A DNA stretch of 64,000 bases from Catellatospora sp. IY07-71 (GTDB taxonomy: Bacteria; Actinomycetota; Actinomycetes; Mycobacteriales; Micromonosporaceae): assembly GCF_018326265.1 (NCBI RefSeq), contig NZ_AP023360.1, positions 3,649,501-3,713,500 of the forward strand. Direction: 5' to 3'. A program made the position numbers and the translations under genes. Below the pieces are notes generated by a model. That model did no database searches. It worked only from the letters and a program-made list of their open reading frames with translations, and was not told where the DNA came from. Shown piece after piece: positions 1 to 64,000 of the stretch; within the stretch, counting starts at the first letter, position 1, and each line of letters opens with the position of its first letter.

Positions 1-16
1 GCCGACCGCCGCCGCC

Positions 17-1318
17 ATGACCGAGCTGGTGTGGCGGCGCTCCGGTGACGGCGACACCGGAATGCACGACGGCACGCTGCTGCTCGCCGACGCGGTCGTG
101 CCCGACGACCTCGTGATACGCCGGGCCGGCCGGCCCGGCGAGCCGCGCGTGGTGCTGCTCACCGGCGCCACCGGCTTCGTCGGCGCCCGCCTGGCCTACG
201 AGCTGCTCAGCGGCACGGACCTGGAGGTCGTCTGCCTGTGCCGCGCGGTCGACGACGCCGACGCGCTCGCGCGGGTCACGGCGGCGCTGAGCGGGCAGGG
301 GCTGTGGGAGCCGGGATTCGCGCAGCGGCTGTCGGCGTACGCCGGAGACCTGGCCCGTCCCCGGCTCGGCCTGCCGGACCAGGTGTGGGATCACCTGGCC
401 GAGACCTGCGACACCGTGCTCCACAACGGAGCCATGGTCAACTTCCTCTACGACTACCGCGCGCACCGGGCCGCCAACGTGCTGGGCACGGGGGAGCTGC
501 TGCGACTGGCGATGACCGGCCGGACGAAGCCGATCCACCACATCTCGACGCTGGGCGCGCTGGAGGCCGAGGCCGCCCTGCACACCAGTCCGCTGCCGGA
601 GGACGTCGACGTGCTGGCCGTGCAGCCGCCGATCGGCGGCTACAGCCGGTCCAAGCTGGTCGCCGAGCAGCTGCTGGCGCAGGCGCGCCGCCGCGGCGCG
701 GCGGTGACCGTCTACCGGCTCGGCGAGATCATGCCGGCCGCCGACAACGGCTGGCCGAACCGGCGGGCGCTGACGCACCTGCTGCTGTCGGCGTTCCACC
801 GGCTGAAGATGAGCCCGGCGGTGCCGATGAGCTCGGACTACACGCCGGTGGACTACGCGGCGCGGCGCGTCGTCGCGGGGCTGCGGGATCCGCGGGCGGC
901 CGGCGGCACGCTGCACGTCTTCCATCCCGAGAGCGTCAGCTACACCGAGCTGCCCGCCCGTGGCGTGGCGACGTGGTCGACGGTCGACTGCCGGACCTTC
1001 GTGGCTGGCCTGCGCGAGGCGGCCGGTGACACGTCCGACTGGGAACTGAGCACGCTGCTGGCGCTGCTGCGGCTGCCCGACGGCGCCGACGAGGCGACCC
1101 TGGCCCGCCGCCTCGGTGGCCTGCTCACGGACAACCCGGTGCTGTTCGGCAAGGACGCCTGCCAGGCGCTGGCGCGGCGCTGGGCACTGTCCGACGAGTC
1201 GCTGCACGGCTCGATGGCCGCGTACCACCGGTGGCTGGGCGGGCCGGGGGCGCTGCCCGCACCGCGGGATCCGGTGCCGCCGGGTGACGCCGTGCGGCTG
1301 CGCCCGGCAGCTTATTGA
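17..1318 (+). CDS. Thioester reductase (R) domain, 5'-partial NRPS or acyl-ligase protein
   Basis: NAD(P)H-dependent Rossmann-fold domain of the kind that releases a carrier-protein thioester as an aldehyde or alcohol. Counting from the ATG at 17, the nucleotide-binding motif TGATGFVG lies at about residues 49-56, followed by the extended-SDR catalytic set: Ser near 177 (HHIST), Tyr209 and Lys213 (YSRSK). The frame stays open to base 2 without a stop. The stretch before the glycine motif (LLLADAVVPDDL) resembles the linker that joins a carrier protein to an R domain, so this is probably the C-terminal end of a larger protein whose A and carrier domains lie left of the window; the ATG would then be internal. 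It ends 34 bases before the aldo/keto reductase, in the same operon as the encapsulin-like gene. Family call is firm; substrate unknown. Confidence 0.85.
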   Translation: MTELVWRRSGDGDTGMHDGTLLLADAVVPDDLVIRRAGRPGEPRVVLLTGATGFVGARLAYELLSGTDLEVVCLCRAVDDADALARVTAALSGQGLWEPGFAQRLSAYAGDLARPRLGLPDQVWDHLAETCDTVLHNGAMVNFLYDYRAHRAANVLGTGELLRLAMTGRTKPIHHISTLGALEAEAALHTSPLPEDVDVLAVQPPIGGYSRSKLVAEQLLAQARRRGAAVTVYRLGEIMPAADNGWPNRRALTHLLLSAFHRLKMSPAVPMSSDYTPVDYAARRVVAGLRDPRAAGGTLHVFHPESVSYTELPARGVATWSTVDCRTFVAGLREAAGDTSDWELSTLLALLRLPDGADEATLARRLGGLLTDNPVLFGKDACQALARRWALSDESLHGSMAAYHRWLGGPGALPAPRDPVPPGDAVRLRPAAY

Positions 1319-1352
1319 TCGTCTTGATCGAGGTCGCAGGAGAGGGAGACGA

Positions 1353-2336
1353 GTGGAATACCGCACGATGGGCCGACTCGGCTGGCAGGTCAGCGAGGTC
1401 GGCTACGGCATGTGGGGCATCGGCGGCGGGCCCGGCGGCTTCACCGGCTGGGACTACGACGCCGCGCCGGGCTGCCTCGACGAGGCGGTCGAGCTGGGCT
1501 GCAACTTCTTCGACACGGCCTGGGTGTACGGGCGGGGGGTCAGCGAGCAGCTGCTCGGCGCGCTGCTGCGCCGCCACCCGGACCGGCGGCTGTACGTCGC
1601 CACCAAGATCCCGCCGCGCAACCGGGAGTGGCCGCCCGGCCCGCACGACACCCTCGACGATGTCTTCCCCGCCGCGCACATCCGCGAGTACACCGAGCAC
1701 AGCCTCAAGAACCTGGGCGTGGACCGGATCGACCTGATGCAGTTCCACGTCTGGGAGGACCGCTGGGCCGCCGACGAGCGCTGGCAGGAGGCGATCGCCG
1801 AGCTCAAGAGCGACGGGCTGATCGACGGCGTGGGCATCAGCGTCAACCGGTGGGAGCCGGCCAACTGCCTGCGGGCGCTGGATACCGGGCTGATCGACGT
1901 CATCCAGGTCATCTACAACATCTTCGACCAGGCGCCCGAGGACGAGCTGTTCGCCCGCGCGCAGGCCGACGGCATCGGCATCATCGCGCGGGTCCCGTTC
2001 GACGAGGGCGGCCTGACCGGCACGCTCACCGCCGACACGGTGTGGCCCGAGGGCGACTGGCGCGGCACCTACTTCGGCCCGGAGAACCTCGGCCCGACGG
2101 TGGCACGGGCCGAGCGGCTCAAAGAGCTGCTCCCGGAGGGCATGACCCTGCCTGAGCTGTCGCTGCGGTTCATCCTGGCGCATCCGGCCGTCAGCACGGT
2201 GATCCCGGGCATGCGGCGCTCCGCGCACGTCCGCGCCAACCTGGGCGTCAGCGACGCCCGGCCGCTGCCCGCCGGGCTCGTCGAGACCCTGCGCGCGCAC
2301 CGCTGGGACCGCACCCCGACCGCGTGGTCGCAGTGA
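1353..2336 (+). CDS. Aldo/keto reductase
   Basis: NADPH-dependent (beta/alpha)8-barrel oxidoreductase of 327 residues, normal for the family. The catalytic tetrad is visible: Asp54 and Tyr59 in NFFDTAWVYG, Lys85 in VATKIP, and His132 in LMQFHVW. The C-terminal cofactor part includes STVIPGMRR near the end. I place the start at the GTG at 1353, behind the purine-rich AGGAGAGGGAGA; longer readings in this frame start inside the upstream gene and have no ribosome site. The stop overlaps the start of the sulfotransferase-like gene. Next to a thioester reductase, a plausible job is reducing a released aldehyde or another carbonyl of the cluster product (inference). No C-terminal extension resembling a classical encapsulin cargo peptide is visible. 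Confidence 0.92.
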   Translation: MEYRTMGRLGWQVSEVGYGMWGIGGGPGGFTGWDYDAAPGCLDEAVELGCNFFDTAWVYGRGVSEQLLGALLRRHPDRRLYVATKIPPRNREWPPGPHDTLDDVFPAAHIREYTEHSLKNLGVDRIDLMQFHVWEDRWAADERWQEAIAELKSDGLIDGVGISVNRWEPANCLRALDTGLIDVIQVIYNIFDQAPEDELFARAQADGIGIIARVPFDEGGLTGTLTADTVWPEGDWRGTYFGPENLGPTVARAERLKELLPEGMTLPELSLRFILAHPAVSTVIPGMRRSAHVRANLGVSDARPLPAGLVETLRAHRWDRTPTAWSQ

Positions 2337-3055
2337 CCGTCATCGCGATGTGGGCCCACCCGCGGGCCGTGTCCACCGCGTTCCTGCGCATGATGCTCGA
2401 ACGCGGTGACGTCACCGTGGTGCACGAGCCGCTGGTCACCCTCGCCGACTGGCACGAGCTGACGATGCCGGCGCTCGACGGCGCCGGCACGGTCACCCTG
2501 CACGACGCCGGCGCCGTGCTGGCCCACCTGGCCGCGCTGGGCCGGGACCGTACGGTCTTCTTCAAGGACACCCTGGAGTATCGCCACCAGCACCTCTTCG
2601 ACCACCCGGAGCAGGTGGCCGACATGGTGCACACGTTCATCGTGCGCGACCCGGCCAAGGCGATCGCCTCGCACTACGCGATGAAACCGACGGTCACCTG
2701 CCCGGAGATCGGCTTCGAGCACCAGTGGGACCTGTTCGAGCTGGCGCGGCGGGTCACCGGGCGCACGCCGCTGGTGATCCGGTCCGAGGAGCTGACCAGC
2801 GACCCGGCCGGGGCGGTCGGCCGCTACTGCGCGCGGGTCGGGCTGCCGTTCCTGCCGCACGCGCTGCGCTGGCGCCCCGAGGACCGGCCCGAATGGCACC
2901 GGACCCGGCAGTGGCACGTGGACGCCAGCGCCAGCTCCGGGTTCGCCCCGATCGCGCGCAGCTACGACGCCACCGTCGACAACGACCCGCGGCTGCGCGC
3001 CTTCCACGATCACCACCTGCCCTTCTACCAGCGCCTGATCGCGCACGCCAGTTAA
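2324..3055 (+). CDS. Sulfotransferase-family protein
   Basis: P-loop protein of about 240 residues resembling PAPS-dependent sulfotransferases. The N-terminal WAHPRAVSTAF (residues 10-20) corresponds to the 5'-phosphosulfate loop, and TFIVRDPAKAIASHY (about 104-118) matches the 3'-phosphate-binding strand and helix with its Arg and Ser. It would transfer a sulfuryl group to a hydroxyl or amine of a small molecule; the actual substrate cannot be read. The start is ambiguous: GTG at 2324, GTG at 2333 (giving a 4-base GTGA overlap with the upstream stop) or ATG at 2348. The 2333 start fits the overlap style of this operon. Ten bases separate it from the encapsulin-like gene. Some members of this superfamily have lost sulfotransferase activity, so the function is tentative. 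Confidence 0.78.
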   Translation: MVAVTVIAMWAHPRAVSTAFLRMMLERGDVTVVHEPLVTLADWHELTMPALDGAGTVTLHDAGAVLAHLAALGRDRTVFFKDTLEYRHQHLFDHPEQVADMVHTFIVRDPAKAIASHYAMKPTVTCPEIGFEHQWDLFELARRVTGRTPLVIRSEELTSDPAGAVGRYCARVGLPFLPHALRWRPEDRPEWHRTRQWHVDASASSGFAPIARSYDATVDNDPRLRAFHDHHLPFYQRLIAHAS

Positions 3056-3065
3056 GGAGCATCCG

Positions 3066-3935
3066 ATGTCGACGACAGCTGTGGCCACCGCCCTGTCGCC
3101 CGGTGAGGCGTTCGCGCGCGCGTACGCCGCCGACGGTGAGAAGGCCGAGGTCCACTTCGACTTCACCGTCACCGACGCGTTCCAGCCGACCAAGGACCGC
3201 CCCCGCGTCACCGTGCGCAACCTGCTGAAGAAGCGGGCCGCCGACGGCGACGAGGTCCGGTTCTGGAGCGAGAGCCGCCCGCCGGCCGAGGAGGCGCAGA
3301 CGGTGACGGAGTCCGGGCTGCGGCGCGAGGCGGCGTTCCGGTTCGGCATGTCCACCGCGCGGGTGCACCCGATCCAGGCCTGGGTGCAGATCCCGGCCGA
3401 GCTGACCGACGACCTGGACGCGCTCGCCGTGTTCGTGGACTTCCGGCTGCTGGTGCGGCTGGCCACGGCGGAGAACCAGGCGCTGACCATCGGCGAGCAC
3501 GGCCTGCTGCGGCACCCGGGCATCGCCACCCTGCCGTACCACGGCGACTACGTGGCCGGGGTGATGGCGGCCTGCAACGAGATCGAGCAGACCGGCGCCA
3601 CCGCCCACGCGATGATCATCAACCCGCACGACTACTACTTCCACCTGGTCGGCAAGGGCAGCCTGCTCGACGACCTGGCCCGCAACGGCACGCTGATCAG
3701 CCGCACCCGCATGGTCGACCCCGGCTGCGCGCTGGTCGGCGACTTCGCGATGGCGGCGCGCCTGCTCGACGGCGGCCGGTCGGTCATCAGGATCGCCGAG
3801 CCGCCGCCGGGCACCTTCGCCCAGCCCGGCCTCGCGGTCTGCGCCGAGATCCACGAGGGCGTCGCGGTGCACCTGCCGACGCACTTCTTCCACGTACGCC
3901 CAGCCGCCATCCCGGCGCAGCGAGGCGGGCGGTGA
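3066..3935 (+). CDS. Family 3 encapsulin-like shell protein (HK97 fold)
   Basis: I read this 289-residue protein as a nanocompartment shell subunit with the HK97 phage capsid fold. Domain order fits: an N-arm and E-loop region (about 30-100), a long spine helix (about 112-142, LTDDLDALAVFVDFRLLVRLATAENQ is its core), then the A-domain. Capsid-type signatures follow in the right order: INPHDYYFHL (185-194, compare 'LNPADWALIEL' of HK97), LVGDFAMAARLLD (223-235, compare 'LVGAFSMAAQIFD'), and a final EIHEGVAVHLPTHFFHV (261-277, compare 'AEERLAFAVYRPEAFV'). No other phage gene (portal, protease, terminase, tail) is present. Neighbours are biosynthetic: thioester reductase, aldo/keto reductase, sulfotransferase-like gene, exporter. 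That setting matches what is described for Family 3 encapsulins of actinobacterial and myxobacterial natural-product clusters. ATG start with AAGGAGC seven bases upstream. It would self-assemble in the cytoplasm; cargo is unknown. Confidence 0.82.
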   Translation: MSTTAVATALSPGEAFARAYAADGEKAEVHFDFTVTDAFQPTKDRPRVTVRNLLKKRAADGDEVRFWSESRPPAEEAQTVTESGLRREAAFRFGMSTARVHPIQAWVQIPAELTDDLDALAVFVDFRLLVRLATAENQALTIGEHGLLRHPGIATLPYHGDYVAGVMAACNEIEQTGATAHAMIINPHDYYFHLVGKGSLLDDLARNGTLISRTRMVDPGCALVGDFAMAARLLDGGRSVIRIAEPPPGTFAQPGLAVCAEIHEGVAVHLPTHFFHVRPAAIPAQRGGR

Positions 3936-5089
3936 GCCGCCTGGCCTTCTACCGGCCGTTCGTGCCCCTGTTCGGCGGCATCTTCTGCTGCCTGCTCGGG
4001 GTCGGCGCGTCGCTGGCCGTGCTGCCGTTCTACGTGCTGGGCGAACTCGGCCTCGGCGACGTCATGGTCGGAGTCGTGGTCGCCGCGATCGCGGCCTCGG
4101 CCGTGCTCACCCGGCCCTTCGCGGGCCGGATCGCCGACCGGCGCGGCTACAAGCTGGTCATGCTCGCCGGGGCCGTGACGTGCGCGCTCGCCGGGCTCGC
4201 CTACCTCGTCGCCGCCGACCCCGTCACGCTGATCGCCGTGCGGGTGCTGCACGGCGCGGGGGAGGGCATGGTCTACACCGCCGGGGCGGCCTGGCTGGTG
4301 CTGCTGTGCCCGCCCGAGCGCCGGGGCCGGGTCGTCGGCCTGTACGGCATCCACATGTGGGCGGGCATCACCCTCGGCGCGCTGTTCGGCACCCTGATCA
4401 TGAAGTGGTCGGGCGGCTACCCGATGGTGTGGGTGTTCTGCGCCGTCACGTCGGTCCTCGGGCTGCTGCTGGTGCTCGCCAAGCCGCGACCCGAACAGCC
4501 CACCTCGGCGGCGCGCCCGGCGCTGCTACCCGGCGCCGCGCTCGCGCCCGGCACGGCGCTCGCGCTGGCCGCGCTCGGTTACGCGGCGCTGTCCGCCTTC
4601 GTCGTGCTGCACCTGGACGCCCGATCCATCGGCAACGGCATCGCCGCGTTCAACGCGTTCGGCGTGACCTACGTCGGCGTACGGCTGTTCCTCGGCGGCC
4701 TGCCCGACCGGCTCGGCGCGGGCCGGGTCGCACTGTGGTCCGTCGTCGTGGAAGCCGCCGGGCTGCTGATCGTCGCCGTCGCGCCGAACCTCGCCGTGGC
4801 CGTCGTCGGCGGCCTCGTCATCGGAGCCGGGCTGTCGCTGCTGTTCCCGTCGCTGGCCTTGCTCGTGATCAACCGCACCCCGCCGGCGCAGCAGGGCGGA
4901 GCGCTGGGCGCGTTCACCTCGTTCTGGGACATCGGGCTGGTGGCGGGCGGGCCGCTGGCCGGGCTGATCGCGGGCCTGTGGGGCTATCCGGCGATCTACT
5001 TCGTGATGGCCGCCTGCGCGGCGGGCTCGGCGGCGCTGACGCTGAGCACCTCGCGGCAGCGCGGCCCGGTGGCGCTCTCCCCGTCCTGA
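3932..5089 (+). CDS. MFS transporter, probable product exporter
   Basis: Major facilitator superfamily permease of 385 residues with about twelve hydrophobic segments. The loop-2/3 signature is present as TRPFAGRIADRRGYK (about 63-77), and a second-half counterpart is VRLFLGGLPDRLGAG. The GTG start at 3932 overlaps the encapsulin-like stop by four bases (GTGA), implying translational coupling. As last gene of a biosynthetic operon it most likely exports the product or gives self-resistance (inference). A strong hairpin follows the stop. Confidence 0.9.
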   Translation: MSRLAFYRPFVPLFGGIFCCLLGVGASLAVLPFYVLGELGLGDVMVGVVVAAIAASAVLTRPFAGRIADRRGYKLVMLAGAVTCALAGLAYLVAADPVTLIAVRVLHGAGEGMVYTAGAAWLVLLCPPERRGRVVGLYGIHMWAGITLGALFGTLIMKWSGGYPMVWVFCAVTSVLGLLLVLAKPRPEQPTSAARPALLPGAALAPGTALALAALGYAALSAFVVLHLDARSIGNGIAAFNAFGVTYVGVRLFLGGLPDRLGAGRVALWSVVVEAAGLLIVAVAPNLAVAVVGGLVIGAGLSLLFPSLALLVINRTPPAQQGGALGAFTSFWDIGLVAGGPLAGLIAGLWGYPAIYFVMAACAAGSAALTLSTSRQRGPVALSPS

Positions 5090-5100
5090 CCGGCACTCGA

Positions 5101-5142
5101 CGCGGCGACGGCCGGTGCTCCCGCGCACCGGCCGCCGCCGCG
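5101..5142 (+). terminator. Hairpin terminator of the encapsulin-exporter operon
   Basis: Inverted repeat just behind the MFS stop: arms 5101-5118 and 5125-5142 pair over 18 bases with one mismatch around the 6-base loop TCCCGC. No U-run follows, as is common in high-GC actinobacteria. It marks the right end of the operon. Confidence 0.65.
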
Positions 5143-5270
5143 TGCCCTCATCTGCCCAGCGGTACGCTGCGCAGCTGCGCGGGAGCGGCGGCGGTCCTCG
5201 ACTCCGCGGCCCGGCCGGCACAACCGCGCGGCGGGGTGCTCCGGTCAGCAGTACGACGAGAGGGGTCGTT

Positions 5271-5771
5271 TTGCGGGCCGACGACGAACGCGCGTTCACC
5301 GAGTACGCGCAGGGGCGGGTGCTGGAGCTGCGCCGCACGGCATACCGGCTGTGCGGCGACTGGGACCAGGCGCACGACCTCACCCAGACCGCCCTGATCC
5401 GGCTGTACCGGCACTGGCCGAAGGTCGCCCGGGCCGACTCGCCCGACGCGTACACGCGCCGGATCCTGGTCAACGCCTTCCTCGACCAGCGGCAGACCTG
5501 GTGGTCCCGCAAGGTCAGCTCGGTCCCCGAACCACCGGACGTGCCCGCACCGGCCGACGGGCTCGTCGACCGGCTCGACCTGATGGCCGCGCTGGCCAGG
5601 CTCGCCCCCGGCCAGCGCGCCGTGATCGTGCTGCGCTACTGGGAGGGCCTCGACGTGGCCGAGACCGCGCGGGCGCTCGGCTGCTCGCCCGGCACGGTCA
5701 AGAGCCAGACGTCGTACGCCATCGCCGCGCTGCGGCGGCTGCTGCCGAACTACATCGGAGGCCGGGCATGA
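5271..5771 (+). CDS. SigE-family RNA polymerase sigma factor
   Basis: ECF-type sigma-70 of 166 residues. Region 2 spans about residues 8-60 (AYRLCGDWDQAHDLTQTAL, with the -10-recognition helix RLYRHWPKV), and region 4 lies at about 105-160, with the helix-turn-helix VAETARALGCSPGTVKSQ. I choose the TTG at 5271 because GAGAGGGG lies about six bases upstream and the product starts at the usual SigE-family N-terminus; a longer reading starting further upstream has no ribosome site and adds non-homologous sequence. The stop overlaps the ATG of the next gene (ATGA), a typical arrangement of a sigma factor with a membrane partner. Confidence 0.9.
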   Translation: MRADDERAFTEYAQGRVLELRRTAYRLCGDWDQAHDLTQTALIRLYRHWPKVARADSPDAYTRRILVNAFLDQRQTWWSRKVSSVPEPPDVPAPADGLVDRLDLMAALARLAPGQRAVIVLRYWEGLDVAETARALGCSPGTVKSQTSYAIAALRRLLPNYIGGRA

Positions 5772-7138
5772 CCGAGCAGCAGATCGCGGCCCTGCTGGCC
5801 GCCGCACCGCAGGAGCCGGAGCCGCCGCTGCGGCCCGGCCTGCTGGAGGACCTGATCCCGGCCGCCCGGCGCGACCTGCGCCGCCGCCGGGTGACCACCG
5901 TGCTGTGCGCGGTGGCCGCACTGCTGGTCGGCGCGGGCGTGGTGCTGCTGCCGTCCGCCGCGCGGCAGGCCACCCCGGCGCAGCGCCCGCCCGGTACGGC
6001 CACCCTGCCCGACCGGCTCGCCGGCTACTCGCCGCTGACCGGGTCGATCGCCGACTCGCCGCCCGGCCGGGCGATCATGCTGTACGGCTACGGCAACAGC
6101 GAGACGATCCGCACCTACCAGTCGCTCGTGCTGGGCGCCGACGGCGACGCCTACCGGCAGGTCGACGCGAGGCCCGACCGCTCCGGGGCGTGGCTGCTCG
6201 CCCCGGACGGGAGTTTCGCCGTGCTGTCCGCGCCCGACCGGGGCGTGACCGAGATGCAGGTGGTCGACCTGGCTACCGGGCGGACCCGGGGCGTGCCGCT
6301 GCCCCGGGCGGGCGGCGCCCTCCCGCTGGCGCTCTCGCCGGACGGCAGCGTGCTGGCGTACTCGTTCGTCGACATCGGGCCGATCGCCGACGACCTGGCC
6401 ATGGACGTCGGCAACGCGATCGAGCACCGCGGCTCCGCGCACAGCGAGCTGGTGCTGCTCGACCTGCGTACCGGGCAGGCCGTGACGACCGGGATCGGGC
6501 CGGTGGCGGCGGCCGCGTTCGCGCCGGACGGCGGGCGCCTGGCCGTCCAGTCGGGGCTGGAGACCTGGCTGGTGGGCCGGGACGGCCGCCGTCTGGAGCA
6601 GCTGATGGTGCCGCGGGGCTACGGCCTCACCCTGCGCAACGCGTGGTCGCCGTCCGGGCGGCTGCTGGCCGTGGTGCCGTGGGCGGCCGAGGTCTGGGAG
6701 AGCGACCGCGCGTACACCCTGGACTGGGCGAAGTCGGGCGCGGTGCGCACGGTCAGCCTCGCTCAGCCGTCGGCGCTGCGGGAGGGCGCGGCCGAGGTGG
6801 AGACGTTCCTGGGCTGGCTGTCCGACGACGCGATGCTGGGGGTCTCCTGGGATTACGCCTGGGACACCGGTGCGCTGTGGTCGGTGCCCGTCGACGGCGC
6901 GGCCAAGGTGGCACTCAGCCGGTTCGACGACGCCTACCGGTGCGAGCTGGGCATGCAGCGCTGCGTGCCGTGGGAGATCTCGGTCGCCGGCGGGCTGCTC
7001 CCGGAACTGACGGTGCGCCCGGCCGGGTCGCCCGATCGCGGCCTGTGGCCCGCCTGGGCACGGCTGACCGCGTCCGTGCTCCTCGCGCTCGCCGTCTTCG
7101 GCGGCTGGCGGCTGCTACGGCGCCTCCGGCACCGCTGA
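5768..7138 (+). CDS. Membrane protein with beta-propeller-like ectodomain, partner of the sigma factor
   Basis: 456 residues. A short cytoplasmic N-terminus (about 1-40) is followed by a transmembrane helix (TTVLCAVAALLVGAGVVLL, about 43-61), a large external part with repeated blade-like stretches (LLAPDGSFAVLS, LALSPDGSVLAYS, AAFAPDGGRLAVQS), and a C-terminal transmembrane helix (ASVLLALAVFGGWRLLRR). Pairing with a SigE-like sigma suggests an anti-sigma or sensing role, but no zinc-binding HxxxCxxC motif is visible, so this is inference from position. The ATG at 5768 overlaps the sigma stop by four bases. Confidence 0.78.
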   Translation: MTEQQIAALLAAAPQEPEPPLRPGLLEDLIPAARRDLRRRRVTTVLCAVAALLVGAGVVLLPSAARQATPAQRPPGTATLPDRLAGYSPLTGSIADSPPGRAIMLYGYGNSETIRTYQSLVLGADGDAYRQVDARPDRSGAWLLAPDGSFAVLSAPDRGVTEMQVVDLATGRTRGVPLPRAGGALPLALSPDGSVLAYSFVDIGPIADDLAMDVGNAIEHRGSAHSELVLLDLRTGQAVTTGIGPVAAAAFAPDGGRLAVQSGLETWLVGRDGRRLEQLMVPRGYGLTLRNAWSPSGRLLAVVPWAAEVWESDRAYTLDWAKSGAVRTVSLAQPSALREGAAEVETFLGWLSDDAMLGVSWDYAWDTGALWSVPVDGAAKVALSRFDDAYRCELGMQRCVPWEISVAGGLLPELTVRPAGSPDRGLWPAWARLTASVLLALAVFGGWRLLRRLRHR

Positions 7139-7154
7139 CCCCCGCCGACCGGCG

Positions 7155-7219
7155 AAGATCGCTGTCTCGTGTCGAAATACGAGCTCAGGCCATGGTTTCC
7201 GACACGAGACAGCGATCTT
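7155..7219. repeat. Long stem-loop at a convergent junction (copy 1 of a repeat family)
   Basis: Perfect 20-base inverted repeat (arms 7155-7174 and 7200-7219, AAGATCGCTGTCTCGTGTCG and its complement) with a 25-base loop. It lies between the sigma-partner stop (7138) and the MarR stop (7273), which face each other, so it could act as a bidirectional terminator. A closely related stem-loop occurs at 60592-60651, also between convergent genes; both share GATCGC near the arm ends and GTGTCG next to the loop. Confidence 0.75.
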
Positions 7220-7272
7220 GGGCCGGGCATCGCGCGACGGGGCCGCGCGCCGCGGAGACGGCGCGCGGCGGG

Positions 7273-7743
7273 TCACAGGTCGGTGGCGGCGGTGCGGACG
7301 GCTTCGACGGCGCGGTGCAGGAAGCCCGCGATGGCCTGGAGTTCGTCCTCGGTGCAGCCGCCGAGCAGCTCGTCCATGGCGGCGTTCGCGACGGTGAACA
7401 GGCCCGCGATCTCGCGGGCCCGATCGGGCGGCACCCGTAGCACCACGCTGCGCCGGTCGGCCGGGTCGCGCTCGCGCACCAGCCAGCCGCCGCGTTCCAG
7501 GCGGTCCAGGATGCCGGTCATGGTGGCCGGGTGCAGGCCCGCCTGCCGGGCCAGCGCGCCGGGGCTGAGCGGGCCGTGCCTGCCGACCAGGTCGAGGCAG
7601 TCGAGGTCCACCTCGCGCAGTCCCAGCCTGGCGCCCACGTGCCGGTTGAGCATGCCCAGCTGCACGCGCAGATCCCGCAGGTCGCCCTTGATGACGTGGC
7701 CGGTCTGCCGCCGCCGGTGCGCGGAAGATGTTACGGGTTCCAT
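7273..7743 (-). CDS. MarR-family transcriptional regulator
   Basis: 156-residue dimeric winged-helix repressor. Helix-turn-helix at about residues 58-82 (SPGALARQAGLHPATMTGIL) and a wing with the classic RERDPADRRSVVLRV (about 90-104). ATG start with GGAG about nine bases upstream. It is transcribed divergently from the NAD-binding reductase gene. The shared 67-base intergenic region contains a TATAAT hexamer on this strand and a small palindrome, so the protein probably represses both itself and the reductase. The ligand is unknown. Confidence 0.92.
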   Translation of the reverse strand: MEPVTSSAHRRRQTGHVIKGDLRDLRVQLGMLNRHVGARLGLREVDLDCLDLVGRHGPLSPGALARQAGLHPATMTGILDRLERGGWLVRERDPADRRSVVLRVPPDRAREIAGLFTVANAAMDELLGGCTEDELQAIAGFLHRAVEAVRTAATDL

Positions 7744-7772
7744 ATTGTTTGAACTCCGAAGGAGATATTACG

Positions 7773-7782
7773 ATACTCGTAT
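7773..7782. promoter_or_regulatory. Candidate MarR operator with divergent promoters
   Basis: ATAC-TC-GTAT palindrome in an AT-rich island between the divergent marR-like and reductase genes. On the minus strand TATAAT (7781-7786) is a perfect -10 hexamer overlapping the palindrome. On the plus strand TTGAAC (7748-7753) and GATACT (7772-7777) are spaced 18 bases. A repressor bound here would cover both promoters. Confidence 0.5.
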
Positions 7783-7810
7783 TATATGAGCGACCCTGAG
7801 GGGGGCGAAC

Positions 7811-8476
7811 ATGAGATTGACCGTGTTCGGGGCCACCGGCGGCATCGGCCGCCAACTGCTGGCGCAGGCCGCCGTGGCCGGGCACGAGGTCACCGCGGTG
7901 GCCCGCGACCCCCGGCGCCTGCCGCCCGGGGTGCGCGCCGTCACCGCCGACCTGTCCGCCCCGGCGGCCGCAGCCCTGCGTGACGCGGTCGTCGGCGCCG
8001 ACGCGGTGCTGTCGGCCGTCGGCCCCAGCGGCCGCGCCGCCGCCGGCATCACCGAGCCCGCCACCCGCGCCATCGTGGACGCGATGGCCGAAGCCGGGGT
8101 GCGCCGCATCGTGGTGGTCAGCGCCGCCCCCGTCGGCACCGTGCCGTCGCCCGGCAACCCGCATCCGCCGAAGCACGATCCCGGCGACGGCCTCCTCATG
8201 CGTTACGTCGTCGGACCGCTGATCAAGGCGGCGCTGCGGGACCACTACGCGGACCTGGCCAGGATGGAGGACGTGCTGCGCGGCAGCGGTCTGGAGTGGA
8301 CCGCGGTGCGCCCGCCGAAGCTGACCGACAAGCCGCTGACCGGCGCCTACCGCACGGCGCTGGATCGCAATGTGCGTGGCGGCGCCTTCGCGTCCCGGGC
8401 CACCGTCGCCGCGTGCATGCTCGCCTCGCTGGAGCGGCCCGAGACCGTCGGCCGGACCGTCGGGGTGGCGGACTGA
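7811..8476 (+). CDS. NAD(P)H-binding atypical SDR (NmrA/BVR-B-like) reductase
   Basis: 221-residue Rossmann protein with the nucleotide-binding motif GATGGIG at residues 7-13 and the downstream GVRRIVVVSAAPVG and GLEWTAVRPPKL segments typical of NmrA-like and flavin-reductase-like atypical SDRs. These often act as NADPH-dependent quinone or redox-stress reductases. GAGGGGGG precedes the ATG. Control by the adjacent divergent MarR protein is likely. The exact substrate cannot be told. Confidence 0.87.
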   Translation: MRLTVFGATGGIGRQLLAQAAVAGHEVTAVARDPRRLPPGVRAVTADLSAPAAAALRDAVVGADAVLSAVGPSGRAAAGITEPATRAIVDAMAEAGVRRIVVVSAAPVGTVPSPGNPHPPKHDPGDGLLMRYVVGPLIKAALRDHYADLARMEDVLRGSGLEWTAVRPPKLTDKPLTGAYRTALDRNVRGGAFASRATVAACMLASLERPETVGRTVGVAD

Positions 8477-8752
8477 GCGGGGGAGTCGCGCGACCGGGTG
8501 TGGCGGTTGCCCGTCAGGCGGGACACCATGGGCCGAGCAGCCGGTTCCGTCTGTCCATTCTGTAGAGTGATCCGAGCTGAGTACGCAGAGGAGCTGACCC
8601 GTGCGGCGCTGCGCGGAGACCGGCACGAACGAACGATGCGCTGAACGTAATCGACTCGTAACTTTGGGTTGCTACAAGTTCGCGTGACCGGTCAATGCCG
8701 TAGAGCGCAGCAAACCGTCTCATATCCGCGAAGCTCGGAAGGGGGGCACCCC
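8477..8752. other. Intergenic region upstream of otsA
   Basis: 276 bases with no convincing coding frame or strong hairpin. It must hold the otsA promoter. The AT-richer patch around 8645-8680 is the likeliest place, but no clean -10/-35 pair can be assigned. GGAAGGGGGG (8737-8746) is the otsA ribosome site. Confidence 0.4.
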
Positions 8753-10150
8753 ATGCGGGACGCCTCGTTAGTCGTGGTCGCCAGCCGTCTCCCCATCAAC
8801 GACGCCGCCGCCTCCGAAGGGGTCTTCGAGTGGCGGCGCACCCCCGGCGGGCTGGGCGAGGCCCTGCACCCGGTGCTGACCGACAAGCCGGCCACCTGGG
8901 TCGGCTGGGCGGGCACGCCCGGCCCGACCCCGCCGCTGCCCGACGTCGACGGGGTGCACCTGGTTCCGGTCGAGCTGTCCGAGGAGGACTTCCAGGACCA
9001 CTACGAGGGGTTCGCCAACTCGACGCTGTGGCCGCTCTACCACGACGCCGTCGAGCCCGCCGTGCACCATCGCCGCTGGTGGGAGGCTTATCAGCGGGTC
9101 AACCAGCGCTACGCCGACCACGCCGCCCGCGTCGCCGCGCCCGGCGCGGTGGTCTGGGTGCAGGACTACCACCTGCAGCTGGTGCCCGCGATGCTGCGCG
9201 AGCTGCGTCCCGACCTGCGCATCGGCTTCTTCCTGCACGTGCCGTTCCCGCCGCCGGAGCTGTTCATGCAGCTGCCACGCCGGGCCGAGATGCTGTTCGG
9301 CATGCTCGGCGCCGACCTGATCGGATTCCAGCGCAGCCACGCCGTGCACAACTTCCACCTGCTGGCGGCGAAGGTGCTCGGCGCGACCGCCGACGAGCGC
9401 GGCGTGACGATCGGCGGGCGGATCGCGTACACCGGCGCGTTCCCCATCTCCATCGACACCGCCGAGATGGAGGCGCTGGCCAGCCAGGACGAGGTCGTGC
9501 GCAAGGCCGCCGAGCTGCGCGCCGATCTGGGCGACCCGCAGCGGGTGATCCTCAGTGTGGACCGGCTCGACTACACCAAGGGCATCGAGCACCGGCTCAA
9601 GGCATACCGGGAGCTGCTGGCCGACGGCCGGGTCAAGGCGCCCGAGACGGTGCTGGTGCAGGTCGGCATCCCGGGCCGGGAGCGGGTGGAGCAGTTCCGG
9701 CAGCTGCGCGACCGGGTCGAGCGCGAGGTCGGCCGGATCAACGGCGACTTCGGCCGGCTCGGCGTGGCCGCGGTGCACTACCTGAGCCAGGTCTTCGACC
9801 GCACCGAGCTGGCCGCGCTCTACCGGGCCGCCGACGTCATGGCCGTGACGCCGCTGCGCGACGGGATGAACCTGGTCGCCAAGGAGTACGTCGCCGCGCG
9901 CGTCGACGGCTGCGGCGCGCTGGTGCTCAGCGAGTTCGCCGGGGCCGCCGCCGAGCTGACCCAGGCGTACCTGGTCAACCCGCACGACGTGGAGGGCGTC
10001 AAGGACACCCTGATCGAGGCGCTGCAGGCCGATCCGGCCGAGCCCAGCCCGCGGCTCGCGGCGATGCGGGCGCACGTGCGCGAACACGACATCCAGGCCT
10101 GGGCCCGGTCGTATCTGACCGCGCTGGAGGCGGCCTGTGCCGGACGGTGA
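8753..10150 (+). CDS. otsA: Alpha,alpha-trehalose-phosphate synthase (UDP-forming)
   Basis: GT20 retaining glycosyltransferase, 465 residues, making trehalose 6-phosphate from UDP- or GDP-glucose and glucose 6-phosphate in the cytosol. Family landmarks: the N-terminal SRLPIN and RTPGGLG loop that binds glucose 6-phosphate, [10 protein letters not shown] and FFLHVPFPP in the first half, and in the nucleotide-sugar half [14 protein letters not shown] and [16 protein letters not shown]. The ATG at 8753 is chosen because GGAAGGGGGG precedes it and the protein then starts at the normal N-terminus. No otsB phosphatase is adjacent; the HAD gene at 33389 is of a different (Cof-like) type. It converges tail to tail with the PhzF-like gene. 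Confidence 0.96.
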
Positions 10151-10156
10151 CCTGCG

Positions 10157-11017
10157 CTACCGGGGCAGGTCGACGTGCAGCACGGGCCCGATCAGGGCGG
10201 CGCCGCCCACGCGTACGGCACGTCCGGTCGCGTGGGCGGTGACCGTCGCGGGGCGGCCCAGCGAGTCGCCCATGTCGACGGCGATCCGGACCGGCCGCGC
10301 CGCCGCCTGGGCCAGGTGTGCGGCCAGGCATGCGGTGCTGTTGGCGTTGGCGATGTCCTCGGGTACGCCGATCGAGGGCGCGAACATGCGCGCCGCCAGC
10401 CCGCCCCGCCGGTCCGGGGGTGTGTACACGTAGCAGCCGAGCAGGCCGAGCCGGTCGCACGCGGCGCGCAGCCGCGCCGCGTCAGGCGCCAGCGCGTCCA
10501 GCGCGGCCCGGTCCGCGACCGGCACCAGCAGGCGCCACCGGCCTAGCGACGCGGCTGACACGCGGGCGGCGAGCGCGTCGGCGGCCAGGCCCAGCGCGGC
10601 CAGCACCGGCTCCTGCTCGGGGCCGGCCGCGGCGCGCAACGCGACCTCGCCCGGGTCGAACTCGGCGTCGACGGACGGACCGCGGCGCACCCAGCGGGCG
10701 GCGAAGACCCGGTCCGGGGCGTGCAGGGCCGGGTCGCCCTCGGCCGTGGCGGCACGCCCGGCGAGCAGCGCCAGCGCGGCCACCGTGCCGTGGCCGCAGG
10801 CGGGCAGCTCCCCGCCGGACGTGAAGAAGCGTAGCCGCACCGCCGGGCCGTCCTGCGCCACGAACACCGCGTGCGACGTCCCGGCCAGCACCGGGACGGC
10901 CCGGCGCGCGGCGTCGCTCAGCCTGGTCTCGGCGACGACCGCGGTCGGGCTGCCGCCGGTCCCGTCGCGCAGGCACGCGTCCACGATCGTCACCGGCAGT
11001 CCGCTCGCCACGCTCAC
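10157..11017 (-). CDS. PhzF-family (diaminopimelate-epimerase fold) protein
   Basis: 286 residues with the two-lobed PhzF/DapF fold. The family hallmark [13 protein letters not shown] (about residues 90-102) and the second-lobe [14 protein letters not shown] are present, together with the LRFFTSGGE strand. PhzF enzymes isomerise small unsaturated acids in phenazine synthesis, but most paralogues have unknown substrates. No other phenazine gene is nearby, so a phenazine role is not supported. GTG start. Confidence 0.88.
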
Positions 11018-11125
11018 GGGCCGACCCTAGCCGCGCGCGGCCATGGTCATTCCCGGGAACAACGCCTCCTGCGATTTGGGCCGGTATATTTTTATTTGTT
11101 GGCTATGGATATGAGAGAGGCGGAT

Positions 11126-11620
11126 ATGCTCGTTAATTCGGTCAGTCCCATTGACTGGGCGCTGGACATGCTGGACGAGGCCAAAAGCGTCGAGGACGTC
11201 CAGACCGCCCTACGCTGCAGCGCCCGTGCCGCCGTCCAGGCCCAGGGCATGACGGTGGTCCAGCTCGAAGACGGCGAATGCCACTACATCGACGAGGACG
11301 CGATGAGCCCGCTCTGGAAGGGGCAGCGCTTCCCCGCCACCTCCTGCATCAGCGGGTGGGCCATGCTGCACGACCAGACCGTCGTCATCGCGGACATCCG
11401 CACCGACGACCGCATCCCGCAGGCCGCCTACCGCCCGACGTTCGTACGCAGTCTGCTCATGGCCCCGATCCGGGTCGACGGGACCCCGGCCGGTGCCATC
11501 GGCGCCTACTGGGCCGACCGGCACCGGGCGTCCGCCGACGAGATCGCCGTCCTGGAGCGGCTCGCCGCGGCGGCCGGACGGGCCCTGACCAGGGTCACCG
11601 CCGGGCTGACCGCGGCCTAG
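11126..11620 (+). CDS. GAF-domain protein
   Basis: A single GAF domain fills most of the 164-residue protein (about 20-160): PATSCISGWAMLHDQTVVIADIRTDDR and SLLMAPIRVDGTPAGAIGAYWAD are typical core strands. No output domain is fused, so it is a free-standing ligand- or redox-sensing module. It stands directly before a GAF-PAS-GGDEF-EAL gene and may feed into it (inference). I choose the ATG at 11126 (MLVNSVSP), preceded by GAGAGG; ATGs at 11105 and 11111 are in frame but lack a ribosome site. An AT-rich patch (TATATTTTTATTTG, about 11085-11098) is a likely promoter. Confidence 0.8.
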   Translation: MLVNSVSPIDWALDMLDEAKSVEDVQTALRCSARAAVQAQGMTVVQLEDGECHYIDEDAMSPLWKGQRFPATSCISGWAMLHDQTVVIADIRTDDRIPQAAYRPTFVRSLLMAPIRVDGTPAGAIGAYWADRHRASADEIAVLERLAAAAGRALTRVTAGLTAA

Positions 11621-11652
11621 CCGCGCCCGGGACGGGGCAGGCGGCGGCGAGG

Positions 11653-13731
11653 ATGGCCGTCCACATGGCACAGGGACCTGCTCAGCCGCACGCGGACGAC
11701 GAGACCGTCCTGGCCCTGCGCGACGCCGCGGCCGAACTCGCCGTCGCGGCCGGCCCTGAGGACGTCGTCGCGGCCCTCGACCGCGCCGTCGCCCGGCTCA
11801 CCGGCGGGTCGGCGCACGAGGTCCGCATCCGCCTGCCCGAGGACGACACCCTGCCCGCCGCGCGCCGGGCCGGCCACGACGACACGGCCCTCGTGCCGAT
11901 CGAGACGCACACCGCCGGCACGGGACCCGTCGGCATCCTGCTCGTCGACCCGGCCACCGCGGCGCCGGCCCACCGCCGCCCCGCGCTGGAAGCGCTGTCC
12001 GCCCAGGCCGCCGCGGCCGTGGACCGCATCCGGCTGGCGGCCGAGATCAGCCGGATCCGCAGCTCCCGCGAGGTCGAGGCGCTGCTGGAACAGACCTGCG
12101 ACGTGGTGCTGATCGTCGGCGAGGACGACCGCGTCCGCTACGCCAGCCCGCAGGCCCGCAACGTGTTCGGCACCTCGGCGCTGCGCGAGGTCAGCCTGCT
12201 CGACTTCGTCGACGCCCGGCAGCGGGCCGCCGCGGAGTTCCTGCTGCGCCACGTGCGCTCCGGCGCCGTCGGTGCGGGGGACAGCCGCGCCGACTGGACC
12301 ATCCGGTCGCTGGACGGCCGCGCCCCCGTCGTCGAGGTCTCCTGCCGCGAGCTGCACCCCGGCGACCCGGCCCGCGACGTGGCGCTCACCCTGCACGACG
12401 TGACCGCGCAGCGGCGGCTGGAACACGAGCTGACCGAGCGCATGTTCCACGACACCCTGACCGGCCTGCCCAACCGGGCCGTGTTCGCCGAGCGCACCGA
12501 GCACGCGGTGGCCGCCGGGGACGGGCTCGCCGCCGTGCTCCTCATCGACCTGAACGACTTCGGATCCGTCAACGACGGCTACGGCCACGCCGTCGGCGAC
12601 GAGGTGCTCAGCGCGGTCGGCCGCAGGCTGCGCCGCGCCGTCGGCGAGCACGGCTTCGCCGCCCGCTACGGCGGCGACCAGTTCGCCGCGCTGATCCGTG
12701 ACGCCGCCGACGCGGCCGACGTCGAACACCTCGCGGAGCGCATCTGCCGCGTCCTGGCCGAGCCGGTGCGCACCAGCGGCGGCACGGTCGTCGTCTGCAG
12801 CGCCAGCGTCGGTGTCGCCACCACGCTGCGCGCCGCCGACGCGCAGGAGCTGCTGCGCAACGCCAACGTCGCGCTGCGGGCCGCGAAGTCCGCCGGGGCC
12901 GGGCAGTGGCTGCGGTACGAGCCGTCGATGAGCGACCAGACCCGCCAGGCGGAACTGCGCACCGCCCTGGGCCGGGCCATCGCCGAACAGGCACTCTTCC
13001 TGGAGTACCAGCCGATCGTCGCCCTCGGCACCGGCCGCACCGTCGGCTTCGAAGCCCTCCTGCGCTGGCGGCACCCCGGCCGCGGCCGGCTGCTGCCCGG
13101 CGAGTTCATCGAGATCGCCGAGGAGTCCAGGCTGATCCTGCCCATCGGCGAATGGGTGCTGGAGGCCGCGATGCGGGCCGCACAGCGCTGGCGTGCCGCG
13201 GCGCAGGAGCGCGCCCCGTACGTGAGCGTCAACGTCTCGGCCCACCAGTTCCGCTCCGAGGGGTTCGCCGACAGCGTCGCCCGACTGCTCGCCCTGACCG
13301 GGCTGCCGGCGCACCGGCTCGTCCTGGAGATCACCGAGAGCTCGCTGCTGCGCGACGACGACAAGGTGTGGCACGCCCTCGAACGGCTGCGCGGCGGCGG
13401 CGTGCGCATCGCCATCGACGACTTCGGCACCGGCTACTCCGCCCTGGGCTACCTGCGGCAGGTGCCGCTCGACATCGTGAAGCTGGACCGGCTGTTCGTG
13501 CGCGGGCTGACCACGTCCCGGCGGCAGCGGGACCTGGTGGAGGGGATCGTCACGCTGACCCGCGCGCTGAGCCTCGACATCGTGGCCGAGGGCATCGAGA
13601 CCGAGCACCAGCGGCGCACCGCCGACGCCGCCGGCTGCACCTACGGCCAGGGCTACCTGTTCGCCGCCCCGCTGCCCGAGGACCAGACCCTGCGCTGGCT
13701 GGACGGCGGGCAGCCGGCCGCCGCGCCGTGA
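11653..13731 (+). CDS. GAF-PAS-GGDEF-EAL cyclic-di-GMP protein
   Basis: 692-residue cytoplasmic signalling protein. Order: a divergent GAF-like sensor (about 15-130), a PAS domain (about 140-255, CDVVLIVGEDDRVRYASPQA), GGDEF (about 262-425) and EAL (about 440-690). The EAL half keeps its phosphodiesterase motifs (FEALLRW, NVSAHQF, LEITESS, DDFGTGYS, KLDR, VAEGIET). The cyclase signature is RYGGDQF instead of RYGGDEF: the Glu of the active-site loop is Gln. Net activity is therefore probably c-di-GMP hydrolysis, with the GGDEF half regulatory (inference). The start is the ATG at 11653, 32 bases after the GAF gene; ATG 11665 is an alternative. Confidence 0.92.
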   Translation: MAVHMAQGPAQPHADDETVLALRDAAAELAVAAGPEDVVAALDRAVARLTGGSAHEVRIRLPEDDTLPAARRAGHDDTALVPIETHTAGTGPVGILLVDPATAAPAHRRPALEALSAQAAAAVDRIRLAAEISRIRSSREVEALLEQTCDVVLIVGEDDRVRYASPQARNVFGTSALREVSLLDFVDARQRAAAEFLLRHVRSGAVGAGDSRADWTIRSLDGRAPVVEVSCRELHPGDPARDVALTLHDVTAQRRLEHELTERMFHDTLTGLPNRAVFAERTEHAVAAGDGLAAVLLIDLNDFGSVNDGYGHAVGDEVLSAVGRRLRRAVGEHGFAARYGGDQFAALIRDAADAADVEHLAERICRVLAEPVRTSGGTVVVCSASVGVATTLRAADAQELLRNANVALRAAKSAGAGQWLRYEPSMSDQTRQAELRTALGRAIAEQALFLEYQPIVALGTGRTVGFEALLRWRHPGRGRLLPGEFIEIAEESRLILPIGEWVLEAAMRAAQRWRAAAQERAPYVSVNVSAHQFRSEGFADSVARLLALTGLPAHRLVLEITESSLLRDDDKVWHALERLRGGGVRIAIDDFGTGYSALGYLRQVPLDIVKLDRLFVRGLTTSRRQRDLVEGIVTLTRALSLDIVAEGIETEHQRRTADAAGCTYGQGYLFAAPLPEDQTLRWLDGGQPAAAP

Positions 13732-13797
13732 GCGCCGTGCGGCGGGCGACGTGAGCTGCGGCCCGATGTCCGTGGGGACCGCTAGCCTGGTGCACCG

Positions 13798-16700
13798 ATG
13801 GACATCGACCGGACCGGCCACGCCGCCCCGCGCCCGACCATGAGCGCGGGGCTGCTGGGGCGTGCCCACCCTTCGGCGGTGCTGCGCGGGGAGATCGATC
13901 GGGCCGCCGCCGGGCACGGCGGGCTGGTGCTGGTCGCCGGGGAGGCCGGCATCGGCAAGACCTCGCTGCTCACCGACGCGATGACGTACGCCCGCGGCAC
14001 CGGCGCGCTGGTCGTCGGCGGCACCTGCTGGGACTCCGGCAGCGCCCCCGGCTTCTGGCCGTGGACCCAGGCGCTGCGCGCGATCCGGCGCACCGCCGTG
14101 GACGCCGAGTGGACGGCCGCCCGCGACGCCGCCGGACCGGGCCTGTCCGTGCTGCTCGGCGAGCACGACCCCGAGCGCGCGGCCACGGCGCTGGACGGCG
14201 AGTTCCCGCTGTTCGACGCGGTTACCACGGCCCTGGCCGCGCTCGCCCAGCGCCGCCCGCTGGTGGTGGCTCTGGACGACCTGCACTGGGCCGACGCCGC
14301 GTCGCTGCGGCTGCTGGCCTTCGCCGCCCAGCACATCTGGGCCGAGCCCGTGCTGCTCGTCGGGGCGTACCGGGACGTCGAGGTCGAGGCGCCCGGTCAT
14401 CCGCTGCGAGGGCTGCTCGTGCCGCTGGCGGCCAAGGCGACCGCGGTGACGCTGACGGGGCTGGGCCCGGCCGAGGTCGCGCAGCTGATGACCCGGACGG
14501 CGGGCAGCGCGCCCGATCGCGAGCTGGCCGCCGAGGTGCACCGGCGCACCGGCGGCAACCCGTTCTTCGTGGAGCAGACGGCACGGCTCTGGCACAGCGG
14601 GGGCGGCCTGACGGCGGTCGCGCCCGGGGTGCGCGACGCGCTGGACCGGCGCCTGGCGCTGCTCCCGGCCGACGTCACCGGGCTGCTGGCGGTGGCGGCG
14701 GTGCTCGGGCGGGAGTTCCGGCGGCCGGTGCTCGCGGCGACCGCCGCCACGGATCCGGCGCAGGTGGACCGGCTGCTGGCCCAGGCCGAGGAGGCGCGGC
14801 TGGTGGCCGCGCTGCCCGGCGGCGGGCGCGGCTTCACCCACGACCTGATCCGGCAGGCGCTGCACGACGGCCTGCCCGAGCCGGAACGGCAGCGGCTGCA
14901 CGTGGCCGTGGTCCGCGCCGCCGACGCGTCACCCGAGGTCGCCGCCCAGGTGCTGCCCGCCGACCTGGCCCGCCACGCGTACCTGGCGGGCGGCTGCCTG
15001 GACCCGGAGACCGCGGTGGCGAAGCTGCTCGCGGCGGCCGCGGACGCGAGCGACCGCCTGGCCACCGACGAGGCGATCGGCCACTACCGGCGGGCGCTGG
15101 CCCTGGCGCGCGATCCCGCCCGGCGGGTACGCGTGCTGATCGACCTGGGCCGGGGCGTGTACCACCGCGGGGACCGGGAGGAGGGCTGGCGGCTGTTCGA
15201 CGAGGCCGCCGCGACCGCCCGGGACTCGGGCGACGGCGCGCTGCTGAGCTGGGTGGCGCTGGTCGCGCACCGGCACGGCCACGACGGCGACGAGCGCTCC
15301 GGCATCCGGTCCGAACTGCTGCGCGAGGCGTACGAGGCACTGCTCGGCGACGGCGCGCAGGTCCCGCCGGAGCAGATGGCGCAGCAGCTCATCGCGCGTA
15401 CGGAGGCGCTGGCGCGCACCGGCCGCGACGACGAGGCGCTGATGTTCAGCCTGTGGGCCCGGCACGACATCAGCTGGGGCCCCGGCGGCGCTCGCGAGCG
15501 CGAGGCGCTGACGGCCGAGATGGAGCAGGTCAGCCGCCGCGTCGCGGACACCGGCACGGAGGCGCTGGCGGCCTCGTTCCGCTGGGTGGCGCTGCTGGAG
15601 ATGGGCGACCCCGGCTACCTCGACCAGGTGCGCGCGTTCGTCGCGGCGGCCCGGCGCGACGGCAGCGCCCGCATGCGGGTGTCGCTGCTGGTGGACCAGG
15701 CCGTCATCGCGACCATGACCGGCGACTTCGACCGGGCCGACGACCTGCTGGCCCAGTTGCGGGGCAGCGACGGCCACGGCCACGCCGACTACGCGTTCAT
15801 GCAGCACCACCTCGACTGGGCGCTGGCCATGCAGCGCGGGCGGTACGAGCACGCCGCCGCGCTGCTGGCGGGCGTCGACGCCGCCGACCACCCGTACCTG
15901 CCGCTGGCCCAGGCGGTCACCGCCGTGGAGCGCGGCCAGGTCGACGAGGCGCTCGTGCTGGCCGCCCAGGCCGAGGCGCGCCGGGGCGAGGACCCGTTCC
16001 CGACCTCGGTGACCCGGCTCTGGCTGCGGCTGTGGGCCCAGCTCGCCGCCGCCACGGCCGACCCGGCCCGCTGCGCGCGGGCGAGAGAGGCGCTGACGCC
16101 GTACCGGGGCGAGTGGGCGGTGTCGCTGTGGGGCTGCGACGTGGGCGGCCCGCTCGACCTCTGGCTGGCCGAGGTCGACGCCGCCGAGCAGCGCTGGGAC
16201 GAGGCGATCGTCGGCTACACGGCCGCCGCCGAATCATCCGACCGGATGCGGGCCCGCCCCTGGGCCGAACGCGCCCGCGCCGGACTCGCCCGCGTCCTGG
16301 CCGCCCGCGCCGCGTCGCCCGTCGCCGAACCAAATGCGCCGGGTCACGCGGCTGCTGCCGCCGAACCACCTGCGCCGGGTCAAGCGGTTGCTGCCGCCGA
16401 GCCGGATGCGCCGGGCCGGGCGACGGCTACGGCTGGATCACCTGCACCGGCCGAGGCACCGAAACCATCCGGCGTGGACGGTGGCGAGTTCCGGCGGGAG
16501 GGGGCCACCTGGCGCCTGACCTACGCGGGCCGCACCGTCCACGTGCCCGACGCCAAGGGCCTGCGCGACCTGTACACCCTCGTCAGCATGCCGGGCAGCG
16601 ACGTCGCCGCCGCCGACCTGGCCGACCCGCAGGGCGGCGCGCAGGCCGCGGCGGCCCGGCGGCTGGGCGCCGACCCGGTGCTGGACGAGCAGGCCAAGGC

Positions 16701-17025
16701 CCGGTTCAAGCAGCGGCTCACGCAGCTCGACGACGAACTCGACGCCGCCGCGCGGCGCGACGACACGGCCCGCCGGACCGCGCTGGAACGCGAACGCGAC
16801 GCCCTGCTCGCCGAGCTGCGGGCCGCGGCGGGGCTCGGCGGGCGCGACCGCAGGCTCGGCGACGAGGGCGAGCGGGCCCGCAAGGCGGTCACCGCCCGGA
16901 TCCGCGACATCCTGCGCCGCCTCGACGAGCTGCATCCGGAGCTGGCCGCGCACCTGCGGGCGGCCGTGTCCACCGGCAGCGCCTGCGGCTACCACCCGGA
17001 CCGGCCGGTGTCCTGGCGGCTGTGA
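13798..17025 (+). CDS. Large STAND/AAA-type ATPase regulator with TPR-like region
   Basis: 1075 residues. The N-terminal ATPase has Walker A GEAGIGKTSLL (48-58) and Walker B VVALDDLHWADAASL (about 155-169), as in MalT/LuxR-type large regulators; RRTGGNPFFVEQ follows as sensor region. A long helical, TPR-like section covers about 380-820. A low-complexity linker (about 838-890) contains three 36-base in-frame DNA repeats. The C-terminal 180 residues (from FRREGATWRLTY) form a conserved module with coiled-coil character (FKQRLTQLDDELDAAARR), but I see no LuxR helix-turn-helix, so a direct DNA-binding role is not evident. ATG start. Ends at a hairpin facing the ABC exporter genes. Confidence 0.82.
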   Translation: MDIDRTGHAAPRPTMSAGLLGRAHPSAVLRGEIDRAAAGHGGLVLVAGEAGIGKTSLLTDAMTYARGTGALVVGGTCWDSGSAPGFWPWTQALRAIRRTAVDAEWTAARDAAGPGLSVLLGEHDPERAATALDGEFPLFDAVTTALAALAQRRPLVVALDDLHWADAASLRLLAFAAQHIWAEPVLLVGAYRDVEVEAPGHPLRGLLVPLAAKATAVTLTGLGPAEVAQLMTRTAGSAPDRELAAEVHRRTGGNPFFVEQTARLWHSGGGLTAVAPGVRDALDRRLALLPADVTGLLAVAAVLGREFRRPVLAATAATDPAQVDRLLAQAEEARLVAALPGGGRGFTHDLIRQALHDGLPEPERQRLHVAVVRAADASPEVAAQVLPADLARHAYLAGGCLDPETAVAKLLAAAADASDRLATDEAIGHYRRALALARDPARRVRVLIDLGRGVYHRGDREEGWRLFDEAAATARDSGDGALLSWVALVAHRHGHDGDERSGIRSELLREAYEALLGDGAQVPPEQMAQQLIARTEALARTGRDDEALMFSLWARHDISWGPGGAREREALTAEMEQVSRRVADTGTEALAASFRWVALLEMGDPGYLDQVRAFVAAARRDGSARMRVSLLVDQAVIATMTGDFDRADDLLAQLRGSDGHGHADYAFMQHHLDWALAMQRGRYEHAAALLAGVDAADHPYLPLAQAVTAVERGQVDEALVLAAQAEARRGEDPFPTSVTRLWLRLWAQLAAATADPARCARAREALTPYRGEWAVSLWGCDVGGPLDLWLAEVDAAEQRWDEAIVGYTAAAESSDRMRARPWAERARAGLARVLAARAASPVAEPNAPGHAAAAAEPPAPGQAVAAAEPDAPGRATATAGSPAPAEAPKPSGVDGGEFRREGATWRLTYAGRTVHVPDAKGLRDLYTLVSMPGSDVAAADLADPQGGAQAAAARRLGADPVLDEQAKARFKQRLTQLDDELDAAARRDDTARRTALERERDALLAELRAAAGLGGRDRRLGDEGERARKAVTARIRDILRRLDELHPELAAHLRAAVSTGSACGYHPDRPVSWRL
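16327..16434 (+). repeat. Three tandem 36-bp in-frame repeats
   Basis: Units 16327-16362, 16363-16398 and 16399-16434 encode EPNAPGHAAAAA, EPPAPGQAVAAA and EPDAPGRATATA. The first two differ at only a few bases; the third is more diverged. They lengthen the Pro/Ala linker between the helical section and the C-terminal module of the ATPase regulator. Confidence 0.85.
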
Positions 17026-17064
17026 GCCGCCGGCCTGGGCCGCCAGCCTGAGCCGCCAGGACAC
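17008..17064. terminator. Hairpin between convergent ATPase-regulator and ABC-permease genes
   Basis: Perfect 14-base arms (17008-17021 and 17051-17064, GTGTCCTGGCGGCT and its complement) with a 29-base loop. The left arm overlaps the last codons of the regulator gene. Probable bidirectional terminator. Confidence 0.55.
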
Positions 17065-17075
17065 TGCCGCACCCG

Positions 17076-17924
17076 TCACCGGCGGTTGTACCGCCGCATC
17101 GTCAGCGCGCCGAACACCACGACGAACGCCGCGCTCTCCGCCAGCACCCACGTGATCGCCGACGCGTCGGGCGCGCCGGCCATCACCGAGCGCACCGCCG
17201 CCACCAGCTGCGTGATCGGGTTGACCTCGACGAACGCCTGCAGCCAGCCCGGCATGGTGGTGGGCGCCACGAACACATTGGACAGGAACGTCAGCGGGAA
17301 CAGCACCAGCATGCTGACGCCCATCACCGACTTCTCGCTGCGCAGGATCAGCCCGAACCAGGTCCAGATCCACGAGAACGCGAACGAGAACACCACCAGC
17401 AGGCCGATGCCGCCCGCCACGCCGAGCACCCCGCCGCCGGGCCGGAACCCCAGCGCCAGGCCCACGCCCATGATGACCAGCGCCGCCAGCACGTACCGCA
17501 GCAGATCGCCGAAGATCATGCCGACCAGCGCGGCGGGCCGCCACACCGGCAGGGTGCGGAACCGGTCGAAGATGCCCTTCTCGATGTCGGTGTTCAGCCC
17601 GACGCCGGTGTACATCGTGATCATCACGACGCTGGTGACCATGATGCCCGGCAGCAGGTACTGCAGGTACTCCGTGGGGGAGCCCGCCAGTGCGCCGCCG
17701 AACAGGTAGGTGAACATCAGCGTCATGATGATCGGGAACGCGGTGACGTCGAACAGCTGCTCGGGCACGTGCTTGATCTTCAGCATGGCCCGCCAGCCGA
17801 ACGTCAGCGACGCCGCCAGCGGCCCCGGCCGCTTCGGGCGCGCGCCCGGCGCCAGCACCGCGGCGATGCTCGCCGCCGACGGCGTGTAGGCGGTCGCCGT
17901 CTCGGAAACGACTGCCGTGCTCAT
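17076..17924 (-). CDS. ABC-2 type exporter permease (DrrB-like)
   Basis: 282-residue membrane subunit with six predicted helices and the ABC-2 pattern: [39 protein letters not shown], then the amphipathic signature [19 protein letters not shown] before the second half, and [19 protein letters not shown] near the C-terminus. The ATG at 17924 overlaps the stop of the ATPase gene (ATGA), so the two are translated as a unit. It would form a homodimeric pore for a hydrophobic compound. Confidence 0.93.
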
Positions 17925-18922
17925 GCGTTCTCCTCCGATGCGGTCGCGGCCTTCGCCGCCTTGTCGGTCAGGGCCAGGAACACCTCGTCCAGGCTCGGCT
18001 GGCCCAGCGCGAACTCGTCCACCACGATGCCCGCCGCGGCCAGGTCGCCCAGCGCCCGCGAGCCCGCCGCCGCCGCGTCCACGGCGGTGCCGGAGCCGCC
18101 GACGCGTACGGTCAGCGCCACCGGATCCGGCTCCAGCTGCACCGCCGTGTCCAGCGCCTTGGCCAGGATCCGCTCGGCTTCCGGCCGCTGCGCGGCGTCG
18201 CGCAGCCGCACGTGCACCGTGCCCGCCCCGACCGACGACTTGAGCTGCCCCGGCGTGCCCTCGGCGATGACCCGGCCCTCGTCGATCACCGCGATGCGGC
18301 TTGCGAGCTGGTCGGCCTCGTCCAGGTACTGCGTGGTCAGCAGGACCGTGGTGCCCTGCGCGACGACCGCCCGCACGATCTCCCACACCTGGTTGCGGCT
18401 GCGCGGGTCCAGGCCCGTCGTCGGCTCGTCCAGGAACAGCAGGTCGGGGGTGTTCAGGATGCTGGCGGCGATGTCGATGCGCCGCCGCATGCCGCCGGAG
18501 TACTTCTTCACCTGCCGGTCCGCCGCGTCGGACAGCCCGAACGCGTCCAGCAGCTGCGCCGCGCGCTGCCGGGCCGCCGGCTTGCCGTGGCCGAGCAGCC
18601 GGGCCAGCAGCACCAGGTTCTCGGTGCCGGTCAGGTCCTCGTCGACCGAGGCGTACTGGCCGGTCAGGCTCACCCGGGCGCGCACCGCGTCGGGCTCGGC
18701 CCGCAGGTCGTGGCCGAACACCGTCGCCTGCCCGCTGTCCGGGCGCAGCAGGGTGGCCAGCATGCGTACGGCCGTGGTCTTGCCCGCGCCGTTGGGCCCG
18801 AGCAGGCCGTACACGGTCCCGGCGGGGACCGCGAGATCCAGCCCGTCCACCGCCCGGGTCTTGCCGAACGTCTTCACCAGCCCCGCGGTCTCGATCGCCA
18901 GGCCGGTTGTTCTCGCCGTCAT
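17921..18922 (-). CDS. ABC exporter ATPase (DrrA-like, daunorubicin-resistance family)
   Basis: 333 residues. Walker [10 protein letters not shown], signature [13 protein letters not shown], Walker [19 protein letters not shown] and H-loop-equivalent [12 protein letters not shown] are all present; the Gln-containing TTQYLDEA version is characteristic of DrrA-type drug exporters. The C-terminal 90 residues are the usual DrrA extension ending in [14 protein letters not shown]. The ATG at 18922 is preceded by GGAAT; an upstream in-frame start lies in non-homologous sequence. Likely efflux of an antibiotic or lipid. Confidence 0.93.
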
Positions 18923-18994
18923 CGGATTCCTTCCGTCCGTCGGCGGGGCCCGGAACGCACGCTGCGCCGGCCCCGCCACCATGAAGGCGCCAGA

Positions 18995-19023
18995 CGGCCC
19001 GCTAGATCCGATCTAGCGGGCCG
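18995..19023. terminator. 13-bp perfect hairpin between MDR and ABC genes
   Basis: Arms 18995-19007 (CGGCCCGCTAGAT) and 19011-19023 separated by CCG. It lies after the stop of the minus-strand MDR gene and before the minus-strand ABC ATPase start. It could terminate the former or serve as an operator for the exporter; the short 3-base loop and GC arm bases favour a terminator. Confidence 0.55.
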
Positions 19024-19075
19024 CAGCCGTGGCCGTCCCCGGCGACACCGGTCGCCGCCGGAGGGGTGGCCCGGT

Positions 19076-20044
19076 TCAGACCGTCAGCACGACCTTGCCC
19101 CGGGCCCGGCCGTGCTCCAGGTGGCGCAGCGCCTCGGCGGCCTCGGCGAGCGGGCGGGTGTGGTCGATGACCGGGGTGAAGACCCCGGCGGCCAGCAACT
19201 CGCGCAGGATCTCCATGTCGGCGGCCTTGGTGAGGGCGAGCACCATGCGCAGCCGCTGGCGGGCGAACGGCGCCCGCGCCATCATCCCGAGCGGTCGCTG
19301 CATCCCGCCGAGCACGCCCGCGCTGGTGACGCCGCCGACGATGGCCAGCGTGCCCCGCGGGGCCAGGATGCGGCGCAGCTGGGCGACGGGCCGGTTGCCT
19401 GCGGTGTCCACGATCAGGTCGTAGCGCCCGCCGGCCGCGGTGATGTCGGCACGGGTGTAGTCGACGACCTCGTCGGCGCCGAGCGAGCGCACCAGCTCCG
19501 TCTTGCCGGTGCTGCACACGCCGGTGACGTGCGCGCCGAAGTGCTTGGCGAGCTGGACCGTGTAGGTGCCGACGCCACCGGCCGCGCCGAGGACCAGCAC
19601 CCGCTGTCCGGGCCGGACCCGCCCGACGTCGCGCAGGGTCTGCAGCGCGGTGACGGCGGAGACGGCGACGGCCGCGCCCTGGGTGAAGGTGACACCGTCG
19701 GGCAGGGCGGTGAACCGGTCCTGCTTGGCGCAGGCGTACTCGGCGAAGGCGCCGGGGCAGTTGCCGAAGACGCGGTCGCCGGGCTGGAAGCGGGTCACGC
19801 CGGGCCCGACCGCGGCTACCTCGCCGGCGAGGTCGCCGCCGGGGACCCGGTGGCGCGGGCGGCGCAGGCCGAAGCCGAGCCGCACCAGGTAGGGCGTGCC
19901 GGTGGCGAGATGCCAGATGCCCGGATCCACTCCGGCGGCGCGCACCCGCACCAGCACCTCTCCGTCGCCGGGCGCGGGCTGCTCGATCTCACGCGGTTGC
20001 AGGACGTCGACGGTGCCGTACGCGTCCTGGACGATCGCCTTCAC
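19076..20044 (-). CDS. Zinc-independent MDR, quinone-oxidoreductase-like enzyme
   Basis: NADPH-dependent medium-chain dehydrogenase/reductase, 322 residues. GroES-like N-terminal part (about 1-120), then the Rossmann part with VLVLGAAGGVGTYTVQLAKHFGA. The catalytic-zinc Cys/His ligands of alcohol dehydrogenases are missing, as in quinone reductases. The GTG at 20044 (VKAIVQDAYG) is the better start because AAGGAG lies six bases upstream; the ATG at 20059 has no ribosome site. It lies 27 bases behind the small membrane-protein gene and may share its operator-controlled promoter. Confidence 0.9.
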   Translation of the reverse strand: MKAIVQDAYGTVDVLQPREIEQPAPGDGEVLVRVRAAGVDPGIWHLATGTPYLVRLGFGLRRPRHRVPGGDLAGEVAAVGPGVTRFQPGDRVFGNCPGAFAEYACAKQDRFTALPDGVTFTQGAAVAVSAVTALQTLRDVGRVRPGQRVLVLGAAGGVGTYTVQLAKHFGAHVTGVCSTGKTELVRSLGADEVVDYTRADITAAGGRYDLIVDTAGNRPVAQLRRILAPRGTLAIVGGVTSAGVLGGMQRPLGMMARAPFARQRLRMVLALTKAADMEILRELLAAGVFTPVIDHTRPLAEAAEALRHLEHGRARGKVVLTV

Positions 20045-20071
20045 GGCTGACTCCTTCATGGTCGAGGTGCT

Positions 20072-20503
20072 TCACCAGGGCTGGAAGCCCCGGCGGTAAG
20101 AGATGATCTTCGCGGTGGACGTGAGCAGCGATGACAGCACGAAGCCCAGGTAGATCACGTTGGCGATCCAGAAGTGCGCCACCTCGGCCAGCGCCATGAC
20201 CATGGCGGCGAGCCCTCCGATCACGACGAAGGACTGCCCGGTCAGCTCGCTGCTGCGGTGGATCGCCTGGTCGCGCTCGTCGGCGCCGCGGCCGGCGTCC
20301 CGGGGTGCCGCGATGGACGCGGCGATGGTCAGCACGATGGTCGCGGCGATGGCCGCGCCGATGCTCCACAGCAGCGGGGCGGCGTAGGGCGTGTCGGGCA
20401 GCGGGGTGTCCCCGGCCCGTCCGAGCACGGCGGCGACGTAGGAACCGTATGCGGCCACGGTGACCAGCACCATGATCCAGGTGCGCTTCTCCTCGAACGC
20501 CAT
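20072..20503 (-). CDS. Four-helix membrane protein of unknown function
   Basis: 143 residues with four transmembrane segments: WIMVLVTVAAYGSYVAAVLG, LLWSIGAAIAATIVLTIAAS, FVVIGGLAAMVMALAEVAHF and IYLGFVLSSLLTSTAKII. A charged loop RGADERDQAIHRSSE separates helices 2 and 3. Such proteins are commonly encoded beside a small HTH regulator, but none is adjacent here. GGAGG lies six bases before the ATG at 20503, which excludes the GTG at 20509. Transcription probably starts inside the twin-palindrome region upstream. Confidence 0.75.
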   Translation of the reverse strand: MAFEEKRTWIMVLVTVAAYGSYVAAVLGRAGDTPLPDTPYAAPLLWSIGAAIAATIVLTIAASIAAPRDAGRGADERDQAIHRSSELTGQSFVVIGGLAAMVMALAEVAHFWIANVIYLGFVLSSLLTSTAKIISYRRGFQPW

Positions 20504-20516
20504 GCCCACCCTCCGG

Positions 20517-20580
20517 TGTAAAGGATTCTTGACATCCTGAGGGTAGGAAGAACGCGGCCGCGTGTCAAGAATTCTTTACA
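20517..20580. promoter_or_regulatory. Twin 18-bp palindromic operators around a promoter
   Basis: Site 1 at 20517-20534 (TGTAAAGGATTCTTGACA) and site 2 at 20563-20580 (TGTCAAGAATTCTTTACA) match in 17 of 18 positions when one is inverted. Each is also nearly self-palindromic (TGT-N-AAG-AATT-CTT-N-ACA). Centres are 46 bp apart. On the minus strand the TTGACA inside site 2 is a consensus -35, followed 17 bases on by TACCCT. A repressor dimer at each site would block the promoter of the small membrane-protein gene. Confidence 0.7.
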
Positions 20581-20785
20581 TCGCTCGGGGGCTGCTCGGG
20601 GAACGTTGTCATCCGCTGCCGCCGCAGGTGAGCGCGCTGCCGTGCGATCGGCGGCGTTGCCCGGAGCCGGGCGGCGAGTGTGATGTACGCCCGATCAGTG
20701 GCCTGCTTCATTGACGGCCCCGTCCGGTGACCACACCATGTGTGAAATTCTCGATCGATCGTTCAGGGCGTTGACGGGAGATGCG

Positions 20786-22378
20786 GTGGGGCAGGAGCCT
20801 GGCGTGCAGCAAGCAATACCGGAGTCCACAAGCGAGGGTCCGGGCACCGCGTCCCGCCTGGGCGTGGCGGCGGAGTCGGCGGCCGGGGAGACCCGGGTCG
20901 CGGCGACCCCGGCCGTGGTACGCCAGCTCGTGGCGCTCGGATACGAGGTGGAGGTCGAGTCCGGCGCGGGCGCGCGGGCCAGCCTCCCCGACGAGGACTA
21001 CGAGGACGCCGGCGCGAAGATCTGCAGCCGCGAGGAGTGCTGGCAGGCCGACATCGTCCTGAAGATCAACCCGCCCACCGACGGCGAGGCCGCCCAGCTG
21101 CGCCCCGGCGCGACCCTGATCAGCCTGATCGGACCGGCCGTGCGCCCCGAGCTGGTCGACGCGCTCGCGCAGCGGCCGATCAGCGTGCTGGCCATGGACG
21201 CCGTGCCGCGCATCTCCCGCGCCCAGTCGATGGACGTGCTCAGCTCCATGGCCAACATCGCCGGCTACCGGGCCGTCGTCGAGGCCGCGCACACCTTCGG
21301 CCGCTTCTTCGCCGGTCAGGTCACCGCCGCGGGCAAGGTCCCTCCGGCCAAGGTGCTCGTCGCGGGCGCGGGCGTGGCCGGCCTGGCCGCCATCGGCGCC
21401 GCCAAGAGCCTCGGCGCGATCGTGCGCGCCACCGACCCCCGCCCGGAGGTAGCCGAGCAGGTCCGCTCGCTCGGCGGCGAGTTCCTCTCCGTGGCCGCCG
21501 AGCAGACCGGCGGCGGCGACGGGTACGCCAAGCAGACCTCCGCCGACTACGACCGGCGCGCCGCCGAGCTGTACGCCCAGCAGGCCGCCGACGTCGACAT
21601 CGTCATCACCACGGCGCTCATCCCGGGCCGCCCCGCGCCGCGGCTGCTCACCGCCGAGCACGTGGCCGCCATGCGCCCCGGCAGCGTCATCGTCGACATG
21701 GGAGCCGCCCAGGGCGGCAACGTCGAGGGCACCGTGCCCGGCGAGATCGTCGTCACCGACAACGGCGTCTCGATCATCGGCTACACCGACCTGCCCGGCC
21801 GGCTCCCCACGCAGGCGTCCCAGCTCTACGCGACCAACCTGCTCAACCTGATGAAGCTGCTCACGCCGGGCCGCGACGGCCGGCTCGTGCTCGACTTCGA
21901 CGACGTCGTGATCCGGGCGATGACCGTCGTGCGCGACGGCGCCAAGACCTGGCCCCCGCCGCCGGTCCAGGTGTCGGCCACCCCCGCGGCCGCCGCCGCG
22001 CCCGCGCCCGCCGTACCGGACAAGCCCAAGGCCTCGCCCGCGCGGATCTACAGCTACGTCGGTCTTGCCGCGGCGGCGCTGTTCGCGCTGACCGCGTTCG
22101 CGCCCGGCCAGTTCGTCGGCAACTTCACCGTGTTCGCCCTCGCCGTCGTCATCGGCTACTACGTCGTCGGCAAGGTCCACCACGCGCTGCACACCCCGCT
22201 GATGTCGGTCACCAACGCCATCTCCGGGATCATCGTGGTCGGCGCGCTGCTGCAGATCGGCCGGGACGACCTCGTCGTCACGGGGCTCGCCGCGGCCGCG
22301 ATCCTGCTGGTCACCATCAACATCTTCGGCGGATTCGCCGTCACCCGGCGCATGCTCGGCATGTTCACGAAGGGCTGA
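20786..22378 (+). CDS. pntA: NAD(P) transhydrogenase alpha subunit
   Basis: About 530 residues. Contains the NAD(H)-binding domain I ([20 protein letters not shown] at the start, then [22 protein letters not shown] for the dinucleotide, and [13 protein letters not shown]) followed by a Pro/Ala-rich linker and four C-terminal transmembrane helices. The soluble and membrane parts, split into two proteins (PntAa/PntAb) in some bacteria, are fused here. With PntB it couples hydride transfer between NADH and NADP+ to proton movement across the cytoplasmic membrane. The start is uncertain: GTG 20786 (GGGAG five bases upstream) or GTG 20804 (CAGGAG six bases upstream). An extra ~25-residue N-terminus precedes the conserved RLGVAAES. 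Confidence 0.93.
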
Positions 22379-22383
22379 TCGAC

Positions 22384-23832
22384 ATGACCGCCACCACCGC
22401 AGTGCAGGCCGCCTACATCGTCGCGGCGCTGCTGTTCGTGCTCAGCCTCGCCGGGCTGTCCAAGCACGAGACCGCCCGCTCCGGCGTCGTCTACGGCATC
22501 GCCGGCATGACCATCGCCCTGGTCGCCACCATCGCCCTGGCCGCGCGGGACATGACCGCCGCCGCCGTCGCGCTGCTCGTCCTCGCCATGGTCATCGGCG
22601 GCGGCATCGGCCTGTGGCGCGCCCGCGTCGTGCAGATGACCGGCATGCCGGAGCTCATCGCGATCCTGCACAGCTTCGTCGGGCTGGCCGCCGTGCTCGT
22701 CGGCTGGAACGGCTACCTGGAGGTCGCCGACCCGGCCCACACCGCCCTCACCGGCACGCTGCTGCACATCCACCACGCCGAGGTGTTCGTCGGCGTGTTC
22801 ATCGGCGCCGTCACCTTCACCGGCTCCATCGTGGCCTACCTGAAGCTGTCCGCCCGGATCGCGTCGCGGCCGCTCATGCTGCCCGGACGGCACGTGCTCA
22901 ACCTCGGCGCGCTCGTCGCGTTCGTGGCGCTCGCCGGCTGGTTCGTCGCCGACCCGCAGCGCGGGCTGCTCATCGCGGTCACCGTGATCGCGCTCGCGCT
23001 CGGCTGGCACCTGGTGGCGTCCATCGGCGGCGGCGACATGCCGGTCGTGGTGTCGATGCTGAACAGCTACTCCGGCTGGGCGGCCGCCGCGTCGGGCTTC
23101 CTGCTCGACAACGACCTGCTGATCGTGACCGGCGCGCTGGTCGGCTCGTCCGGCGCGTACCTGTCCTACGTCATGTGCCAGGCGATGAACCGCTCGTTCA
23201 TCTCGGTCATCGCGGGCGGCTTCGGCACCGAGCAGGCCGCGAGCGACGACGCCGAGTACGGCGAGCACCGGGAGACCACCGCCGCCGACACCGCCGCGCT
23301 GCTGCGCGAAGCCACCTCGGTCATCATCACGCCCGGCTACGGCATGGCCGTCGCGCAGGCCCAGGGTCCGGTCGCCGAGCTGACCCGCAACCTGCGGGCG
23401 CGCGGCGTGCAGGTCCGGTTCGGCGTGCACCCGGTCGCCGGGCGGCTGCCGGGCCACATGAACGTGCTGCTGGCAGAGGCCGACGTGCCGTACGACATCG
23501 TGCTGGAGATGGACGAGATCAACGACGACTTCGCCGGCACCTCGGTGGTGCTGGTGATCGGCGCCAACGACACCGTCAACCCGGCCGCCGCCGACCCGGG
23601 CAGCCCCATCGCCGGCATGCCGGTGCTGCGGGTCTGGGAGGCCGAGCACGTGATCGTGTTCAAGCGCTCCATGGCCGCGGGCTACGCCGGGGTGCAGAAC
23701 CCGCTGTTCTTCCGCGACAACACCCAGATGCTGTTCGGCGACGCCAAGGCCCGGGTCGAGGACATCGTCGACGCGCTCGGCGCCGCGGAGGCCGCCACCG
23801 GCGGCCGGATGCTCGCGCGGGCGGGCGCGTGA
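22384..23832 (+). CDS. pntB: NAD(P) transhydrogenase beta subunit
   Basis: 482 residues. About nine transmembrane helices form the N-terminal half (domain II). The C-terminal NADP(H)-binding domain III carries [52 protein letters not shown] and [18 protein letters not shown], all characteristic. The ATG lies five bases behind the pntA stop, so the two are co-translated. A 14-bp hairpin follows. Confidence 0.96.
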
Positions 23833-23872
23833 CCGGCCGGACCCGGCTCGACGGCACCACCTGAGCACAGCC

Positions 23873-23918
23873 GACGCCGCCGGGCGCGCCTCGGGAGACC
23901 GGGCCGCCCGGCGGCGTC
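23873..23918. terminator. Hairpin after pntAB
   Basis: Perfect 14-base arms GACGCCGCCGGGCG (23873-23886) and its complement (23905-23918) with an 18-base loop, between the pntB stop and the convergent CHAT gene end. Likely bidirectional terminator. Confidence 0.65.
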
Positions 23919-23940
23919 CTGTCCCGGCAGCATGACCTGA

Positions 23941-26900
23941 TCAGGCGCCGTGGTAGGCGAAGGCCGCCCAGTACTGCGGATCGGCGTAGGGGTGCTCACC
24001 CGAGCCGCCCTCCGGAACGACGCCGGGCAGCAGCGCTGTCAGGTCGGCGTGGGTGGCGGCGCGCAGCCACTGCTGGGCGCGGTTGAGCGCGACGGCCGGC
24101 TCCTCGCCGCCGTGACACCACCGCTGGTAGAACGCCGTCATCAGGTACGTGGTGGCGAGATCGTCGACCGCCCACGCCGTCGCGAGCACACCCGCGAACC
24201 CTATCTGGATCAGCACCGACGGCAGCCCGACCGCCTCGTTCGGCATGGCCGTGCCGGTGACGTTCGTCCGGCACGCCGACAGCACCGCCAGCCGCCGCTG
24301 CCCCGGCCGCAGCTCCTGCTGCAGGTCCGCCAGCGTGACGGTGCGGTCGGCGAAGTAGAGGCGGCTGTCCAGGATCGCGTCCGGGTCGGCCGCGCCGTGA
24401 CACGCGAGATGCCAGACCGTGTACTGCTCGGCCGTGGCCTGGAACTCCGCCCACGTGCACCCGTGCACCGGCGCGGCGGCCTCCCCCGTCCAGCGCCTGG
24501 TGACCTCGGTGGCCTCGCGCCCGACATGGCGCAGGCGGTGGTCGGTAGAGAGGCCGTACCCGTCCGGCACGTCGACCGCGAGCAGGGTCTGTGCGCGCCC
24601 GGCCAGGCCGCGTGCCGTCTCGCGACAGCGTCGCAGGCCGCGCGCGTTGGGCGCGTACCGGATCGCCGAGAAGTTGCCGACGTGGCGGCCCTCGGTGAAG
24701 CGGTCCCCCGGCGCACCCGGCTCCCCGATCGCGTGCAGCGGCAGCAGGCCCAGCAGCCCCACCGGGATCAGGGTGACTACCCGGCCCCGCGCGCTCTGCC
24801 AGACCAGGTTCCCGATGCCGGCGTGCCACAGCGTGCGCATGCCGTCTGCCAGCGGATCGGCCGGAGCGGCCCCCACCAGCTCGGCGTCACGCGGGGCCCG
24901 CACCAGCCGGGGGACGCCGGTCACCGGATCCGCCCCGGGCAGCACCTTGGCGACGATCTCGGCGACGGCCGCGCGGCCGAGCCTGGGCAGGTCGACGTAC
25001 TGCGGGTCGTGCGTCGCGGCGACGACGAGCGCGTACCCGCCCGCCTTCGCGGCGGCGAGGTAGACCAGCGCGCCGTCGCCCGTCTCGGCGGTGACGTCGG
25101 CATAGCTCACGTCGAGCGCCAGCGGATCGGCCCCCGTCGCCCCCGCGACCCGCCTGGCAACCTCGCGCAGGGCCGCCCATGACTGCCGCAGCTCCGCGGT
25201 CGGCCTGCGCTCCTTCGCGCGAAACGCCTCGATCGCGTGCTGGTACTCCTGGGCCAGCTCGGCGTGGCCGGACGCGCGCAGCCGTGCCAGGACCTCGACG
25301 TTGTCCCGCCCGAACACCTCCGACAGGCCCACCGCGCGGCCGGTCTCCAGAGCGAGCACCGCCTCCCGGAACCGCCCGGCGCGCGACAGCCAGTAACCGG
25401 CGTCCTCGGCGTACTCCTGCGCCGCGGCGAGCACCCGCTGCTTGGCGCCCGCGCCGTACCGGGCGACGGCGTCCTGCGTGGTCAAGGTGACGAGCTGCGC
25501 GTACGCCTCGGCGGCGAACTCCGGGACATCGGTGCCGACGGCCCACTGCGCCCACGCCGCGGCGAGCCTGGCCCGCGCGGCGGTGCTCCAGGGCGCGTCC
25601 ACCGTGTTCCGCCAGGCCCGATGCCGCCGTGCGCTGTCGGGGCGGCCCCGCAGCGCGTCGCGCGCGGCGAGCGCCTCCTGGAGTAGCAGGCGGTCGTCGG
25701 CGCCGTGGATGTGCCATAGGCGGCACCTGCGGCGGATCAGCCGCACCGCCTCTCGCACATCACCGGCCTGCTGATCCGGCTGCGGGTCCGGCCGCAGCGC
25801 CCGCCACAACAGGAGCGTGGCCAGCGCGGTGTCGGCGGGCGTGACCCGGCGCCACCAGCGCAGCCCCGCCCGGCGACCGTCCCGGCACAGCGCGATGGCG
25901 TCGTCGAGACAGGCGTCGAGCCTGGCGCCCTCGAGACTGCCGTGCCCCATCCGAGCCTGCAGCATGGCCCGCGTGGCGAGGAGCTGCGGCCGCAGCCGCC
26001 GGGCGAGCGGGCCGGTCGCGCGCAGGCCGGCGCCCAGCTCGCGCAGGGCAGCCGGCAGGTTGCCCGTGACCACGTGCAGCCGCGCCCGCACCAGGTGCCC
26101 GATGGCCCCGTCGAAGCCGGACTCGTCGAGGTGCCGGACCAGGGCTTCGAGCGGGCCGGTGTCGCCGTGCACCTCCGCGGTCTCGATGGCCGCGTCGGCG
26201 TGGCTCAGCGCCAGCCACGGATTCGGGCCGAAGACGCCTGTCAGGCCACGAGGCTCCTCGGTGGCGGGTGGCCTCGGCTTCTCCCCGCGCACCGCCGCCC
26301 ACCTCATGGGCGGCAGCCCTTCGAAGGCCGCGGCCGGGGACCGGCGATTGTCCTGGATGGTCCGGCGGGAATGATGCCGCGAGCGCATCTCGTGGACGCG
26401 CTGGATCTCCCGGCGCTGGTGGTCCATGAGCACACTGCGGGCGCGGTCCTCGACGTCGCTCATCGCGGCGAGCAGATCCGCCTCCCACGGGAGGCCGATG
26501 GACTGCTCCCGCGTCAGCAGCATGGTGCACAGGGAGACGAACTGGCGTGCGACTGTCCGTCTGGAGCTCTTGTCGTCGTCCTCAAGGTCACGGGTGTCCA
26601 CGAACGGATAGCACTCCAGCACGTCGTGCGCGGCGCTGTCGAGATCGCCGAACTCGGCTGCCAGCTGCACCATTCCGAACATGGCCGCCGCCACGGACGT
26701 CCCGTTGCCGGCTGTCGGCCATGCCGCCGGTTTGGCCTGCCGGAAGGACCGCCAGGCGGCGTCCGCCGCCGCGCGGTCGGCCCGCAACCAGGCATCCTTG
26801 TACTCCCATTCGTGCTGGTCGAGCTGGGCGAGCTCCCGGCGGTAGGGGTTCGGGCCGTTCAGGAGGTGCCGGATCTCGAAGCCTCGGGCAACGTGGGCCC

Positions 26901-27084
26901 ACGGCTCGACAAAGGTGGGATCGGCCGGCTGCCCGCACTGAGGGCACGGGAACGGCCACGACCGCGGCGCGGGCTCGTCGCCGGTCCCGCACTCCTCGTT
27001 GTTGCACTCCCAGCCCTTCACGCGTGCCTCGGGCGGCGCCTGGTAGCCGTACGAGGTGCGTGGGAACCGCCGACCCGGCGACAT
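23941..27084 (-). CDS. CHAT (caspase-like) domain protein with N-terminal zinc ribbon and TPR region
   Basis: 1047 residues. N-terminal zinc-ribbon-like cluster Cys27, Cys32, Cys47, Cys50 (CNNEEC ... CPQC). A long helical TPR-like scaffold spans about 70-640. The C-terminal CHAT protease domain covers roughly 670-1047, with the caspase-type dyad visible: His896 in HLACHG and Cys938 in LSACRT. Such proteins cleave partner proteins, and some act in abortive-infection defence or signalling, with a sensor or activator encoded nearby. Two small genes are transcribed divergently from the other side of the 59-base intergenic palindrome. Partner and target are unknown. ATG start, no strong ribosome site. 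Confidence 0.88.
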   Translation of the reverse strand: MSPGRRFPRTSYGYQAPPEARVKGWECNNEECGTGDEPAPRSWPFPCPQCGQPADPTFVEPWAHVARGFEIRHLLNGPNPYRRELAQLDQHEWEYKDAWLRADRAAADAAWRSFRQAKPAAWPTAGNGTSVAAAMFGMVQLAAEFGDLDSAAHDVLECYPFVDTRDLEDDDKSSRRTVARQFVSLCTMLLTREQSIGLPWEADLLAAMSDVEDRARSVLMDHQRREIQRVHEMRSRHHSRRTIQDNRRSPAAAFEGLPPMRWAAVRGEKPRPPATEEPRGLTGVFGPNPWLALSHADAAIETAEVHGDTGPLEALVRHLDESGFDGAIGHLVRARLHVVTGNLPAALRELGAGLRATGPLARRLRPQLLATRAMLQARMGHGSLEGARLDACLDDAIALCRDGRRAGLRWWRRVTPADTALATLLLWRALRPDPQPDQQAGDVREAVRLIRRRCRLWHIHGADDRLLLQEALAARDALRGRPDSARRHRAWRNTVDAPWSTAARARLAAAWAQWAVGTDVPEFAAEAYAQLVTLTTQDAVARYGAGAKQRVLAAAQEYAEDAGYWLSRAGRFREAVLALETGRAVGLSEVFGRDNVEVLARLRASGHAELAQEYQHAIEAFRAKERRPTAELRQSWAALREVARRVAGATGADPLALDVSYADVTAETGDGALVYLAAAKAGGYALVVAATHDPQYVDLPRLGRAAVAEIVAKVLPGADPVTGVPRLVRAPRDAELVGAAPADPLADGMRTLWHAGIGNLVWQSARGRVVTLIPVGLLGLLPLHAIGEPGAPGDRFTEGRHVGNFSAIRYAPNARGLRRCRETARGLAGRAQTLLAVDVPDGYGLSTDHRLRHVGREATEVTRRWTGEAAAPVHGCTWAEFQATAEQYTVWHLACHGAADPDAILDSRLYFADRTVTLADLQQELRPGQRRLAVLSACRTNVTGTAMPNEAVGLPSVLIQIGFAGVLATAWAVDDLATTYLMTAFYQRWCHGGEEPAVALNRAQQWLRAATHADLTALLPGVVPEGGSGEHPYADPQYWAAFAYHGA

Positions 27085-27112
27085 GAGCGACCTCCCTCGA
27101 TCCGCACCGGTT

Positions 27113-27134
27113 CTGACGGACGCCGGTCCGTCAG
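27113..27134. promoter_or_regulatory. Palindrome between CHAT gene and divergent small genes
   Basis: Arms CTGACGGAC (27113-27121) and GTCCGTCAG (27126-27134) with a 4-base spacer, in the 59-base gap between the divergent starts at 27084 and 27144. A plausible shared operator. Confidence 0.4.
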
Positions 27135-27143
27135 TCAGCGGCC

Positions 27144-27545
27144 ATGGGACTGTTCAACCGGGCGCCTCGTCCGCGCCTGCCCGCCGACATGCCGCAGCTG
27201 CTGGAGACGTTCGGCCGGTACTGGCTGGACGAGCACCACAGCGGCATCGACGGCGGGGAGCTGTGGAGCCGCCTCGGAAAGCTGTACGAGTACGCCCGCA
27301 GTGATCGCACCGGCTTCCTCCGGGAGCTGGGGGCGATCACCGCGGCGGACCGGGGAGGGTTCGCGACGCTCGGCGCCGCCCGCCTCGTCTGGGAGTTCTT
27401 CGACAGCGACGCCCGGCGCGATCCGGCCACGCTGCCGTTCATCGACGCGGGCATCGAGTTCAAGCTCGCCCGCGGCCTGCCGAACGCCATGTTGACGGGC
27501 TACGAGATGCGCCGGCTCGCCGAGCTCCGCGAGCAGGCCGGCTGA
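27144..27545 (+). CDS. Hypothetical protein, divergent neighbour of the CHAT gene
   Basis: 133-residue soluble, mostly helical protein (LLETFGRYWLDEHHSG, LWEFF-like helix ARLVWEFFDSDARRD, YEMRRLAELREQAG). I do not recognise a family. No signal peptide or membrane segment. Position opposite the CHAT gene and 42 bases before a small membrane-protein gene suggests a three-gene unit, but that is inference only. Confidence 0.65.
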   Translation: MGLFNRAPRPRLPADMPQLLETFGRYWLDEHHSGIDGGELWSRLGKLYEYARSDRTGFLRELGAITAADRGGFATLGAARLVWEFFDSDARRDPATLPFIDAGIEFKLARGLPNAMLTGYEMRRLAELREQAG

Positions 27546-27587
27546 CCGGTCCCTCCCGTTTCCCTCATCCGAGACAGGAGAACTCCG

Positions 27588-27995
27588 TTGGAAGGATTCT
27601 GGTGCTTCGTCTTCGTCGCCGGCACCATCGGCGCGCTGGTGTGGCAGTTCATCGAGACGCGTGGCGCGGTCGCGACGACGACGGTCGTCACCTCGTACGC
27701 GCCGGATGACGCGGCGCGGATCGTGCAGGGCGCGTTCGGCGGCCCCCGCGCCGTCTTCTGGACCACGGCCGGCGGGCCGGGCACGATCAACATGCGGCGG
27801 CGGGGCGTCCGCGGCGGCATCACCATGTCCATCGACATCAGGCCGCGGCCGGGCGGGGGCTCCCAGGTCGACATGTGGGCCTCGGAGACCGCGATCTACC
27901 TGGGCGTACTGGTCAACTTCGCCGGTGTGGTCAACCGGCGCAAGCGCGCGATCGCCCGCCTGCTCGACACCTCGGCGTCACCCGCCGTGCGGTGA
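27588..27995 (+). CDS. Small membrane-anchored hypothetical protein
   Basis: 135 residues with one N-terminal transmembrane helix (FWCFVFVAGTIGALVWQFI) and an alpha/beta domain (SYAPDDAARIVQGAFGG ... AVFWTTAGGPGTINMRRRG). The TTG at 27588 is the start: ACAGGAG lies seven bases upstream and no ATG or GTG fits. The pattern resembles small membrane-tethered domains found widely in actinomycetes; function unknown. Confidence 0.68.
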   Translation: MEGFWCFVFVAGTIGALVWQFIETRGAVATTTVVTSYAPDDAARIVQGAFGGPRAVFWTTAGGPGTINMRRRGVRGGITMSIDIRPRPGGGSQVDMWASETAIYLGVLVNFAGVVNRRKRAIARLLDTSASPAVR

Positions 27996-28172
27996 CCGGC
28001 CGGGGTCCGCCGGGGTGACACGGGGCCCGGCGGACCGCCCGCGGTTGGGGGGCAAGACGGACGAGGTGCGCCGAACACCGCTGTTCCGGTTAACCGGGAT
28101 CGATTACGCACGGTCCACACCGGAGATTTCCAGATTGATTCGGCTCCGCTACGCTCCAGGGGACCGGTACGG

Positions 28173-28184
28173 GAGAGCGCTCTC
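28173..28184. promoter_or_regulatory. LacI-family-type operator upstream of the beta-helix gene
   Basis: GAGAGCGCTCTC, a perfect 12-bp palindrome with the central GAGCGCTC that is typical of LacI-family operators controlling polysaccharide-degradation genes in actinobacteria (the CebR/CelR box is TGGGAGCGCTCCCA). It lies 97 bases before the likely start codon. Confidence 0.5.
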
Positions 28185-28280
28185 TTCAACGCCTGCGGAT
28201 CCAGGTCGCGCCCACCTCGCATGGGCGAGAGCGTTGTCACCGTCCGGCGCCAGCCCCCTAGAGAGGACTTGCACACAGTG

Positions 28281-30167
28281 ATGAGCACGAGTCCCGGCGG
28301 CGCCGTCAAGGCGCCGTCCCACCACCGCGGCGTACGCCGCAGGGTCACGCTCGGCCTGGCGACCGCCGTCGCCGTCGCCGTCGCGGCCCTGCCCGGCTCG
28401 GCCGCCGCCACGCCGCTGGCGTCCGGTACGCCGAACTTCGGCGCGAACGTCACCGTGTTCGACCCGAGCATGCCGGTGGCCGACATCCAGGCCGCCCTGG
28501 ACGCCACCCACACCGCCCAGGTCGGCAACGAGATGGGCACCACCCGGTACGCGTACCTGTTCAAGCCCGGCACCTACGGCACCGCCGAGCAGCCGCTGCA
28601 GATCAAGGTGGGCTACTACACCGAGATCGCCGGTCTCGGCGCGCAGCCGACCGACGTGGTGATCAACGGCAAGATCGAGGTCTACAACCGCTGCCTGACC
28701 GAGGGCGGCACGGCCAACTGCCTCGCCCTGGTCAACTTCTGGCGCACCCTGTCCAACCTGACGCTCAACGTCAACGCGCTCGGCCAGGACGGCTGCCGCG
28801 CCTCGGCCAACTTCTGGGCCGTGTCGCAGGCCGTCTCCATGCGCCGGATGAACGTCACCGGTGCGAACCTGTCGCTGATGGACTACTGCACCGCCGGCCC
28901 GCAGTACGCCAGCGGTGGTTTCATCGCCGACTCGAAGCTGCCGTTCGTGATCAACGGCTCGCAGCAGCAGTGGCTGATCCGCAACAGCCAGGTCGACGGC
29001 TGGTCCAACGGCGTGTGGAACCAGGTGTTCGCCGGTGTGGTCGGCGCTCCCGACGACGCCGGGTTCCCGAACCCGCCGTACACCACGCTGGACACCACCC
29101 CGGTGAGCCGGGAGAAGCCGTACCTGTTCGTGGACGCGAACGGCAAGTACCAGGTCCGCGTGCCGGAGGCCCGGTTCGAGACCAGCGGCATCTCCTGGGC
29201 CGACGGCCTGACCCCGGGCCGCACCGTGCCGCTGAGCGACTTCTACGTCGCCAAGCCGGGCGACTCCGTCACGAAGATCAACCTGGCCCTGGCGCTGGGC
29301 AAGCACCTGCTGCTCACCCCGGGCGTGTACGACATCGCCCGCAGCATCGAGGTCTGGCGCCCCGACACCGTGGTGCTCGGCCTGGGCCAGGCGACGCTGA
29401 CCGCGGTCAACGGCTCCGTCCCGCTGGACGTCGCCGACGTGCCCGGCGTCATCATCGCGGGCGTCACCATCGACGCCGGCCTGAAGGAGTCGCCGGTCCT
29501 GCTGCGCGTCGGCCGCAAGGTCAACCCGCTGCGCTGGTCGTCGAAGACCAACCCGACGACGCTGTCCGACGTGTACTTCCGCGTCGGCGGCCCGCACATC
29601 GGCAAGACCGACACCGCGCTGCAGGTCAACAGCGACAACGTGCTCATCGACCACACCTGGGTGTGGCGCGGCGACCACGGCGTGGAGGGCTTCACCGACA
29701 CCGAGCGGTGGAACACCAACACCGGCCGGTACGGCGCGGTCATCAACGGTGACAACGTCAACGCCAACGGCCTGTTCGTCGAGCACTTCCAGAAGTACAA
29801 CACCGTCTGGAACGGCGAGAACGGCCGGACCATCCTGTACCAGAACGAGCTGCCGTACGACCCGCCGACGCAGGCGGACTGGATGAACGGCGACGTGCAG
29901 GGCTACGCCGGCTACAAGGTGGGCGACAAGGTCCAGAAGCACACGCTGTACGGCGCGGGCGTGTACGTGTTCAACCAGAACAACCCGACCATCCACACCG
30001 CGAACGGCTTCGAGGTGCCGGAGCGGCCGGGCGTGAAGCTATACCACATCATGACCGTCAACCTGAGCGCCGGCATCATCGACCACGTGGTCAACGGCAT
30101 CGGCGGCCAGGCGGACACCACCAACATCGGCTCTCCGCAGTTCATCGTGGAGTACCCGGCCCCGTAA
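28281..30167 (+). CDS. Secreted parallel beta-helix protein, probably polysaccharide-active
   Basis: 628 residues with an Arg-rich N-terminus and hydrophobic signal segment (RRRVTLGLATAVAVAVAALP, cleavage near GSAAA-TP). The mature part begins FGANVTVFDPSMPVADIQAAL, then FKPGTYG and a series of short beta-strand turns (VVINGKIEVYNR, GVIIAGVTIDAG, NVLIDHTWVWRGDHGVEG) as in two-lobed right-handed beta-helices. Relatives are often labelled 'coagulation factor 5/8' or even 'adenylyl cyclase' in databases; neither name is supported by this sequence. A pectate-lyase-like or GH55-like glycan-active role is inference. The start is the ATG at 28281; GTG 28278 and ATG 28221 are alternatives. A LacI-type operator lies upstream and a strong terminator downstream. 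Confidence 0.75.
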   Translation: MSTSPGGAVKAPSHHRGVRRRVTLGLATAVAVAVAALPGSAAATPLASGTPNFGANVTVFDPSMPVADIQAALDATHTAQVGNEMGTTRYAYLFKPGTYGTAEQPLQIKVGYYTEIAGLGAQPTDVVINGKIEVYNRCLTEGGTANCLALVNFWRTLSNLTLNVNALGQDGCRASANFWAVSQAVSMRRMNVTGANLSLMDYCTAGPQYASGGFIADSKLPFVINGSQQQWLIRNSQVDGWSNGVWNQVFAGVVGAPDDAGFPNPPYTTLDTTPVSREKPYLFVDANGKYQVRVPEARFETSGISWADGLTPGRTVPLSDFYVAKPGDSVTKINLALALGKHLLLTPGVYDIARSIEVWRPDTVVLGLGQATLTAVNGSVPLDVADVPGVIIAGVTIDAGLKESPVLLRVGRKVNPLRWSSKTNPTTLSDVYFRVGGPHIGKTDTALQVNSDNVLIDHTWVWRGDHGVEGFTDTERWNTNTGRYGAVINGDNVNANGLFVEHFQKYNTVWNGENGRTILYQNELPYDPPTQADWMNGDVQGYAGYKVGDKVQKHTLYGAGVYVFNQNNPTIHTANGFEVPERPGVKLYHIMTVNLSAGIIDHVVNGIGGQADTTNIGSPQFIVEYPAP

Positions 30168-30182
30168 CACCCGTAGCACCGA

Positions 30183-30219
30183 AACGGCCGGCCGGAGCAC
30201 CTTGCTCCGGCCGGCCGTT
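30183..30219. terminator. Strong hairpin terminator
   Basis: 17-base perfect arms (30183-30199 and 30203-30219, AACGGCCGGCCGGAGCA and its complement), 3-base loop, followed by CCTTGTT. It separates the beta-helix gene from the convergent response-regulator gene. Confidence 0.85.
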
Positions 30220-30225
30220 CCTTGT

Positions 30226-30885
30226 TCAGCGGGTGGTACGCAGATACGCCAGCACGGCCAGCACCCGCCGGTTCGTGTCGTCGGTCTGGGGCAGGCCCAG
30301 CTTGGCGAGGATGTTGCCGACGTGCTTGCCCACGGCCGCCTCGGTGACCGTGAGGCGCCTGGCGATCGCGGCGTTGGAGTGGCCCTCGGCGACCAGCGCG
30401 AGCACCTCGCGCTCGCGCGGGGACAGCTCCGAAACCGGGTCGCGGCGGTGCTGGAGCAGGCGGCGTACCACGTCCGGGTCGACCACGGTGCCGCCGCCGA
30501 CGACGGTGCGCAGCGCCGCGACGAACTCGGCGATGTCGACGACCCGGTCCTTGAGCAGGTAGCCGATCCGCCGCCCGTCACCGCTGTCGAGCAGCCGCGC
30601 CGCGTACTCCGGCTGCACGTACTGGCTGAGCACCACCACCGCCCGCGAAGGCACGGCGGCCCGCAACGCCAGCGCGGCCTGCAGGCCCTCGTCGGTGAAG
30701 CTCGGCGGCATCCGGATGTCGGTGATCACCAGCTCGGGATCCTCGGCGGCGACGGCGGCCAGCAGCTGCTCGCCGTCGCCGACCGCCGCCGCCACGGTGA
30801 ACCCGAAGCGCTCCAGCACCCCGGACAGGCCCTCGCGCAGCAGCACGCCGTCCTCGGCGAGCACGACCCTGGTCAGGGCAGACAC
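30226..30885 (-). CDS. NarL/LuxR-family response regulator
   Basis: 219 residues. Receiver domain with acidic pocket AEDG near residue 10, phospho-acceptor Asp in LVITDIRMP (about 56) and Lys in YLLKDRV. The C-terminal LuxR helix-turn-helix is LSPREREVLALVAEGHSNAAIARRL continuing into TEAAVGKHVGNILAKL. GTG start at 30885, 13 bases inside the end of the kinase gene, so the pair is co-translated. It should take phosphate from the adjacent DesK-type kinase. Confidence 0.95.
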   Translation of the reverse strand: MSALTRVVLAEDGVLLREGLSGVLERFGFTVAAAVGDGEQLLAAVAAEDPELVITDIRMPPSFTDEGLQAALALRAAVPSRAVVVLSQYVQPEYAARLLDSGDGRRIGYLLKDRVVDIAEFVAALRTVVGGGTVVDPDVVRRLLQHRRDPVSELSPREREVLALVAEGHSNAAIARRLTVTEAAVGKHVGNILAKLGLPQTDDTNRRVLAVLAYLRTTR

Positions 30886-32201
30886 GGCAGCTCCACCCGG
30901 ACCAGGGTAGGGCCGCCGGCGGGGCTGGACAGCAGCAGCCGCCCGCCCACGGCCGCGACCCGGTCGGCCAGGCCGGTCAGCCCGGTGCCGCGCGCCGGGT
31001 CGGCCCCGCCGCGACCCGCGTCGTGAACCTCGACGACGAGCGTGTCGCGCTGGTGCGCGAGCCTGATCGAGGCAGCCGTGGCGCCCGAGTGCTTGGCGAC
31101 GTTGCCGAGCGCCTCGGAGGCGGCGAAGTACGCGGTGTTCTCCACACGAGCGGGGTAGCGGTCGGCCACGCCGGGGTCCACGGTGACCGTGATGTCGAGC
31201 GGGCTGCGGTCGGCCAGGTCGCGCAGGGCGGCGGGCAGGCCCAGGTCGGCCAGCGTCTGCGGGCTGATGCCGTGCACCAGGTCGCGTAGCAGCACCATCA
31301 GGTCCTTGGCCTCGGCGTGGGCCCGGTCGAGCGCCTGCGCGGCCGGGGTGTCCTCGGGCAGGTCCAGGCGGGCGACGCCGAGCTGCAGAGTGAGGCTGGT
31401 GAGCCGGTGCTGGGCGCCGTCGTGCAGGTCACGCTCGATCCGGCGGCGTTCGGCGTCGAACGCGTCGACCAGCCGGGTGCGCGAGCGCGCCACCTCGCGC
31501 AGCTCCGCGTCGTCGCCGCGGCCGAGCAGTCTGCGGGCGACGGCGGCATGTCCGGCGGACAGCAGGCCGGTGAGGTACGCCAGCACGGGCAGCAGGACCA
31601 GGCCGAGCAGCAGGTACGGGATCGCCTGGGTGGGGGTGGTGACCTGCCAGGGGCCGAGGGCGATGGTGTCGGCGACGCCGTCGAGATCCGTGCCGTCCTT
31701 GAACACCAGCAGCGGGCTGACGATGAAGACCGCGACGACGAAGGCGGCGAAGGCCAGCAGCGAGTACGCGATCGGCGCGACCGTCCCGAGCAGCAGCAGG
31801 TAGAGCAGCTCCCGCCAGGCGCCCGGCTCGGTGTATCGGGCGGCCAGCCAGGGCAGCCCGGCGGCGGCGCGGTGGCCGGGTTCGACCGGGCGCGGGTCCG
31901 CGATACGCAGGCGGCGGCGCTCCAGCGCGGCGAACGGCGCGGCGAGCACCGTGCCCGCCCCGCCCAGCGCCAGGGTCAGGAACGCGGTGATGACCAGGAC
32001 CGGGAGGTGGAGGCGGCCGTCGGCGGCGAAGCGGACCGTCGCGGCCCAGGCCAGGGTGAGCGGCGACAGCAGCAGCGCGGCGGCGCCGAGGACGGGCAGC
32101 GCGGTGACGGCGTACGCGGCGGCGCGCCACGGCCAGGCGGAGACGAGGAAGCGCCGGGAGGCCAGCGCGGCGAGGAGGTGAGGTGGCTGCTCAGCGGGCA
32201 T
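30873..32201 (-). CDS. DesK/NarX-type sensor histidine kinase
   Basis: 442 residues. Four to six membrane helices in the N-terminal 215 residues (two hydrophobic pairs around 30-95 and 130-220) form the sensor part. HisKA_3 dimerisation helix ERRRIERDLHDGAQHRLTSL has the phospho-acceptor His at about 260. The HATPase domain shows ENTAYFAASEALGNVAKHSGA (N-box) and GTGLTGLADRVAAVGG (G-box). The ATG at 32201 is preferred over the GTG six bases upstream. Stimulus unknown; an envelope cue is likely for this architecture. Confidence 0.93.
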   Translation of the reverse strand: MPAEQPPHLLAALASRRFLVSAWPWRAAAYAVTALPVLGAAALLLSPLTLAWAATVRFAADGRLHLPVLVITAFLTLALGGAGTVLAAPFAALERRRLRIADPRPVEPGHRAAAGLPWLAARYTEPGAWRELLYLLLLGTVAPIAYSLLAFAAFVVAVFIVSPLLVFKDGTDLDGVADTIALGPWQVTTPTQAIPYLLLGLVLLPVLAYLTGLLSAGHAAVARRLLGRGDDAELREVARSRTRLVDAFDAERRRIERDLHDGAQHRLTSLTLQLGVARLDLPEDTPAAQALDRAHAEAKDLMVLLRDLVHGISPQTLADLGLPAALRDLADRSPLDITVTVDPGVADRYPARVENTAYFAASEALGNVAKHSGATAASIRLAHQRDTLVVEVHDAGRGGADPARGTGLTGLADRVAAVGGRLLLSSPAGGPTLVRVELPCLP

Positions 32202-32310
32202 GAGCACACGCTAGTCAGCGGGGGAGTCCGGTCCCAGCCGTCCAGGGGGCGGATCCGGGGTAGTGCTACCCCTACCTGCTCGCGCCGGGCGGGGCGGTTG
32301 AGGCCGCCGG

Positions 32311-32351
32311 GCACACTGTGTGCACCGGCAGACCATCGGTGGGTCGGTCTG
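32311..32351. promoter_or_regulatory. Inverted repeats in the divergent kinase / NDK-like intergenic region
   Basis: GCACAC-T-GTGTGC (32311-32323) followed by GCAGACC (32328-32334) pairing with GGTCTGC (32345-32351), 25-65 bases before the NDK-like start. These are possible operator sites of a divergent promoter region; no assignment is possible. Confidence 0.3.
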
Positions 32352-32375
32352 CGTTCACGCGGATGTGGAGCCCAG

Positions 32376-33392
32376 ATGCTCGATGCGTACATGCACCGCC
32401 TGCACGTGGACGAGGGCTGGCGGACGTTGACGGCACAGCGGGAGAAGTTCGACTACTTTCTGGCCGACACCCATTTCCGGGAGAGTTGGCAGCTCGCGGT
32501 CGACGTGCTGGGCGCGGACGCGGGCTGGCTGATGCAGCGGATCGCCCTGGCCACCATCCGGCCCGAGGGGATCCTGGGCCGCAAGGCACGCGACTGCGTC
32601 GAGGCGCTGGCACAGCTGCAGTTCGAGCCGGTGTACGCGCACCGCTTCCGCTACGACCGGTTGATGATCCGCGAGCTGTGGCGCTACCAGTGGAACGTGG
32701 CGTCGCTGGACCGGCTCGCGGTGGGGGAGCGGGTCCACTACCGCGCCGACGCGCTCTGCCTGGTCCTGCTGGACACCGAGCTGCCGTTGCGCATCCCGGC
32801 CAGCTCGCGGCTCAGCCGCCACAAGGGATCGGCGTCGCCGGCCCTCCGCGGCCCGGAGCACCTGCGTTCCCGGCTGGGCGCTCCGAACCGCATCCTCGTC
32901 GTCCTGCACTGCCCGGACGAGCCGATGGACGTGGTACGAGAGCTGGGCGTCATCTTCGACCGGGAGGCTCTGCGCGGCGTCTACGCACGGCTCGCCGAGC
33001 GGGTGGCCGCCGGGGTGCGCGCCGACCCCGAGCCGGAGATCAGCGGGCTCTACGCCGAGTTCCCCGCCCAGGAGCTGTCTGTGGGCGCGGCGCTGCGCAC
33101 GCTGCTCGCCGACCTCACCGAGGCGGGCCGTGGCGGAGAAGGCGCGGGTGCGGCGGCGGCCCGCGCGGCTGACGCGCTCCGGTCCGCGCAGCGCGGGCGT
33201 CCGCTGGAGTGGCCGCGCTGGTGCGCGGATCTGCACGACGCGGGCCTCGACCCGTACAGCTGGGTGGCGACGCTGGTCGCGAGCCAGTTCGTGGAGCACG
33301 ACGTGCCCGGGGCGCGGTGCCTGCTCAGCCGGACGGGGCGCGCGCTGTGGCAGGCCGGGCAGGGCCGGATGCTGACGCGGGCCGCCGGATGA
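32376..33392 (+). CDS. Nucleoside-diphosphate-kinase-like protein
   Basis: 338 residues. The central part resembles the NDK fold: LALATIRPEGILGRKA (about 57-72) fits the first NDK strand ('KPDGV'), VYAHRFRYDRLMIRELWRYQW follows, and ILVVLHCPDEPMDVVRELGVIF (about 171-192) aligns with the 'HGSDSPESAEREI' active-site stretch, keeping the His. It is more than twice NDK size, with extra N- and C-terminal parts, so whether it phosphorylates nucleotides is open. GTGGAG precedes the ATG. Its stop overlaps the start of a HAD phosphatase gene (ATGA), suggesting a functional pair. Confidence 0.65.
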   Translation: MLDAYMHRLHVDEGWRTLTAQREKFDYFLADTHFRESWQLAVDVLGADAGWLMQRIALATIRPEGILGRKARDCVEALAQLQFEPVYAHRFRYDRLMIRELWRYQWNVASLDRLAVGERVHYRADALCLVLLDTELPLRIPASSRLSRHKGSASPALRGPEHLRSRLGAPNRILVVLHCPDEPMDVVRELGVIFDREALRGVYARLAERVAAGVRADPEPEISGLYAEFPAQELSVGAALRTLLADLTEAGRGGEGAGAAAARAADALRSAQRGRPLEWPRWCADLHDAGLDPYSWVATLVASQFVEHDVPGARCLLSRTGRALWQAGQGRMLTRAAG

Positions 33393-34201
33393 CGCCCCGG
33401 CTGGTGGCGACCGACGCCGACGGCACGCTGCTGGACCACGCCAACCTGGTCAGCGCGCGCACCTTCGCCGCCGTCGCCCGGGTGGTCGCCGCAGGCGTGC
33501 CGTTCGTGCTGGTCAGCGGCCGTCCGGCGCGGACGCTGGGGAAGATCGCGGGGCGGGCGGGCGTCGCTGGACCGGCCGTCTGCTCCAACGGCGCGGTCGT
33601 CTACGACATGCGGTCCGGCCGCCCGGTGCGAGTCGTCGCGCTGGCCCCGCACGAGCTGCGCCGCGTGGTGGCCGCTTGCGACGCTGAGCTGCCGGGATGC
33701 TCGTACGCGGTGGAGAGCATGGACGGCAGGCCGGCCCTGCGGGCGGAGGCGGCGTTCCGGGCGGCCCGGCCGGCGGTCAAGAGCGAGGCCGCCGACCGGC
33801 CGGAGATGCTGGGCAGGCCCGGCGTGAAGCTGGCGGTGAGCCACCCCGGCATGAGCAGCCCCGCGCTGGCCGCCGCCGTGACGACACTGCTCGGGGACAC
33901 GGTGAGCGTGACGTACTCGCAGGCCGGTGGGCTGATCGAGGTCAGCGCCCGGGGCGTCGACAAGGGCACGGGCCTGGCGTGGCTGGCCGGCCGGCTCGGG
34001 GTCGCCGCCGGGGCGGTCGCGTTCGGGGACATGCCCAACGACATCCCCATGCTGAGGTGGGCCGAGCACGGCGTGGCCGTCGCCAACGCCCACCCCGACG
34101 TGATCGCGGTGGCCGCAGAGGTGACCGCGGCCAACACCGACGACGGGGTGGCACTCGTGCTTGAACGGTGGTTCCGGCCCGGGACCGGTCAGCCGAGATA
34201 G
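33389..34201 (+). CDS. Cof-type HAD-superfamily phosphatase
   Basis: 270 residues. HAD motif I is ATDADGTLLDHAN (nucleophile Asp of DxDGT), motif II is in LVSGRPARTL, and motif IV is VAFGDMPNDIPMLRWAEHGVAVANA, typical of the Cof/IIB subfamily that acts on sugar phosphates, nucleotides or phospho-cofactors. KGTGLAWLAGRLG carries the conserved Lys. Translationally coupled to the NDK-like gene. Its last 13 bases overlap the end of the convergent STAND-kinase gene. Confidence 0.92.
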   Translation: MTPRLVATDADGTLLDHANLVSARTFAAVARVVAAGVPFVLVSGRPARTLGKIAGRAGVAGPAVCSNGAVVYDMRSGRPVRVVALAPHELRRVVAACDAELPGCSYAVESMDGRPALRAEAAFRAARPAVKSEAADRPEMLGRPGVKLAVSHPGMSSPALAAAVTTLLGDTVSVTYSQAGGLIEVSARGVDKGTGLAWLAGRLGVAAGAVAFGDMPNDIPMLRWAEHGVAVANAHPDVIAVAAEVTAANTDDGVALVLERWFRPGTGQPR

Positions 34202-37200
34202 CCGCTGAGCAGGGACCGCACCTCGGCCGGGTCCACCGGACGGTCGTCGCCCCAGACCTGCCTGGCCAGTGAGAGCTTGTCGGTGAAGGTCTCCGTGCAC
34301 TGGTCCAGCTCGCCGGGTTCGGCCACGACCAGCTTGGCGTACCGTACCGAGTCCACGATCACCGACTTGACCCGCTCGTGCGCCAGGTAGCGGGCGACGT
34401 CGGTCTCCCAGCCAGACCACTGGTCGGCCGCGCACGCCCGTGCCCACGCGACCCGCAGCGCGCTGTCCTCCTCGGGCAGGTAACCCATCTTGTGCAGGTG
34501 CACGGCCAGCTCGTAGACCGGGTCGCCGGCCAGCGCCAGCTCCCAGTCGAGGATCACCACCGCACCGTCGCGCAGCAGCACGTTCTTGCGGTGTACGTCG
34601 GCATGGACCAGCCGGAACGGCCGCGGCGCGAGCCGGTGCAGCGTCAGCGCGGCGAACGGGTCGGCGGGGATGCCCAGCCGCTCCCACAACGGGCCGAAGC
34701 CCGGCGCGAAGCTCGCGTGCACGCCCTTCGTCGTGTCGAGCAGCCGTCCGGCGAACGCGGCCGAGTCGCCGTCGTGCGGCCAGCCGCCGGGCACGGGCGG
34801 CAACGTGTCCAGGGGCACCGTGCCCAGGTCGGCGAAGAACGCCGCGAGCTGGTCGAGCACGCCCGGCGGGACGGGCACGCCCCGGGGCGCGACGTCGTTG
34901 AGCGTGGGCCCGTCGACCCACTCGTGGATCTGGTACGCCGGCTCCCGGCTGACGGTGTACAGCGCCGGGACGTTGCCCAGCCGCCGCCCGGCCGCTGCCA
35001 GGACCGCCTCCTCGGGCCAGATGTGCAGGTCCATGCGGTCGGCTCCGGCGATCGGCACCCGCACCAGCCGGTCGCCGACGCGCACGTTGTGGTTGTAGAA
35101 GCCGGAGCTGCCCTCGACCTGCGCCTGCGCCTGGGCGTACACCTCGTCCCAGTCGTCGGCCACCAGCCGTGCCACCAGGTCGCGGACCGAGGCGGTCAGG
35201 CGCGGCAGGCCGTTGAGCGGCTGGAGCGCGGCGACGGCACGGCCGACCGCCGCCGTCACCGCCGGGTCCGGGGCGCCGATCCGGTCGAGCAGCGCCCCGG
35301 CGACCATGATGAGCGTCGGGTAGACCTGCACCGCCTCCAGCTCGGACACGGCCCACACGGTGCTGGTGACCGCCTCGTCGCGCCGCCGCGCGCGGGCGTG
35401 GCACAGCGCCCTGACCAGCTCGGCGCGCGCCCGCCCGGACCGATAGCCGCACCGTTCCAGCACCACGACGGCCTCGTCGAGCGCCTCGCCGGCCCGCTCC
35501 AGCTCGCCGAGCCCGAGCAGGCCCAGTGCCAGCGCGGACAGGGACTTGCCCACCTCGTGGTCGGCGCCGATCCTGCGCTGTGCCTCCGCGGTGGCCTCGG
35601 CGGCGGTGACCGCACGGCCGGGATCGGCCAGCGCCAGCACCTCGGCCTCGTTGGTCATGATGTTGGCCAGCCCGACCTCGTGCCCCGCCGCCTCGTAGAA
35701 CTCGCGGGCCTGGCGCAGCTCGGGATGGGCCAGCTCGGGCTCGAACGCGAAGCGGTAGGCCAGCGCACGCAGCCGCGCCAAGTCGCCCAGCAGCGCGACC
35801 CGGTCCGCCGACGAGGCGGCCGCGACGGCCTCGGCCGTGGCGATGGCGTCGACGAACCTGCCCTGGGCCATGTCCAGATCGGCGTGCCAGAGCCCGGCAT
35901 CGAGTCTCACCGGTCCACTGTAGTCAGGCCAGATCCGGGCGTACCGCCGCAACGCTCCCGCGGTCTCGCCGCGGATGCGCAGCGCGTTGGCCGCGGCCAG
36001 CGCCAGCCGCGCGTCCACGTCGTCGGCGGACTCCGGCAGCTGCTCGCCCAGCGAGCGCAGCCCCGCGTGCGCGGTCTCGGCATCGCCGACCAGCAGCGCG
36101 GCTTCGGCGTGCAGCAGCCGCACCAGCCGCCCGCGGTCCCCGTCCGGGGCGCCGCCGGTCAGCTCCTCCAGGTCGGTGCGCATGGCGTCCAGCCCCGGCT
36201 TGCCCGTGGCCGCCAGGCGGTCGGCGAACGGCAGCAGCGCGGCGAGGTCGCCCGGGTTCGCGTACGCGGCATGCCGTGCCGCCTCCCGCCACGCGTCGGC
36301 CGAACGCGTGGCCAGCCCTCGCTGCCGCCACAGGTCGCCGAGCAGCTCGTGCAGCTCGCGCAGCACGCCCGGGCTCAGCCGCGACTGGATCGACCGCGCC
36401 ATCAGCTGGTGCAGCTGCAGGCTGTCCCGGCCGGCCGTGGCGATGAACGAGTACGAGATCAGCCGCTCCCACATCTGCGTGTCCGCACGCACCTCGTAGT
36501 GGCGGGCGACGCGCCGGAAGATCTCCCGGTCGAACACGCGCGCGACGCTGAGCAGCTCGAAGATCCGCACCATGTCCGGCTCGACGTGATGGAGGAAGCG
36601 CTCCTCGATGTGGGCGTAGCGGCCGGCCGCCGGGCCGGACTCGTGCGCCAGGTGGATGTAGAACGGCAGCCCTTCGCAGTCGCGGGCGATGGCCTCGCGG
36701 GTGCGCTGGTCAGCCACGCCGAGCGCGGCGGCGAGCTCGTGGCGCGCCTCGTGGGGCAACGCGGCGACGGGCAGCGGGTGGATCCGTTCGGCCCAGCCGG
36801 GATCGTGGCGGACCCAGCCCAGCGGCTCCCGGGAGGCCACCGCCACGAGCCCGCGGTCGAGCTGGCCGAGCAGGTCGCGTAGCCACACGTCGGCCAGCGC
36901 GGCGGTGCCCGCGCGGGCCACGCCGCCGACCAGCGCCTCGTACGCGTCGACGCACAGCAGGTAGCGGCCGTGCTTCTCCAGGTCCTGCGCGAACAGGTAG
37001 ACGACGGCGTCGCCGAGCTGGTCGACGGTCAGCTCGTTCAGTTCGAGCAGCGTCGCGTCGTGGCGGATGAGGTTCCAGCGTTTGAACCTGCGGGCCGCGA
37101 TCTCGAGCACCTTGACCGCGACGCCGAACACCGGCACCCCGGAGGCCTCGTTGAGCACGCTCGTCATCAGGTCGCTCTCGGCCGCCCAGCTCAGCTGGTC

Positions 37201-37560
37201 GGCGGACAGCGCCACGTGCGGGTTGAGGCGCTGCCACCACACCCCGTAGGCGAGGTCGAAGCGGTCGAACCGCACCCCGGCGCGGCCGAACTGCGCCCGC
37301 AGCGAGCCCAGGCCCGCCGGTGCCGGACGCTGGGACGGCTCCTGGAGGTTGAGCGTGGCCTGCGGGAGGTCCTTCGGGGCGCGCCTGACCAGCTCGTGCA
37401 GCAGGCGGGACTTGCCGATCCCGCCGACGCCGGTCAGCTCCAGCAGCCGGGGCGCCGCGCCCATGGCGCCGATCTCCGCGTCGAAGGCGGCGAGCAGGTC
37501 CTCGCGGTTGACGAACGGGATGCGTACCGCGCCGGGCTGGTACCGCGCTGTGACCGTCAT
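34189..37560 (-). CDS. STAND ATPase-TPR protein fused to an APH-type kinase
   Basis: 1123 residues with three parts. (1) An N-terminal STAND/NB-ARC-like NTPase with Walker A GVGGIGKS (44-51) and Walker B LLCVDAYE (201-208). (2) Superhelical TPR-like repeats over about 390-800. (3) A C-terminal aminoglycoside/choline-kinase-type domain (about 835-1110) with an intact catalytic loop: HADVHRKN (His986, Asp988, Asn993) and the metal-binding DWE at 1005. A signal-activated oligomerising ATPase joined to a small-molecule kinase is an unusual combination. The adjoining convergent genes encode an NDK-like protein and a HAD phosphatase, so a nucleotide or phosphorylated-metabolite theme is possible. 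ATG start at 37560. Role in regulation, resistance or defence is open. Confidence 0.88.
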   Translation of the reverse strand: MTVTARYQPGAVRIPFVNREDLLAAFDAEIGAMGAAPRLLELTGVGGIGKSRLLHELVRRAPKDLPQATLNLQEPSQRPAPAGLGSLRAQFGRAGVRFDRFDLAYGVWWQRLNPHVALSADQLSWAAESDLMTSVLNEASGVPVFGVAVKVLEIAARRFKRWNLIRHDATLLELNELTVDQLGDAVVYLFAQDLEKHGRYLLCVDAYEALVGGVARAGTAALADVWLRDLLGQLDRGLVAVASREPLGWVRHDPGWAERIHPLPVAALPHEARHELAAALGVADQRTREAIARDCEGLPFYIHLAHESGPAAGRYAHIEERFLHHVEPDMVRIFELLSVARVFDREIFRRVARHYEVRADTQMWERLISYSFIATAGRDSLQLHQLMARSIQSRLSPGVLRELHELLGDLWRQRGLATRSADAWREAARHAAYANPGDLAALLPFADRLAATGKPGLDAMRTDLEELTGGAPDGDRGRLVRLLHAEAALLVGDAETAHAGLRSLGEQLPESADDVDARLALAAANALRIRGETAGALRRYARIWPDYSGPVRLDAGLWHADLDMAQGRFVDAIATAEAVAAASSADRVALLGDLARLRALAYRFAFEPELAHPELRQAREFYEAAGHEVGLANIMTNEAEVLALADPGRAVTAAEATAEAQRRIGADHEVGKSLSALALGLLGLGELERAGEALDEAVVVLERCGYRSGRARAELVRALCHARARRRDEAVTSTVWAVSELEAVQVYPTLIMVAGALLDRIGAPDPAVTAAVGRAVAALQPLNGLPRLTASVRDLVARLVADDWDEVYAQAQAQVEGSSGFYNHNVRVGDRLVRVPIAGADRMDLHIWPEEAVLAAAGRRLGNVPALYTVSREPAYQIHEWVDGPTLNDVAPRGVPVPPGVLDQLAAFFADLGTVPLDTLPPVPGGWPHDGDSAAFAGRLLDTTKGVHASFAPGFGPLWERLGIPADPFAALTLHRLAPRPFRLVHADVHRKNVLLRDGAVVILDWELALAGDPVYELAVHLHKMGYLPEEDSALRVAWARACAADQWSGWETDVARYLAHERVKSVIVDSVRYAKLVVAEPGELDQCTETFTDKLSLARQVWGDDRPVDPAEVRSLLSGYLG

Positions 37561-37774
37561 GCAGGCTCCGCCTCGGGGCTCGAACGGCTGGTGTGCTCAC
37601 GTGGGGTGAACAGGACGATCACTGTGCGCTGACAGTCTATCCCGGACGGTCACGTGACCCGTGCCGCGCGGAGCCGTGTCCGAGGTTCGGCACCCATCGG
37701 GTGACGGGTGGCGGTGGCGGTCGACGTGACGGGCGCCGGCCAGGGCTTGCCGAGGTCTGCCATCATCTGGGGCG

Positions 37775-38407
37775 ATGACCGTCTACCACGCCACCAGGGG
37801 CCGCCGCCGGACCCGCCGCGTCCGGATCCTGCTCGGGCTCGGCGTGGTGTTCGCCGTGCTCGCGGGCACGGCCGTGGTGATGTGGTTCTGGCCGGCCGGG
37901 CCGCGCCCGCCGTTCCAGCTTCCGGTCGCCTGCGGCGAGAGGTGGCAGCTGGGCACGTATCCGGGGCACGGCACCTACGACGTCGACCTGTTCCCGATGG
38001 AGGGAAAGACCGCGTGGGGGCGTCCGGTGTACGCCTCCTACGAGGGAACGGTCACCGCCGCCGGGATCAACGGCGAGCTGGGCGGGCGCACCCCGGAGAA
38101 GCCGGACGGGCCGCGCGGCAGCGGCGGCGGGTACTGGGTGAAGATCGACCACGGCGGTCGCTGGGAGACGGCGTACATGCACCTGCTGGAGCCGCCGATG
38201 GTCGACGTGGGCCAGGAGGTCAAGACCGGCCAGCAGCTCGGCAAGGTGGGCAGCACCGGCGACTCCGGTGCCCCCCACCTGCACTACGAGCAGCGCCGCG
38301 GCTTCCAGAAGGTGGAGGCCTTCTTCGACGGGAAGGCCTCCGGCATCACCGACGACGACCGCGAATACTCGGTCATCCGTACCAGCAACAACTGCGTCGG
38401 CCGGTAG
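37775..38407 (+). CDS. Membrane-anchored M23 (LytM-type) metallopeptidase
   Basis: 210 residues: Arg-rich N-terminus, one transmembrane helix or uncleaved signal (ILLGLGVVFAVLAGTAVVMWF, about 18-38), then a LytM domain. Zinc ligands are visible in GHGTYDVD (first His and Asp) and HLHYE (second HxH motif), with YMHLLEP between them. It would cut peptidoglycan cross-bridges or stems outside the cell. No ydaO-type riboswitch motifs were found in the 214 bases upstream. Confidence 0.9.
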   Translation: MTVYHATRGRRRTRRVRILLGLGVVFAVLAGTAVVMWFWPAGPRPPFQLPVACGERWQLGTYPGHGTYDVDLFPMEGKTAWGRPVYASYEGTVTAAGINGELGGRTPEKPDGPRGSGGGYWVKIDHGGRWETAYMHLLEPPMVDVGQEVKTGQQLGKVGSTGDSGAPHLHYEQRRGFQKVEAFFDGKASGITDDDREYSVIRTSNNCVGR

Positions 38408-38410
38408 CGG

Positions 38411-39283
38411 TCACTCGTCGGCCGCGTCCAGTCGGCGGAGCTGTTCGCGCAGGTGGGCGACCTGGATCATGTATTCGCTGTCGGTCAGCTCGCCACGCGT
38501 ACGCCGCGAGTCCAGGTCCGCCAGGGCCGCCTCGATCTCCTCGATGGTGGGCGGCTCCGGCGTGACGGCGGCCGGGTCCGGTTCGGCGTGCGGGGAGGGC
38601 GCGGCGGCGGCCGGCGGAGCCAAGTAGCCCGGAACGGGGTGGCCCGGGTGGGGAGCGGGGTAGCCCGGGTAGGGGCCGGGGACGGCGGGCGCCGGTTTGC
38701 GGAACCAGGCGTTCGCGGCAGGCCTGGCCAGCAGGATCGTGGCGGTGATCAGCGCGAGCATGCTCAGCACGCCGAGCGCGGTGGCGGCGATCCGGTAGTA
38801 GGGCGGGTAACCGTCGGGCAGGCGCTGGGAGAACTGGTGCAGCCCCGAGCCGTCGTTGCTCCACGCGTTCACGTAGCCGATGCCGCTGAACGCGGGCGTT
38901 CCCGATGCGCCCCCGGCGCACAGCCCGCACATCAGGGCCAGGCCACCGGCGACCCAGGTGAGCACGCGCCCGACCTGGCTGCGCGCGCGTACGGCGGCGG
39001 CGAGCGCTCCGATCGCCAGCGCGGCGACGGCCGTGATGGCGATGGTGACCGAGGCGATGCCGAGCGCGAAAGCCTCCGCCCCGCTGCTGAACCGGGAGTC
39101 GACTCCGGATTCGCGCATGGCCTCGGAGACGCGGTCCGGGTAGCCGCCGATGCCGGCGACGAGCATGACCACGTCGAGCAGGTAGGCGGCGCTCACCGCC
39201 GCAAGCAGCCAGGCGGCGGCGGTGACCACCCGCGGCCGGGCGTTCGGCGCGGGCACGGTGTAGTCCGGGACGAGCTGTGCCAA
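38411..39283 (-). CDS. Four-helix membrane protein with C-terminal SHOCT-like segment
   Basis: 290 residues. Four transmembrane helices (AAAWLLAAVSAAYLLDVVML, IASVTIAITAVAALAIGALA, VLTWVAGGLALMCGLCAGG, AATALGVLSMLALITATILL), a Pro/Gly/Tyr-rich linker (PGPYPGYPAPHPGHPVPGY), and a final helical motif LDSRRTRGELTDSEYMIQ like SHOCT domains that bind partners or membranes. The TTG at 39283 is chosen: GGGGAGGA lies about five bases upstream; the longer reading runs into the promoter region. Function unknown. Confidence 0.72.
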   Translation of the reverse strand: MAQLVPDYTVPAPNARPRVVTAAAWLLAAVSAAYLLDVVMLVAGIGGYPDRVSEAMRESGVDSRFSSGAEAFALGIASVTIAITAVAALAIGALAAAVRARSQVGRVLTWVAGGLALMCGLCAGGASGTPAFSGIGYVNAWSNDGSGLHQFSQRLPDGYPPYYRIAATALGVLSMLALITATILLARPAANAWFRKPAPAVPGPYPGYPAPHPGHPVPGYLAPPAAAAPSPHAEPDPAAVTPEPPTIEEIEAALADLDSRRTRGELTDSEYMIQVAHLREQLRRLDAADE

Positions 39284-39463
39284 GGTGGTCCTCCCCGTGG
39301 GTTGACACGGCGGGACCGGTCGCCGCCGCGTACGGTCGAGCGCGCACCGGCGAACTCGGGCCGTCACGCTAGCAGTGAAGGTGGGTCCCCGCGGGCCCGC
39401 CGACGATCTCCGGGCGGTCGGCTGACGGCGTATCGGCTTATCGGTGGAGACCCGCGACGCGGC

Positions 39464-40480
39464 TCAGCGCGATGGGGGAGGGGCGGTGCTGGCGCGGGTG
39501 ACGAGGCGGGTGGGCACGAGGGTGGTGCCGGGGGCGGACTCGCCGCTGTCGAGCTGGTGCAGGATGCCCTGTACGCAGCGGCGGCCGACCTCGGCGAAGT
39601 CCTGGTGCACCGTGGTCAGCGGCGGGATGAACGAGGTCGCGTCGGCGATGTCGTCGAAGCCGACGACGCTGACCTCGCCGGGCACCGCGCGGCCGCGTTC
39701 GTGCAGGGCGCGCAGCACGCCCAGCGCCATCTGGTCGTTGGCCGCGAAGACGGCGGTGCAGTCGGGACGGTCGGCGAGCACCAGCCCGGCCTGGTAGCCG
39801 GATTCGGCCGACCAGTCGCCGCGCAGCGGCTCAGGCACCTCGCGGCCCGCCTCGGCCAGGGTGTCGCGCCAGGCCTGGGCGCGGCGTTCGGCGGCGAAGG
39901 ACTCGGCGGGCCCGGCCACGTGCCAGACGGTGCGGTGGCCGAGGCCGAGCAGGTGGCCGACGGCCTGGCGGGCGCCGTCGGCCTGGTCGGTGTCGACGAC
40001 GGCGTAGCGGTCGCCCGCGTCGGAGTCGACGACCACGACCTGCACGTGCGGGGGCAGGGTGACGGTGGCCGAGTCGAGCAGGTGCACTTCCATGATCACG
40101 ATGACGCCGTCCACGGCCAGCTCGCCGAGGCGGGTGAACGCGCCGACCACGCTGTCCTGGGTCGGCACGGCGACCGGGATCAGGGTGATGGCGTACCCCT
40201 CCTGCGCGGCGTGGGTGGCGATCGCCTCCAGGGTGCGGCTGTTGCCGGTGCTGGAGAAGCTGAACAGGATGACGCCGATGGTGCGGAACTGGCCGCTCTT
40301 GAGCGCGCGGGCGGCGCTGTTGGGGCGGTAGCCGAGTTCCTTCATCGCGGCGAGGACCTGCTGGCGGGTGCTGCCGACGACGCCGGGGTGACCGGTGGAC
40401 ACGCGGGAGACGGTCTGCGAGGAGACACCGGCGAGCCGGGCCACGTCGGCCATCGACACGCGAGGCTTCGGCCGGCTCAT
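39464..40480 (-). CDS. LacI-family repressor of the sugar-uptake operon
   Basis: 338 residues. N-terminal helix-turn-helix and hinge MADVARLAGVSSQTVSRV and NSAARALKSGQFRTIGV, then a periplasmic-binding-like sugar domain (GVILFSFSSTGNSRTLEAIA, DGVIVIMEVHLL, FAANDQMALGVLRALHERG). AAGGAGCG precedes the ATG at 40480. It is divergent from the ABC importer operon; two LacI-type palindromes in the 243-base gap are its probable binding sites. The effector is probably a galacto-oligosaccharide or similar, by context. Confidence 0.93.
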   Translation of the reverse strand: MSRPKPRVSMADVARLAGVSSQTVSRVSTGHPGVVGSTRQQVLAAMKELGYRPNSAARALKSGQFRTIGVILFSFSSTGNSRTLEAIATHAAQEGYAITLIPVAVPTQDSVVGAFTRLGELAVDGVIVIMEVHLLDSATVTLPPHVQVVVVDSDAGDRYAVVDTDQADGARQAVGHLLGLGHRTVWHVAGPAESFAAERRAQAWRDTLAEAGREVPEPLRGDWSAESGYQAGLVLADRPDCTAVFAANDQMALGVLRALHERGRAVPGEVSVVGFDDIADATSFIPPLTTVHQDFAEVGRRCVQGILHQLDSGESAPGTTLVPTRLVTRASTAPPPSR

Positions 40481-40587
40481 GACGCGCTCCTTCCGGGGTG
40501 TCCGGGGCCGCGGTCGGGGCGGCCGTGGGTAACGAATCCGAAACCGGCGCTTGACGCCTGTCGGCGCCGGTGACACTATCACTCGGC

Positions 40588-40605
40588 GATGTTTACGTAA
40601 ACATC
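40588..40605. promoter_or_regulatory. LacI-family operator 1
   Basis: GATGTTTACGTAAACATC, a perfect 18-bp palindrome with the central CG typical of LacI operators, between the divergent repressor and importer genes. Confidence 0.8.
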
Positions 40606-40625
40606 CCGCTCCGTAATTGTCCTAT

Positions 40626-40651
40626 CGCCCTGCGTTGTGCCACGCAGGGCG
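40626..40651. promoter_or_regulatory. Hairpin between the two LacI operators
   Basis: Arms CGCCCTGCGT (40626-40635) and ACGCAGGGCG (40642-40651) with a 6-base loop. It sits exactly between the two operators; it may be a leader hairpin of the importer transcript or a further protein site. Confidence 0.4.
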
Positions 40652-40667
40652 CTTCGGCAGGCGCGCT

Positions 40668-40683
40668 ATGTTTGCGTAAACAT
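40668..40683. promoter_or_regulatory. LacI-family operator 2
   Basis: ATGTTTGCGTAAACAT, the same 16-bp core as operator 1 with one base changed, centred 79 bp downstream and about 40 bases before the importer start codon. The pair would allow looping or promoter occlusion. Confidence 0.75.
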
Positions 40684-40723
40684 CGCCCGGACCAGCAACG
40701 ACGCGATGTCGGAAGGAGTAGAC

Positions 40724-41647
40724 GTGACGGCTCTCGCCCCTCCGACGATCGGCCGTGGCAGGCCCGTGCGGGCACGCCGCGGCAGGTCCTGGACCGGCTG
40801 GGCGTTCGTCGGCCCGTTCATGGCCGTGTTCGCCTTCGTGTTCCTCGCCCCCATCGCGTACGCGATCTGGCTGAGCCTGTTCCGCACCCGGCTGATCGGC
40901 GGCACCAGCTTCGTCGGCCTGGAGAACTACCGGCAGGTGTTCACCGACCCGAAGTTCTGGGAGGCCACCGGCCGGGTCAGCCTGTTCCTCGCGGTCCAGG
41001 TGCCGGTGATGCTGTTCCTGGCGCTGCTGGTCGCGCTCGCCATCGACAGCGGCCGCCTCTACGGCAGGGCGTTCTTCCGGGTCACCGTGTTCATGCCGTA
41101 CGCCGTGCCGGCCGTGGTCGCCACGCTCATGTGGGGCTTCATGTACGGCAACCGGTTCGGCCTGGTCGGCAACCTCAACGAGGCGTTCGGGCTGTCGCTG
41201 CCCGACCCGCTCTCCCCGGACCTGATGCTCGCCTCCATCGGCAACATCGTGACCTGGGAGTTCGTCGGGTACAACATGCTGATCTTCTACAGCGCGCTGC
41301 AGACCGTCCCGCGCTCGCTGTACGAGGCCGCCGAGATCGACGGGGCCGGGCAGCTGCACGTGATCCGCTCGATCAAGCTGCCCGCGATCCGCGGCGCCCT
41401 GCTCATCGCCACGATCTTCTCCATCATCGGCAGCTTCCAGCTGTTCAACGAGCCCAACATCCTGCAGAGCCTGGCGCCGAACGTCATCACCACCTACTAC
41501 ACGCCCAACATGTACGCCTACTCGCTGTCCTTCTCCGGCCAGCAGTACGACTACTCGGCGACCGTCGCGATCGTCATGGGCGTGCTCACCGTGATCGTCG
41601 CCTACGCCGTCCAGCTGCGCGCCAACCGGAAGGAGCGCCAGTCGTGA
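40724..41647 (+). CDS. ABC sugar importer permease 1 (CUT1, MalF/UgpA type)
   Basis: 307 residues, six transmembrane helices. The EAA loop that contacts the ATPase reads VPRSLYEAAEIDGAGQLHVIRSIKLP. The GTG at 40724 is favoured by GGAAGGAG five bases upstream over the ATG at 40706. First gene of an operon with permease 2, the binding lipoprotein and glycosidases. No ATPase gene is present in the operon, so it probably uses a shared MsiK-type ATPase encoded elsewhere, as is usual in actinomycetes. Confidence 0.94.
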   Translation: MTALAPPTIGRGRPVRARRGRSWTGWAFVGPFMAVFAFVFLAPIAYAIWLSLFRTRLIGGTSFVGLENYRQVFTDPKFWEATGRVSLFLAVQVPVMLFLALLVALAIDSGRLYGRAFFRVTVFMPYAVPAVVATLMWGFMYGNRFGLVGNLNEAFGLSLPDPLSPDLMLASIGNIVTWEFVGYNMLIFYSALQTVPRSLYEAAEIDGAGQLHVIRSIKLPAIRGALLIATIFSIIGSFQLFNEPNILQSLAPNVITTYYTPNMYAYSLSFSGQQYDYSATVAIVMGVLTVIVAYAVQLRANRKERQS

Positions 41648-42513
41648 CGACCACCCCCGTCCGCCGGGACCGCGCCCGGCGCAGCCCCCTGCTGACCGCC
41701 CTCACCGCGCTCATGCTGATCTACAGCCTGGTGCCGCTGGTGTGGCTGTTCGTCAACAGCACCAAGACCCAGGCGAGCCTGCTCGACTCGTTCGGGCTGT
41801 GGTTCTCCGGCGACTTCTCGCTGCTCACCAACATCCGCGACACGCTCACCTACGACGACGGGGTGTTCGTGCGCTGGCTGGGCAACACGCTGCTCTACGT
41901 CGTCATCGGCGCGGGCGGCGCCACCGCCCTGGCCACCCTCGGCGGGTACGCCCTGGCGAAGTTCGACTTCCCCGGCAAGCGCGCCGTGTTCGCCACCGTG
42001 ATCGGGGCGGTCGCCGTCCCAGGCACCGCCCTGGCCGTGCCGACCTTCCTGATGTTCTCCAAGCTCGGGCTCACCAACACGCCCTGGGCGGTGATCATCC
42101 CGTCGCTCATCTCGCCGTTCGGGCTCTACCTGATGTGGACCTACGCCGCGCAGGCCATCCCCGGCGAGCTGATGGAGGCCGCCCGCGTCGACGGCGCGGG
42201 CGAGCTGCGCACCTTCCTGCGCGTCTGCGTGCCGCTGCTCGCCCCGGGCATCGTCACCGTCGCCCTGTTCACCATGGTCGCGACCTGGAACAACTACTTC
42301 CTGCCGCTGATCATGCTGAAGGACCCGGACTGGTATCCGCTGACCCTCGGCCTCAACGCCTGGAACGACCAGGCCGCCACCGCGGGCGGGGAGCCGATCT
42401 TCCACCTGGTCATCACCGGCTCGCTGCTGACCATCCTGCCGCTGCTCGCGGCGTTCCTGTTCCTACAGCGCTACTGGCAGTCCGGCCTGACCGCCGGCGG
42501 CGTCAAGGACTGA
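41644..42513 (+). CDS. ABC sugar importer permease 2 (CUT1, MalG type)
   Basis: 289 residues, six transmembrane helices. EAA loop: IPGELMEAARVDGAGELRTFLRVCVP. The GTG at 41644 overlaps the permease-1 stop by four bases (GTGA). It pairs with permease 1 to form the channel for an oligosaccharide delivered by the lipoprotein encoded next. Confidence 0.94.
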   Translation: MTTTPVRRDRARRSPLLTALTALMLIYSLVPLVWLFVNSTKTQASLLDSFGLWFSGDFSLLTNIRDTLTYDDGVFVRWLGNTLLYVVIGAGGATALATLGGYALAKFDFPGKRAVFATVIGAVAVPGTALAVPTFLMFSKLGLTNTPWAVIIPSLISPFGLYLMWTYAAQAIPGELMEAARVDGAGELRTFLRVCVPLLAPGIVTVALFTMVATWNNYFLPLIMLKDPDWYPLTLGLNAWNDQAATAGGEPIFHLVITGSLLTILPLLAAFLFLQRYWQSGLTAGGVKD

Positions 42514-42556
42514 CCCCGACTCGCTCTCGCCCCCACCCCTGTATGAGAGGACGACG

Positions 42557-43897
42557 ATGTTCACCAACCGACGCGCGTTCCTGCGCGCCGCGGCGGCCGT
42601 GACCGCCGTGTTCACCACCGCCGCCCTGGCCGCCTGCGGCTCCGGCGACGACGGCGAGACCGGCACCCCGGTCTCCGCCGACCAGGTCCAGGCCGCGCTC
42701 GACGCGGGCGGCTCCATCACCGTCTGGGCCTGGGAGCCGACCCTCAAGCAGGTCGTCACCGCGTTCGAGGCGAAGTACCCCAAGGTCAAGGTGAACCTGG
42801 TCAACGCCGGCACCGGCAACGACCAGTACACCGCGCTGCAGAACGCGATCGCGGCCGGCTCCGGCGTGCCCGACGTGGCGCAGATCGAGTACTACGCGCT
42901 GCCGCAGTTCGCGCTCGGCAAGTCGCTGACCGACCTGACCGCGTTCGGCACCGGCGAGCTGGACGGCACGTTCACCCCCGGCCCGTGGTCCTCGGTCAAG
43001 TCCGGCGGCGGCGTGTACGGCCTGCCCATGGACTCCGGCCCGATGGCGCTGTTCTACAACAAGGACGTCTTCGACAAGCACCAGATCGCCGTCCCGACGA
43101 CCTGGGACGAGTACGTCGCCGCCGCGAAGAAGCTGCACGCGGCCGACCCGAAGGCGTACATCACCAACGACACCGGCGACGCGGGCTTCACCACCAGCCT
43201 CATCTGGCAGGCCGGGGGCAAGCCGTTCAGCGTCGACGGGACCAACGTGAAGATCAACCTCGGCGACGAGGGCTCCACCAAGTTCGCCTCCACCTGGCAG
43301 CAGCTGCTCGACGGCAAGCTCGTCGCGCCGGTCGGCTCGTGGAGCGACGGCTGGTACAAGGGCCTGGGCGACGGCACCATCGCCACCCTGGTCATCGGCG
43401 CGTGGATGCCCGCCAACCTGGAGTCGGGCGTGCCCGCCGCCAAGGGCAAGTGGCGCGTCGCGCCGATGCCGCAGTGGACCGCGGGCGGCAACGCCGCGGC
43501 CGAGAACGGCGGCAGCTCGCTGGCCATCCCGAAGGCGGGCGCCAACAACGCGCTGGCCTACGGGTTCCTCAAGTACGCCACCGCCGGTGAGGGCGTGACG
43601 ATCCGCATCGACAACGGCGCGTTCCCGGCCACCAACGCCGAGCTGAAGTCCGACGCGTTCCTCAACAAGGAGTTCCCGTACTTCGGCGGCCAGAAGGCCA
43701 ACGAGATCTTCGCCAAGTCCGCCGCCGGCGTCGTGCCCGGCTGGTCCTACCTGCCCTTCCAGGTGTACGCCAACAGCATCTTCAACGACACCGTCGGTCA
43801 GGCGTACGTGTCGGACAAGAAGCTCGCCGACACCCTCAAGTCCTGGCAGGACGCCTCCGCCAAGTACGGCAAGGAGCAGGGCTTCACGGTCGGCTGA
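42557..43897 (+). CDS. Sugar-binding lipoprotein of the ABC importer
   Basis: 446-residue family-1 extracellular solute-binding protein. Signal peptide with twin-arginine-like NRRAFLRA and lipobox LAAC (lipidated Cys27), so it is anchored outside the membrane. The mature part has ITVWAWEPTLKQVVTAFEAKYPKVKVNLVN and GVPDVAQIEYYALPQF, typical of CUT1 binding proteins, with several Trp residues for sugar stacking. AGAGGACGACG precedes the ATG. It delivers an oligosaccharide to the two permeases. Confidence 0.94.
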   Translation: MFTNRRAFLRAAAAVTAVFTTAALAACGSGDDGETGTPVSADQVQAALDAGGSITVWAWEPTLKQVVTAFEAKYPKVKVNLVNAGTGNDQYTALQNAIAAGSGVPDVAQIEYYALPQFALGKSLTDLTAFGTGELDGTFTPGPWSSVKSGGGVYGLPMDSGPMALFYNKDVFDKHQIAVPTTWDEYVAAAKKLHAADPKAYITNDTGDAGFTTSLIWQAGGKPFSVDGTNVKINLGDEGSTKFASTWQQLLDGKLVAPVGSWSDGWYKGLGDGTIATLVIGAWMPANLESGVPAAKGKWRVAPMPQWTAGGNAAAENGGSSLAIPKAGANNALAYGFLKYATAGEGVTIRIDNGAFPATNAELKSDAFLNKEFPYFGGQKANEIFAKSAAGVVPGWSYLPFQVYANSIFNDTVGQAYVSDKKLADTLKSWQDASAKYGKEQGFTVG

Positions 43898-43909
43898 CCC
43901 CGCACGTGC

Positions 43910-43939
43910 CGCGGGCGGGTCACGAACCCGTCCCGCGGC
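43910..43939 (+). promoter_or_regulatory. Hairpin between binding-protein and GH42 genes
   Basis: CCGCGGGCGGGT (43910-43921) can pair with ACCCGTCCCGCGG (43927-43939) with one bulged base and a 5-base loop. It may act as a partial terminator or mRNA stabiliser that raises binding-protein levels over the glycosidase. Confidence 0.4.
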
Positions 43940-44026
43940 CGCACCCCGCGCCGCGGGCGGAACACCCCACCCACCCGCCCGCGGCGCGGACCCCGGCCCA
44001 CCGCGACACCCGCAAGGAGCACCTCC

Positions 44027-46081
44027 GTGACCCCACCCGCCCGCCACCGCTGGCTGCGCCTGCCCGCGAACAACGCCGGGGGCATCGCCTACGGCGCCGA
44101 CTACAACCCCGAGCAGTGGCCCCGCGAGGTCTGGCGCGAGGACGCCCGCCTCATGCGGGAGGCCGGTGTCAGCATCGTGTCGCTGGGCATCTTCTCCTGG
44201 GCGAAACTCCAGCCCACCGCCGACACCTGGCGCTTCGGCTGGCTCGACGAGGTCATGGACCTGCTGCACGAGCACGGCGTCGCCGTCGACCTGGCCACCG
44301 CCACCGCCTCCCCGCCGCCGTGGCTCACCACCGCGTTTCCGGAGATCCTGCCCGTCAACGCACGCGGCGAGACGGTCTGGCCGGGCGGGCGCCAGCACTG
44401 GCGGCCCACGTCGCCGATCTTCCGCGAGCACGCGCTGCGCCTGACCGAGCGGCTCGCCGCCCGCTACGCGGCGCACCCGGCGCTGGCCGCCTGGCACGTC
44501 TCCAACGAGCTGGGCTGCCACAACGTGTACGACTACTCCGACGACGCCGCACGCGCCTTCCGCGACTGGCTGCGCGCCCGCTACGGCACGCTGGACGCGC
44601 TCAACCACGCCTGGGGCACCGCGTTCTGGTCGCAGGAGTACAGCGACTGGGCGCAGGTCCTGCCGCCGCGCCTGGCCGCGACCCACCCCAACCCGACCCA
44701 GCAGCTGGACTTCAAGCGCTTCTCCTCCGCCGCGCTGCGCGAGCACCTGCGCGCCGAGGCGGACATCCTGCGGCGATACAACCCCGAGGTGCCCGTCACC
44801 ACGAACTTCATGGTCATGGGCGGCACCAAGGGGATGGACTACGCCGCCTGGGCCGCCGACGTCGACTTCGTGTCCAACGACCACTACCGCGAACCCGGCC
44901 CGCAGTCGCTCGACGAGCTGTCGTTCTCGGCCAACCTCACCGGCAACATCGCGGGCGGCCGCCCGTGGTTCCTGATGGAGCACTCCACCAGCGCCGTCAA
45001 CTGGCAGCCGGTGAACCTCGCCAAGAAGCAGGGCGAGCTGGCCCGTGACTCGCTCGTGCACGTCGCGCACGGGGCCGACGCGGTGTGCTTCTTCCAGTGG
45101 CGGCAGTCGGCGGCGGGCGCCGAGAAGTACCACTCGGCGATGGTCCCGCACGCCGGGGCCGACAGCGAGGTGTTCCGCGCGGCGGCCCGGCTCGGCGCGA
45201 CCCTGCGCGACCTCGCCCCGGTCGCGGGAGCCGAACGCGAGCAGGCCCCGGCCGCGATCGTGTTCCACTGGGACTCCTGGTGGGCCGCCGAGGCCGACTC
45301 GCACCCCACGGACCGCCTGCGCTACCGCCAGGAGGCCCTGGACTGGTACACCGCGTTCCTGAACCTCGGCATCCGTGCCGACGTGGTGCCGCTGGGCACC
45401 CCGCTGGACGGCTACCGGCTCGTCGTCGCCCCGATCCTGCACGTCGTCACCGCCGAGACCGCCAAGGAGCTGACGGCGTACGCCGAGTCCGGCGGGCACC
45501 TGGTGGCGACGTACTTCTCCGGCATCGTCGACGAGCACGACCACGTCTGGCTCGGCGGCCACCCCGGCGCGCTGCGCGACCTGCTCGGCATCCGGGTCGA
45601 GGAGTTCGCGCCGCTGCTCGACGGCGAGACCGAGACGCTGGACACCGGCCTGCGCGGCACCCTGTGGACCGAGCGCGTCCAGGTCACCGGCTCGGACGTG
45701 ACGGTGCTGGCCCGCTACGCCACCGGCGAGCACGCCGGGCACCCGGCGGTCACCCGGCGCGCCACCGGCGCGGGCACGGCGGCATACGTGTCGACCCGCC
45801 TCGGCCCGGCGGGCCTGACGCGCCTGCTGGGCGAACTCGCGGGCACCGCCGGGCTCACGCCGGAGCTGCCCCCGGCCGCGCGGGGCGACGTCGAGGCGGC
45901 CGTCCGCCGCGGCGCCGACGCACGCTACCTGTTCCTGGTCAACCGCACCGAGCAGCCGGTCACCGTGCCGGGCCTGCCCGGCGAGCTGCTGGTCGGCAGC
46001 CGGGACGCGGCGGAGGCCGTCGCGTTGGAGCCCAGGGGAGTGGCGGTGCTGCGCCAGGCGTTCGACTCTGAACGAATCTGA
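44027..46081 (+). CDS. GH42 beta-galactosidase
   Basis: 684 residues, no signal peptide, so intracellular: it would cleave galactosyl residues from imported oligosaccharides. N-terminal TIM barrel starts GIAYGADYNPEQWPREVWREDARLMREAGV, the GH42 hallmark. Acid/base Glu161 in WHVSNELG and nucleophile Glu318 in WFLMEHSTSAVNW. A middle flavodoxin-like trimerisation domain (about 390-600) and a small C-terminal beta-domain follow. GTG start with AAGGAG eight bases upstream. In the operon of the importer, it is the expected cytoplasmic end of the pathway. Confidence 0.95.
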   Translation: MTPPARHRWLRLPANNAGGIAYGADYNPEQWPREVWREDARLMREAGVSIVSLGIFSWAKLQPTADTWRFGWLDEVMDLLHEHGVAVDLATATASPPPWLTTAFPEILPVNARGETVWPGGRQHWRPTSPIFREHALRLTERLAARYAAHPALAAWHVSNELGCHNVYDYSDDAARAFRDWLRARYGTLDALNHAWGTAFWSQEYSDWAQVLPPRLAATHPNPTQQLDFKRFSSAALREHLRAEADILRRYNPEVPVTTNFMVMGGTKGMDYAAWAADVDFVSNDHYREPGPQSLDELSFSANLTGNIAGGRPWFLMEHSTSAVNWQPVNLAKKQGELARDSLVHVAHGADAVCFFQWRQSAAGAEKYHSAMVPHAGADSEVFRAAARLGATLRDLAPVAGAEREQAPAAIVFHWDSWWAAEADSHPTDRLRYRQEALDWYTAFLNLGIRADVVPLGTPLDGYRLVVAPILHVVTAETAKELTAYAESGGHLVATYFSGIVDEHDHVWLGGHPGALRDLLGIRVEEFAPLLDGETETLDTGLRGTLWTERVQVTGSDVTVLARYATGEHAGHPAVTRRATGAGTAAYVSTRLGPAGLTRLLGELAGTAGLTPELPPAARGDVEAAVRRGADARYLFLVNRTEQPVTVPGLPGELLVGSRDAAEAVALEPRGVAVLRQAFDSERI

Positions 46082-46174
46082 GCCTTCCCGAACGGACTGT
46101 GGCGCGCGGAATCGGCGGGGGTCAACGTGTAACGCACCCGAAACCGCTCCTTCCACGGAGGGAAGTCGATCAGC

Positions 46175-47500
46175 GTGGACCTCCGCCCCCGCCCCGTCCC
46201 GCACCTCCGGCGGCCGCTGCCTGCCCTGGCCGCCGCCGTCCTGTTCACCATCGCCGCCGCCGGGTTCGCGGTGTCGCCCGCCCAGGCGGCACCCGTCACC
46301 GTCACCAACGGCACCCAGTTCCGTGACACGAGCGGCAACGTGCTGCACGCGCACGGCGGCGGGGTGCTGCAGGTCGGCGGCTACTACTACTGGTTCGGTG
46401 AGAACCGCAACGCGGACAACACCTTCCGCGCGGTGTCGGTGTACCGCTCCACCGACCTGCGGAACTGGGAGTTCCGCAACAACGTGCTCACCCAGAGCTC
46501 GGCCGCCGAGCTGAACGTCGCCAACATCGAGCGCCCCAAGGTGATCTACAACAGCGCCACCGGCCGCTACGTGATGTGGATGCACAAGGAGAACGGCCGC
46601 GACTACGGCGAGGCCCGCGCCGCCGTCGCGTCCTCGGCGACCGTGGACGGCAACTACACCTACCACGGCAGCTTCCGGCCGCTGGGCCAGCACATGTCGC
46701 GCGACATCACGCTGTACAACGACGGCGGCACCGCGTACATGATCTCGGCCGCCGACGAGAACTACGACCTGCACATCTACCGGCTGACGGCCGACTTCCT
46801 CAACGTCGCGAGCCTGGTCGGCAACTTCTGGAACGACGCCCACCGCGAGGCCCCGGCCATGTTCAAACGCGGCAGCGTGTACTTCCTGCTGACCTCCGGC
46901 GCGACCGGCTGGAACCCCAACCAGGCCAAGTACGCCACCGCGTCGAGCATCTCCGGCCCGTGGACCGGCTGGACCAACGTCGGCGACGGCACCACGTTCA
47001 ACTCGCAGCCGGCGTACGTGCTGCCGATCCAGGGCTCGTCCACCACCAGCTACCTGTACCTGGGGGACCGGTGGGCCGGGGCCTGGGGCGGGCCGGTCGG
47101 CGACTCGCAGTACGTGTGGCTGCCCATCGGCTTCCCGTCCAGCACCAGCATGAGCCTGACCTGGTATCCGCAGGTGGTCATCGACACCGCGACCGGCACG
47201 GTGACCGGCACCGGCGCGGTGCCCGCCTACCGGGTCACCGCCCGGCACAGCGGCAAGGTCATGGACGTCATCTCCGCGTCCACCGCCAACAACGCCGAGA
47301 TCAAGCAGTGGACCTGGAACGGCGGCGGCAACCAGAAGTGGCAGTTCCAGGACGCCGGCGGCGGCTACTACCGCGTGGTCAACGTGAACAGCGGCAAGTG
47401 CCTCGACGTGGTGAGTTCCGGCACCGGCGACGGCACCGACATCCAGCAGTACACCTGCGGCAGCGGCACCAACCAGCAGTGGTCCCGCACCACCGCCTGA
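46175..47500 (+). CDS. Secreted GH43 enzyme (exo-beta-1,3-galactanase-like) with CBM13
   Basis: 441 residues. Signal peptide (LPALAAAVLFTIAAAGFAVS, cleavage after AQA). The five-bladed propeller begins LHAHGGGVLQVGGYYYWFGE, the signature of the GH43 group containing bacterial and fungal exo-beta-1,3-galactanases (subfamily 24). Further conserved parts are NIERPKVIYNSATGRYVMWMH and SRDITLYNDGGTAYMISA. A C-terminal ricin-type CBM13 (about 355-441, QWTWNGGGNQKWQF and CLDVVSSGTGDGTDIQQY) binds galactose-type glycans. GTG start with GGAGGGAAG nine bases upstream. Suggested role: trimming the beta-1,3-galactan backbone of arabinogalactan outside the cell (inference from subfamily). Confidence 0.85.
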   Translation: MDLRPRPVPHLRRPLPALAAAVLFTIAAAGFAVSPAQAAPVTVTNGTQFRDTSGNVLHAHGGGVLQVGGYYYWFGENRNADNTFRAVSVYRSTDLRNWEFRNNVLTQSSAAELNVANIERPKVIYNSATGRYVMWMHKENGRDYGEARAAVASSATVDGNYTYHGSFRPLGQHMSRDITLYNDGGTAYMISAADENYDLHIYRLTADFLNVASLVGNFWNDAHREAPAMFKRGSVYFLLTSGATGWNPNQAKYATASSISGPWTGWTNVGDGTTFNSQPAYVLPIQGSSTTSYLYLGDRWAGAWGGPVGDSQYVWLPIGFPSSTSMSLTWYPQVVIDTATGTVTGTGAVPAYRVTARHSGKVMDVISASTANNAEIKQWTWNGGGNQKWQFQDAGGGYYRVVNVNSGKCLDVVSSGTGDGTDIQQYTCGSGTNQQWSRTTA

Positions 47501-47519
47501 CCCGCCTGAGGAGGCAAGC

Positions 47520-48845
47520 GTGACATCACGTCAAGCAGGACCGGCCACCCGGCTCCGGCGGTGGGCGGCCCGGACGGCCGCCGTGCTGCTCGTGGCCGCG
47601 GGAAGCCTCGTCGCGGTCGCCGCACCGGCGTCGGCCGCGAGCGGCTACCTCTACACGACGTTCAAGGGGGACGGGGCGGCCGACCAGGAGCTGTGGGTCT
47701 ACCAGTCCACCGACGGCAGCAACTTCACCACCTACGCGGACACCAACTACCAGGGGCCGTCGGGCGTGCTGCGCGACCCGAGCATCATCCAGCTCAACGG
47801 CGTGTACTTCATCGCGTACACGGTCCAGTCGTGGACGACCAACTCGACCTACTTCAACGTCGCCTCCAGCACCAACCTGACCAGCTGGACGCACGTGGCC
47901 AGCGTGAACTCCGGCATCGCGGACACGAGGTTCACCTGGGCGCCCGAGTTCTACGTCGAGGGCGGCACGGTCCGGATCATCGCGAGCATCGCGCAGACGA
48001 CCTGCTCCAACTGCTTCCGGCCGTACGTCTACACCGCCCAGAACAGCGCGCTCACCTCGTGGAGCGGTCCGGCGCAGATGGGCGGGCTGGGCTTCAACCA
48101 CATCGACACGTACGTGGTGAAGTCCGGCAGCACCTACCACGCCTTCACCAAGAACGAGACCAGCAAGTACATCGAGCACTGGACCAGCACCAGCCTGAGC
48201 AGCGGCTGGACCATCGCGGCCACGCTGTGGACGTCCGGGTACGAGGGACCGGCGGTGGTGCAGCAGGCCAACGGCGTCTGGCGCATCTACATCGACAAGT
48301 ACACCAACGGCGGGATCTGGTCGGCGACCAGCTCCGACCTCAACTCCTGGACCGGGCTGAGCAGCGTGGCCTGCCCGGGGTGCCGCCACGGCACCGTGCT
48401 CCCGGTCGCCTCGCTGCCCCAGGCGGCCCCGGTCTACCGGATCACCAACCGCAACAGCGGCAAGGTGATGGACGTGGTCAGCGCGTCCACGGCCAACAGC
48501 GCCGAGATCAAGCAGTGGACCTGGAACGGCGGCGCCAACCAGAAGTGGCAGTTCCAGGACGCGGGCGGCGGCTACTACCGGGTGGTCAGCCAGGTCAGCG
48601 GCAAGTGCCTCGACGTGGCGAGCGCCTCGACCGCCGACGGAGCCAACATCATCCAGTACACCTGCGGCAGCGGCACCAACCAGCAGTGGCAGTGGGTCGC
48701 CACCGGCAGCTACTTCCAGCTCCGGGCCCGCCACAGCGGCAAGTGCCTGGACGTGGTCGGCTCGTCCACCGCCGACGGCGCCGACATCCAGCAGTACACC
48801 TGCGGCTCCGGCACCAACCAGCACTGGACCCGCACCCAGTCCTGA
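47520..48845 (+). CDS. Secreted GH43-like enzyme with tandem CBM13
   Basis: 441 residues. Signal peptide ending ...APASAASG. The propeller has GH43-clan features: RDPSIIQLNGVYFIAYT, FTWAPEFYVEGG and FNHIDTYVVKSGSTYHAFT, in the positions of the base Asp, the WAPE motif and the pKa-modulating Asp region. A C-terminal CBM13 (about 305-441) has more copies of the QxW-type repeat than the preceding enzyme and is nearly identical to it over much of its length. GTG start behind GAGGAGG, 19 bases after the previous stop, so same operon. An arabinofuranosidase or galactosidase role is possible; the exact specificity cannot be read. Confidence 0.82.
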   Translation: MTSRQAGPATRLRRWAARTAAVLLVAAGSLVAVAAPASAASGYLYTTFKGDGAADQELWVYQSTDGSNFTTYADTNYQGPSGVLRDPSIIQLNGVYFIAYTVQSWTTNSTYFNVASSTNLTSWTHVASVNSGIADTRFTWAPEFYVEGGTVRIIASIAQTTCSNCFRPYVYTAQNSALTSWSGPAQMGGLGFNHIDTYVVKSGSTYHAFTKNETSKYIEHWTSTSLSSGWTIAATLWTSGYEGPAVVQQANGVWRIYIDKYTNGGIWSATSSDLNSWTGLSSVACPGCRHGTVLPVASLPQAAPVYRITNRNSGKVMDVVSASTANSAEIKQWTWNGGANQKWQFQDAGGGYYRVVSQVSGKCLDVASASTADGANIIQYTCGSGTNQQWQWVATGSYFQLRARHSGKCLDVVGSSTADGADIQQYTCGSGTNQHWTRTQS

Positions 48846-48854
48846 CCGCACGCG

Positions 48855-48887
48855 CCGTGGCCAGGGCTGCCGGAGCCCTGGCCACGG
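48855..48887. terminator. Hairpin terminator at the end of the glycan locus
   Basis: Perfect 14-base arms CCGTGGCCAGGGCT (48855-48868) and complement (48874-48887) with a 5-base loop, between the convergent GH43-like and regulator genes. Confidence 0.75.
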
Positions 48888-48891
48888 GCCG

Positions 48892-49989
48892 CTACCGGAC
48901 CGGGACGTGGGCCACCGAGGAGTGGCGCACGATCAGCTCCGGAGACAGCAGCACCCGCTGCGAGGGGCGTCGCTCGCCGTCGAGCAGGCGGGACACCATC
49001 ATCTCCACCGCCACCCGGCCGACGTGCGCCTTCGGCGGGCGCACCGCCGTCAGCGACGGCTCGGCCAGGTGCGCCACCTCGTCGTCGTAGGACACCAGCG
49101 CCAGATCGCCCGGGATGGACAGCCCGTGCTCGGCGCAGAACTGCGCCACGGACATCGCGTCGGGATCGCTGTGCACGATCAGCGCCGTGATGCGCGAGCG
49201 CTCGCACTCGGCCAGCACCCCGCGGATGATCTCCCGGTGGCCGGGGGTGTCCAGCGCCACCGACTCGCGGATCACCATCGCGTCGCAGATCCCCACGTCC
49301 GCGCAGGCCACCCGCCAGCCCTGGGCCAGGTACGCCGAGGTCGGGCTGCCCTTGGACAGCAGCAGCGCGATCCGCCGGTGGCCCTGCCGGTGCAGGTGGT
49401 GCACGGCCATCTCCATGCCCAGCGCATGATCGCTGCGTACGCACTCCAGCTGCCGCGCGGTCGAGGTCCACCGCTCCGGCTGGCGCTCCACCAGGATCGT
49501 CGGCACCGGCAGCCGCCCGATCCAGTCGATCATCTCGGGCGCCCGGCCGCCCTCCAGGCTCGGCGCCAGCAGCAGGCCCTGCACCTGGCCCGCCTCGATG
49601 AGCCGGCCTATCTGGCGCCGGTCCTCGTCCGGGTCGTAGCTGGAGCCGCGCAGCTGCAGGTTCACTCCCAGCGCGGCGGCGGCCGCCCGCGCCCCGCCGA
49701 CGATCGGCGGCCAGTAGAAGTCCAGCGACGGCACCACCATGCCCACCGTGAACCGCTGCGGCGCCTGCCGTGGCCGCGTCGTCCGGTCGACCGGGCCGGG
49801 CAGCGTCGCCCCGCCGTGCACCTTCGTCACGAGATTGCGCCGGGCCAGGGCGTCGATGTCGCGCCGGATGGTCAGCTCGCTGACGTCCAGCTCCCGCGCG
49901 AAGGCGCTGACCCGCACCGCGCCGTGCCGGCGCAGCTCGCCGAGCAGCAGCTCCTGCCGCTGCACGCGGAACATCCGCTCTGCCGCCAT
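48892..49989 (-). CDS. DeoR-HTH / LacI-type sensor hybrid regulator
   Basis: 365 residues. The N-terminal DeoR-type winged helix (RQELLLGELRRHGAVRVSAF, then ELDVSELTIRRDIDAL and KVHGGATLP) is joined to a LacI/GalR periplasmic-binding-like domain (FTVGMVVPSLDFYWPPIVGG, GHRRIALLLSKGSPTSAY, ALVSYDDEVAHLAEPSLTAV). GGAGGT lies six bases before the ATG at 49989. It faces the glycan operon tail to tail and may control it or another sugar regulon. Members of this mixed architecture are known in actinobacteria as repressors of pentoside and galactoside genes. Confidence 0.9.
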   Translation of the reverse strand: MAAERMFRVQRQELLLGELRRHGAVRVSAFARELDVSELTIRRDIDALARRNLVTKVHGGATLPGPVDRTTRPRQAPQRFTVGMVVPSLDFYWPPIVGGARAAAAALGVNLQLRGSSYDPDEDRRQIGRLIEAGQVQGLLLAPSLEGGRAPEMIDWIGRLPVPTILVERQPERWTSTARQLECVRSDHALGMEMAVHHLHRQGHRRIALLLSKGSPTSAYLAQGWRVACADVGICDAMVIRESVALDTPGHREIIRGVLAECERSRITALIVHSDPDAMSVAQFCAEHGLSIPGDLALVSYDDEVAHLAEPSLTAVRPPKAHVGRVAVEMMVSRLLDGERRPSQRVLLSPELIVRHSSVAHVPVR

Positions 49990-50081
49990 ACGACCTCCGC
50001 CGACGGCGTCCCGGCCCGGGCAGGCCGCGACGCGCTGAACCGACTGGTGAAACGCGGCGGTGAGTGCGATTCGGAGCGTTC

Positions 50082-50099
50082 CAGACGTTATCAGACGTA
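50082..50099. promoter_or_regulatory. Direct repeats upstream of the DeoR/LacI hybrid regulator
   Basis: CAGACGTT (50082-50089) and CAGACGTA (50092-50099) repeat with a 10-bp period, one helical turn, in the gap between this regulator and the divergent small membrane-protein gene. A possible autoregulatory site. Confidence 0.35.
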
Positions 50100-50183
50100 T
50101 GCCGGGACGTCGATCGTCGTGCACGCCCGGCTGGCGGCCGTGCCCTACCGTGCCCATTGTCCAAGGCCGATGGAAGGGACCGC

Positions 50184-50624
50184 ATGGCCGACACCGGCAA
50201 GGAACGTGGGCTCGTCCCCGCTCTGGTGATCGTCGCACTGCTGATCTGCGTGGGCACCCCGGCGTACGTGGCCTACCGGAACTGGGCCGATCCGCGCACG
50301 AAGGCCGGGATGACCGAGGCCGCCACCGCGTATCTCGACGCGTGGCGCGACGCCGACTACGCCGCCGCCTACCGCTGGGTGTGCGCCGAGGAGCAGCGCA
50401 AACACCCCCAGGAGGAGTGGGCGCGCTATCACGCCGCGCCGGACATCGAGAGCTACCGCATCGTCGAGGTGGTCATCGAGGACCGCGGCGAGGCGCCCAC
50501 CGGCTACTACGTCGAGGCCGACCTCACCGACGCCGCGGGCAAGGTCCACCTGTGGCACTTCGAGCTGTACGACGAGAGCGACGGCTGGCGCGTCTGCTAC
50601 GAGACGCCCGTCGACAGGCGCTGA
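50184..50624 (+). CDS. Single-pass membrane protein with NTF2-like/DUF4878-type ectodomain
   Basis: 146 residues: one N-terminal transmembrane helix (LVPALVIVALLICVGTPAYVAY) and an external domain starting AATAYLDAWRDADYAAAYRWVCAEEQ, a pattern common to small NTF2-like domains of actinobacterial membrane proteins. It ends LWHFELYDESDGWRVCYE. ATG at 50184 follows AAGGGACCGC. Function unknown. Confidence 0.75.
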   Translation: MADTGKERGLVPALVIVALLICVGTPAYVAYRNWADPRTKAGMTEAATAYLDAWRDADYAAAYRWVCAEEQRKHPQEEWARYHAAPDIESYRIVEVVIEDRGEAPTGYYVEADLTDAAGKVHLWHFELYDESDGWRVCYETPVDRR

Positions 50625-50826
50625 CGGGCGGGGGTGTCGGCCGGTGTGGCAGGGCAATCCACCCTTCGGTCGAGTCCATTGTAGACGGTGTCACGCAGGG
50701 TGATAGATCGGCTCTACTCCGTGTCGGCAACTCGATAAAGCCATTGTCGTCGATAGGTCGGTTCCGATCTTCTTGCTCCGTCTCGCTGCCTGCCCGGGCG
50801 GCGGTAACGGGTCAGGGGGATCAGCT

Positions 50827-53800
50827 GTGCGACGCTGGATTTCGACGGCGCTCGCGGCGGTGCTGGCACTGCCGCTCGCGGCGGTGCACGCGACACCGGC
50901 GCACGCCGCCGAGCCATGGGAGACGGCGCTCAGAGCGCTGGCCACCCAGGCCGGGGACTGGGCGGAGCAGGGTCTGGGCCAGGTCGGCCGGCTCGGCCAG
51001 CCGATACCGCTGCTCGGCGTGAGCCCGGGCAGCCTCACCGACGCCGAGCAGCTGATCGCCAGGGCCGCTGACGTCCTCCAGGACGACCTCACCAACGACG
51101 ACGCCCCGGTGCCCGGCGGCGGCACGCTCGACAGCTCGCTGAGCGAGGAGCCGAACGGCGATCACACCCTCGACCTGACGCTGCGTTATCACAAGCAGCT
51201 CACCAAGCAGCAGTTCGCCGCCGCCGGCGTCACGCTGGCCGACGCGGTGAGCGTGGACGGCTGGGCCACGCTGCGGCTGAAGCTGCGGGTCGACGCGGCC
51301 GGCACCGGCGCCCACCTGATCCGCGACGCCGCCGCCCCGCGCCTGGACATCGACGCCGTCGCGCACCTGGGCGACACCGGCCAGGCCAAGGCCGCGCTCG
51401 GCATCCTCGGCGTGGCCGTCGACCAGGCATCCACCCTGGATCTCAGCGCCCACTTCGTGGTCAAGGTCAACGACCCGAACGGCGACGGCAGGCTGGCCTT
51501 CGGCAGCGGCGAACTCGGCGCGCCCGGCTCGCTGGCCGGTCTGGTGCAGGTCACGTTCGACCACGCGGGCGGCGTCATCGGCACCGGGCCCGACGGCGAC
51601 GTCACCGAGACCGCCACGCCCGGCAAGGCGCACGCCGAGATCAAGCTCAAGGCCGCGCCCACGCAGGACGCGGGCGGCGGCGCGCCGGTGCTGAACGTCG
51701 CCGCCAGCGTCAACGCGGGCATCACGCTGGACTGGCCGGACATCACCGACGGCACGCCGTCGGTCACCACCACGGGGCTCGACGAGACGCTGGCGAAGTT
51801 CCGGAACATGAGCCTGCTCGACCTCGGCGCGGGCCTCGCCCAGATCGCCGAGCTGATCGGCGGCATCCAGGCCAGCGAGCACGCGGGCAACCGCAAGCTG
51901 CCGTTCCTCAAGGGCACCCTGGCCGACGCCGTGAAGATCAACGAGCAGCTCGTGGCGTTCCTGGGCAAGTACATCCGGCCCAAGCCCGGCGACGCGAACT
52001 TCCAGGAGGGCGTCGACGACCCGGCGCTGGCCGGGCAGCCGCGCTTCACCAGCCTGCAGGACCTGTTCACCAAGCTCGCCCAGGAGGGCCTGCTCGACGC
52101 CGCGGCACTGCCCGAGGGCGGGGCGACCCTGGTCAACGACAAGATCGCCTTCCCGCTGAAGTTCGGCCGGACCTCCGACTGGATCCCGCTGGACACGGGC
52201 GCGGCCAAGGTCACCGGGCAGGGCGCGGTGTTCAGCCCGACCGGCTTCACCCTGAGCGCCGACAAGTTCACCGAGGGCGCGCTGGTCGGCCAGCGGGTCG
52301 TCGCCGGCACCTCGGGCGGCACCATCACCGCCAACACCAAGAACTCGATCACCCTGGACGCCCACGGCTGGGTCGGCGGACAGCCCGTCGACACCAGCCC
52401 GTGGGTGATCAGCAGCGGCGAGGCCCACATCGGCGCCGTCGAACTCGGCGGGGCGCTCACCAAAACCGGCAGCAACGGCAAGACCGGCCTGCGCGGCGCG
52501 AACGCCCAGTCCAGCTACGCCGAGGTCAAGCCCTCCTACCAGGCCCGGGTCACCATCGTGCTCGACCTGCGCCCGTCGACCGACCCGCAGGTCAACGCCG
52601 ACCGCGTCATGCTGCGCACCGACCCGGCCGTGCCGCTGTTCACGGCCGCGTTCCCGATCCGCACCGGCATCGACTTCTTCACCACCGCCGGCTTCCTCAA
52701 GGTGAAACTCGGCGGCAACCTGGAAGTCGGCCCGGCCACCGGCACCGACATGATCAGCGTCAGGTTCCAGCAGGCCGCGGACGTCAGCCTCGCCGACCTG
52801 TTCGCCCGGCTGCTCACCCAGCACCTGCCCGCCCAGCCAGCCGACCTGCTCGCCCCGGCCGTCTCGGTGAAGGCGACCGGCCAGGTCAAGGTCTCCGTGC
52901 CGGGCGCCTCGGGCAGCCTCGGCACCGGCGTGAGCGTCGATGTCGCCTGGACCCTGCCCGACGCCGCCCCCACCGTCGACACGTCGAGCCTGTCGGACCT
53001 GTTCGCCACCGACTTCAACCCCGACGACCCGCAGGCCCTGATGGCTCTGGTGATCTCCGCGCTGCGGCAGGTCAACGAGGCCTTCCTCGACCCGTCGGCC
53101 GGGACCGGGCCGCTGTCGGCCAAGCTGCCGATCATCGGCCGCTCCGCCAAGCAGCTGCTCGGCTCCGACGAGAGCGGCGTCGGCAAGCCGGTCACCTACA
53201 CCGACGGCACCGACGGCGACAAGGGCCGGTTCCAGCTCGTCGACGCCGGCCGCGCCGCCGCGCCGTTCGGCGCGCGCCTGACCGGCCGCACCATCGTGGT
53301 GGGCAGCCACGCCTACCGGATCAGCAAGGTCGTCGACGGATCCACCCTGGAGATCGACGGGGGTACGCAGACCAGACCGTCCGACGGCACCGCCTACGCC
53401 GTACGCCCGGAACTGGCCGACGCCGTGGACAAGCTGCTCGCCGACCCGCCGTCGACGCTGCAGGACGCCGTCGACCGGCTCAACACCGTGCTCGGCACCG
53501 GCTCCGGGTTCGGGTTCGAGCTGGACACCGCCAAGCCGAACGGCCCGCACCTGAAGCTGTCGTGGACCTGGAAGCGGCAGTTCCACACCGGCGGCCCGCT
53601 GTCGATGAGCTGGGACGGCACCCGCAACCTCGTCAGCGTCGACGCGCAGGGCACCTTCGGCGTCACCGTCAAGGGCGACGCCTCGATCGGCCTGCTGCTG
53701 CCGCTGCGCGCCGACGGCGTACCGCTGATCGACAAGAGCTCGCACGCCGCGGTGAGCGTCGCCGCCGACGCGACGAACGTGGCGCTGACCGCGAAGGTCG

Positions 53801-56800
53801 GCCCCCTGGAACTCGCCGTGGGCAAGTTGCCGTCTGACCCGGCCACGGTCAAGGCGGACCTCGGCTTCAGCCTCGGCGGCCTGCCCGCCGACGCCCCGTT
53901 CAAGGACCTGCTCGGCGCGAGCCTGACCCGCACCACCGCCGGGGTCGACTGCGGCGCGGGCACCAGCGGCACCGCGATCTGCGTGAACGCGCCCGTGTTC
54001 TCGACGGTCTGCACCCCCGACGGCGGCACCAGCAACGTGCTCGCCGTGCAGCTCGACAAGGACCTGAACACGCTGGGCTCCAGCGTCCCGAACTTCGCCG
54101 GCTGCTTCGCGACCTTCAAGCTCAACCCGCTCGACTTCACCGGCGGCATCGACGGCTACCTGTCGAAGATGGAGGAGGCGCTACGCCTGGCCAGCTTCGA
54201 CGGCAAGCTGCCGCTGGTCGGCGACGACCTGCAGCAGGGCCAGCGCTTCATCGCCGACGTGCGCGACAAGGTGAAGGCGAAGATCGGGCCGGCCCTGGCC
54301 ACCGCGGGCGACAACGTCGCCGTCGAGGATGCCGTCAACGACGCGCTCGAGGGCGAGACGGGCTTCGCCGCCGTCAAGGTCAAGGTGGACTGCACCGCCA
54401 CCTCGCCGTGCGGGCCGGAGGAGTTCAAGTCGATCCGCATCCAGCTCGACGCCTCCCGCGGCACCGTCGACCAGACCAACGGCTGCACCGGCGACTGCCT
54501 GGAGAAGCAGGTCCCGCTGAACATCGGCATCCCGGGCCTGGCGCTGAAGGCGGGCAAGGGCGAGGACGGCGGCATCAAGGCCAGGCTCGGCTGGCGTGTG
54601 CACCTCGACGTCGTCCTCGACCGCGAGCTGGGCTTCTACGTCGCCACCCACGGCCGGGACACCGGCGACGACACCAAGCCGGAACTGGCCATCGGCGCCT
54701 CCTTCGAGATCGGCGACGGCAGCAGCAAGACGCTCAACGCGCAGCTGGCCTTCATCCAGGTCACCGCGCAGAAGCGCGACCCCGCGTCGACGAAGCCGCT
54801 GGTGAGCGCCTACTTCGGCATCGACCTGCACAACGGTGAGGCGAGCTGCTGGGACGGCGGCTGCACGCCCCAGGCCGAGCGGCGGCTCGCCCCGGCCGAC
54901 CTCGCCGACATCGGCGCGCACGTCAACGTGCAGCTCGACGCCGACGTGGACATCGACTGGCTGCTCAAGGCGAAGGTCGCCGGCGACGGCATCGGCTCGG
55001 CGCTGCCGGGCATCCAGGCGGTCTTCAAGCTCAAGTGGGGGATCGGCAACCACAGCGGGCCGCTGACGGCGACGGACCTGACCATCGGGTTCTCCGACAT
55101 CAAGATTGACGTCGGCGCGTTCTTCAGCAAGATCCTCGCGCCGGTGCTGGAGAAGGTCAAGCAGGTCACCGGGCCGCTGCAGCCGATCATCGACACGCTG
55201 TACGCGCCGATCCCGGTGCTGTCCGATCTCTCCCACGCCGTCGACGGCCCGGACATCACCCTGATCTACCTGGCCAACAAGTTCTCCACGCTGGCCGGCG
55301 GGCCCGATCTGACGTTCATCGACCGCATCCGCGACGTCATCACGTTCGTGAACAAGATCCCCAAGTGCAACTCCAGCGGTGACGGCTGCCTGATCCCGCT
55401 CGGCGCGTTCCTCGTCAACCCGGACAAGGCGCTGTCCACGGCCGCGTCCCCGGCCTCGGCCGAGAGCCTCATCGACAAGGGCGACGGCTACGACCCGGCC
55501 GTGGCGAAGGACGTCAAGGACGCGGTCGACGCGAAGAGCGACGGCGAGAAGCTCTACGCGAAGCCGACGTCGCTGGCCGAGGGCAAGAGCAACGCCGAGA
55601 AGCTCGGCTTCGCCTTCCCGATCTTCGACAACCCGGCGTCCGCGTTCGGGCTGCTGCTCGGGCAGGACATCGAGCTGGTGTCGTTCGACTCCGGCGCGCT
55701 GTCGCTCGGATTCACCTGGCGGCAGAGCTTCGGGCCGGTGTACGCGCCGCCGCCGGTCATGATCACGCTGGCGGGCAGCGCGTCCGTCTCGGCCCACATC
55801 CGGATGGGCCTGGACACCAAGGGCATCCGCACGGCCATCGAGGCGGCCCAGGACGGCGCGGCGGTCGACGCGATCGGCATCCTCGACGGCATCTACTTCA
55901 AGACCACCGACGACAAGGGCAACGCCGCCCCGGTGATCACGCTCAAGGGTGAGATCGCGGCGGGCGCGCAGGTCACCGTTCTGATCGTGTCCGCAGGGGT
56001 GGAGGGCGGCGTACGCCTGACCATCGGCTTCCTGTGGAACGACCCGAACAACGACGGCAAGTTCCGCACCAGCGAATTCCTGCAACGGCTGCAGGTCAAC
56101 CCGATCTGCCTGTTCACGGTGAGCGGCCAGCTGTCGGTGTTCCTCAAGGTCTACATCACCTTCAACCTGTTCCTGTTCTCCAAGACGTTCGACTTCACCC
56201 TGGTCAACGCCGTGCTGCTCGACTTCAAGGCACAGCCGGACTGCGACCCGCCGCCGCCGGAGCTGGGCGCGGTGCACGGTGACACGCTGATCGTCTTCGC
56301 GGGCCGCTTCGGCAAACCCGCCCAGCGCGGCCACGCCGTGTGGGACAACAAGGACAAGGGCGACGTGGTCAAGGTCTACTCGCTGCACTACGCGGACGAG
56401 GAACTGGGCCAGCCGGTCAACGCCGACTTCGACGGCGTGGCCGTGGAGTCGCTGGGCCGCCGCCAGGTGTTCCCGAACGCCGGCATCAAGCGCGTCGTCG
56501 TCGACGGCCGGCTCACCGGCGACTTCGACGCGGCCAAGTCGGGCATGGCGCTGACGTTCCTCGGCGACGGCGACAAGAGCAAGACCGCCCCGGACAACGC
56601 GGGCACGGTGACCTCGCAGTTCGAGCTGGACGCGGTGGTCGTCGGCACGCCCGGCCCCGACCGCATCAAGACCGGCACCGGCAACGCGTGGGTCCAGGGC
56701 GGTGGTGGCGACGACATCATCACCACCGGCGACGTCGCGGCCAAGGACGGCAGGCCGATGACCGTCTCCTGGGTCGCCGGCGGCCCCGGCAAGGACGTCA

Positions 56801-59800
56801 TCACCACCGGCGAGGGCGACGACATCGTCTCCGGCGACGGCGACCTGGACATCAGCGCCCGGCCCGGCGAGGTCAAGGTGACCACGCCGCAGGGCGAGGT
56901 CGACCTCAGCGGCGTCGTCGACTGGGACCCGGCGAAGCTGCACCAGCCGCCGGTCTCGGCCACCCTGGGCGAGGCGACCGACGCCGACCACATCGCCGTC
57001 GGCCACGGCGCCAACAAGGTGTACGGCAACGACGGCGACGACGTCATCGGCGTCAACATCGACGACAAGCACGGCAACGGGATCAACACCCTCGTCGGCG
57101 GCCAGGGCTCGGACACGATCAGCGGCGGCAAGGGCGACGACAAGATCAACACGTACAGCACCGCCGTGCCCGACACCGTCGACGACGACGGCTACGGCCC
57201 CAGCATCGACGTCGACAAGGTCGACACCGGCGGCGGCACCGACACCGTCGTCGGCTCGCAGGGCGTCGACCTGGTCACCTCCCACTCGCCGAACGACACC
57301 ACTGCGAAGATCAGCGGCTACGGCAACGCGGACGTGCTCATCGGCGGCTACGGCACCGACGAGATCTACGGCGGCCCCGGCGACGACTGGGTCATCGCCG
57401 AGCCGTCCCGGGTGGAGACCGCGGCCAGTCCCAAGGACGACGGGTTCGGCACGGCCCGCACGGTCACGCACGAGCCGCTGCCCAGCGGCGTGACCAGCCA
57501 GACCAAGCTGCTCGTCGGCGGCCTCGGCCGGGACCACATCCTCGGCGGCGACGGCGGTTCGACGATCTTCGGCGACAAGCACCTGCCGGACGAGCTGTGC
57601 GTGGACTCGTACAGCTCCGGCGCCCAGCCCTCGGCCGAGGACCAGGGCAGCAAGGACCTGATCCTGGGCGGCAGCGGGGTCGAGGTGGTCAGCGCCGGCG
57701 GCGGCGACGACCGCACCGACCTCGGCGGCGGCGACGACCGGGCCTGCGGCCAGCGCGGCGACGACGTGCTGTACCTGGGCGGCGGCGCCGACCGCGCCTG
57801 GGGCGGCCTCGGCGGGGACCAGGTCTTCGGCGACGCCGCCGACGACACGATCTTCGGCAACGACGGCGACGACGCGGCCTACGGCGGTGACGGCCTGGAC
57901 ACGATCGAGGGCGACAACGGCTTCGACCGGGTCTTCGGCGGCGAGCACGACGACGTGCTGTACGGCGGCAGCCGCACGGCCGCCGACCCCGACACCGGCG
58001 ACCAGCTGTTCGGTGAGGGCGGCGACGACCGGCTCGTGGGCGACAACGGCACCGCGAAGATCGGCGAGATCGGGCCGTTCCCGTACGACCTGGACGGCAC
58101 CGTCCCGGCGGCCGGCGGTCCCGACGTCATCGACGCGGGCACCGGCGACGACATCGCCTACGGCGGCCTGGCGGCCGACACGGTCTTCGGTGGTGACGGC
58201 GACGACCACCTCGAAGGCAACAACGCCGGGGACACGGTCCGCGGCGGCGGCGACTTCGACACCGTCTTCGGCGGCTCCACCCAGGAGGCGTCGGCGGGCA
58301 CCGGCCGCCCGGACAGCGGCGACCTGCTCTACGGCGACGGCGGCGCGGACCTGATCCTCGGCGACAACGCCCAGGTCTTCGCCGACGGCACCCCGACCCG
58401 GGTCACCCAGGGCCGGGACTTCCCGGCCCGGCGGGTGGTGCTGCTCGACCTCGGCTTCACCCCGGTGGCCGGGAGCAGCGGAAACGACTTCATCGACGGT
58501 GGCTTGGAGGGCGACGTCGCCTACGGCCAGGCCGGCGCCGACCGGATCCTGGGCGGGTCCGGCCAGGACTACGCCGAGGGCGGCCCCGGCACCGACTGGA
58601 TCGAGGGCGACGGCGGCGACGACGACCTGGTCGGCGGCTCGTCCACGGAGGACACCACCGGCAAGGGTCAGCCCGACCACGCCGACGCGATCTGGGGCGG
58701 GCCCGGCTCGGACGTGGCCATCGGCGACAACGGCGTCGTGCTGCGGCCGCTCGGCGGCGAGCAGCCCACCGCGGCGACCGTGCGGCTGGGCACCGGCGGG
58801 CAGCCGATCGCGGCGCGCACCGTCACGATGTACGACCTCGCCGCCCCGGCCGACGCCACCCGCAGCGGTGGCGACCGCATCAGCGGCGGGCACGGCGTCG
58901 ACGTGGCCTACGGCCAGGACGGGGACGACGCCCTCAGCGGCGACGGCGACGGCGACTACCTGGAGGGCAACGGCGGCAGCGACACCCTGCGCGGCGACCT
59001 GCCGCTGACCGGCACCGGGCACACCCCGGTCACCCCGCTCACCGACCCGGGCTGGCCCGGCAGCGCCTCCGGCCCCGGCGACCTGATCGGGACCGGCACC
59101 CCGGACGGGCAGGACGACCTGATCGGCGGCTCGTCCCGGCAGGGCTTCCGCGACGCGGGGGACTTCGTCCAGGGTGACGGCGGCGCCGACGTGATCCTCG
59201 GCGACGACGGCTCGCTGCTGCGTACGCTGATCAACGGCGGCACCGGCGAGCGCGTCTACACCGAGCGCTACCCGACCGGGGCCGTCCCGGTGGACGCGAC
59301 CGTCGCGCGCACCCACGACCCGGCTCTGCCCGGCCCCTCGACCAGGTTCTGCACCACGGCCCAGGCCACCTGCGAGCCGGCCGGCTCGTTCGGGGCCGAC
59401 CAGCTGTGGGGCGACGCCGGTCAGGACGGCATCTGGGGCCAGGACGGCGACGACACCATCCGGGGCGGCGACGGCGACGACGACGTGTTCGGTGAGCTGG
59501 GCGCGGACACCCTGTACGGCGAGGCGGGCGACGACGCCGTCCTCGGCGACCGGGGCGGCGTGGTGAACCAGCACCTCAACCCCGACGACGTCGCGGCGCT
59601 CGGCTTCACCGCCACGCTCAGCGGCACGCCGCAGGAGACCTACACCGGTTTCCGGGCGGGCTACTACGACCGGCGGGCCGACCTGCTCCACGACACCGAC
59701 GGCGACACCTGGATCGGCGGCTCCACCAGCACCGCGATGCCGTGGGACGGCTACCAGTACGGTGGTGACGACCGCATCCGCGGCGGCACCGGCGCCGACG

Positions 59801-60573
59801 ACCTGCACGGCGGGTTCGGCGACGACCTGGTCAACGGCGACAGCGGCGGCGACTCGGTCTACGGCGGCGCCGGTGCGGACGTGCTGTGGGGCGGCAAGGG
59901 CTGCGACCCGGTGCTGGACGCGGCCACCGCGGACTGCCTCAAGGCGGGCGTGTTCGACGCGGCCGCGCGCGGGGACCGGGACCGGTTCGTCGATCACGTG
60001 TTCGGCGGCGCGGGCGCGGTCAGCGGCCCGTCCATCGCCGGGGACCTGGGCTCGGACCTGCTCGACTTCAGGCCGCGCGGCACGTACCCGTCCTGCACCA
60101 CGAACCCGTGGCCGCAGACGACCGGCAGCGTGACCCTGGATCCGTGCGCCTGGTTCGAGATGACCGACATGGCCGACGGCAGCTCCGCCGACAACCAGCA
60201 CCACCAGGGCACCGACTGGCTCTACGGCGGCTGGGACCGCGACGTGCTGCAGGGCAACGTGGCCCAGAACGGCCCCAACCCCGGCGACCGGCTGCTGGAC
60301 TGGAACGGCGCCTACAACCTCTACACCCACTGCAACGCGGCCTACGGTGGCTACAACGACGTCCGCCAGCACAGCCCCGGCATGCAGACGTTCCTGCAGA
60401 AGGTGGTCTGGGGCGCGGGCGCGGGCCGCTCGGCCACCGACGCGACCACGCCGGGCACGTCGGCGTACCTCGAACTGGCACTGACCTACCCGGGCGAGAA
60501 CTCGCACGGCTCGGGCAGCGCCTACCCGGCCACCCCCGGCCACTTCGACGACCCGACCAGCTGTACCGACTGA
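50827..60573 (+). CDS. Giant secreted RTX-type calcium-binding repeat protein
   Basis: 3248 residues. Sec signal peptide (RRWISTALAAVLALPLAAVH, cleavage near AHA-AEP). The GTG at 50827 has AGGGGGA six bases upstream. The first ~1900 residues are beta-rich and unlike anything I can name; they include Cys-containing loops (VDCGAGTSGTAICV, CTGDCLEK). From about 1939 to 3035 there are roughly fifty RTX-like nonapeptides (GGxGxDxxxG, e.g. GNDGDDAAYGGDGLDTIEG), which bind Ca2+ and fold as parallel beta-rolls on export. Within them a larger block recurs at least five times: GGS, a short acidic spacer, a GD.L.GDGGAD...GDN stretch and a variable insert. The last ~210 residues have no RTX repeats and no LPXTG anchor. 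A surface-layer, adhesive or structural role is possible; nothing supports toxin activity. Confidence 0.88.
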   Translation: MRRWISTALAAVLALPLAAVHATPAHAAEPWETALRALATQAGDWAEQGLGQVGRLGQPIPLLGVSPGSLTDAEQLIARAADVLQDDLTNDDAPVPGGGTLDSSLSEEPNGDHTLDLTLRYHKQLTKQQFAAAGVTLADAVSVDGWATLRLKLRVDAAGTGAHLIRDAAAPRLDIDAVAHLGDTGQAKAALGILGVAVDQASTLDLSAHFVVKVNDPNGDGRLAFGSGELGAPGSLAGLVQVTFDHAGGVIGTGPDGDVTETATPGKAHAEIKLKAAPTQDAGGGAPVLNVAASVNAGITLDWPDITDGTPSVTTTGLDETLAKFRNMSLLDLGAGLAQIAELIGGIQASEHAGNRKLPFLKGTLADAVKINEQLVAFLGKYIRPKPGDANFQEGVDDPALAGQPRFTSLQDLFTKLAQEGLLDAAALPEGGATLVNDKIAFPLKFGRTSDWIPLDTGAAKVTGQGAVFSPTGFTLSADKFTEGALVGQRVVAGTSGGTITANTKNSITLDAHGWVGGQPVDTSPWVISSGEAHIGAVELGGALTKTGSNGKTGLRGANAQSSYAEVKPSYQARVTIVLDLRPSTDPQVNADRVMLRTDPAVPLFTAAFPIRTGIDFFTTAGFLKVKLGGNLEVGPATGTDMISVRFQQAADVSLADLFARLLTQHLPAQPADLLAPAVSVKATGQVKVSVPGASGSLGTGVSVDVAWTLPDAAPTVDTSSLSDLFATDFNPDDPQALMALVISALRQVNEAFLDPSAGTGPLSAKLPIIGRSAKQLLGSDESGVGKPVTYTDGTDGDKGRFQLVDAGRAAAPFGARLTGRTIVVGSHAYRISKVVDGSTLEIDGGTQTRPSDGTAYAVRPELADAVDKLLADPPSTLQDAVDRLNTVLGTGSGFGFELDTAKPNGPHLKLSWTWKRQFHTGGPLSMSWDGTRNLVSVDAQGTFGVTVKGDASIGLLLPLRADGVPLIDKSSHAAVSVAADATNVALTAKVGPLELAVGKLPSDPATVKADLGFSLGGLPADAPFKDLLGASLTRTTAGVDCGAGTSGTAICVNAPVFSTVCTPDGGTSNVLAVQLDKDLNTLGSSVPNFAGCFATFKLNPLDFTGGIDGYLSKMEEALRLASFDGKLPLVGDDLQQGQRFIADVRDKVKAKIGPALATAGDNVAVEDAVNDALEGETGFAAVKVKVDCTATSPCGPEEFKSIRIQLDASRGTVDQTNGCTGDCLEKQVPLNIGIPGLALKAGKGEDGGIKARLGWRVHLDVVLDRELGFYVATHGRDTGDDTKPELAIGASFEIGDGSSKTLNAQLAFIQVTAQKRDPASTKPLVSAYFGIDLHNGEASCWDGGCTPQAERRLAPADLADIGAHVNVQLDADVDIDWLLKAKVAGDGIGSALPGIQAVFKLKWGIGNHSGPLTATDLTIGFSDIKIDVGAFFSKILAPVLEKVKQVTGPLQPIIDTLYAPIPVLSDLSHAVDGPDITLIYLANKFSTLAGGPDLTFIDRIRDVITFVNKIPKCNSSGDGCLIPLGAFLVNPDKALSTAASPASAESLIDKGDGYDPAVAKDVKDAVDAKSDGEKLYAKPTSLAEGKSNAEKLGFAFPIFDNPASAFGLLLGQDIELVSFDSGALSLGFTWRQSFGPVYAPPPVMITLAGSASVSAHIRMGLDTKGIRTAIEAAQDGAAVDAIGILDGIYFKTTDDKGNAAPVITLKGEIAAGAQVTVLIVSAGVEGGVRLTIGFLWNDPNNDGKFRTSEFLQRLQVNPICLFTVSGQLSVFLKVYITFNLFLFSKTFDFTLVNAVLLDFKAQPDCDPPPPELGAVHGDTLIVFAGRFGKPAQRGHAVWDNKDKGDVVKVYSLHYADEELGQPVNADFDGVAVESLGRRQVFPNAGIKRVVVDGRLTGDFDAAKSGMALTFLGDGDKSKTAPDNAGTVTSQFELDAVVVGTPGPDRIKTGTGNAWVQGGGGDDIITTGDVAAKDGRPMTVSWVAGGPGKDVITTGEGDDIVSGDGDLDISARPGEVKVTTPQGEVDLSGVVDWDPAKLHQPPVSATLGEATDADHIAVGHGANKVYGNDGDDVIGVNIDDKHGNGINTLVGGQGSDTISGGKGDDKINTYSTAVPDTVDDDGYGPSIDVDKVDTGGGTDTVVGSQGVDLVTSHSPNDTTAKISGYGNADVLIGGYGTDEIYGGPGDDWVIAEPSRVETAASPKDDGFGTARTVTHEPLPSGVTSQTKLLVGGLGRDHILGGDGGSTIFGDKHLPDELCVDSYSSGAQPSAEDQGSKDLILGGSGVEVVSAGGGDDRTDLGGGDDRACGQRGDDVLYLGGGADRAWGGLGGDQVFGDAADDTIFGNDGDDAAYGGDGLDTIEGDNGFDRVFGGEHDDVLYGGSRTAADPDTGDQLFGEGGDDRLVGDNGTAKIGEIGPFPYDLDGTVPAAGGPDVIDAGTGDDIAYGGLAADTVFGGDGDDHLEGNNAGDTVRGGGDFDTVFGGSTQEASAGTGRPDSGDLLYGDGGADLILGDNAQVFADGTPTRVTQGRDFPARRVVLLDLGFTPVAGSSGNDFIDGGLEGDVAYGQAGADRILGGSGQDYAEGGPGTDWIEGDGGDDDLVGGSSTEDTTGKGQPDHADAIWGGPGSDVAIGDNGVVLRPLGGEQPTAATVRLGTGGQPIAARTVTMYDLAAPADATRSGGDRISGGHGVDVAYGQDGDDALSGDGDGDYLEGNGGSDTLRGDLPLTGTGHTPVTPLTDPGWPGSASGPGDLIGTGTPDGQDDLIGGSSRQGFRDAGDFVQGDGGADVILGDDGSLLRTLINGGTGERVYTERYPTGAVPVDATVARTHDPALPGPSTRFCTTAQATCEPAGSFGADQLWGDAGQDGIWGQDGDDTIRGGDGDDDVFGELGADTLYGEAGDDAVLGDRGGVVNQHLNPDDVAALGFTATLSGTPQETYTGFRAGYYDRRADLLHDTDGDTWIGGSTSTAMPWDGYQYGGDDRIRGGTGADDLHGGFGDDLVNGDSGGDSVYGGAGADVLWGGKGCDPVLDAATADCLKAGVFDAAARGDRDRFVDHVFGGAGAVSGPSIAGDLGSDLLDFRPRGTYPSCTTNPWPQTTGSVTLDPCAWFEMTDMADGSSADNQHHQGTDWLYGGWDRDVLQGNVAQNGPNPGDRLLDWNGAYNLYTHCNAAYGGYNDVRQHSPGMQTFLQKVVWGAGAGRSATDATTPGTSAYLELALTYPGENSHGSGSAYPATPGHFDDPTSCTD
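56641..59920 (+). repeat. RTX repeat-coding region with higher-order blocks
   Basis: DNA coding for about fifty Asp/Gly-rich nonapeptides, built on GGCGGCGACGAC-like codons. GGS-containing block starts lie near 57961, 58270, 58633, 59122 and 59715, so spacing increases from about 0.3 to 0.6 kb along the gene. Confidence 0.8.
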
Positions 60574-60591
60574 TCCCCACCCGCACGCGAT

Positions 60592-60651
60592 GATCGCGAG
60601 TTCGTGTCGAAACCTTGGTCTGACCACAGGTTTCGACACGAACTCGCGATC
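60592..60651. repeat. Long stem-loop at a convergent junction (copy 2 of a repeat family)
   Basis: Perfect 23-base inverted repeat (arms 60592-60614 and 60629-60651) with a 14-base loop, between the RTX gene stop (60573) and the stop of the convergent membrane-protein gene (60670). Shares GATCGC, GTGTCGAAA and the loop-proximal GGTTTC element with the stem-loop at 7155-7219. Confidence 0.8.
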
Positions 60652-60669
60652 TTCCCGGTGGCCGACGAG

Positions 60670-61089
60670 TCAGTGCCGATACTCGTCCAGCCGCCAGAGC
60701 ATGGCGGCGAGCATCGCCGGGAACATGATCACGTGGCCGCCCATCATCAGCCCGTGGGCGGACAGCACGCCCATCCAGTACGGCACCAGCAGCACCAGGA
60801 ACGGCAGGTACATCGCCGCCGACATCTCGGCGATCCGCGGCCACGAGTGGCGCCGCACCCGCATCCACGCCGCCATGCCGGCCGTCATGTTCGTCGCCAT
60901 GACCACCGCGTCCACGGCGGGCAGGCTGTCCAGCCCCGGCCAGGCCCACGACCACAGCGGCCCGAGCGCGAACATGCCGACGAACATGGCCACGACCATC
61001 TCGGCGTAGTGCAGCGCGAAGCGGAGGTTCTTGCGGGCCGCCGAGCGGGGCGCGTGGGCGGGATCGTTGTCGCAGGTGGAGGTCGTCAT
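60670..61089 (-). CDS. Small four-helix membrane protein
   Basis: 139 residues with four hydrophobic segments (HYAEMVVAMFVGMFALGPLW, VDAVVMATNMTAGMAAWM, IAEMSAAMYLPFLVLLVPYW, LMMGGHVIMFPAMLAAMLW), rich in Met and His. Relatives are sometimes labelled FliP-like in databases, but no flagellar genes are present and the similarity is only hydrophobic. Met- and His-rich helices hint at metal binding (inference). ATG at 61089; an in-frame ATG at 61098 is an alternative. Confidence 0.72.
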   Translation of the reverse strand: MTTSTCDNDPAHAPRSAARKNLRFALHYAEMVVAMFVGMFALGPLWSWAWPGLDSLPAVDAVVMATNMTAGMAAWMRVRRHSWPRIAEMSAAMYLPFLVLLVPYWMGVLSAHGLMMGGHVIMFPAMLAAMLWRLDEYRH

Positions 61090-61144
61090 GCCGTCCATCG
61101 TCGGCCGTGCCGGCGCGACAGGCAGGTGCCGAACGTCATGACCG

Positions 61145-61168
61145 GGGGTCACCTCCGGCCGTGACCCC
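61145..61168 (-). terminator. Hairpin after the second two-component operon
   Basis: Arms GGGGTCAC (61145-61152) and GTGACCCC (61161-61168) with an 8-base loop, downstream of the minus-strand response-regulator stop at 61233 and just upstream of the next minus-strand gene. Weak terminator or operator. Confidence 0.4.
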
Positions 61169-61232
61169 GAGCAGCTCACCGCCAGCCGGCTGCGCGACGA
61201 GGCGGCAGGTCACCCGCCGCACGGTGCTCTGG

Positions 61233-61891
61233 TCACAGCAGGCCGAGGTCGCGGGCCCGCAGTGCCGCCTGGGTGCGGTCGCGGGCGTCGAGCTTGCCCA
61301 GCACGCTGGTCACGTGGTTCTTGACCGTGCCCTCGGCCAGGAACAGGGCGGCGGCGATCTCCCGGTTGGACCGGCCGCCCGCGAGCAGCCGCAGCACCTC
61401 CAGTTCCCGCTCGGACAGCGGCACCACCAGCGGCTGCAGCCGTGGCACGGCGGGCTCGGGCGTGAACCGGGCGAACTGCGCAACCACCTTCGCCGCCACC
61501 GACGGCTGCAACACGGCCTCGCCGCGCGCGGCGGCGTGCACCGCGTCCACGAGCTGCGCCGACGAGGCGTCCTTCAGCAGGTAGCCCACGGCTCCGGCGC
61601 GCAGCGCCGCGAACACCTCCTCGTCGTCGTCGAACGTGGTCAGCACGATGACCCGTACCTCGGGCTGTTCGACCCGCAGCCGGCGGGTGGCGGCGACCCC
61701 GTCCAGCACCGGCATGCGCAGGTCCATCAGGACCACGTCGGGACGCAGCTCGCCCACGCGGTCCAGCGCCTGCGCGCCGTCGCCCGCCTCGCCGACCACC
61801 TCGATGTCGTCGCGTACGCCGAGCAGCATCGCCAGCGCCTCGCGGAACAGCGCCTGGTCGTCGGCGAGCAGCACCCGCACCGGCCCGCCGC

Positions 61892-61895
<4 letters not shown>
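61233..61895 (-). CDS. NarL/LuxR-family response regulator
   Basis: 220 residues. Receiver: VLLADDQALFREAL (acidic pair), phospho-acceptor Asp in DVVLMDLRMPVLDG (about 55), Lys in GYLLKDAS. LuxR helix-turn-helix: LSERELEVLRLLAGGRSNREI and FLAEGTVKNHVTSVLGKL. The ATG at 61895 overlaps the kinase stop (ATGA). Output of the adjacent kinase. Confidence 0.96.
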
Positions 61896-63001
<1,106 letters not shown>

Positions 63002-63033
63002 TGTCGCCGGTGCGGCGGGGGCGGGTCAAACGA

Positions 63034-63690
63034 TCAGCGGCGGACCGCCCGCAGCACCGCGTCGTGGATGGTGACCGGCCGCCCTTCGGGGTCGGTGACC
63101 TCGCGCGACGGGGTCGTGGTGTGGATCTCCCACGCCTCGGGGGCGAGCGCGGCGGCGGCCTGCTCGGCGGTGAACATCAGCTCCGGCAGGTGCGGGCGGC
63201 CCACCGTGGTCTCCAGGTCGGAGAAGTGGTGGCCGACGATGAGCAGCGTGCCGCCGGGCCGCACGGCGGCGGCCAGCCTGCGGTGCAGGGCCGTGCGCAG
63301 CGGCTCCGGCGTCTGCATGAACTGCGCCGACACCAGGTCGAACCCGTCCGGCTCGGGCGCCCAGGCGAGCAGGTCCTCGCGCAGCCAGGTGGTCCGGTCC
63401 GCGACGCCCGCCGCCTCGGCCGCGGCCGCCGCCCGGCCCAGCGCCACCGCCGACACGTCCACGCCGGTGACCCGCCAGCCCCGGTCCGCCAGCCACACCG
63501 CGTCCGCGCCCTCGCCGCAGCCCACGTCGAGCGCCGTCCCCGGGGTCAGCTCGGCGGCGGTCGTGACCAGGTGCGGGTTCGGGTTGCCGCTCCAGATCCG
63601 CTCCTTGGAGCCGTACCGTTCGTCCCAGAACTCGGCGGTGAAGAAGACGTCCATGTCGGGGACGTCGTGCGGGTCGTGCGTGTGGGTCAT
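63034..63690 (-). CDS. Class I SAM-dependent methyltransferase
   Basis: 218 residues. SAM-binding motif I ALDVGCGEGADAVWLA with the acidic residue at the end of strand 2 in VTGVDVSAVAL, then LREDLLAW and GGTLLIVGHH. The N-terminal FTAEFWDERYGSKERIWSGNPNPHLV resembles tellurite-resistance or thiopurine-type small methyltransferases. GGAGGTGG lies before the ATG at 63690; the longer reading starts without a ribosome site. Substrate unknown. Confidence 0.92.
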   Translation of the reverse strand: MTHTHDPHDVPDMDVFFTAEFWDERYGSKERIWSGNPNPHLVTTAAELTPGTALDVGCGEGADAVWLADRGWRVTGVDVSAVALGRAAAAAEAAGVADRTTWLREDLLAWAPEPDGFDLVSAQFMQTPEPLRTALHRRLAAAVRPGGTLLIVGHHFSDLETTVGRPHLPELMFTAEQAAAALAPEAWEIHTTTPSREVTDPEGRPVTIHDAVLRAVRR

Positions 63691-63771
63691 GGGTGACCAC
63701 CTCCAGCTCCCAGCCTGCGCTTTCGCGCGGCCGGAGGGCAAAGTTCGTTGCCGTTCCGGCAACAACCCGGG

Positions 63772-64000
63772 TCAGAACAGGGTGAGCGGTTCGTCGTCGC
63801 GGGCCGGCTCCACCGGCTCGGGCAGGGCGGCCAGCTCCGGTACGCGTGCCCGCACCTCCCCGTGGAAGCGGCGGGCCAGCTCGGGCGCGTCGGCGTTGTC
63901 GGGCGTGTGCACGAACACCGTCGGCGAGCGCCCTTCGCGCAGCCAGCCCGCGACCACGTCCACCCAGTGCGCCCAGCCCGCCACGGTCCGGTCGGTGTCG
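63772..64000 (-). CDS. DUF72 (YecE-like) protein, 5' end outside the window
   Basis: Only the C-terminal ~76 residues are present; the frame is open to the right edge. GWAHWVDVVAGWLREGRSPTVFVHTPDNADAPELARRFHGEV is the typical final part of DUF72 TIM-barrel proteins (HTPDN motif). Any start read inside the window is internal. Function of the family is not established. Confidence 0.8.
   Translation of the reverse strand, partial: DTDRTVAGWAHWVDVVAGWLREGRSPTVFVHTPDNADAPELARRFHGEVRARVPELAALPEPVEPARDDEPLTLF

Follow-up and report, generated by a model that had tools for sequence, protein, structure and literature searches.

The window, by which we mean the whole 64-kb stretch of Catellatospora DNA that was analysed, contains a minus-strand promoter region marked by two nearly identical palindromes, followed by a gene for a small membrane protein, an oxidoreductase gene, and a pair of ABC-transporter genes. 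The features of this locus, together with a regulator gene found elsewhere in the same genome (G000, contig C1), are as follows:

17076-18982, minus strand: genes for a DrrA-like ABC ATPase and an ABC-2 permease, both in the direction of the oxidoreductase gene, from which a 93-nt gap separates them
19076-20059, minus strand: medium-chain dehydrogenase/reductase gene, quinone-oxidoreductase-like (PF08240, PF00107), 12 nt after the membrane-protein gene
20072-20503, minus strand: target gene, a 143-aa membrane protein with four predicted helices and a D-x-R-D stretch (D75, R77, D78)
20510-20514, minus strand: ribosome-binding site GGAGG, 6 nt 5' of ATG 20503, read directly
20517-20534, no strand assigned: putative operator 2, TGTAAAGGATTCTTGACA on the plus strand, just 5' of the ribosome-binding site; same bases in the sister genome G001
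20540-20545, minus strand: predicted -10 element TACCCT, 17 bp past the -35 and between the operators; layout conserved at related loci
20563-20568, minus strand: predicted -35 element TTGACA, read directly, inside operator 1; layout recurs at related loci
20563-20580, no strand assigned: putative operator 1, TGTCAAGAATTCTTTACA on the plus strand, overlapping the -35 of the minus-strand promoter; same bases in G001
G000:C1:4557398-4557619, minus strand: 73-aa CylR2-like XRE regulator (HTH) gene, its start overlapped by the end of a gene for a 156-aa membrane protein

We infer that the oxidoreductase gene, which has an alternative start at GTG 20044, is cotranscribed with the membrane-protein gene. 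The divergent neighbour of the latter carries AlaDh/PNT domains and is presumably a transhydrogenase subunit. The 143-aa membrane protein itself gave no match in either Pfam or NCBIfam. A scan of five neighbouring proteins detected no regulator among them, in agreement with the earlier note, which had seen none beside the genes thought to be controlled.

That note had also described the two sites as near-identical 18-bp palindromes, and the window bears this out: at up to three mismatches, TGTNAAGAATTCTTNACA matched at 20563-20580 (0 mismatches) and 20517-20534 (1 mismatch) and nowhere else in the 64 kb, and its maximum count in 100 dinucleotide-preserving shuffles was 0. The two palindromes are spaced 46 bp apart, first base to first base. 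With a refined motif, TGTMAARNATNYTTKACA, and at most one mismatch, the 8.6-Mb genome yielded four sites, namely the window pair and one other pair, and the reversed-pattern control over the whole genome yielded 0. A palindrome at G000:C1:2617591 that had matched the first, looser pattern with one mismatch failed the refined motif and was left out. Two further sequences were seen along the way: TGTCAAGCCTTCTTCGAA, present in six identical copies in the genome (G000:C1 112422, 3421452, 3751989, 4584758, 7451408 and 7861395), which are perhaps part of a repeated element and were set aside on the assumption that they are unrelated to the operators, and the palindrome TGTGAACATTTCTTCACA (L015:4592-4609), which does not fit the refined motif and lies ~190 bp upstream of a gene that we read as resembling one for an ammonium transporter.

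Read along the minus strand, the promoter region runs from operator 1 with its TTGACA end through TACCCT, operator 2, and GGAGG to ATG 20503. The working -35 is likely the minus-strand TTGACA within 20563-20580; a plus-strand TTGACA in 20517-20534 was also considered as a -35 and was rejected, as it lacks a -10-like hexamer 17 bp on. The earlier note had proposed that the sites flank and include the -35, of which the inclusion stands, given that the -35 lies inside the upstream site, and the element that is flanked proves to be the -10. Operator 2 would accordingly occupy roughly positions +1 to +18 of the transcript when counted from the predicted start site. The window -10 is weak by consensus, and a sigma-70 consensus scan of 17000-20800 detected no promoter, so that our promoter call is based on the conservation of its layout at related loci: a TANNNT hexamer lies 16-18 bp past the upstream site on the HTH strand at 60 of 74 such loci, compared to 4.6 expected from shuffled spacers.

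The sole other operator pair in the 8.6-Mb single-contig genome lies 888 kb away, at 4558131 and 4558177, also with a 46-bp spacing. Downstream of it stand the 156-aa membrane protein, which is 36% identical to the one in the window, the 73-aa HTH gene, and, after the HTH gene, a DUF4386 gene (PF14329). The suggestion in the earlier note that a genome search for further 18-mer copies would lead to the regulator gene was thus fruitful, as this pair precedes a membrane-protein gene and a CylR2-like HTH. The 73-aa protein is homologous to CylR2 (1utx; E 8e-11 over residues 7-69), matches a PbsX-family regulator (9k3w; E 9e-17; we found no paper naming PDB 9K3W in the open-access literature), and consists almost entirely of an HTH_3 domain (PF01381; 62.7 bits versus a cut-off of 23, residues 11-65), as expected of a small XRE regulator of 65-75 aa. 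When used as a query against the genome at E 0.001, it returned its own copy and a single XRE match at 4390766 (35% identity, E 6e-6). At the promoter of the regulator itself, both operators are one base off the motif, so that the exact site preference of the protein may differ from it, and the window operators fit the motif more closely.

Relatives within the genus display what the window locus lacks. A search of 11 Catellatospora genomes with the window protein gave 13 loci, in 11 of which an HTH gene directly follows the membrane-protein gene, all 11 HTH proteins having the stretch TRQTVIAIEQGRYSPSLE in common. At the other two, the window and its counterpart in the sister genome G001, the HTH was not found and the oxidoreductase gene follows instead, in the place that the HTH gene holds in the relatives. 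Among the 11 genomes, G001 alone encodes a relative of this oxidoreductase at 95%, and the runner-up stands at 52%. Two sites (up to 4 mismatches, 44-47 bp apart) were present at 10 of the 13 loci and one site at the other 3. The nearest window-type genes with an HTH (L020 and L021, in G009 and G007) carry a single operator on the -35, which indicates that two operators are not essential; their mRNA looks leaderless, since a -10-like hexamer lies so near the ATG.

Comparison of the window with G001 revealed 0 differences in the 36 operator bases and 4 in the 28-bp spacer between the operators. In the 124 bases before operator 1, 25 differ, and in the 200 bases farther upstream, 4 differ. Because those 200 bases are so little changed and the two species are close, operator identity would be weak evidence if taken as the sole evidence. 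The membrane-protein genes of the two genomes differ by 13 silent codon changes and 6 residue changes (dN/dS ~0.16). A CylR1/CylR2-type pair requires both a membrane-protein gene, which is present in the window (four helices), and an adjacent HTH, which is absent from the window locus and its sister (L018 and L019); we therefore file the window locus as an orphan target and not as a complete pair.

A survey of the wider family gave the same picture. Of 250 family genomes, 16 contained matches to a strict two-site pattern, at 20 distinct places by our count, and the reversed pattern gave no match. Judged by coordinates, at least 16 of the 20 places adjoin an HTH among the matches listed, the remaining four being the window, its G001 counterpart, one place in G002, and one in G005. 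The G002 and G005 pairs precede DUF4386-type genes (L048:1500-1563 and 1615-2322 in G002; L035:1571-2320 in G005), an assignment that comes from a Pfam scan for the G002 protein and from a near-identical translation for G005; an HTH was not found in the 3-kb loci of these genes, and DUF4386 proteins may belong to the regulon. With the window protein as query and a threshold of E 1e-30, 109 of 354 genomes gave a match. At 28 of the best 30 membrane-protein loci an HTH is adjacent, the window and G001 being the exceptions, and each of the 30 has one or more sites with a score above 12, the window sites being among the best. Two sites 46-47 bp apart were seen at 23 of these loci, one site at 4, and an alternative spacing of 21 bp at 3 (L218, L226 and L242).

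The association between operator and regulator extends across phyla and was found in both directions. Scanning species genomes for the operator pair returned at least 120 stretches, 80 of which were taken as loci, from Actinobacteria, Firmicutes, Proteobacteria, Chloroflexi, a spirochaete, and others. The commonest gap between sites was 28 bp, equivalent to the 46-bp spacing (26 of 80; range 22-30, with 22-32 allowed). An HTH (E <1e-8) lies within 2.5 kb downstream at 74 of the 80 listed loci, where the near-symmetric pair was read in either orientation for this downstream count; as an internal control, the 599,563 bases of these loci contain 74 HTH frames, every one of them in that downstream interval and 0 elsewhere. 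Among the 6 loci without an HTH, three have pairs that lie 36, 54, and 202 bp from the locus end, and a further one, L100, precedes a small membrane-type ORF. After this Paenibacillus pair (L100:5320-5382) comes a 70-aa ORF that contains a single hydrophobic stretch and the sequence DEMEQ, but no HTH, and the locus is possibly another orphan. The pairs at L157 and L158 look like chance occurrences.

In the opposite direction, we took the 29 best family matches to the HTH query outside the window's genome, a sample that was not random and that includes four from Catellatospora. Two positive-scoring sites 44-47 bp apart (lowest score 8.8) were present at 23 of the 29 loci, one strong site at 5, and none at 1, as scored with a weight matrix derived from the operator-selected loci and not from these 29, with related genera in both sets. 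The scores at 28 of the 29, a figure that includes the single-site loci, exceeded the maximum of 40 shuffles, which sampled dinucleotide transitions and not exact counts.

Small membrane proteins also accompany the regulator. An adjacent membrane ORF, defined as 85-260 aa with two or more hydrophobic stretches, was found at 71 of the 74 operator-selected loci with an HTH, before the HTH in 54 and after it in 17; this rule also admitted DUF4386-like ORFs and probably one spurious ORF (L086). Of these 71 ORFs, 63 contain a loop of the D-x-R-[DENS] or DE type according to a regular expression that is crude in both directions; several of the non-matching rows have DER plus a different residue. An alignment of the 29 members closest to the window type shows 12 invariant positions, which include D75, R77, D78, and I81. 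The window protein was modelled with four helices, with a mean pLDDT of 72.7 that drops to ~54 over residues 71-90, and gave no PDB match at E ≤0.001. The D-x-R-D stretch would lie on the cytoplasmic side.

Taken together, these data make it very likely, in our view, that the window palindromes are operators of a CylR2-like small XRE repressor and that an orphan promoter is here controlled in trans from 4.557 Mb, the two promoters forming one regulon. That the sites are operators, as the earlier note had assumed, is supported at the level of sequence by the way in which this operator type tracks the CylR2-like HTH family. For the other possibility raised in that note, a repressor among the regulators encoded in the window, we saw no indication in these data. 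In most of the related loci examined, the gene for this repressor adjoins one for a membrane protein with about four helices, both in an operon behind one or two operators, usually placed on either side of the -10. The window lineage appears to have kept the membrane-protein gene and the operators, with the repressor gene absent and the oxidoreductase gene next in line. Since the operon lacks the repressor gene, its promoter is most likely controlled in trans, and the candidate for this role is encoded at 4.557 Mb, no other close CylR2-like protein having been found in this genome. With one repressor dimer bound per operator, the -35 and the start region would both be covered and RNA polymerase thereby blocked, and repression is predicted to be tighter at the window promoter than at the regulator's own, given the better fit of the window operators to the motif. 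The membrane protein probably senses a membrane-related signal and frees the repressor, perhaps via the D-x-R-D stretch; by analogy with CylR1, it probably relays the signal to the repressor.

Alternatively, the sites could be bound by a different regulator, such as the XRE protein at 4390766 or an unrelated repressor, with the CylR2-like protein serving its own promoter only. The genome does contain that second, weak XRE match, and the one-base deviations at the regulator's own promoter would fit such a division of labour, but in relatives, CylR2-like HTH operons are preceded by operators with the window's sequence, TRQTVIAIEQGRYSPSLE is common to all 11 genus HTHs, and in other phyla, too, this type of operator goes together with the HTH. 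We regard a different regulator as improbable. Slightly less probable still is that the operators are relics at a constitutive promoter, either decaying or retained solely for promoter function. While the absence of an adjacent HTH gene in both species is in line with that reading, and the 0 changes in 36 operator bases could be due to chance between such close species, few of the 30 loci have sites that score as well as those in the window, the downstream operator does not form part of the promoter, and the HTH is still encoded in the genome.

The symmetry might also be viewed as a mere by-product of the promoter hexamer TTGACA/TGTCAA, requiring no regulator, as TTGACA does form part of the operator half-site. 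This we consider extremely unlikely, because the 18-bp symmetry occurs at both places and in none of 100 shuffles, the downstream site has no promoter role, and other loci exhibit both the preferred spacing and the HTH linkage.

On a broader scale, we think it probable, with somewhat less confidence than for the window itself, that TGTMAARNATNYTTKACA occurring twice ~46 bp apart around the -10 constitutes an operator code common to CylR2-like repressors of Actinobacteria, Firmicutes, Proteobacteria, Chloroflexi, and other phyla, every such repressor being linked to a membrane protein that mostly has a D-x-R-D or DE-type loop. These would represent a widespread and largely unstudied sensor/repressor class that includes the cytolysin regulator as a special case, and the Catellatospora promoter would be a sensor gene that, without a repressor gene of its own, joined the regulon in trans. 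The shared operator and promoter layout makes such loci recognisable from DNA, so that regulons can be predicted genome by genome, and opens the membrane partner to reporter testing. At the window promoter, the target is naturally separated from the repressor gene, which is useful for testing action in trans.

No description of this operator was found in the open-access literature, which was sought by operator sequence, by regulator, and by gene pair; the CylR2 operator is reportedly the subject of a published paper. The type of gene pair is already known, from CylR1/CylR2 and from Xre-membrane pairs noted in 2009. According to the available part of a 2013 review, CylR1 and CylR2 are the regulators of the Enterococcus faecalis cytolysin, where CylR2 works at the operon's promoter region and CylR1 is required for induction, its action on CylR2 not being understood (PMC3709268); the accessible portion of a 2024 preprint calls the prevalence of this system in other gene clusters unexplored (PMC11343131). 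Like the 66-aa HTH protein CylR2, as far as these excerpts describe it, the homologous 73-aa regulator is encoded with a membrane protein, which, unlike CylR1 with its three predicted helices, has about four helices and a D-x-R-D stretch. Unlike the CylR1/CylR2 arrangement, the regulator lies 888 kb from its proposed target in the window.

An experimentally studied case, in the part of the paper available, is VanUG, an Xre-family repressor of the vanG operon with two imperfect palindromes, whose footprint covers the -35 and extends to +10 at higher concentration, and which represses both itself and a second promoter (PMC4405338). By description, our system resembles it in combining an Xre-family protein, two palindromes, and a predicted control of its own and a second target promoter, and differs from what the excerpt reports in that the VanUG palindromes are adjacent and belong to a three-component system, whereas the sites here lie around the -10. 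PMC8457756, in its available portion, concerns other Xre proteins. A toxin-antitoxin survey of 2009 set aside conserved pairs of an Xre protein and a membrane protein (PA2784-like, YoaS-like, and PA4076-like), with no operator described in the accessible part of the text (PMC2701414); by that partial description, the pairs are like ours in joining an Xre repressor to a membrane protein. Overall, in comparison with these systems, the mechanism appears to be an ordinary repressor mechanism by kind, the orphan arrangement appears unusual, and the operator code appears to extend well beyond this genome.

Follow-up and report, generated by a model that had tools for sequence, protein, structure and literature searches.

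A ribbon-bearing CHAT protease subfamily with an adjoining small helical protein and a shared upstream element in Micromonosporaceae

CHAT proteases are plentiful among actinobacteria, but, to our knowledge, few of them have an identified partner or trigger. The soil bacterium Catellatospora sp. IY07-71 encodes one whose gene faces two small genes, here called SP1 and SP2, raising the question of whether these belong with the protease and what ties the three together. We analyzed the locus within a stretch of 64,000 nucleotides (the window) from a genome of 8.6 Mb in a single contig; the nearest named relative found was Catellatospora bangladeshensis (Micromonosporaceae). An earlier note, made from the letters of the window, had described a 1047-residue zinc-ribbon/TPR/CHAT protease opposite an unrecognized helical protein and a membrane-tethered protein. 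Its coordinates, lengths, and strands for all three genes are exact (Table 1).

Table 1. Positions of the three genes and their features in the window
Feature	Position	Strand	Basis
CHAT-domain protease gene, 1047 aa	23941..27084	-	Pfam PF12770
CHAT domain, residues 750-1046	His896 at 24397-24399, Cys938 at 24271-24273	-	Pfam and 13-orthologue alignment
Ribbon-like motif, Cys27-X4-Cys32 ... Cys47-X2-Cys50	26935..27006	-	Cys invariant in 13 orthologues
GTCCGTCA element, left arm, facing CHAT	27114..27121	-	29 nt from annotated CHAT start
GTCCGTCA element, right arm, facing SP1	27126..27133	+	10 nt from SP1 ATG
SP1, 133-aa all-helical protein	27144..27545	+	AlphaFold2 pLDDT 88; adjacency in 15/15 ribbon-CHAT loci
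SP2, 135 aa, TTG start, N-terminal membrane helix and small alpha/beta domain	27588..27995	+	Model; adjacency in 10/15 loci

The CHAT assignment is strong, with a match to PF12770 at E 2.4e-38 (132.7 bits against a curated cut-off of 24). The caspase-type dyad that had been proposed, His896 and Cys938, is present and invariant in all 13 sequences of an orthologue alignment, the 12 others being 44 to 85% identical to the window protein. This conserved dyad makes it very likely that the ribbon-bearing CHAT protein is an active cysteine protease. The four cysteines of the N-terminal CX4C…CX2C ribbon (27, 32, 47, and 50) are likewise invariant across the alignment, as are most residues of an RTSYGY motif ahead of them; the ribbon is conserved across this CHAT subfamily. 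No Pfam zinc-ribbon model matched the ribbon at its cut-off; it may bind metal. As for the TPR scaffold, Pfam gave no TPR family in the mid-protein region, even at E up to 10, and PDB searches matched the catalytic core alone, so the label rests on architecture. PADLOC-DB returned BovA only, at E 4e-4 over 59 residues of that core.

SP1 is indeed predicted, with confidence, to be helical, and it is unmatched in the libraries searched. Its AlphaFold2 model is one compact domain preceded by a basic, poorly ordered N terminus (mean pLDDT of 58 over the first 10 residues). No family in Pfam, NCBIfam, or PADLOC matched at E up to 1, and comparison of the model with PDB structures gave no significant relative (best Foldseek E of 1.6); a VIA Z of 5.4 is in the range expected of unrelated helical bundles. 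SP2 begins with a hydrophobic helix (residues 2 to 28; Kyte-Doolittle maximum of 1.89), in agreement with the membrane tether proposed for it, and also lacks a Pfam, NCBIfam, or PADLOC match at E up to 1. Its model has a pLDDT of 71 overall, and the alpha/beta domain, of moderate confidence, is possibly SRPBCC- or KA1-like, given weak structural matches to folds of these types (Rv2186c for SRPBCC; E at best 4e-3, TM ~0.4-0.5).

Do the small genes belong with the protease? Searches for SP1 homologues covered Micromonosporaceae (19 of 301 genomes), GTDB named genomes, and the class (5 of 395), and a separate search for ribbon-bearing proteins covered the order (6 of 399 genomes). A GC3-based heuristic that assigns start codons mechanically supplied the gene calls, and locus counts refer to sampled genomes, related species included. 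All 15 intact loci have SP1 directly beside the ribbon-CHAT gene, and in 10 of them SP2 follows SP1; a locus with only a short ribbon protein and no SP1 (L202) and a weak partial match (G331, E 1e-4) were left out of this count. Twelve of the loci are from Micromonosporaceae and have SP1 and CHAT divergent. The other three, from Streptomyces turgidiscabies (L066) and at L200 and L201, are convergent, and at the last two the genes overlap by 16 bp. The association that was to be looked for in relatives is thus present, which supports the earlier suggestion of a link between the protease and the genes facing it. Further, the distances between SP1 proteins and between CHAT proteins correlate, with an r of 0.83 that is inflated by common descent.

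SP1-like genes also lie beside CHAT genes with no detected ribbon, at a second Catellatospora locus (L043/L045), at L229 (convergent), and at L230 (divergent), and one lies ~2 kb from such a gene at L228. Genomes with this arrangement include G834, G703, and, at ~2 kb, G657. For a small neighbor in L228, a comparison with SP2 gave no support for kinship.

SP1 can also stand alone. The window's genome holds a third copy without CHAT (L044), with a counterpart in a relative (L046); loci L091 and L094 have SP1-SP2 pairs without CHAT, and L099 to L103 and L231 have SP1 forms without CHAT that are more distant, several of them extended at the C terminus. Because some genomes keep SP1 and SP2 with no CHAT beside them, SP1 probably has some independent role. 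These solo copies (L044 and L046 with the right half-site only), the pairs at L091 and L094, and a two-domain form of SP1 without CHAT at L100 to L102 would all fit a history in which the genes are neighbors merely through a shared divergent promoter or joint travel, SP1 having a function unrelated to CHAT. A shared promoter, however, cannot account for the convergent order of SP1 and CHAT in three genomes outside Micromonosporaceae, and the convergent pair at L229 is also promoter independent. SP1-like genes adjoin unrelated CHAT subfamilies as well, and no intact ribbon-CHAT gene without SP1 was found in the sampled genomes, all of which makes mere neighborhood distinctly unlikely. That SP1 sits next to CHAT in both orientations, across several families, and beside different CHAT subfamilies speaks for a function together with CHAT proteases.

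Two observations concern SP2 by itself. In genome G148 (L096 4368-6964), an insertion of ~2.6 kb with a transposase-like frame splits SP2 and leaves CHAT and SP1 intact. In the Micromonosporaceae genome G013 (L011 ~1476-1501), a solitary SP2 is preceded, at 9 nt from its start codon, by a GTCCGTCA element of its own, and no SP1 was found in that genome.

The gap between CHAT and SP1 is 59 bp long and, as the earlier note had stated, palindromic. The perfect palindrome CTGACGGAC-GCCG-GTCCGTCAG at 27113-27134 consists of two copies of GTCCGTCAG set back to back and pointing apart, each an instance of a positioned element that other conflict-type genes also have. Where SP1 and CHAT are divergent, in Micromonosporaceae, the pattern between them is TGACGGAC-n-GTCCGTCA. 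Its arms are 2 to >20 nt apart, and the arm facing SP1 lies 9 to 10 nt from the SP1 start codon in nearly all of these loci. The solo copies at L044 and L046 retain their own arm only, and at the two loci that lack CHAT but keep SP1-SP2 (L091 and L094), the far arm has one change each, which is weak evidence. Outside Micromonosporaceae, the SP1-CHAT loci L066, L200, and L201 showed no element.

In the 8.6-Mb genome, the palindrome with a gap of 1 to 12 nt occurs at two sites, both of them CHAT/SP1 pairs, against ~0.026 expected and none for a reversed control; widening the gap to 0 to 26 nt adds one gapless site. Across the 301 Micromonosporaceae genomes, there are 80 palindrome sites against 10 for the reversed pattern (summed by hand). 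About 15 of 20 examined sites without SP1 fall among clustered CHAT, vWA, Hsp70-like, kinase, or caspase genes and the others do not; this reading comes from the translations, and ten of the proteins were compared with Pfam.

The second CHAT-SP1 locus of the window's genome (L043 6150-14420 / L045; genome 3485000-3500000) has the same palindrome. Downstream of its gene pair lie a membrane protein, a possible PP2C-like protein (20.4 bits against an NCBIfam cut-off of 230), a protein kinase, and a vWA protein, neighbors that we take to resemble a TerY-P-type triad. The gapless palindrome, TGACGGACGTCCGTCA, is at G000:C1:3363345-3363360 (L130) and occurs once each in the genus genomes G004, G007, and G010.

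Single copies of the element, with the consensus GTCCGTCAGAnnnnGGCATG, are also positioned. GTCCGTCAG usually stands 8 to 9 nt ahead of start codons, and when GTCCGTCA is measured to the called start codon at any distance, 9 nt is commonest (21 cases), followed by 10 nt (5 cases). Among 54 non-redundant genes with the element 8 to 10 nt upstream, 44 have it at 9 nt; this count is conditioned on that range, includes chance sites, and draws in part on loci fetched by a fixed-distance pattern. The CHAT start in the window, 29 nt from its element, departs from the usual 9 to 10 nt. In eight genomes, the pattern GTCCGTCAG-n8-RTG gave 53 matches against 10 for controls. Thirty of these 53 have a CHAT domain no more than 20 kb away, where ~2 are expected, and once elements within 40 kb are merged, 16 of 37 clusters are near CHAT. 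Presence of the element was the reason for choosing these eight genomes, which contain >90 CHAT domain matches, and some of the 53 sites are plainly background. Genes downstream of the element include members of the CHAT, VWA, Peptidase_C14, HSP70-associated, and kinase families. The element is thus shared by, positioned before, and clustered at CHAT, caspase, vWA, and Hsp70-associated genes in Micromonosporaceae.

An RNA hairpin or terminator, in place of paired regulatory half-sites, would also give perfect inverted repeats, some of which have arms of 17 to 19 bp (L048 and L092). Single copies nevertheless stand at equal spacing before CHAT, caspase, and SP1 genes, and in most genes the element stays 9 to 10 nt from the start codon whatever the gap between the arms, which ranges from 0 to >20 nt. 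At L122 (G286), moreover, several GTCCGTCA copies form a tandem array in ~45 bp between two divergent genes. These features make a hairpin or terminator very improbable.

Because the distance to the start codon is fixed, we considered a possible ECF-sigma -10 (CGTC) with near-leaderless transcription; no conserved -35 was seen upstream of the element among the aligned element-bearing genes. A Crp-like protein was also tried as the general regulator; it has close matches of 67 to 100% in eight element-bearing genomes and is unlikely to be the general factor because the window's genome has a match of only 39%. Crp-like regulators (cNMP-binding plus HTH_Crp_2) do occur, not universally, in or near several element clusters (L156 9848-10543, G027:C17:33886, and G173:C21:238943). 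Literature searches found no paper on the CHAT domain with Micromonosporaceae and, by the letters of the element, no relevant paper among the matches listed.

We propose that the locus is a co-regulated module of a protease and its dedicated partner, belonging to a conflict-type regulon, and give this reading a probability of about 0.55. CHAT and SP1-SP2 would be turned on jointly from the back-to-back copies of GTCCGTCAG. SP1 would be the dedicated CHAT partner, probably binding the long N-terminal part of the protease, and may either hold the protease inactive or present a signal or target to it. SP2 would be a Micromonosporaceae-specific, membrane-anchored accessory that places or reads out the complex at the membrane. 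The module may be one of a set of co-regulated genes of conflict or cell-death type that share the element.

Alternatively, SP1 or SP2 may be the substrate, cut by the CHAT protease upon a signal to free an active fragment. Type III-E CRISPR systems, whose Csx29 cleaves Csx30, and bacterial gasdermins, which are cut by proteases, are precedents. SP1 obligately adjoins ribbon-CHAT, its basic and poorly ordered N terminus offers a possible cut site, and the only PDB matches of the CHAT profile are craspase CHAT proteins. Set against this, several genomes keep SP1 without a CHAT neighbor, the rest of SP1 is a compact helical domain with no obvious linker, and Pfam gave no gasdermin family match; a substrate role seems rather unlikely. 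An inhibitor or adaptor role for SP1 is somewhat favored over that of a toxic substrate because SP1 survives without CHAT.

The partner module proposed here resembles several known systems in part. The best NCBIfam and PDB matches of the window CHAT protein are to the type III-E craspase Csx29 (TPR-CHAT), a protease whose own operon also encodes the protein on which it specifically acts. The likeness is confined to the catalytic core, at 26.2 bits against the NF041237 cut-off of 300, and, unlike Csx29, the window protein has a ribbon N terminus and neighbors that family libraries do not recognize. Csx29 was the only NCBIfam model reported at E up to 1, with no match to the EACC1-associated caspase model, and the reported hits included no model for the CATRA domain of the ternary CATRA systems. 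As in bacterial gasdermin-protease pairs, a caspase-like protease adjoins a candidate effector, but SP1 and SP2 are ~130 aa long and have no gasdermin match in Pfam. Caspase/CHAT/vWA conflict-type genes of actinobacteria have been described, including the VMAP and EACC1-caspase systems (Kaur et al. 2020, PMC7159879) and the CATRA systems (PMC8195603). The module shares with these systems caspase-clan peptidases, small co-occurring partners, and vWA and membrane components, and one caspase of the element-bearing set matches the NCBIfam model caspase_w_EACC1 below its cut-off. It differs in that SP1 and SP2 have no match in the family libraries searched. Searching the two papers (PMC7159879 and PMC8195603) for a promoter gave no hits, nor did searching PMC7159879 for a palindrome.

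It is because of the shared element that we group the module with caspase/CHAT/vWA conflict-type genes, and such a grouping may point to phage defense or cell death. With slightly less than even confidence, we further suggest that one undescribed cis-element, GTCCGTCAG-n8-RTG, and a trans-acting factor switch on CHAT, caspase, vWA, and Hsp70-associated conflict genes throughout Micromonosporaceae and that SP1 founds a family of CHAT partners across several actinobacterial lineages. SP1, tied to one CHAT subfamily in several lineages, offers a direct biochemical entry point. If the suggestion is true, the shared positioned element would make the whole suspected set of defense or cell-death genes findable by sequence, and the signal that induces them could be searched for.
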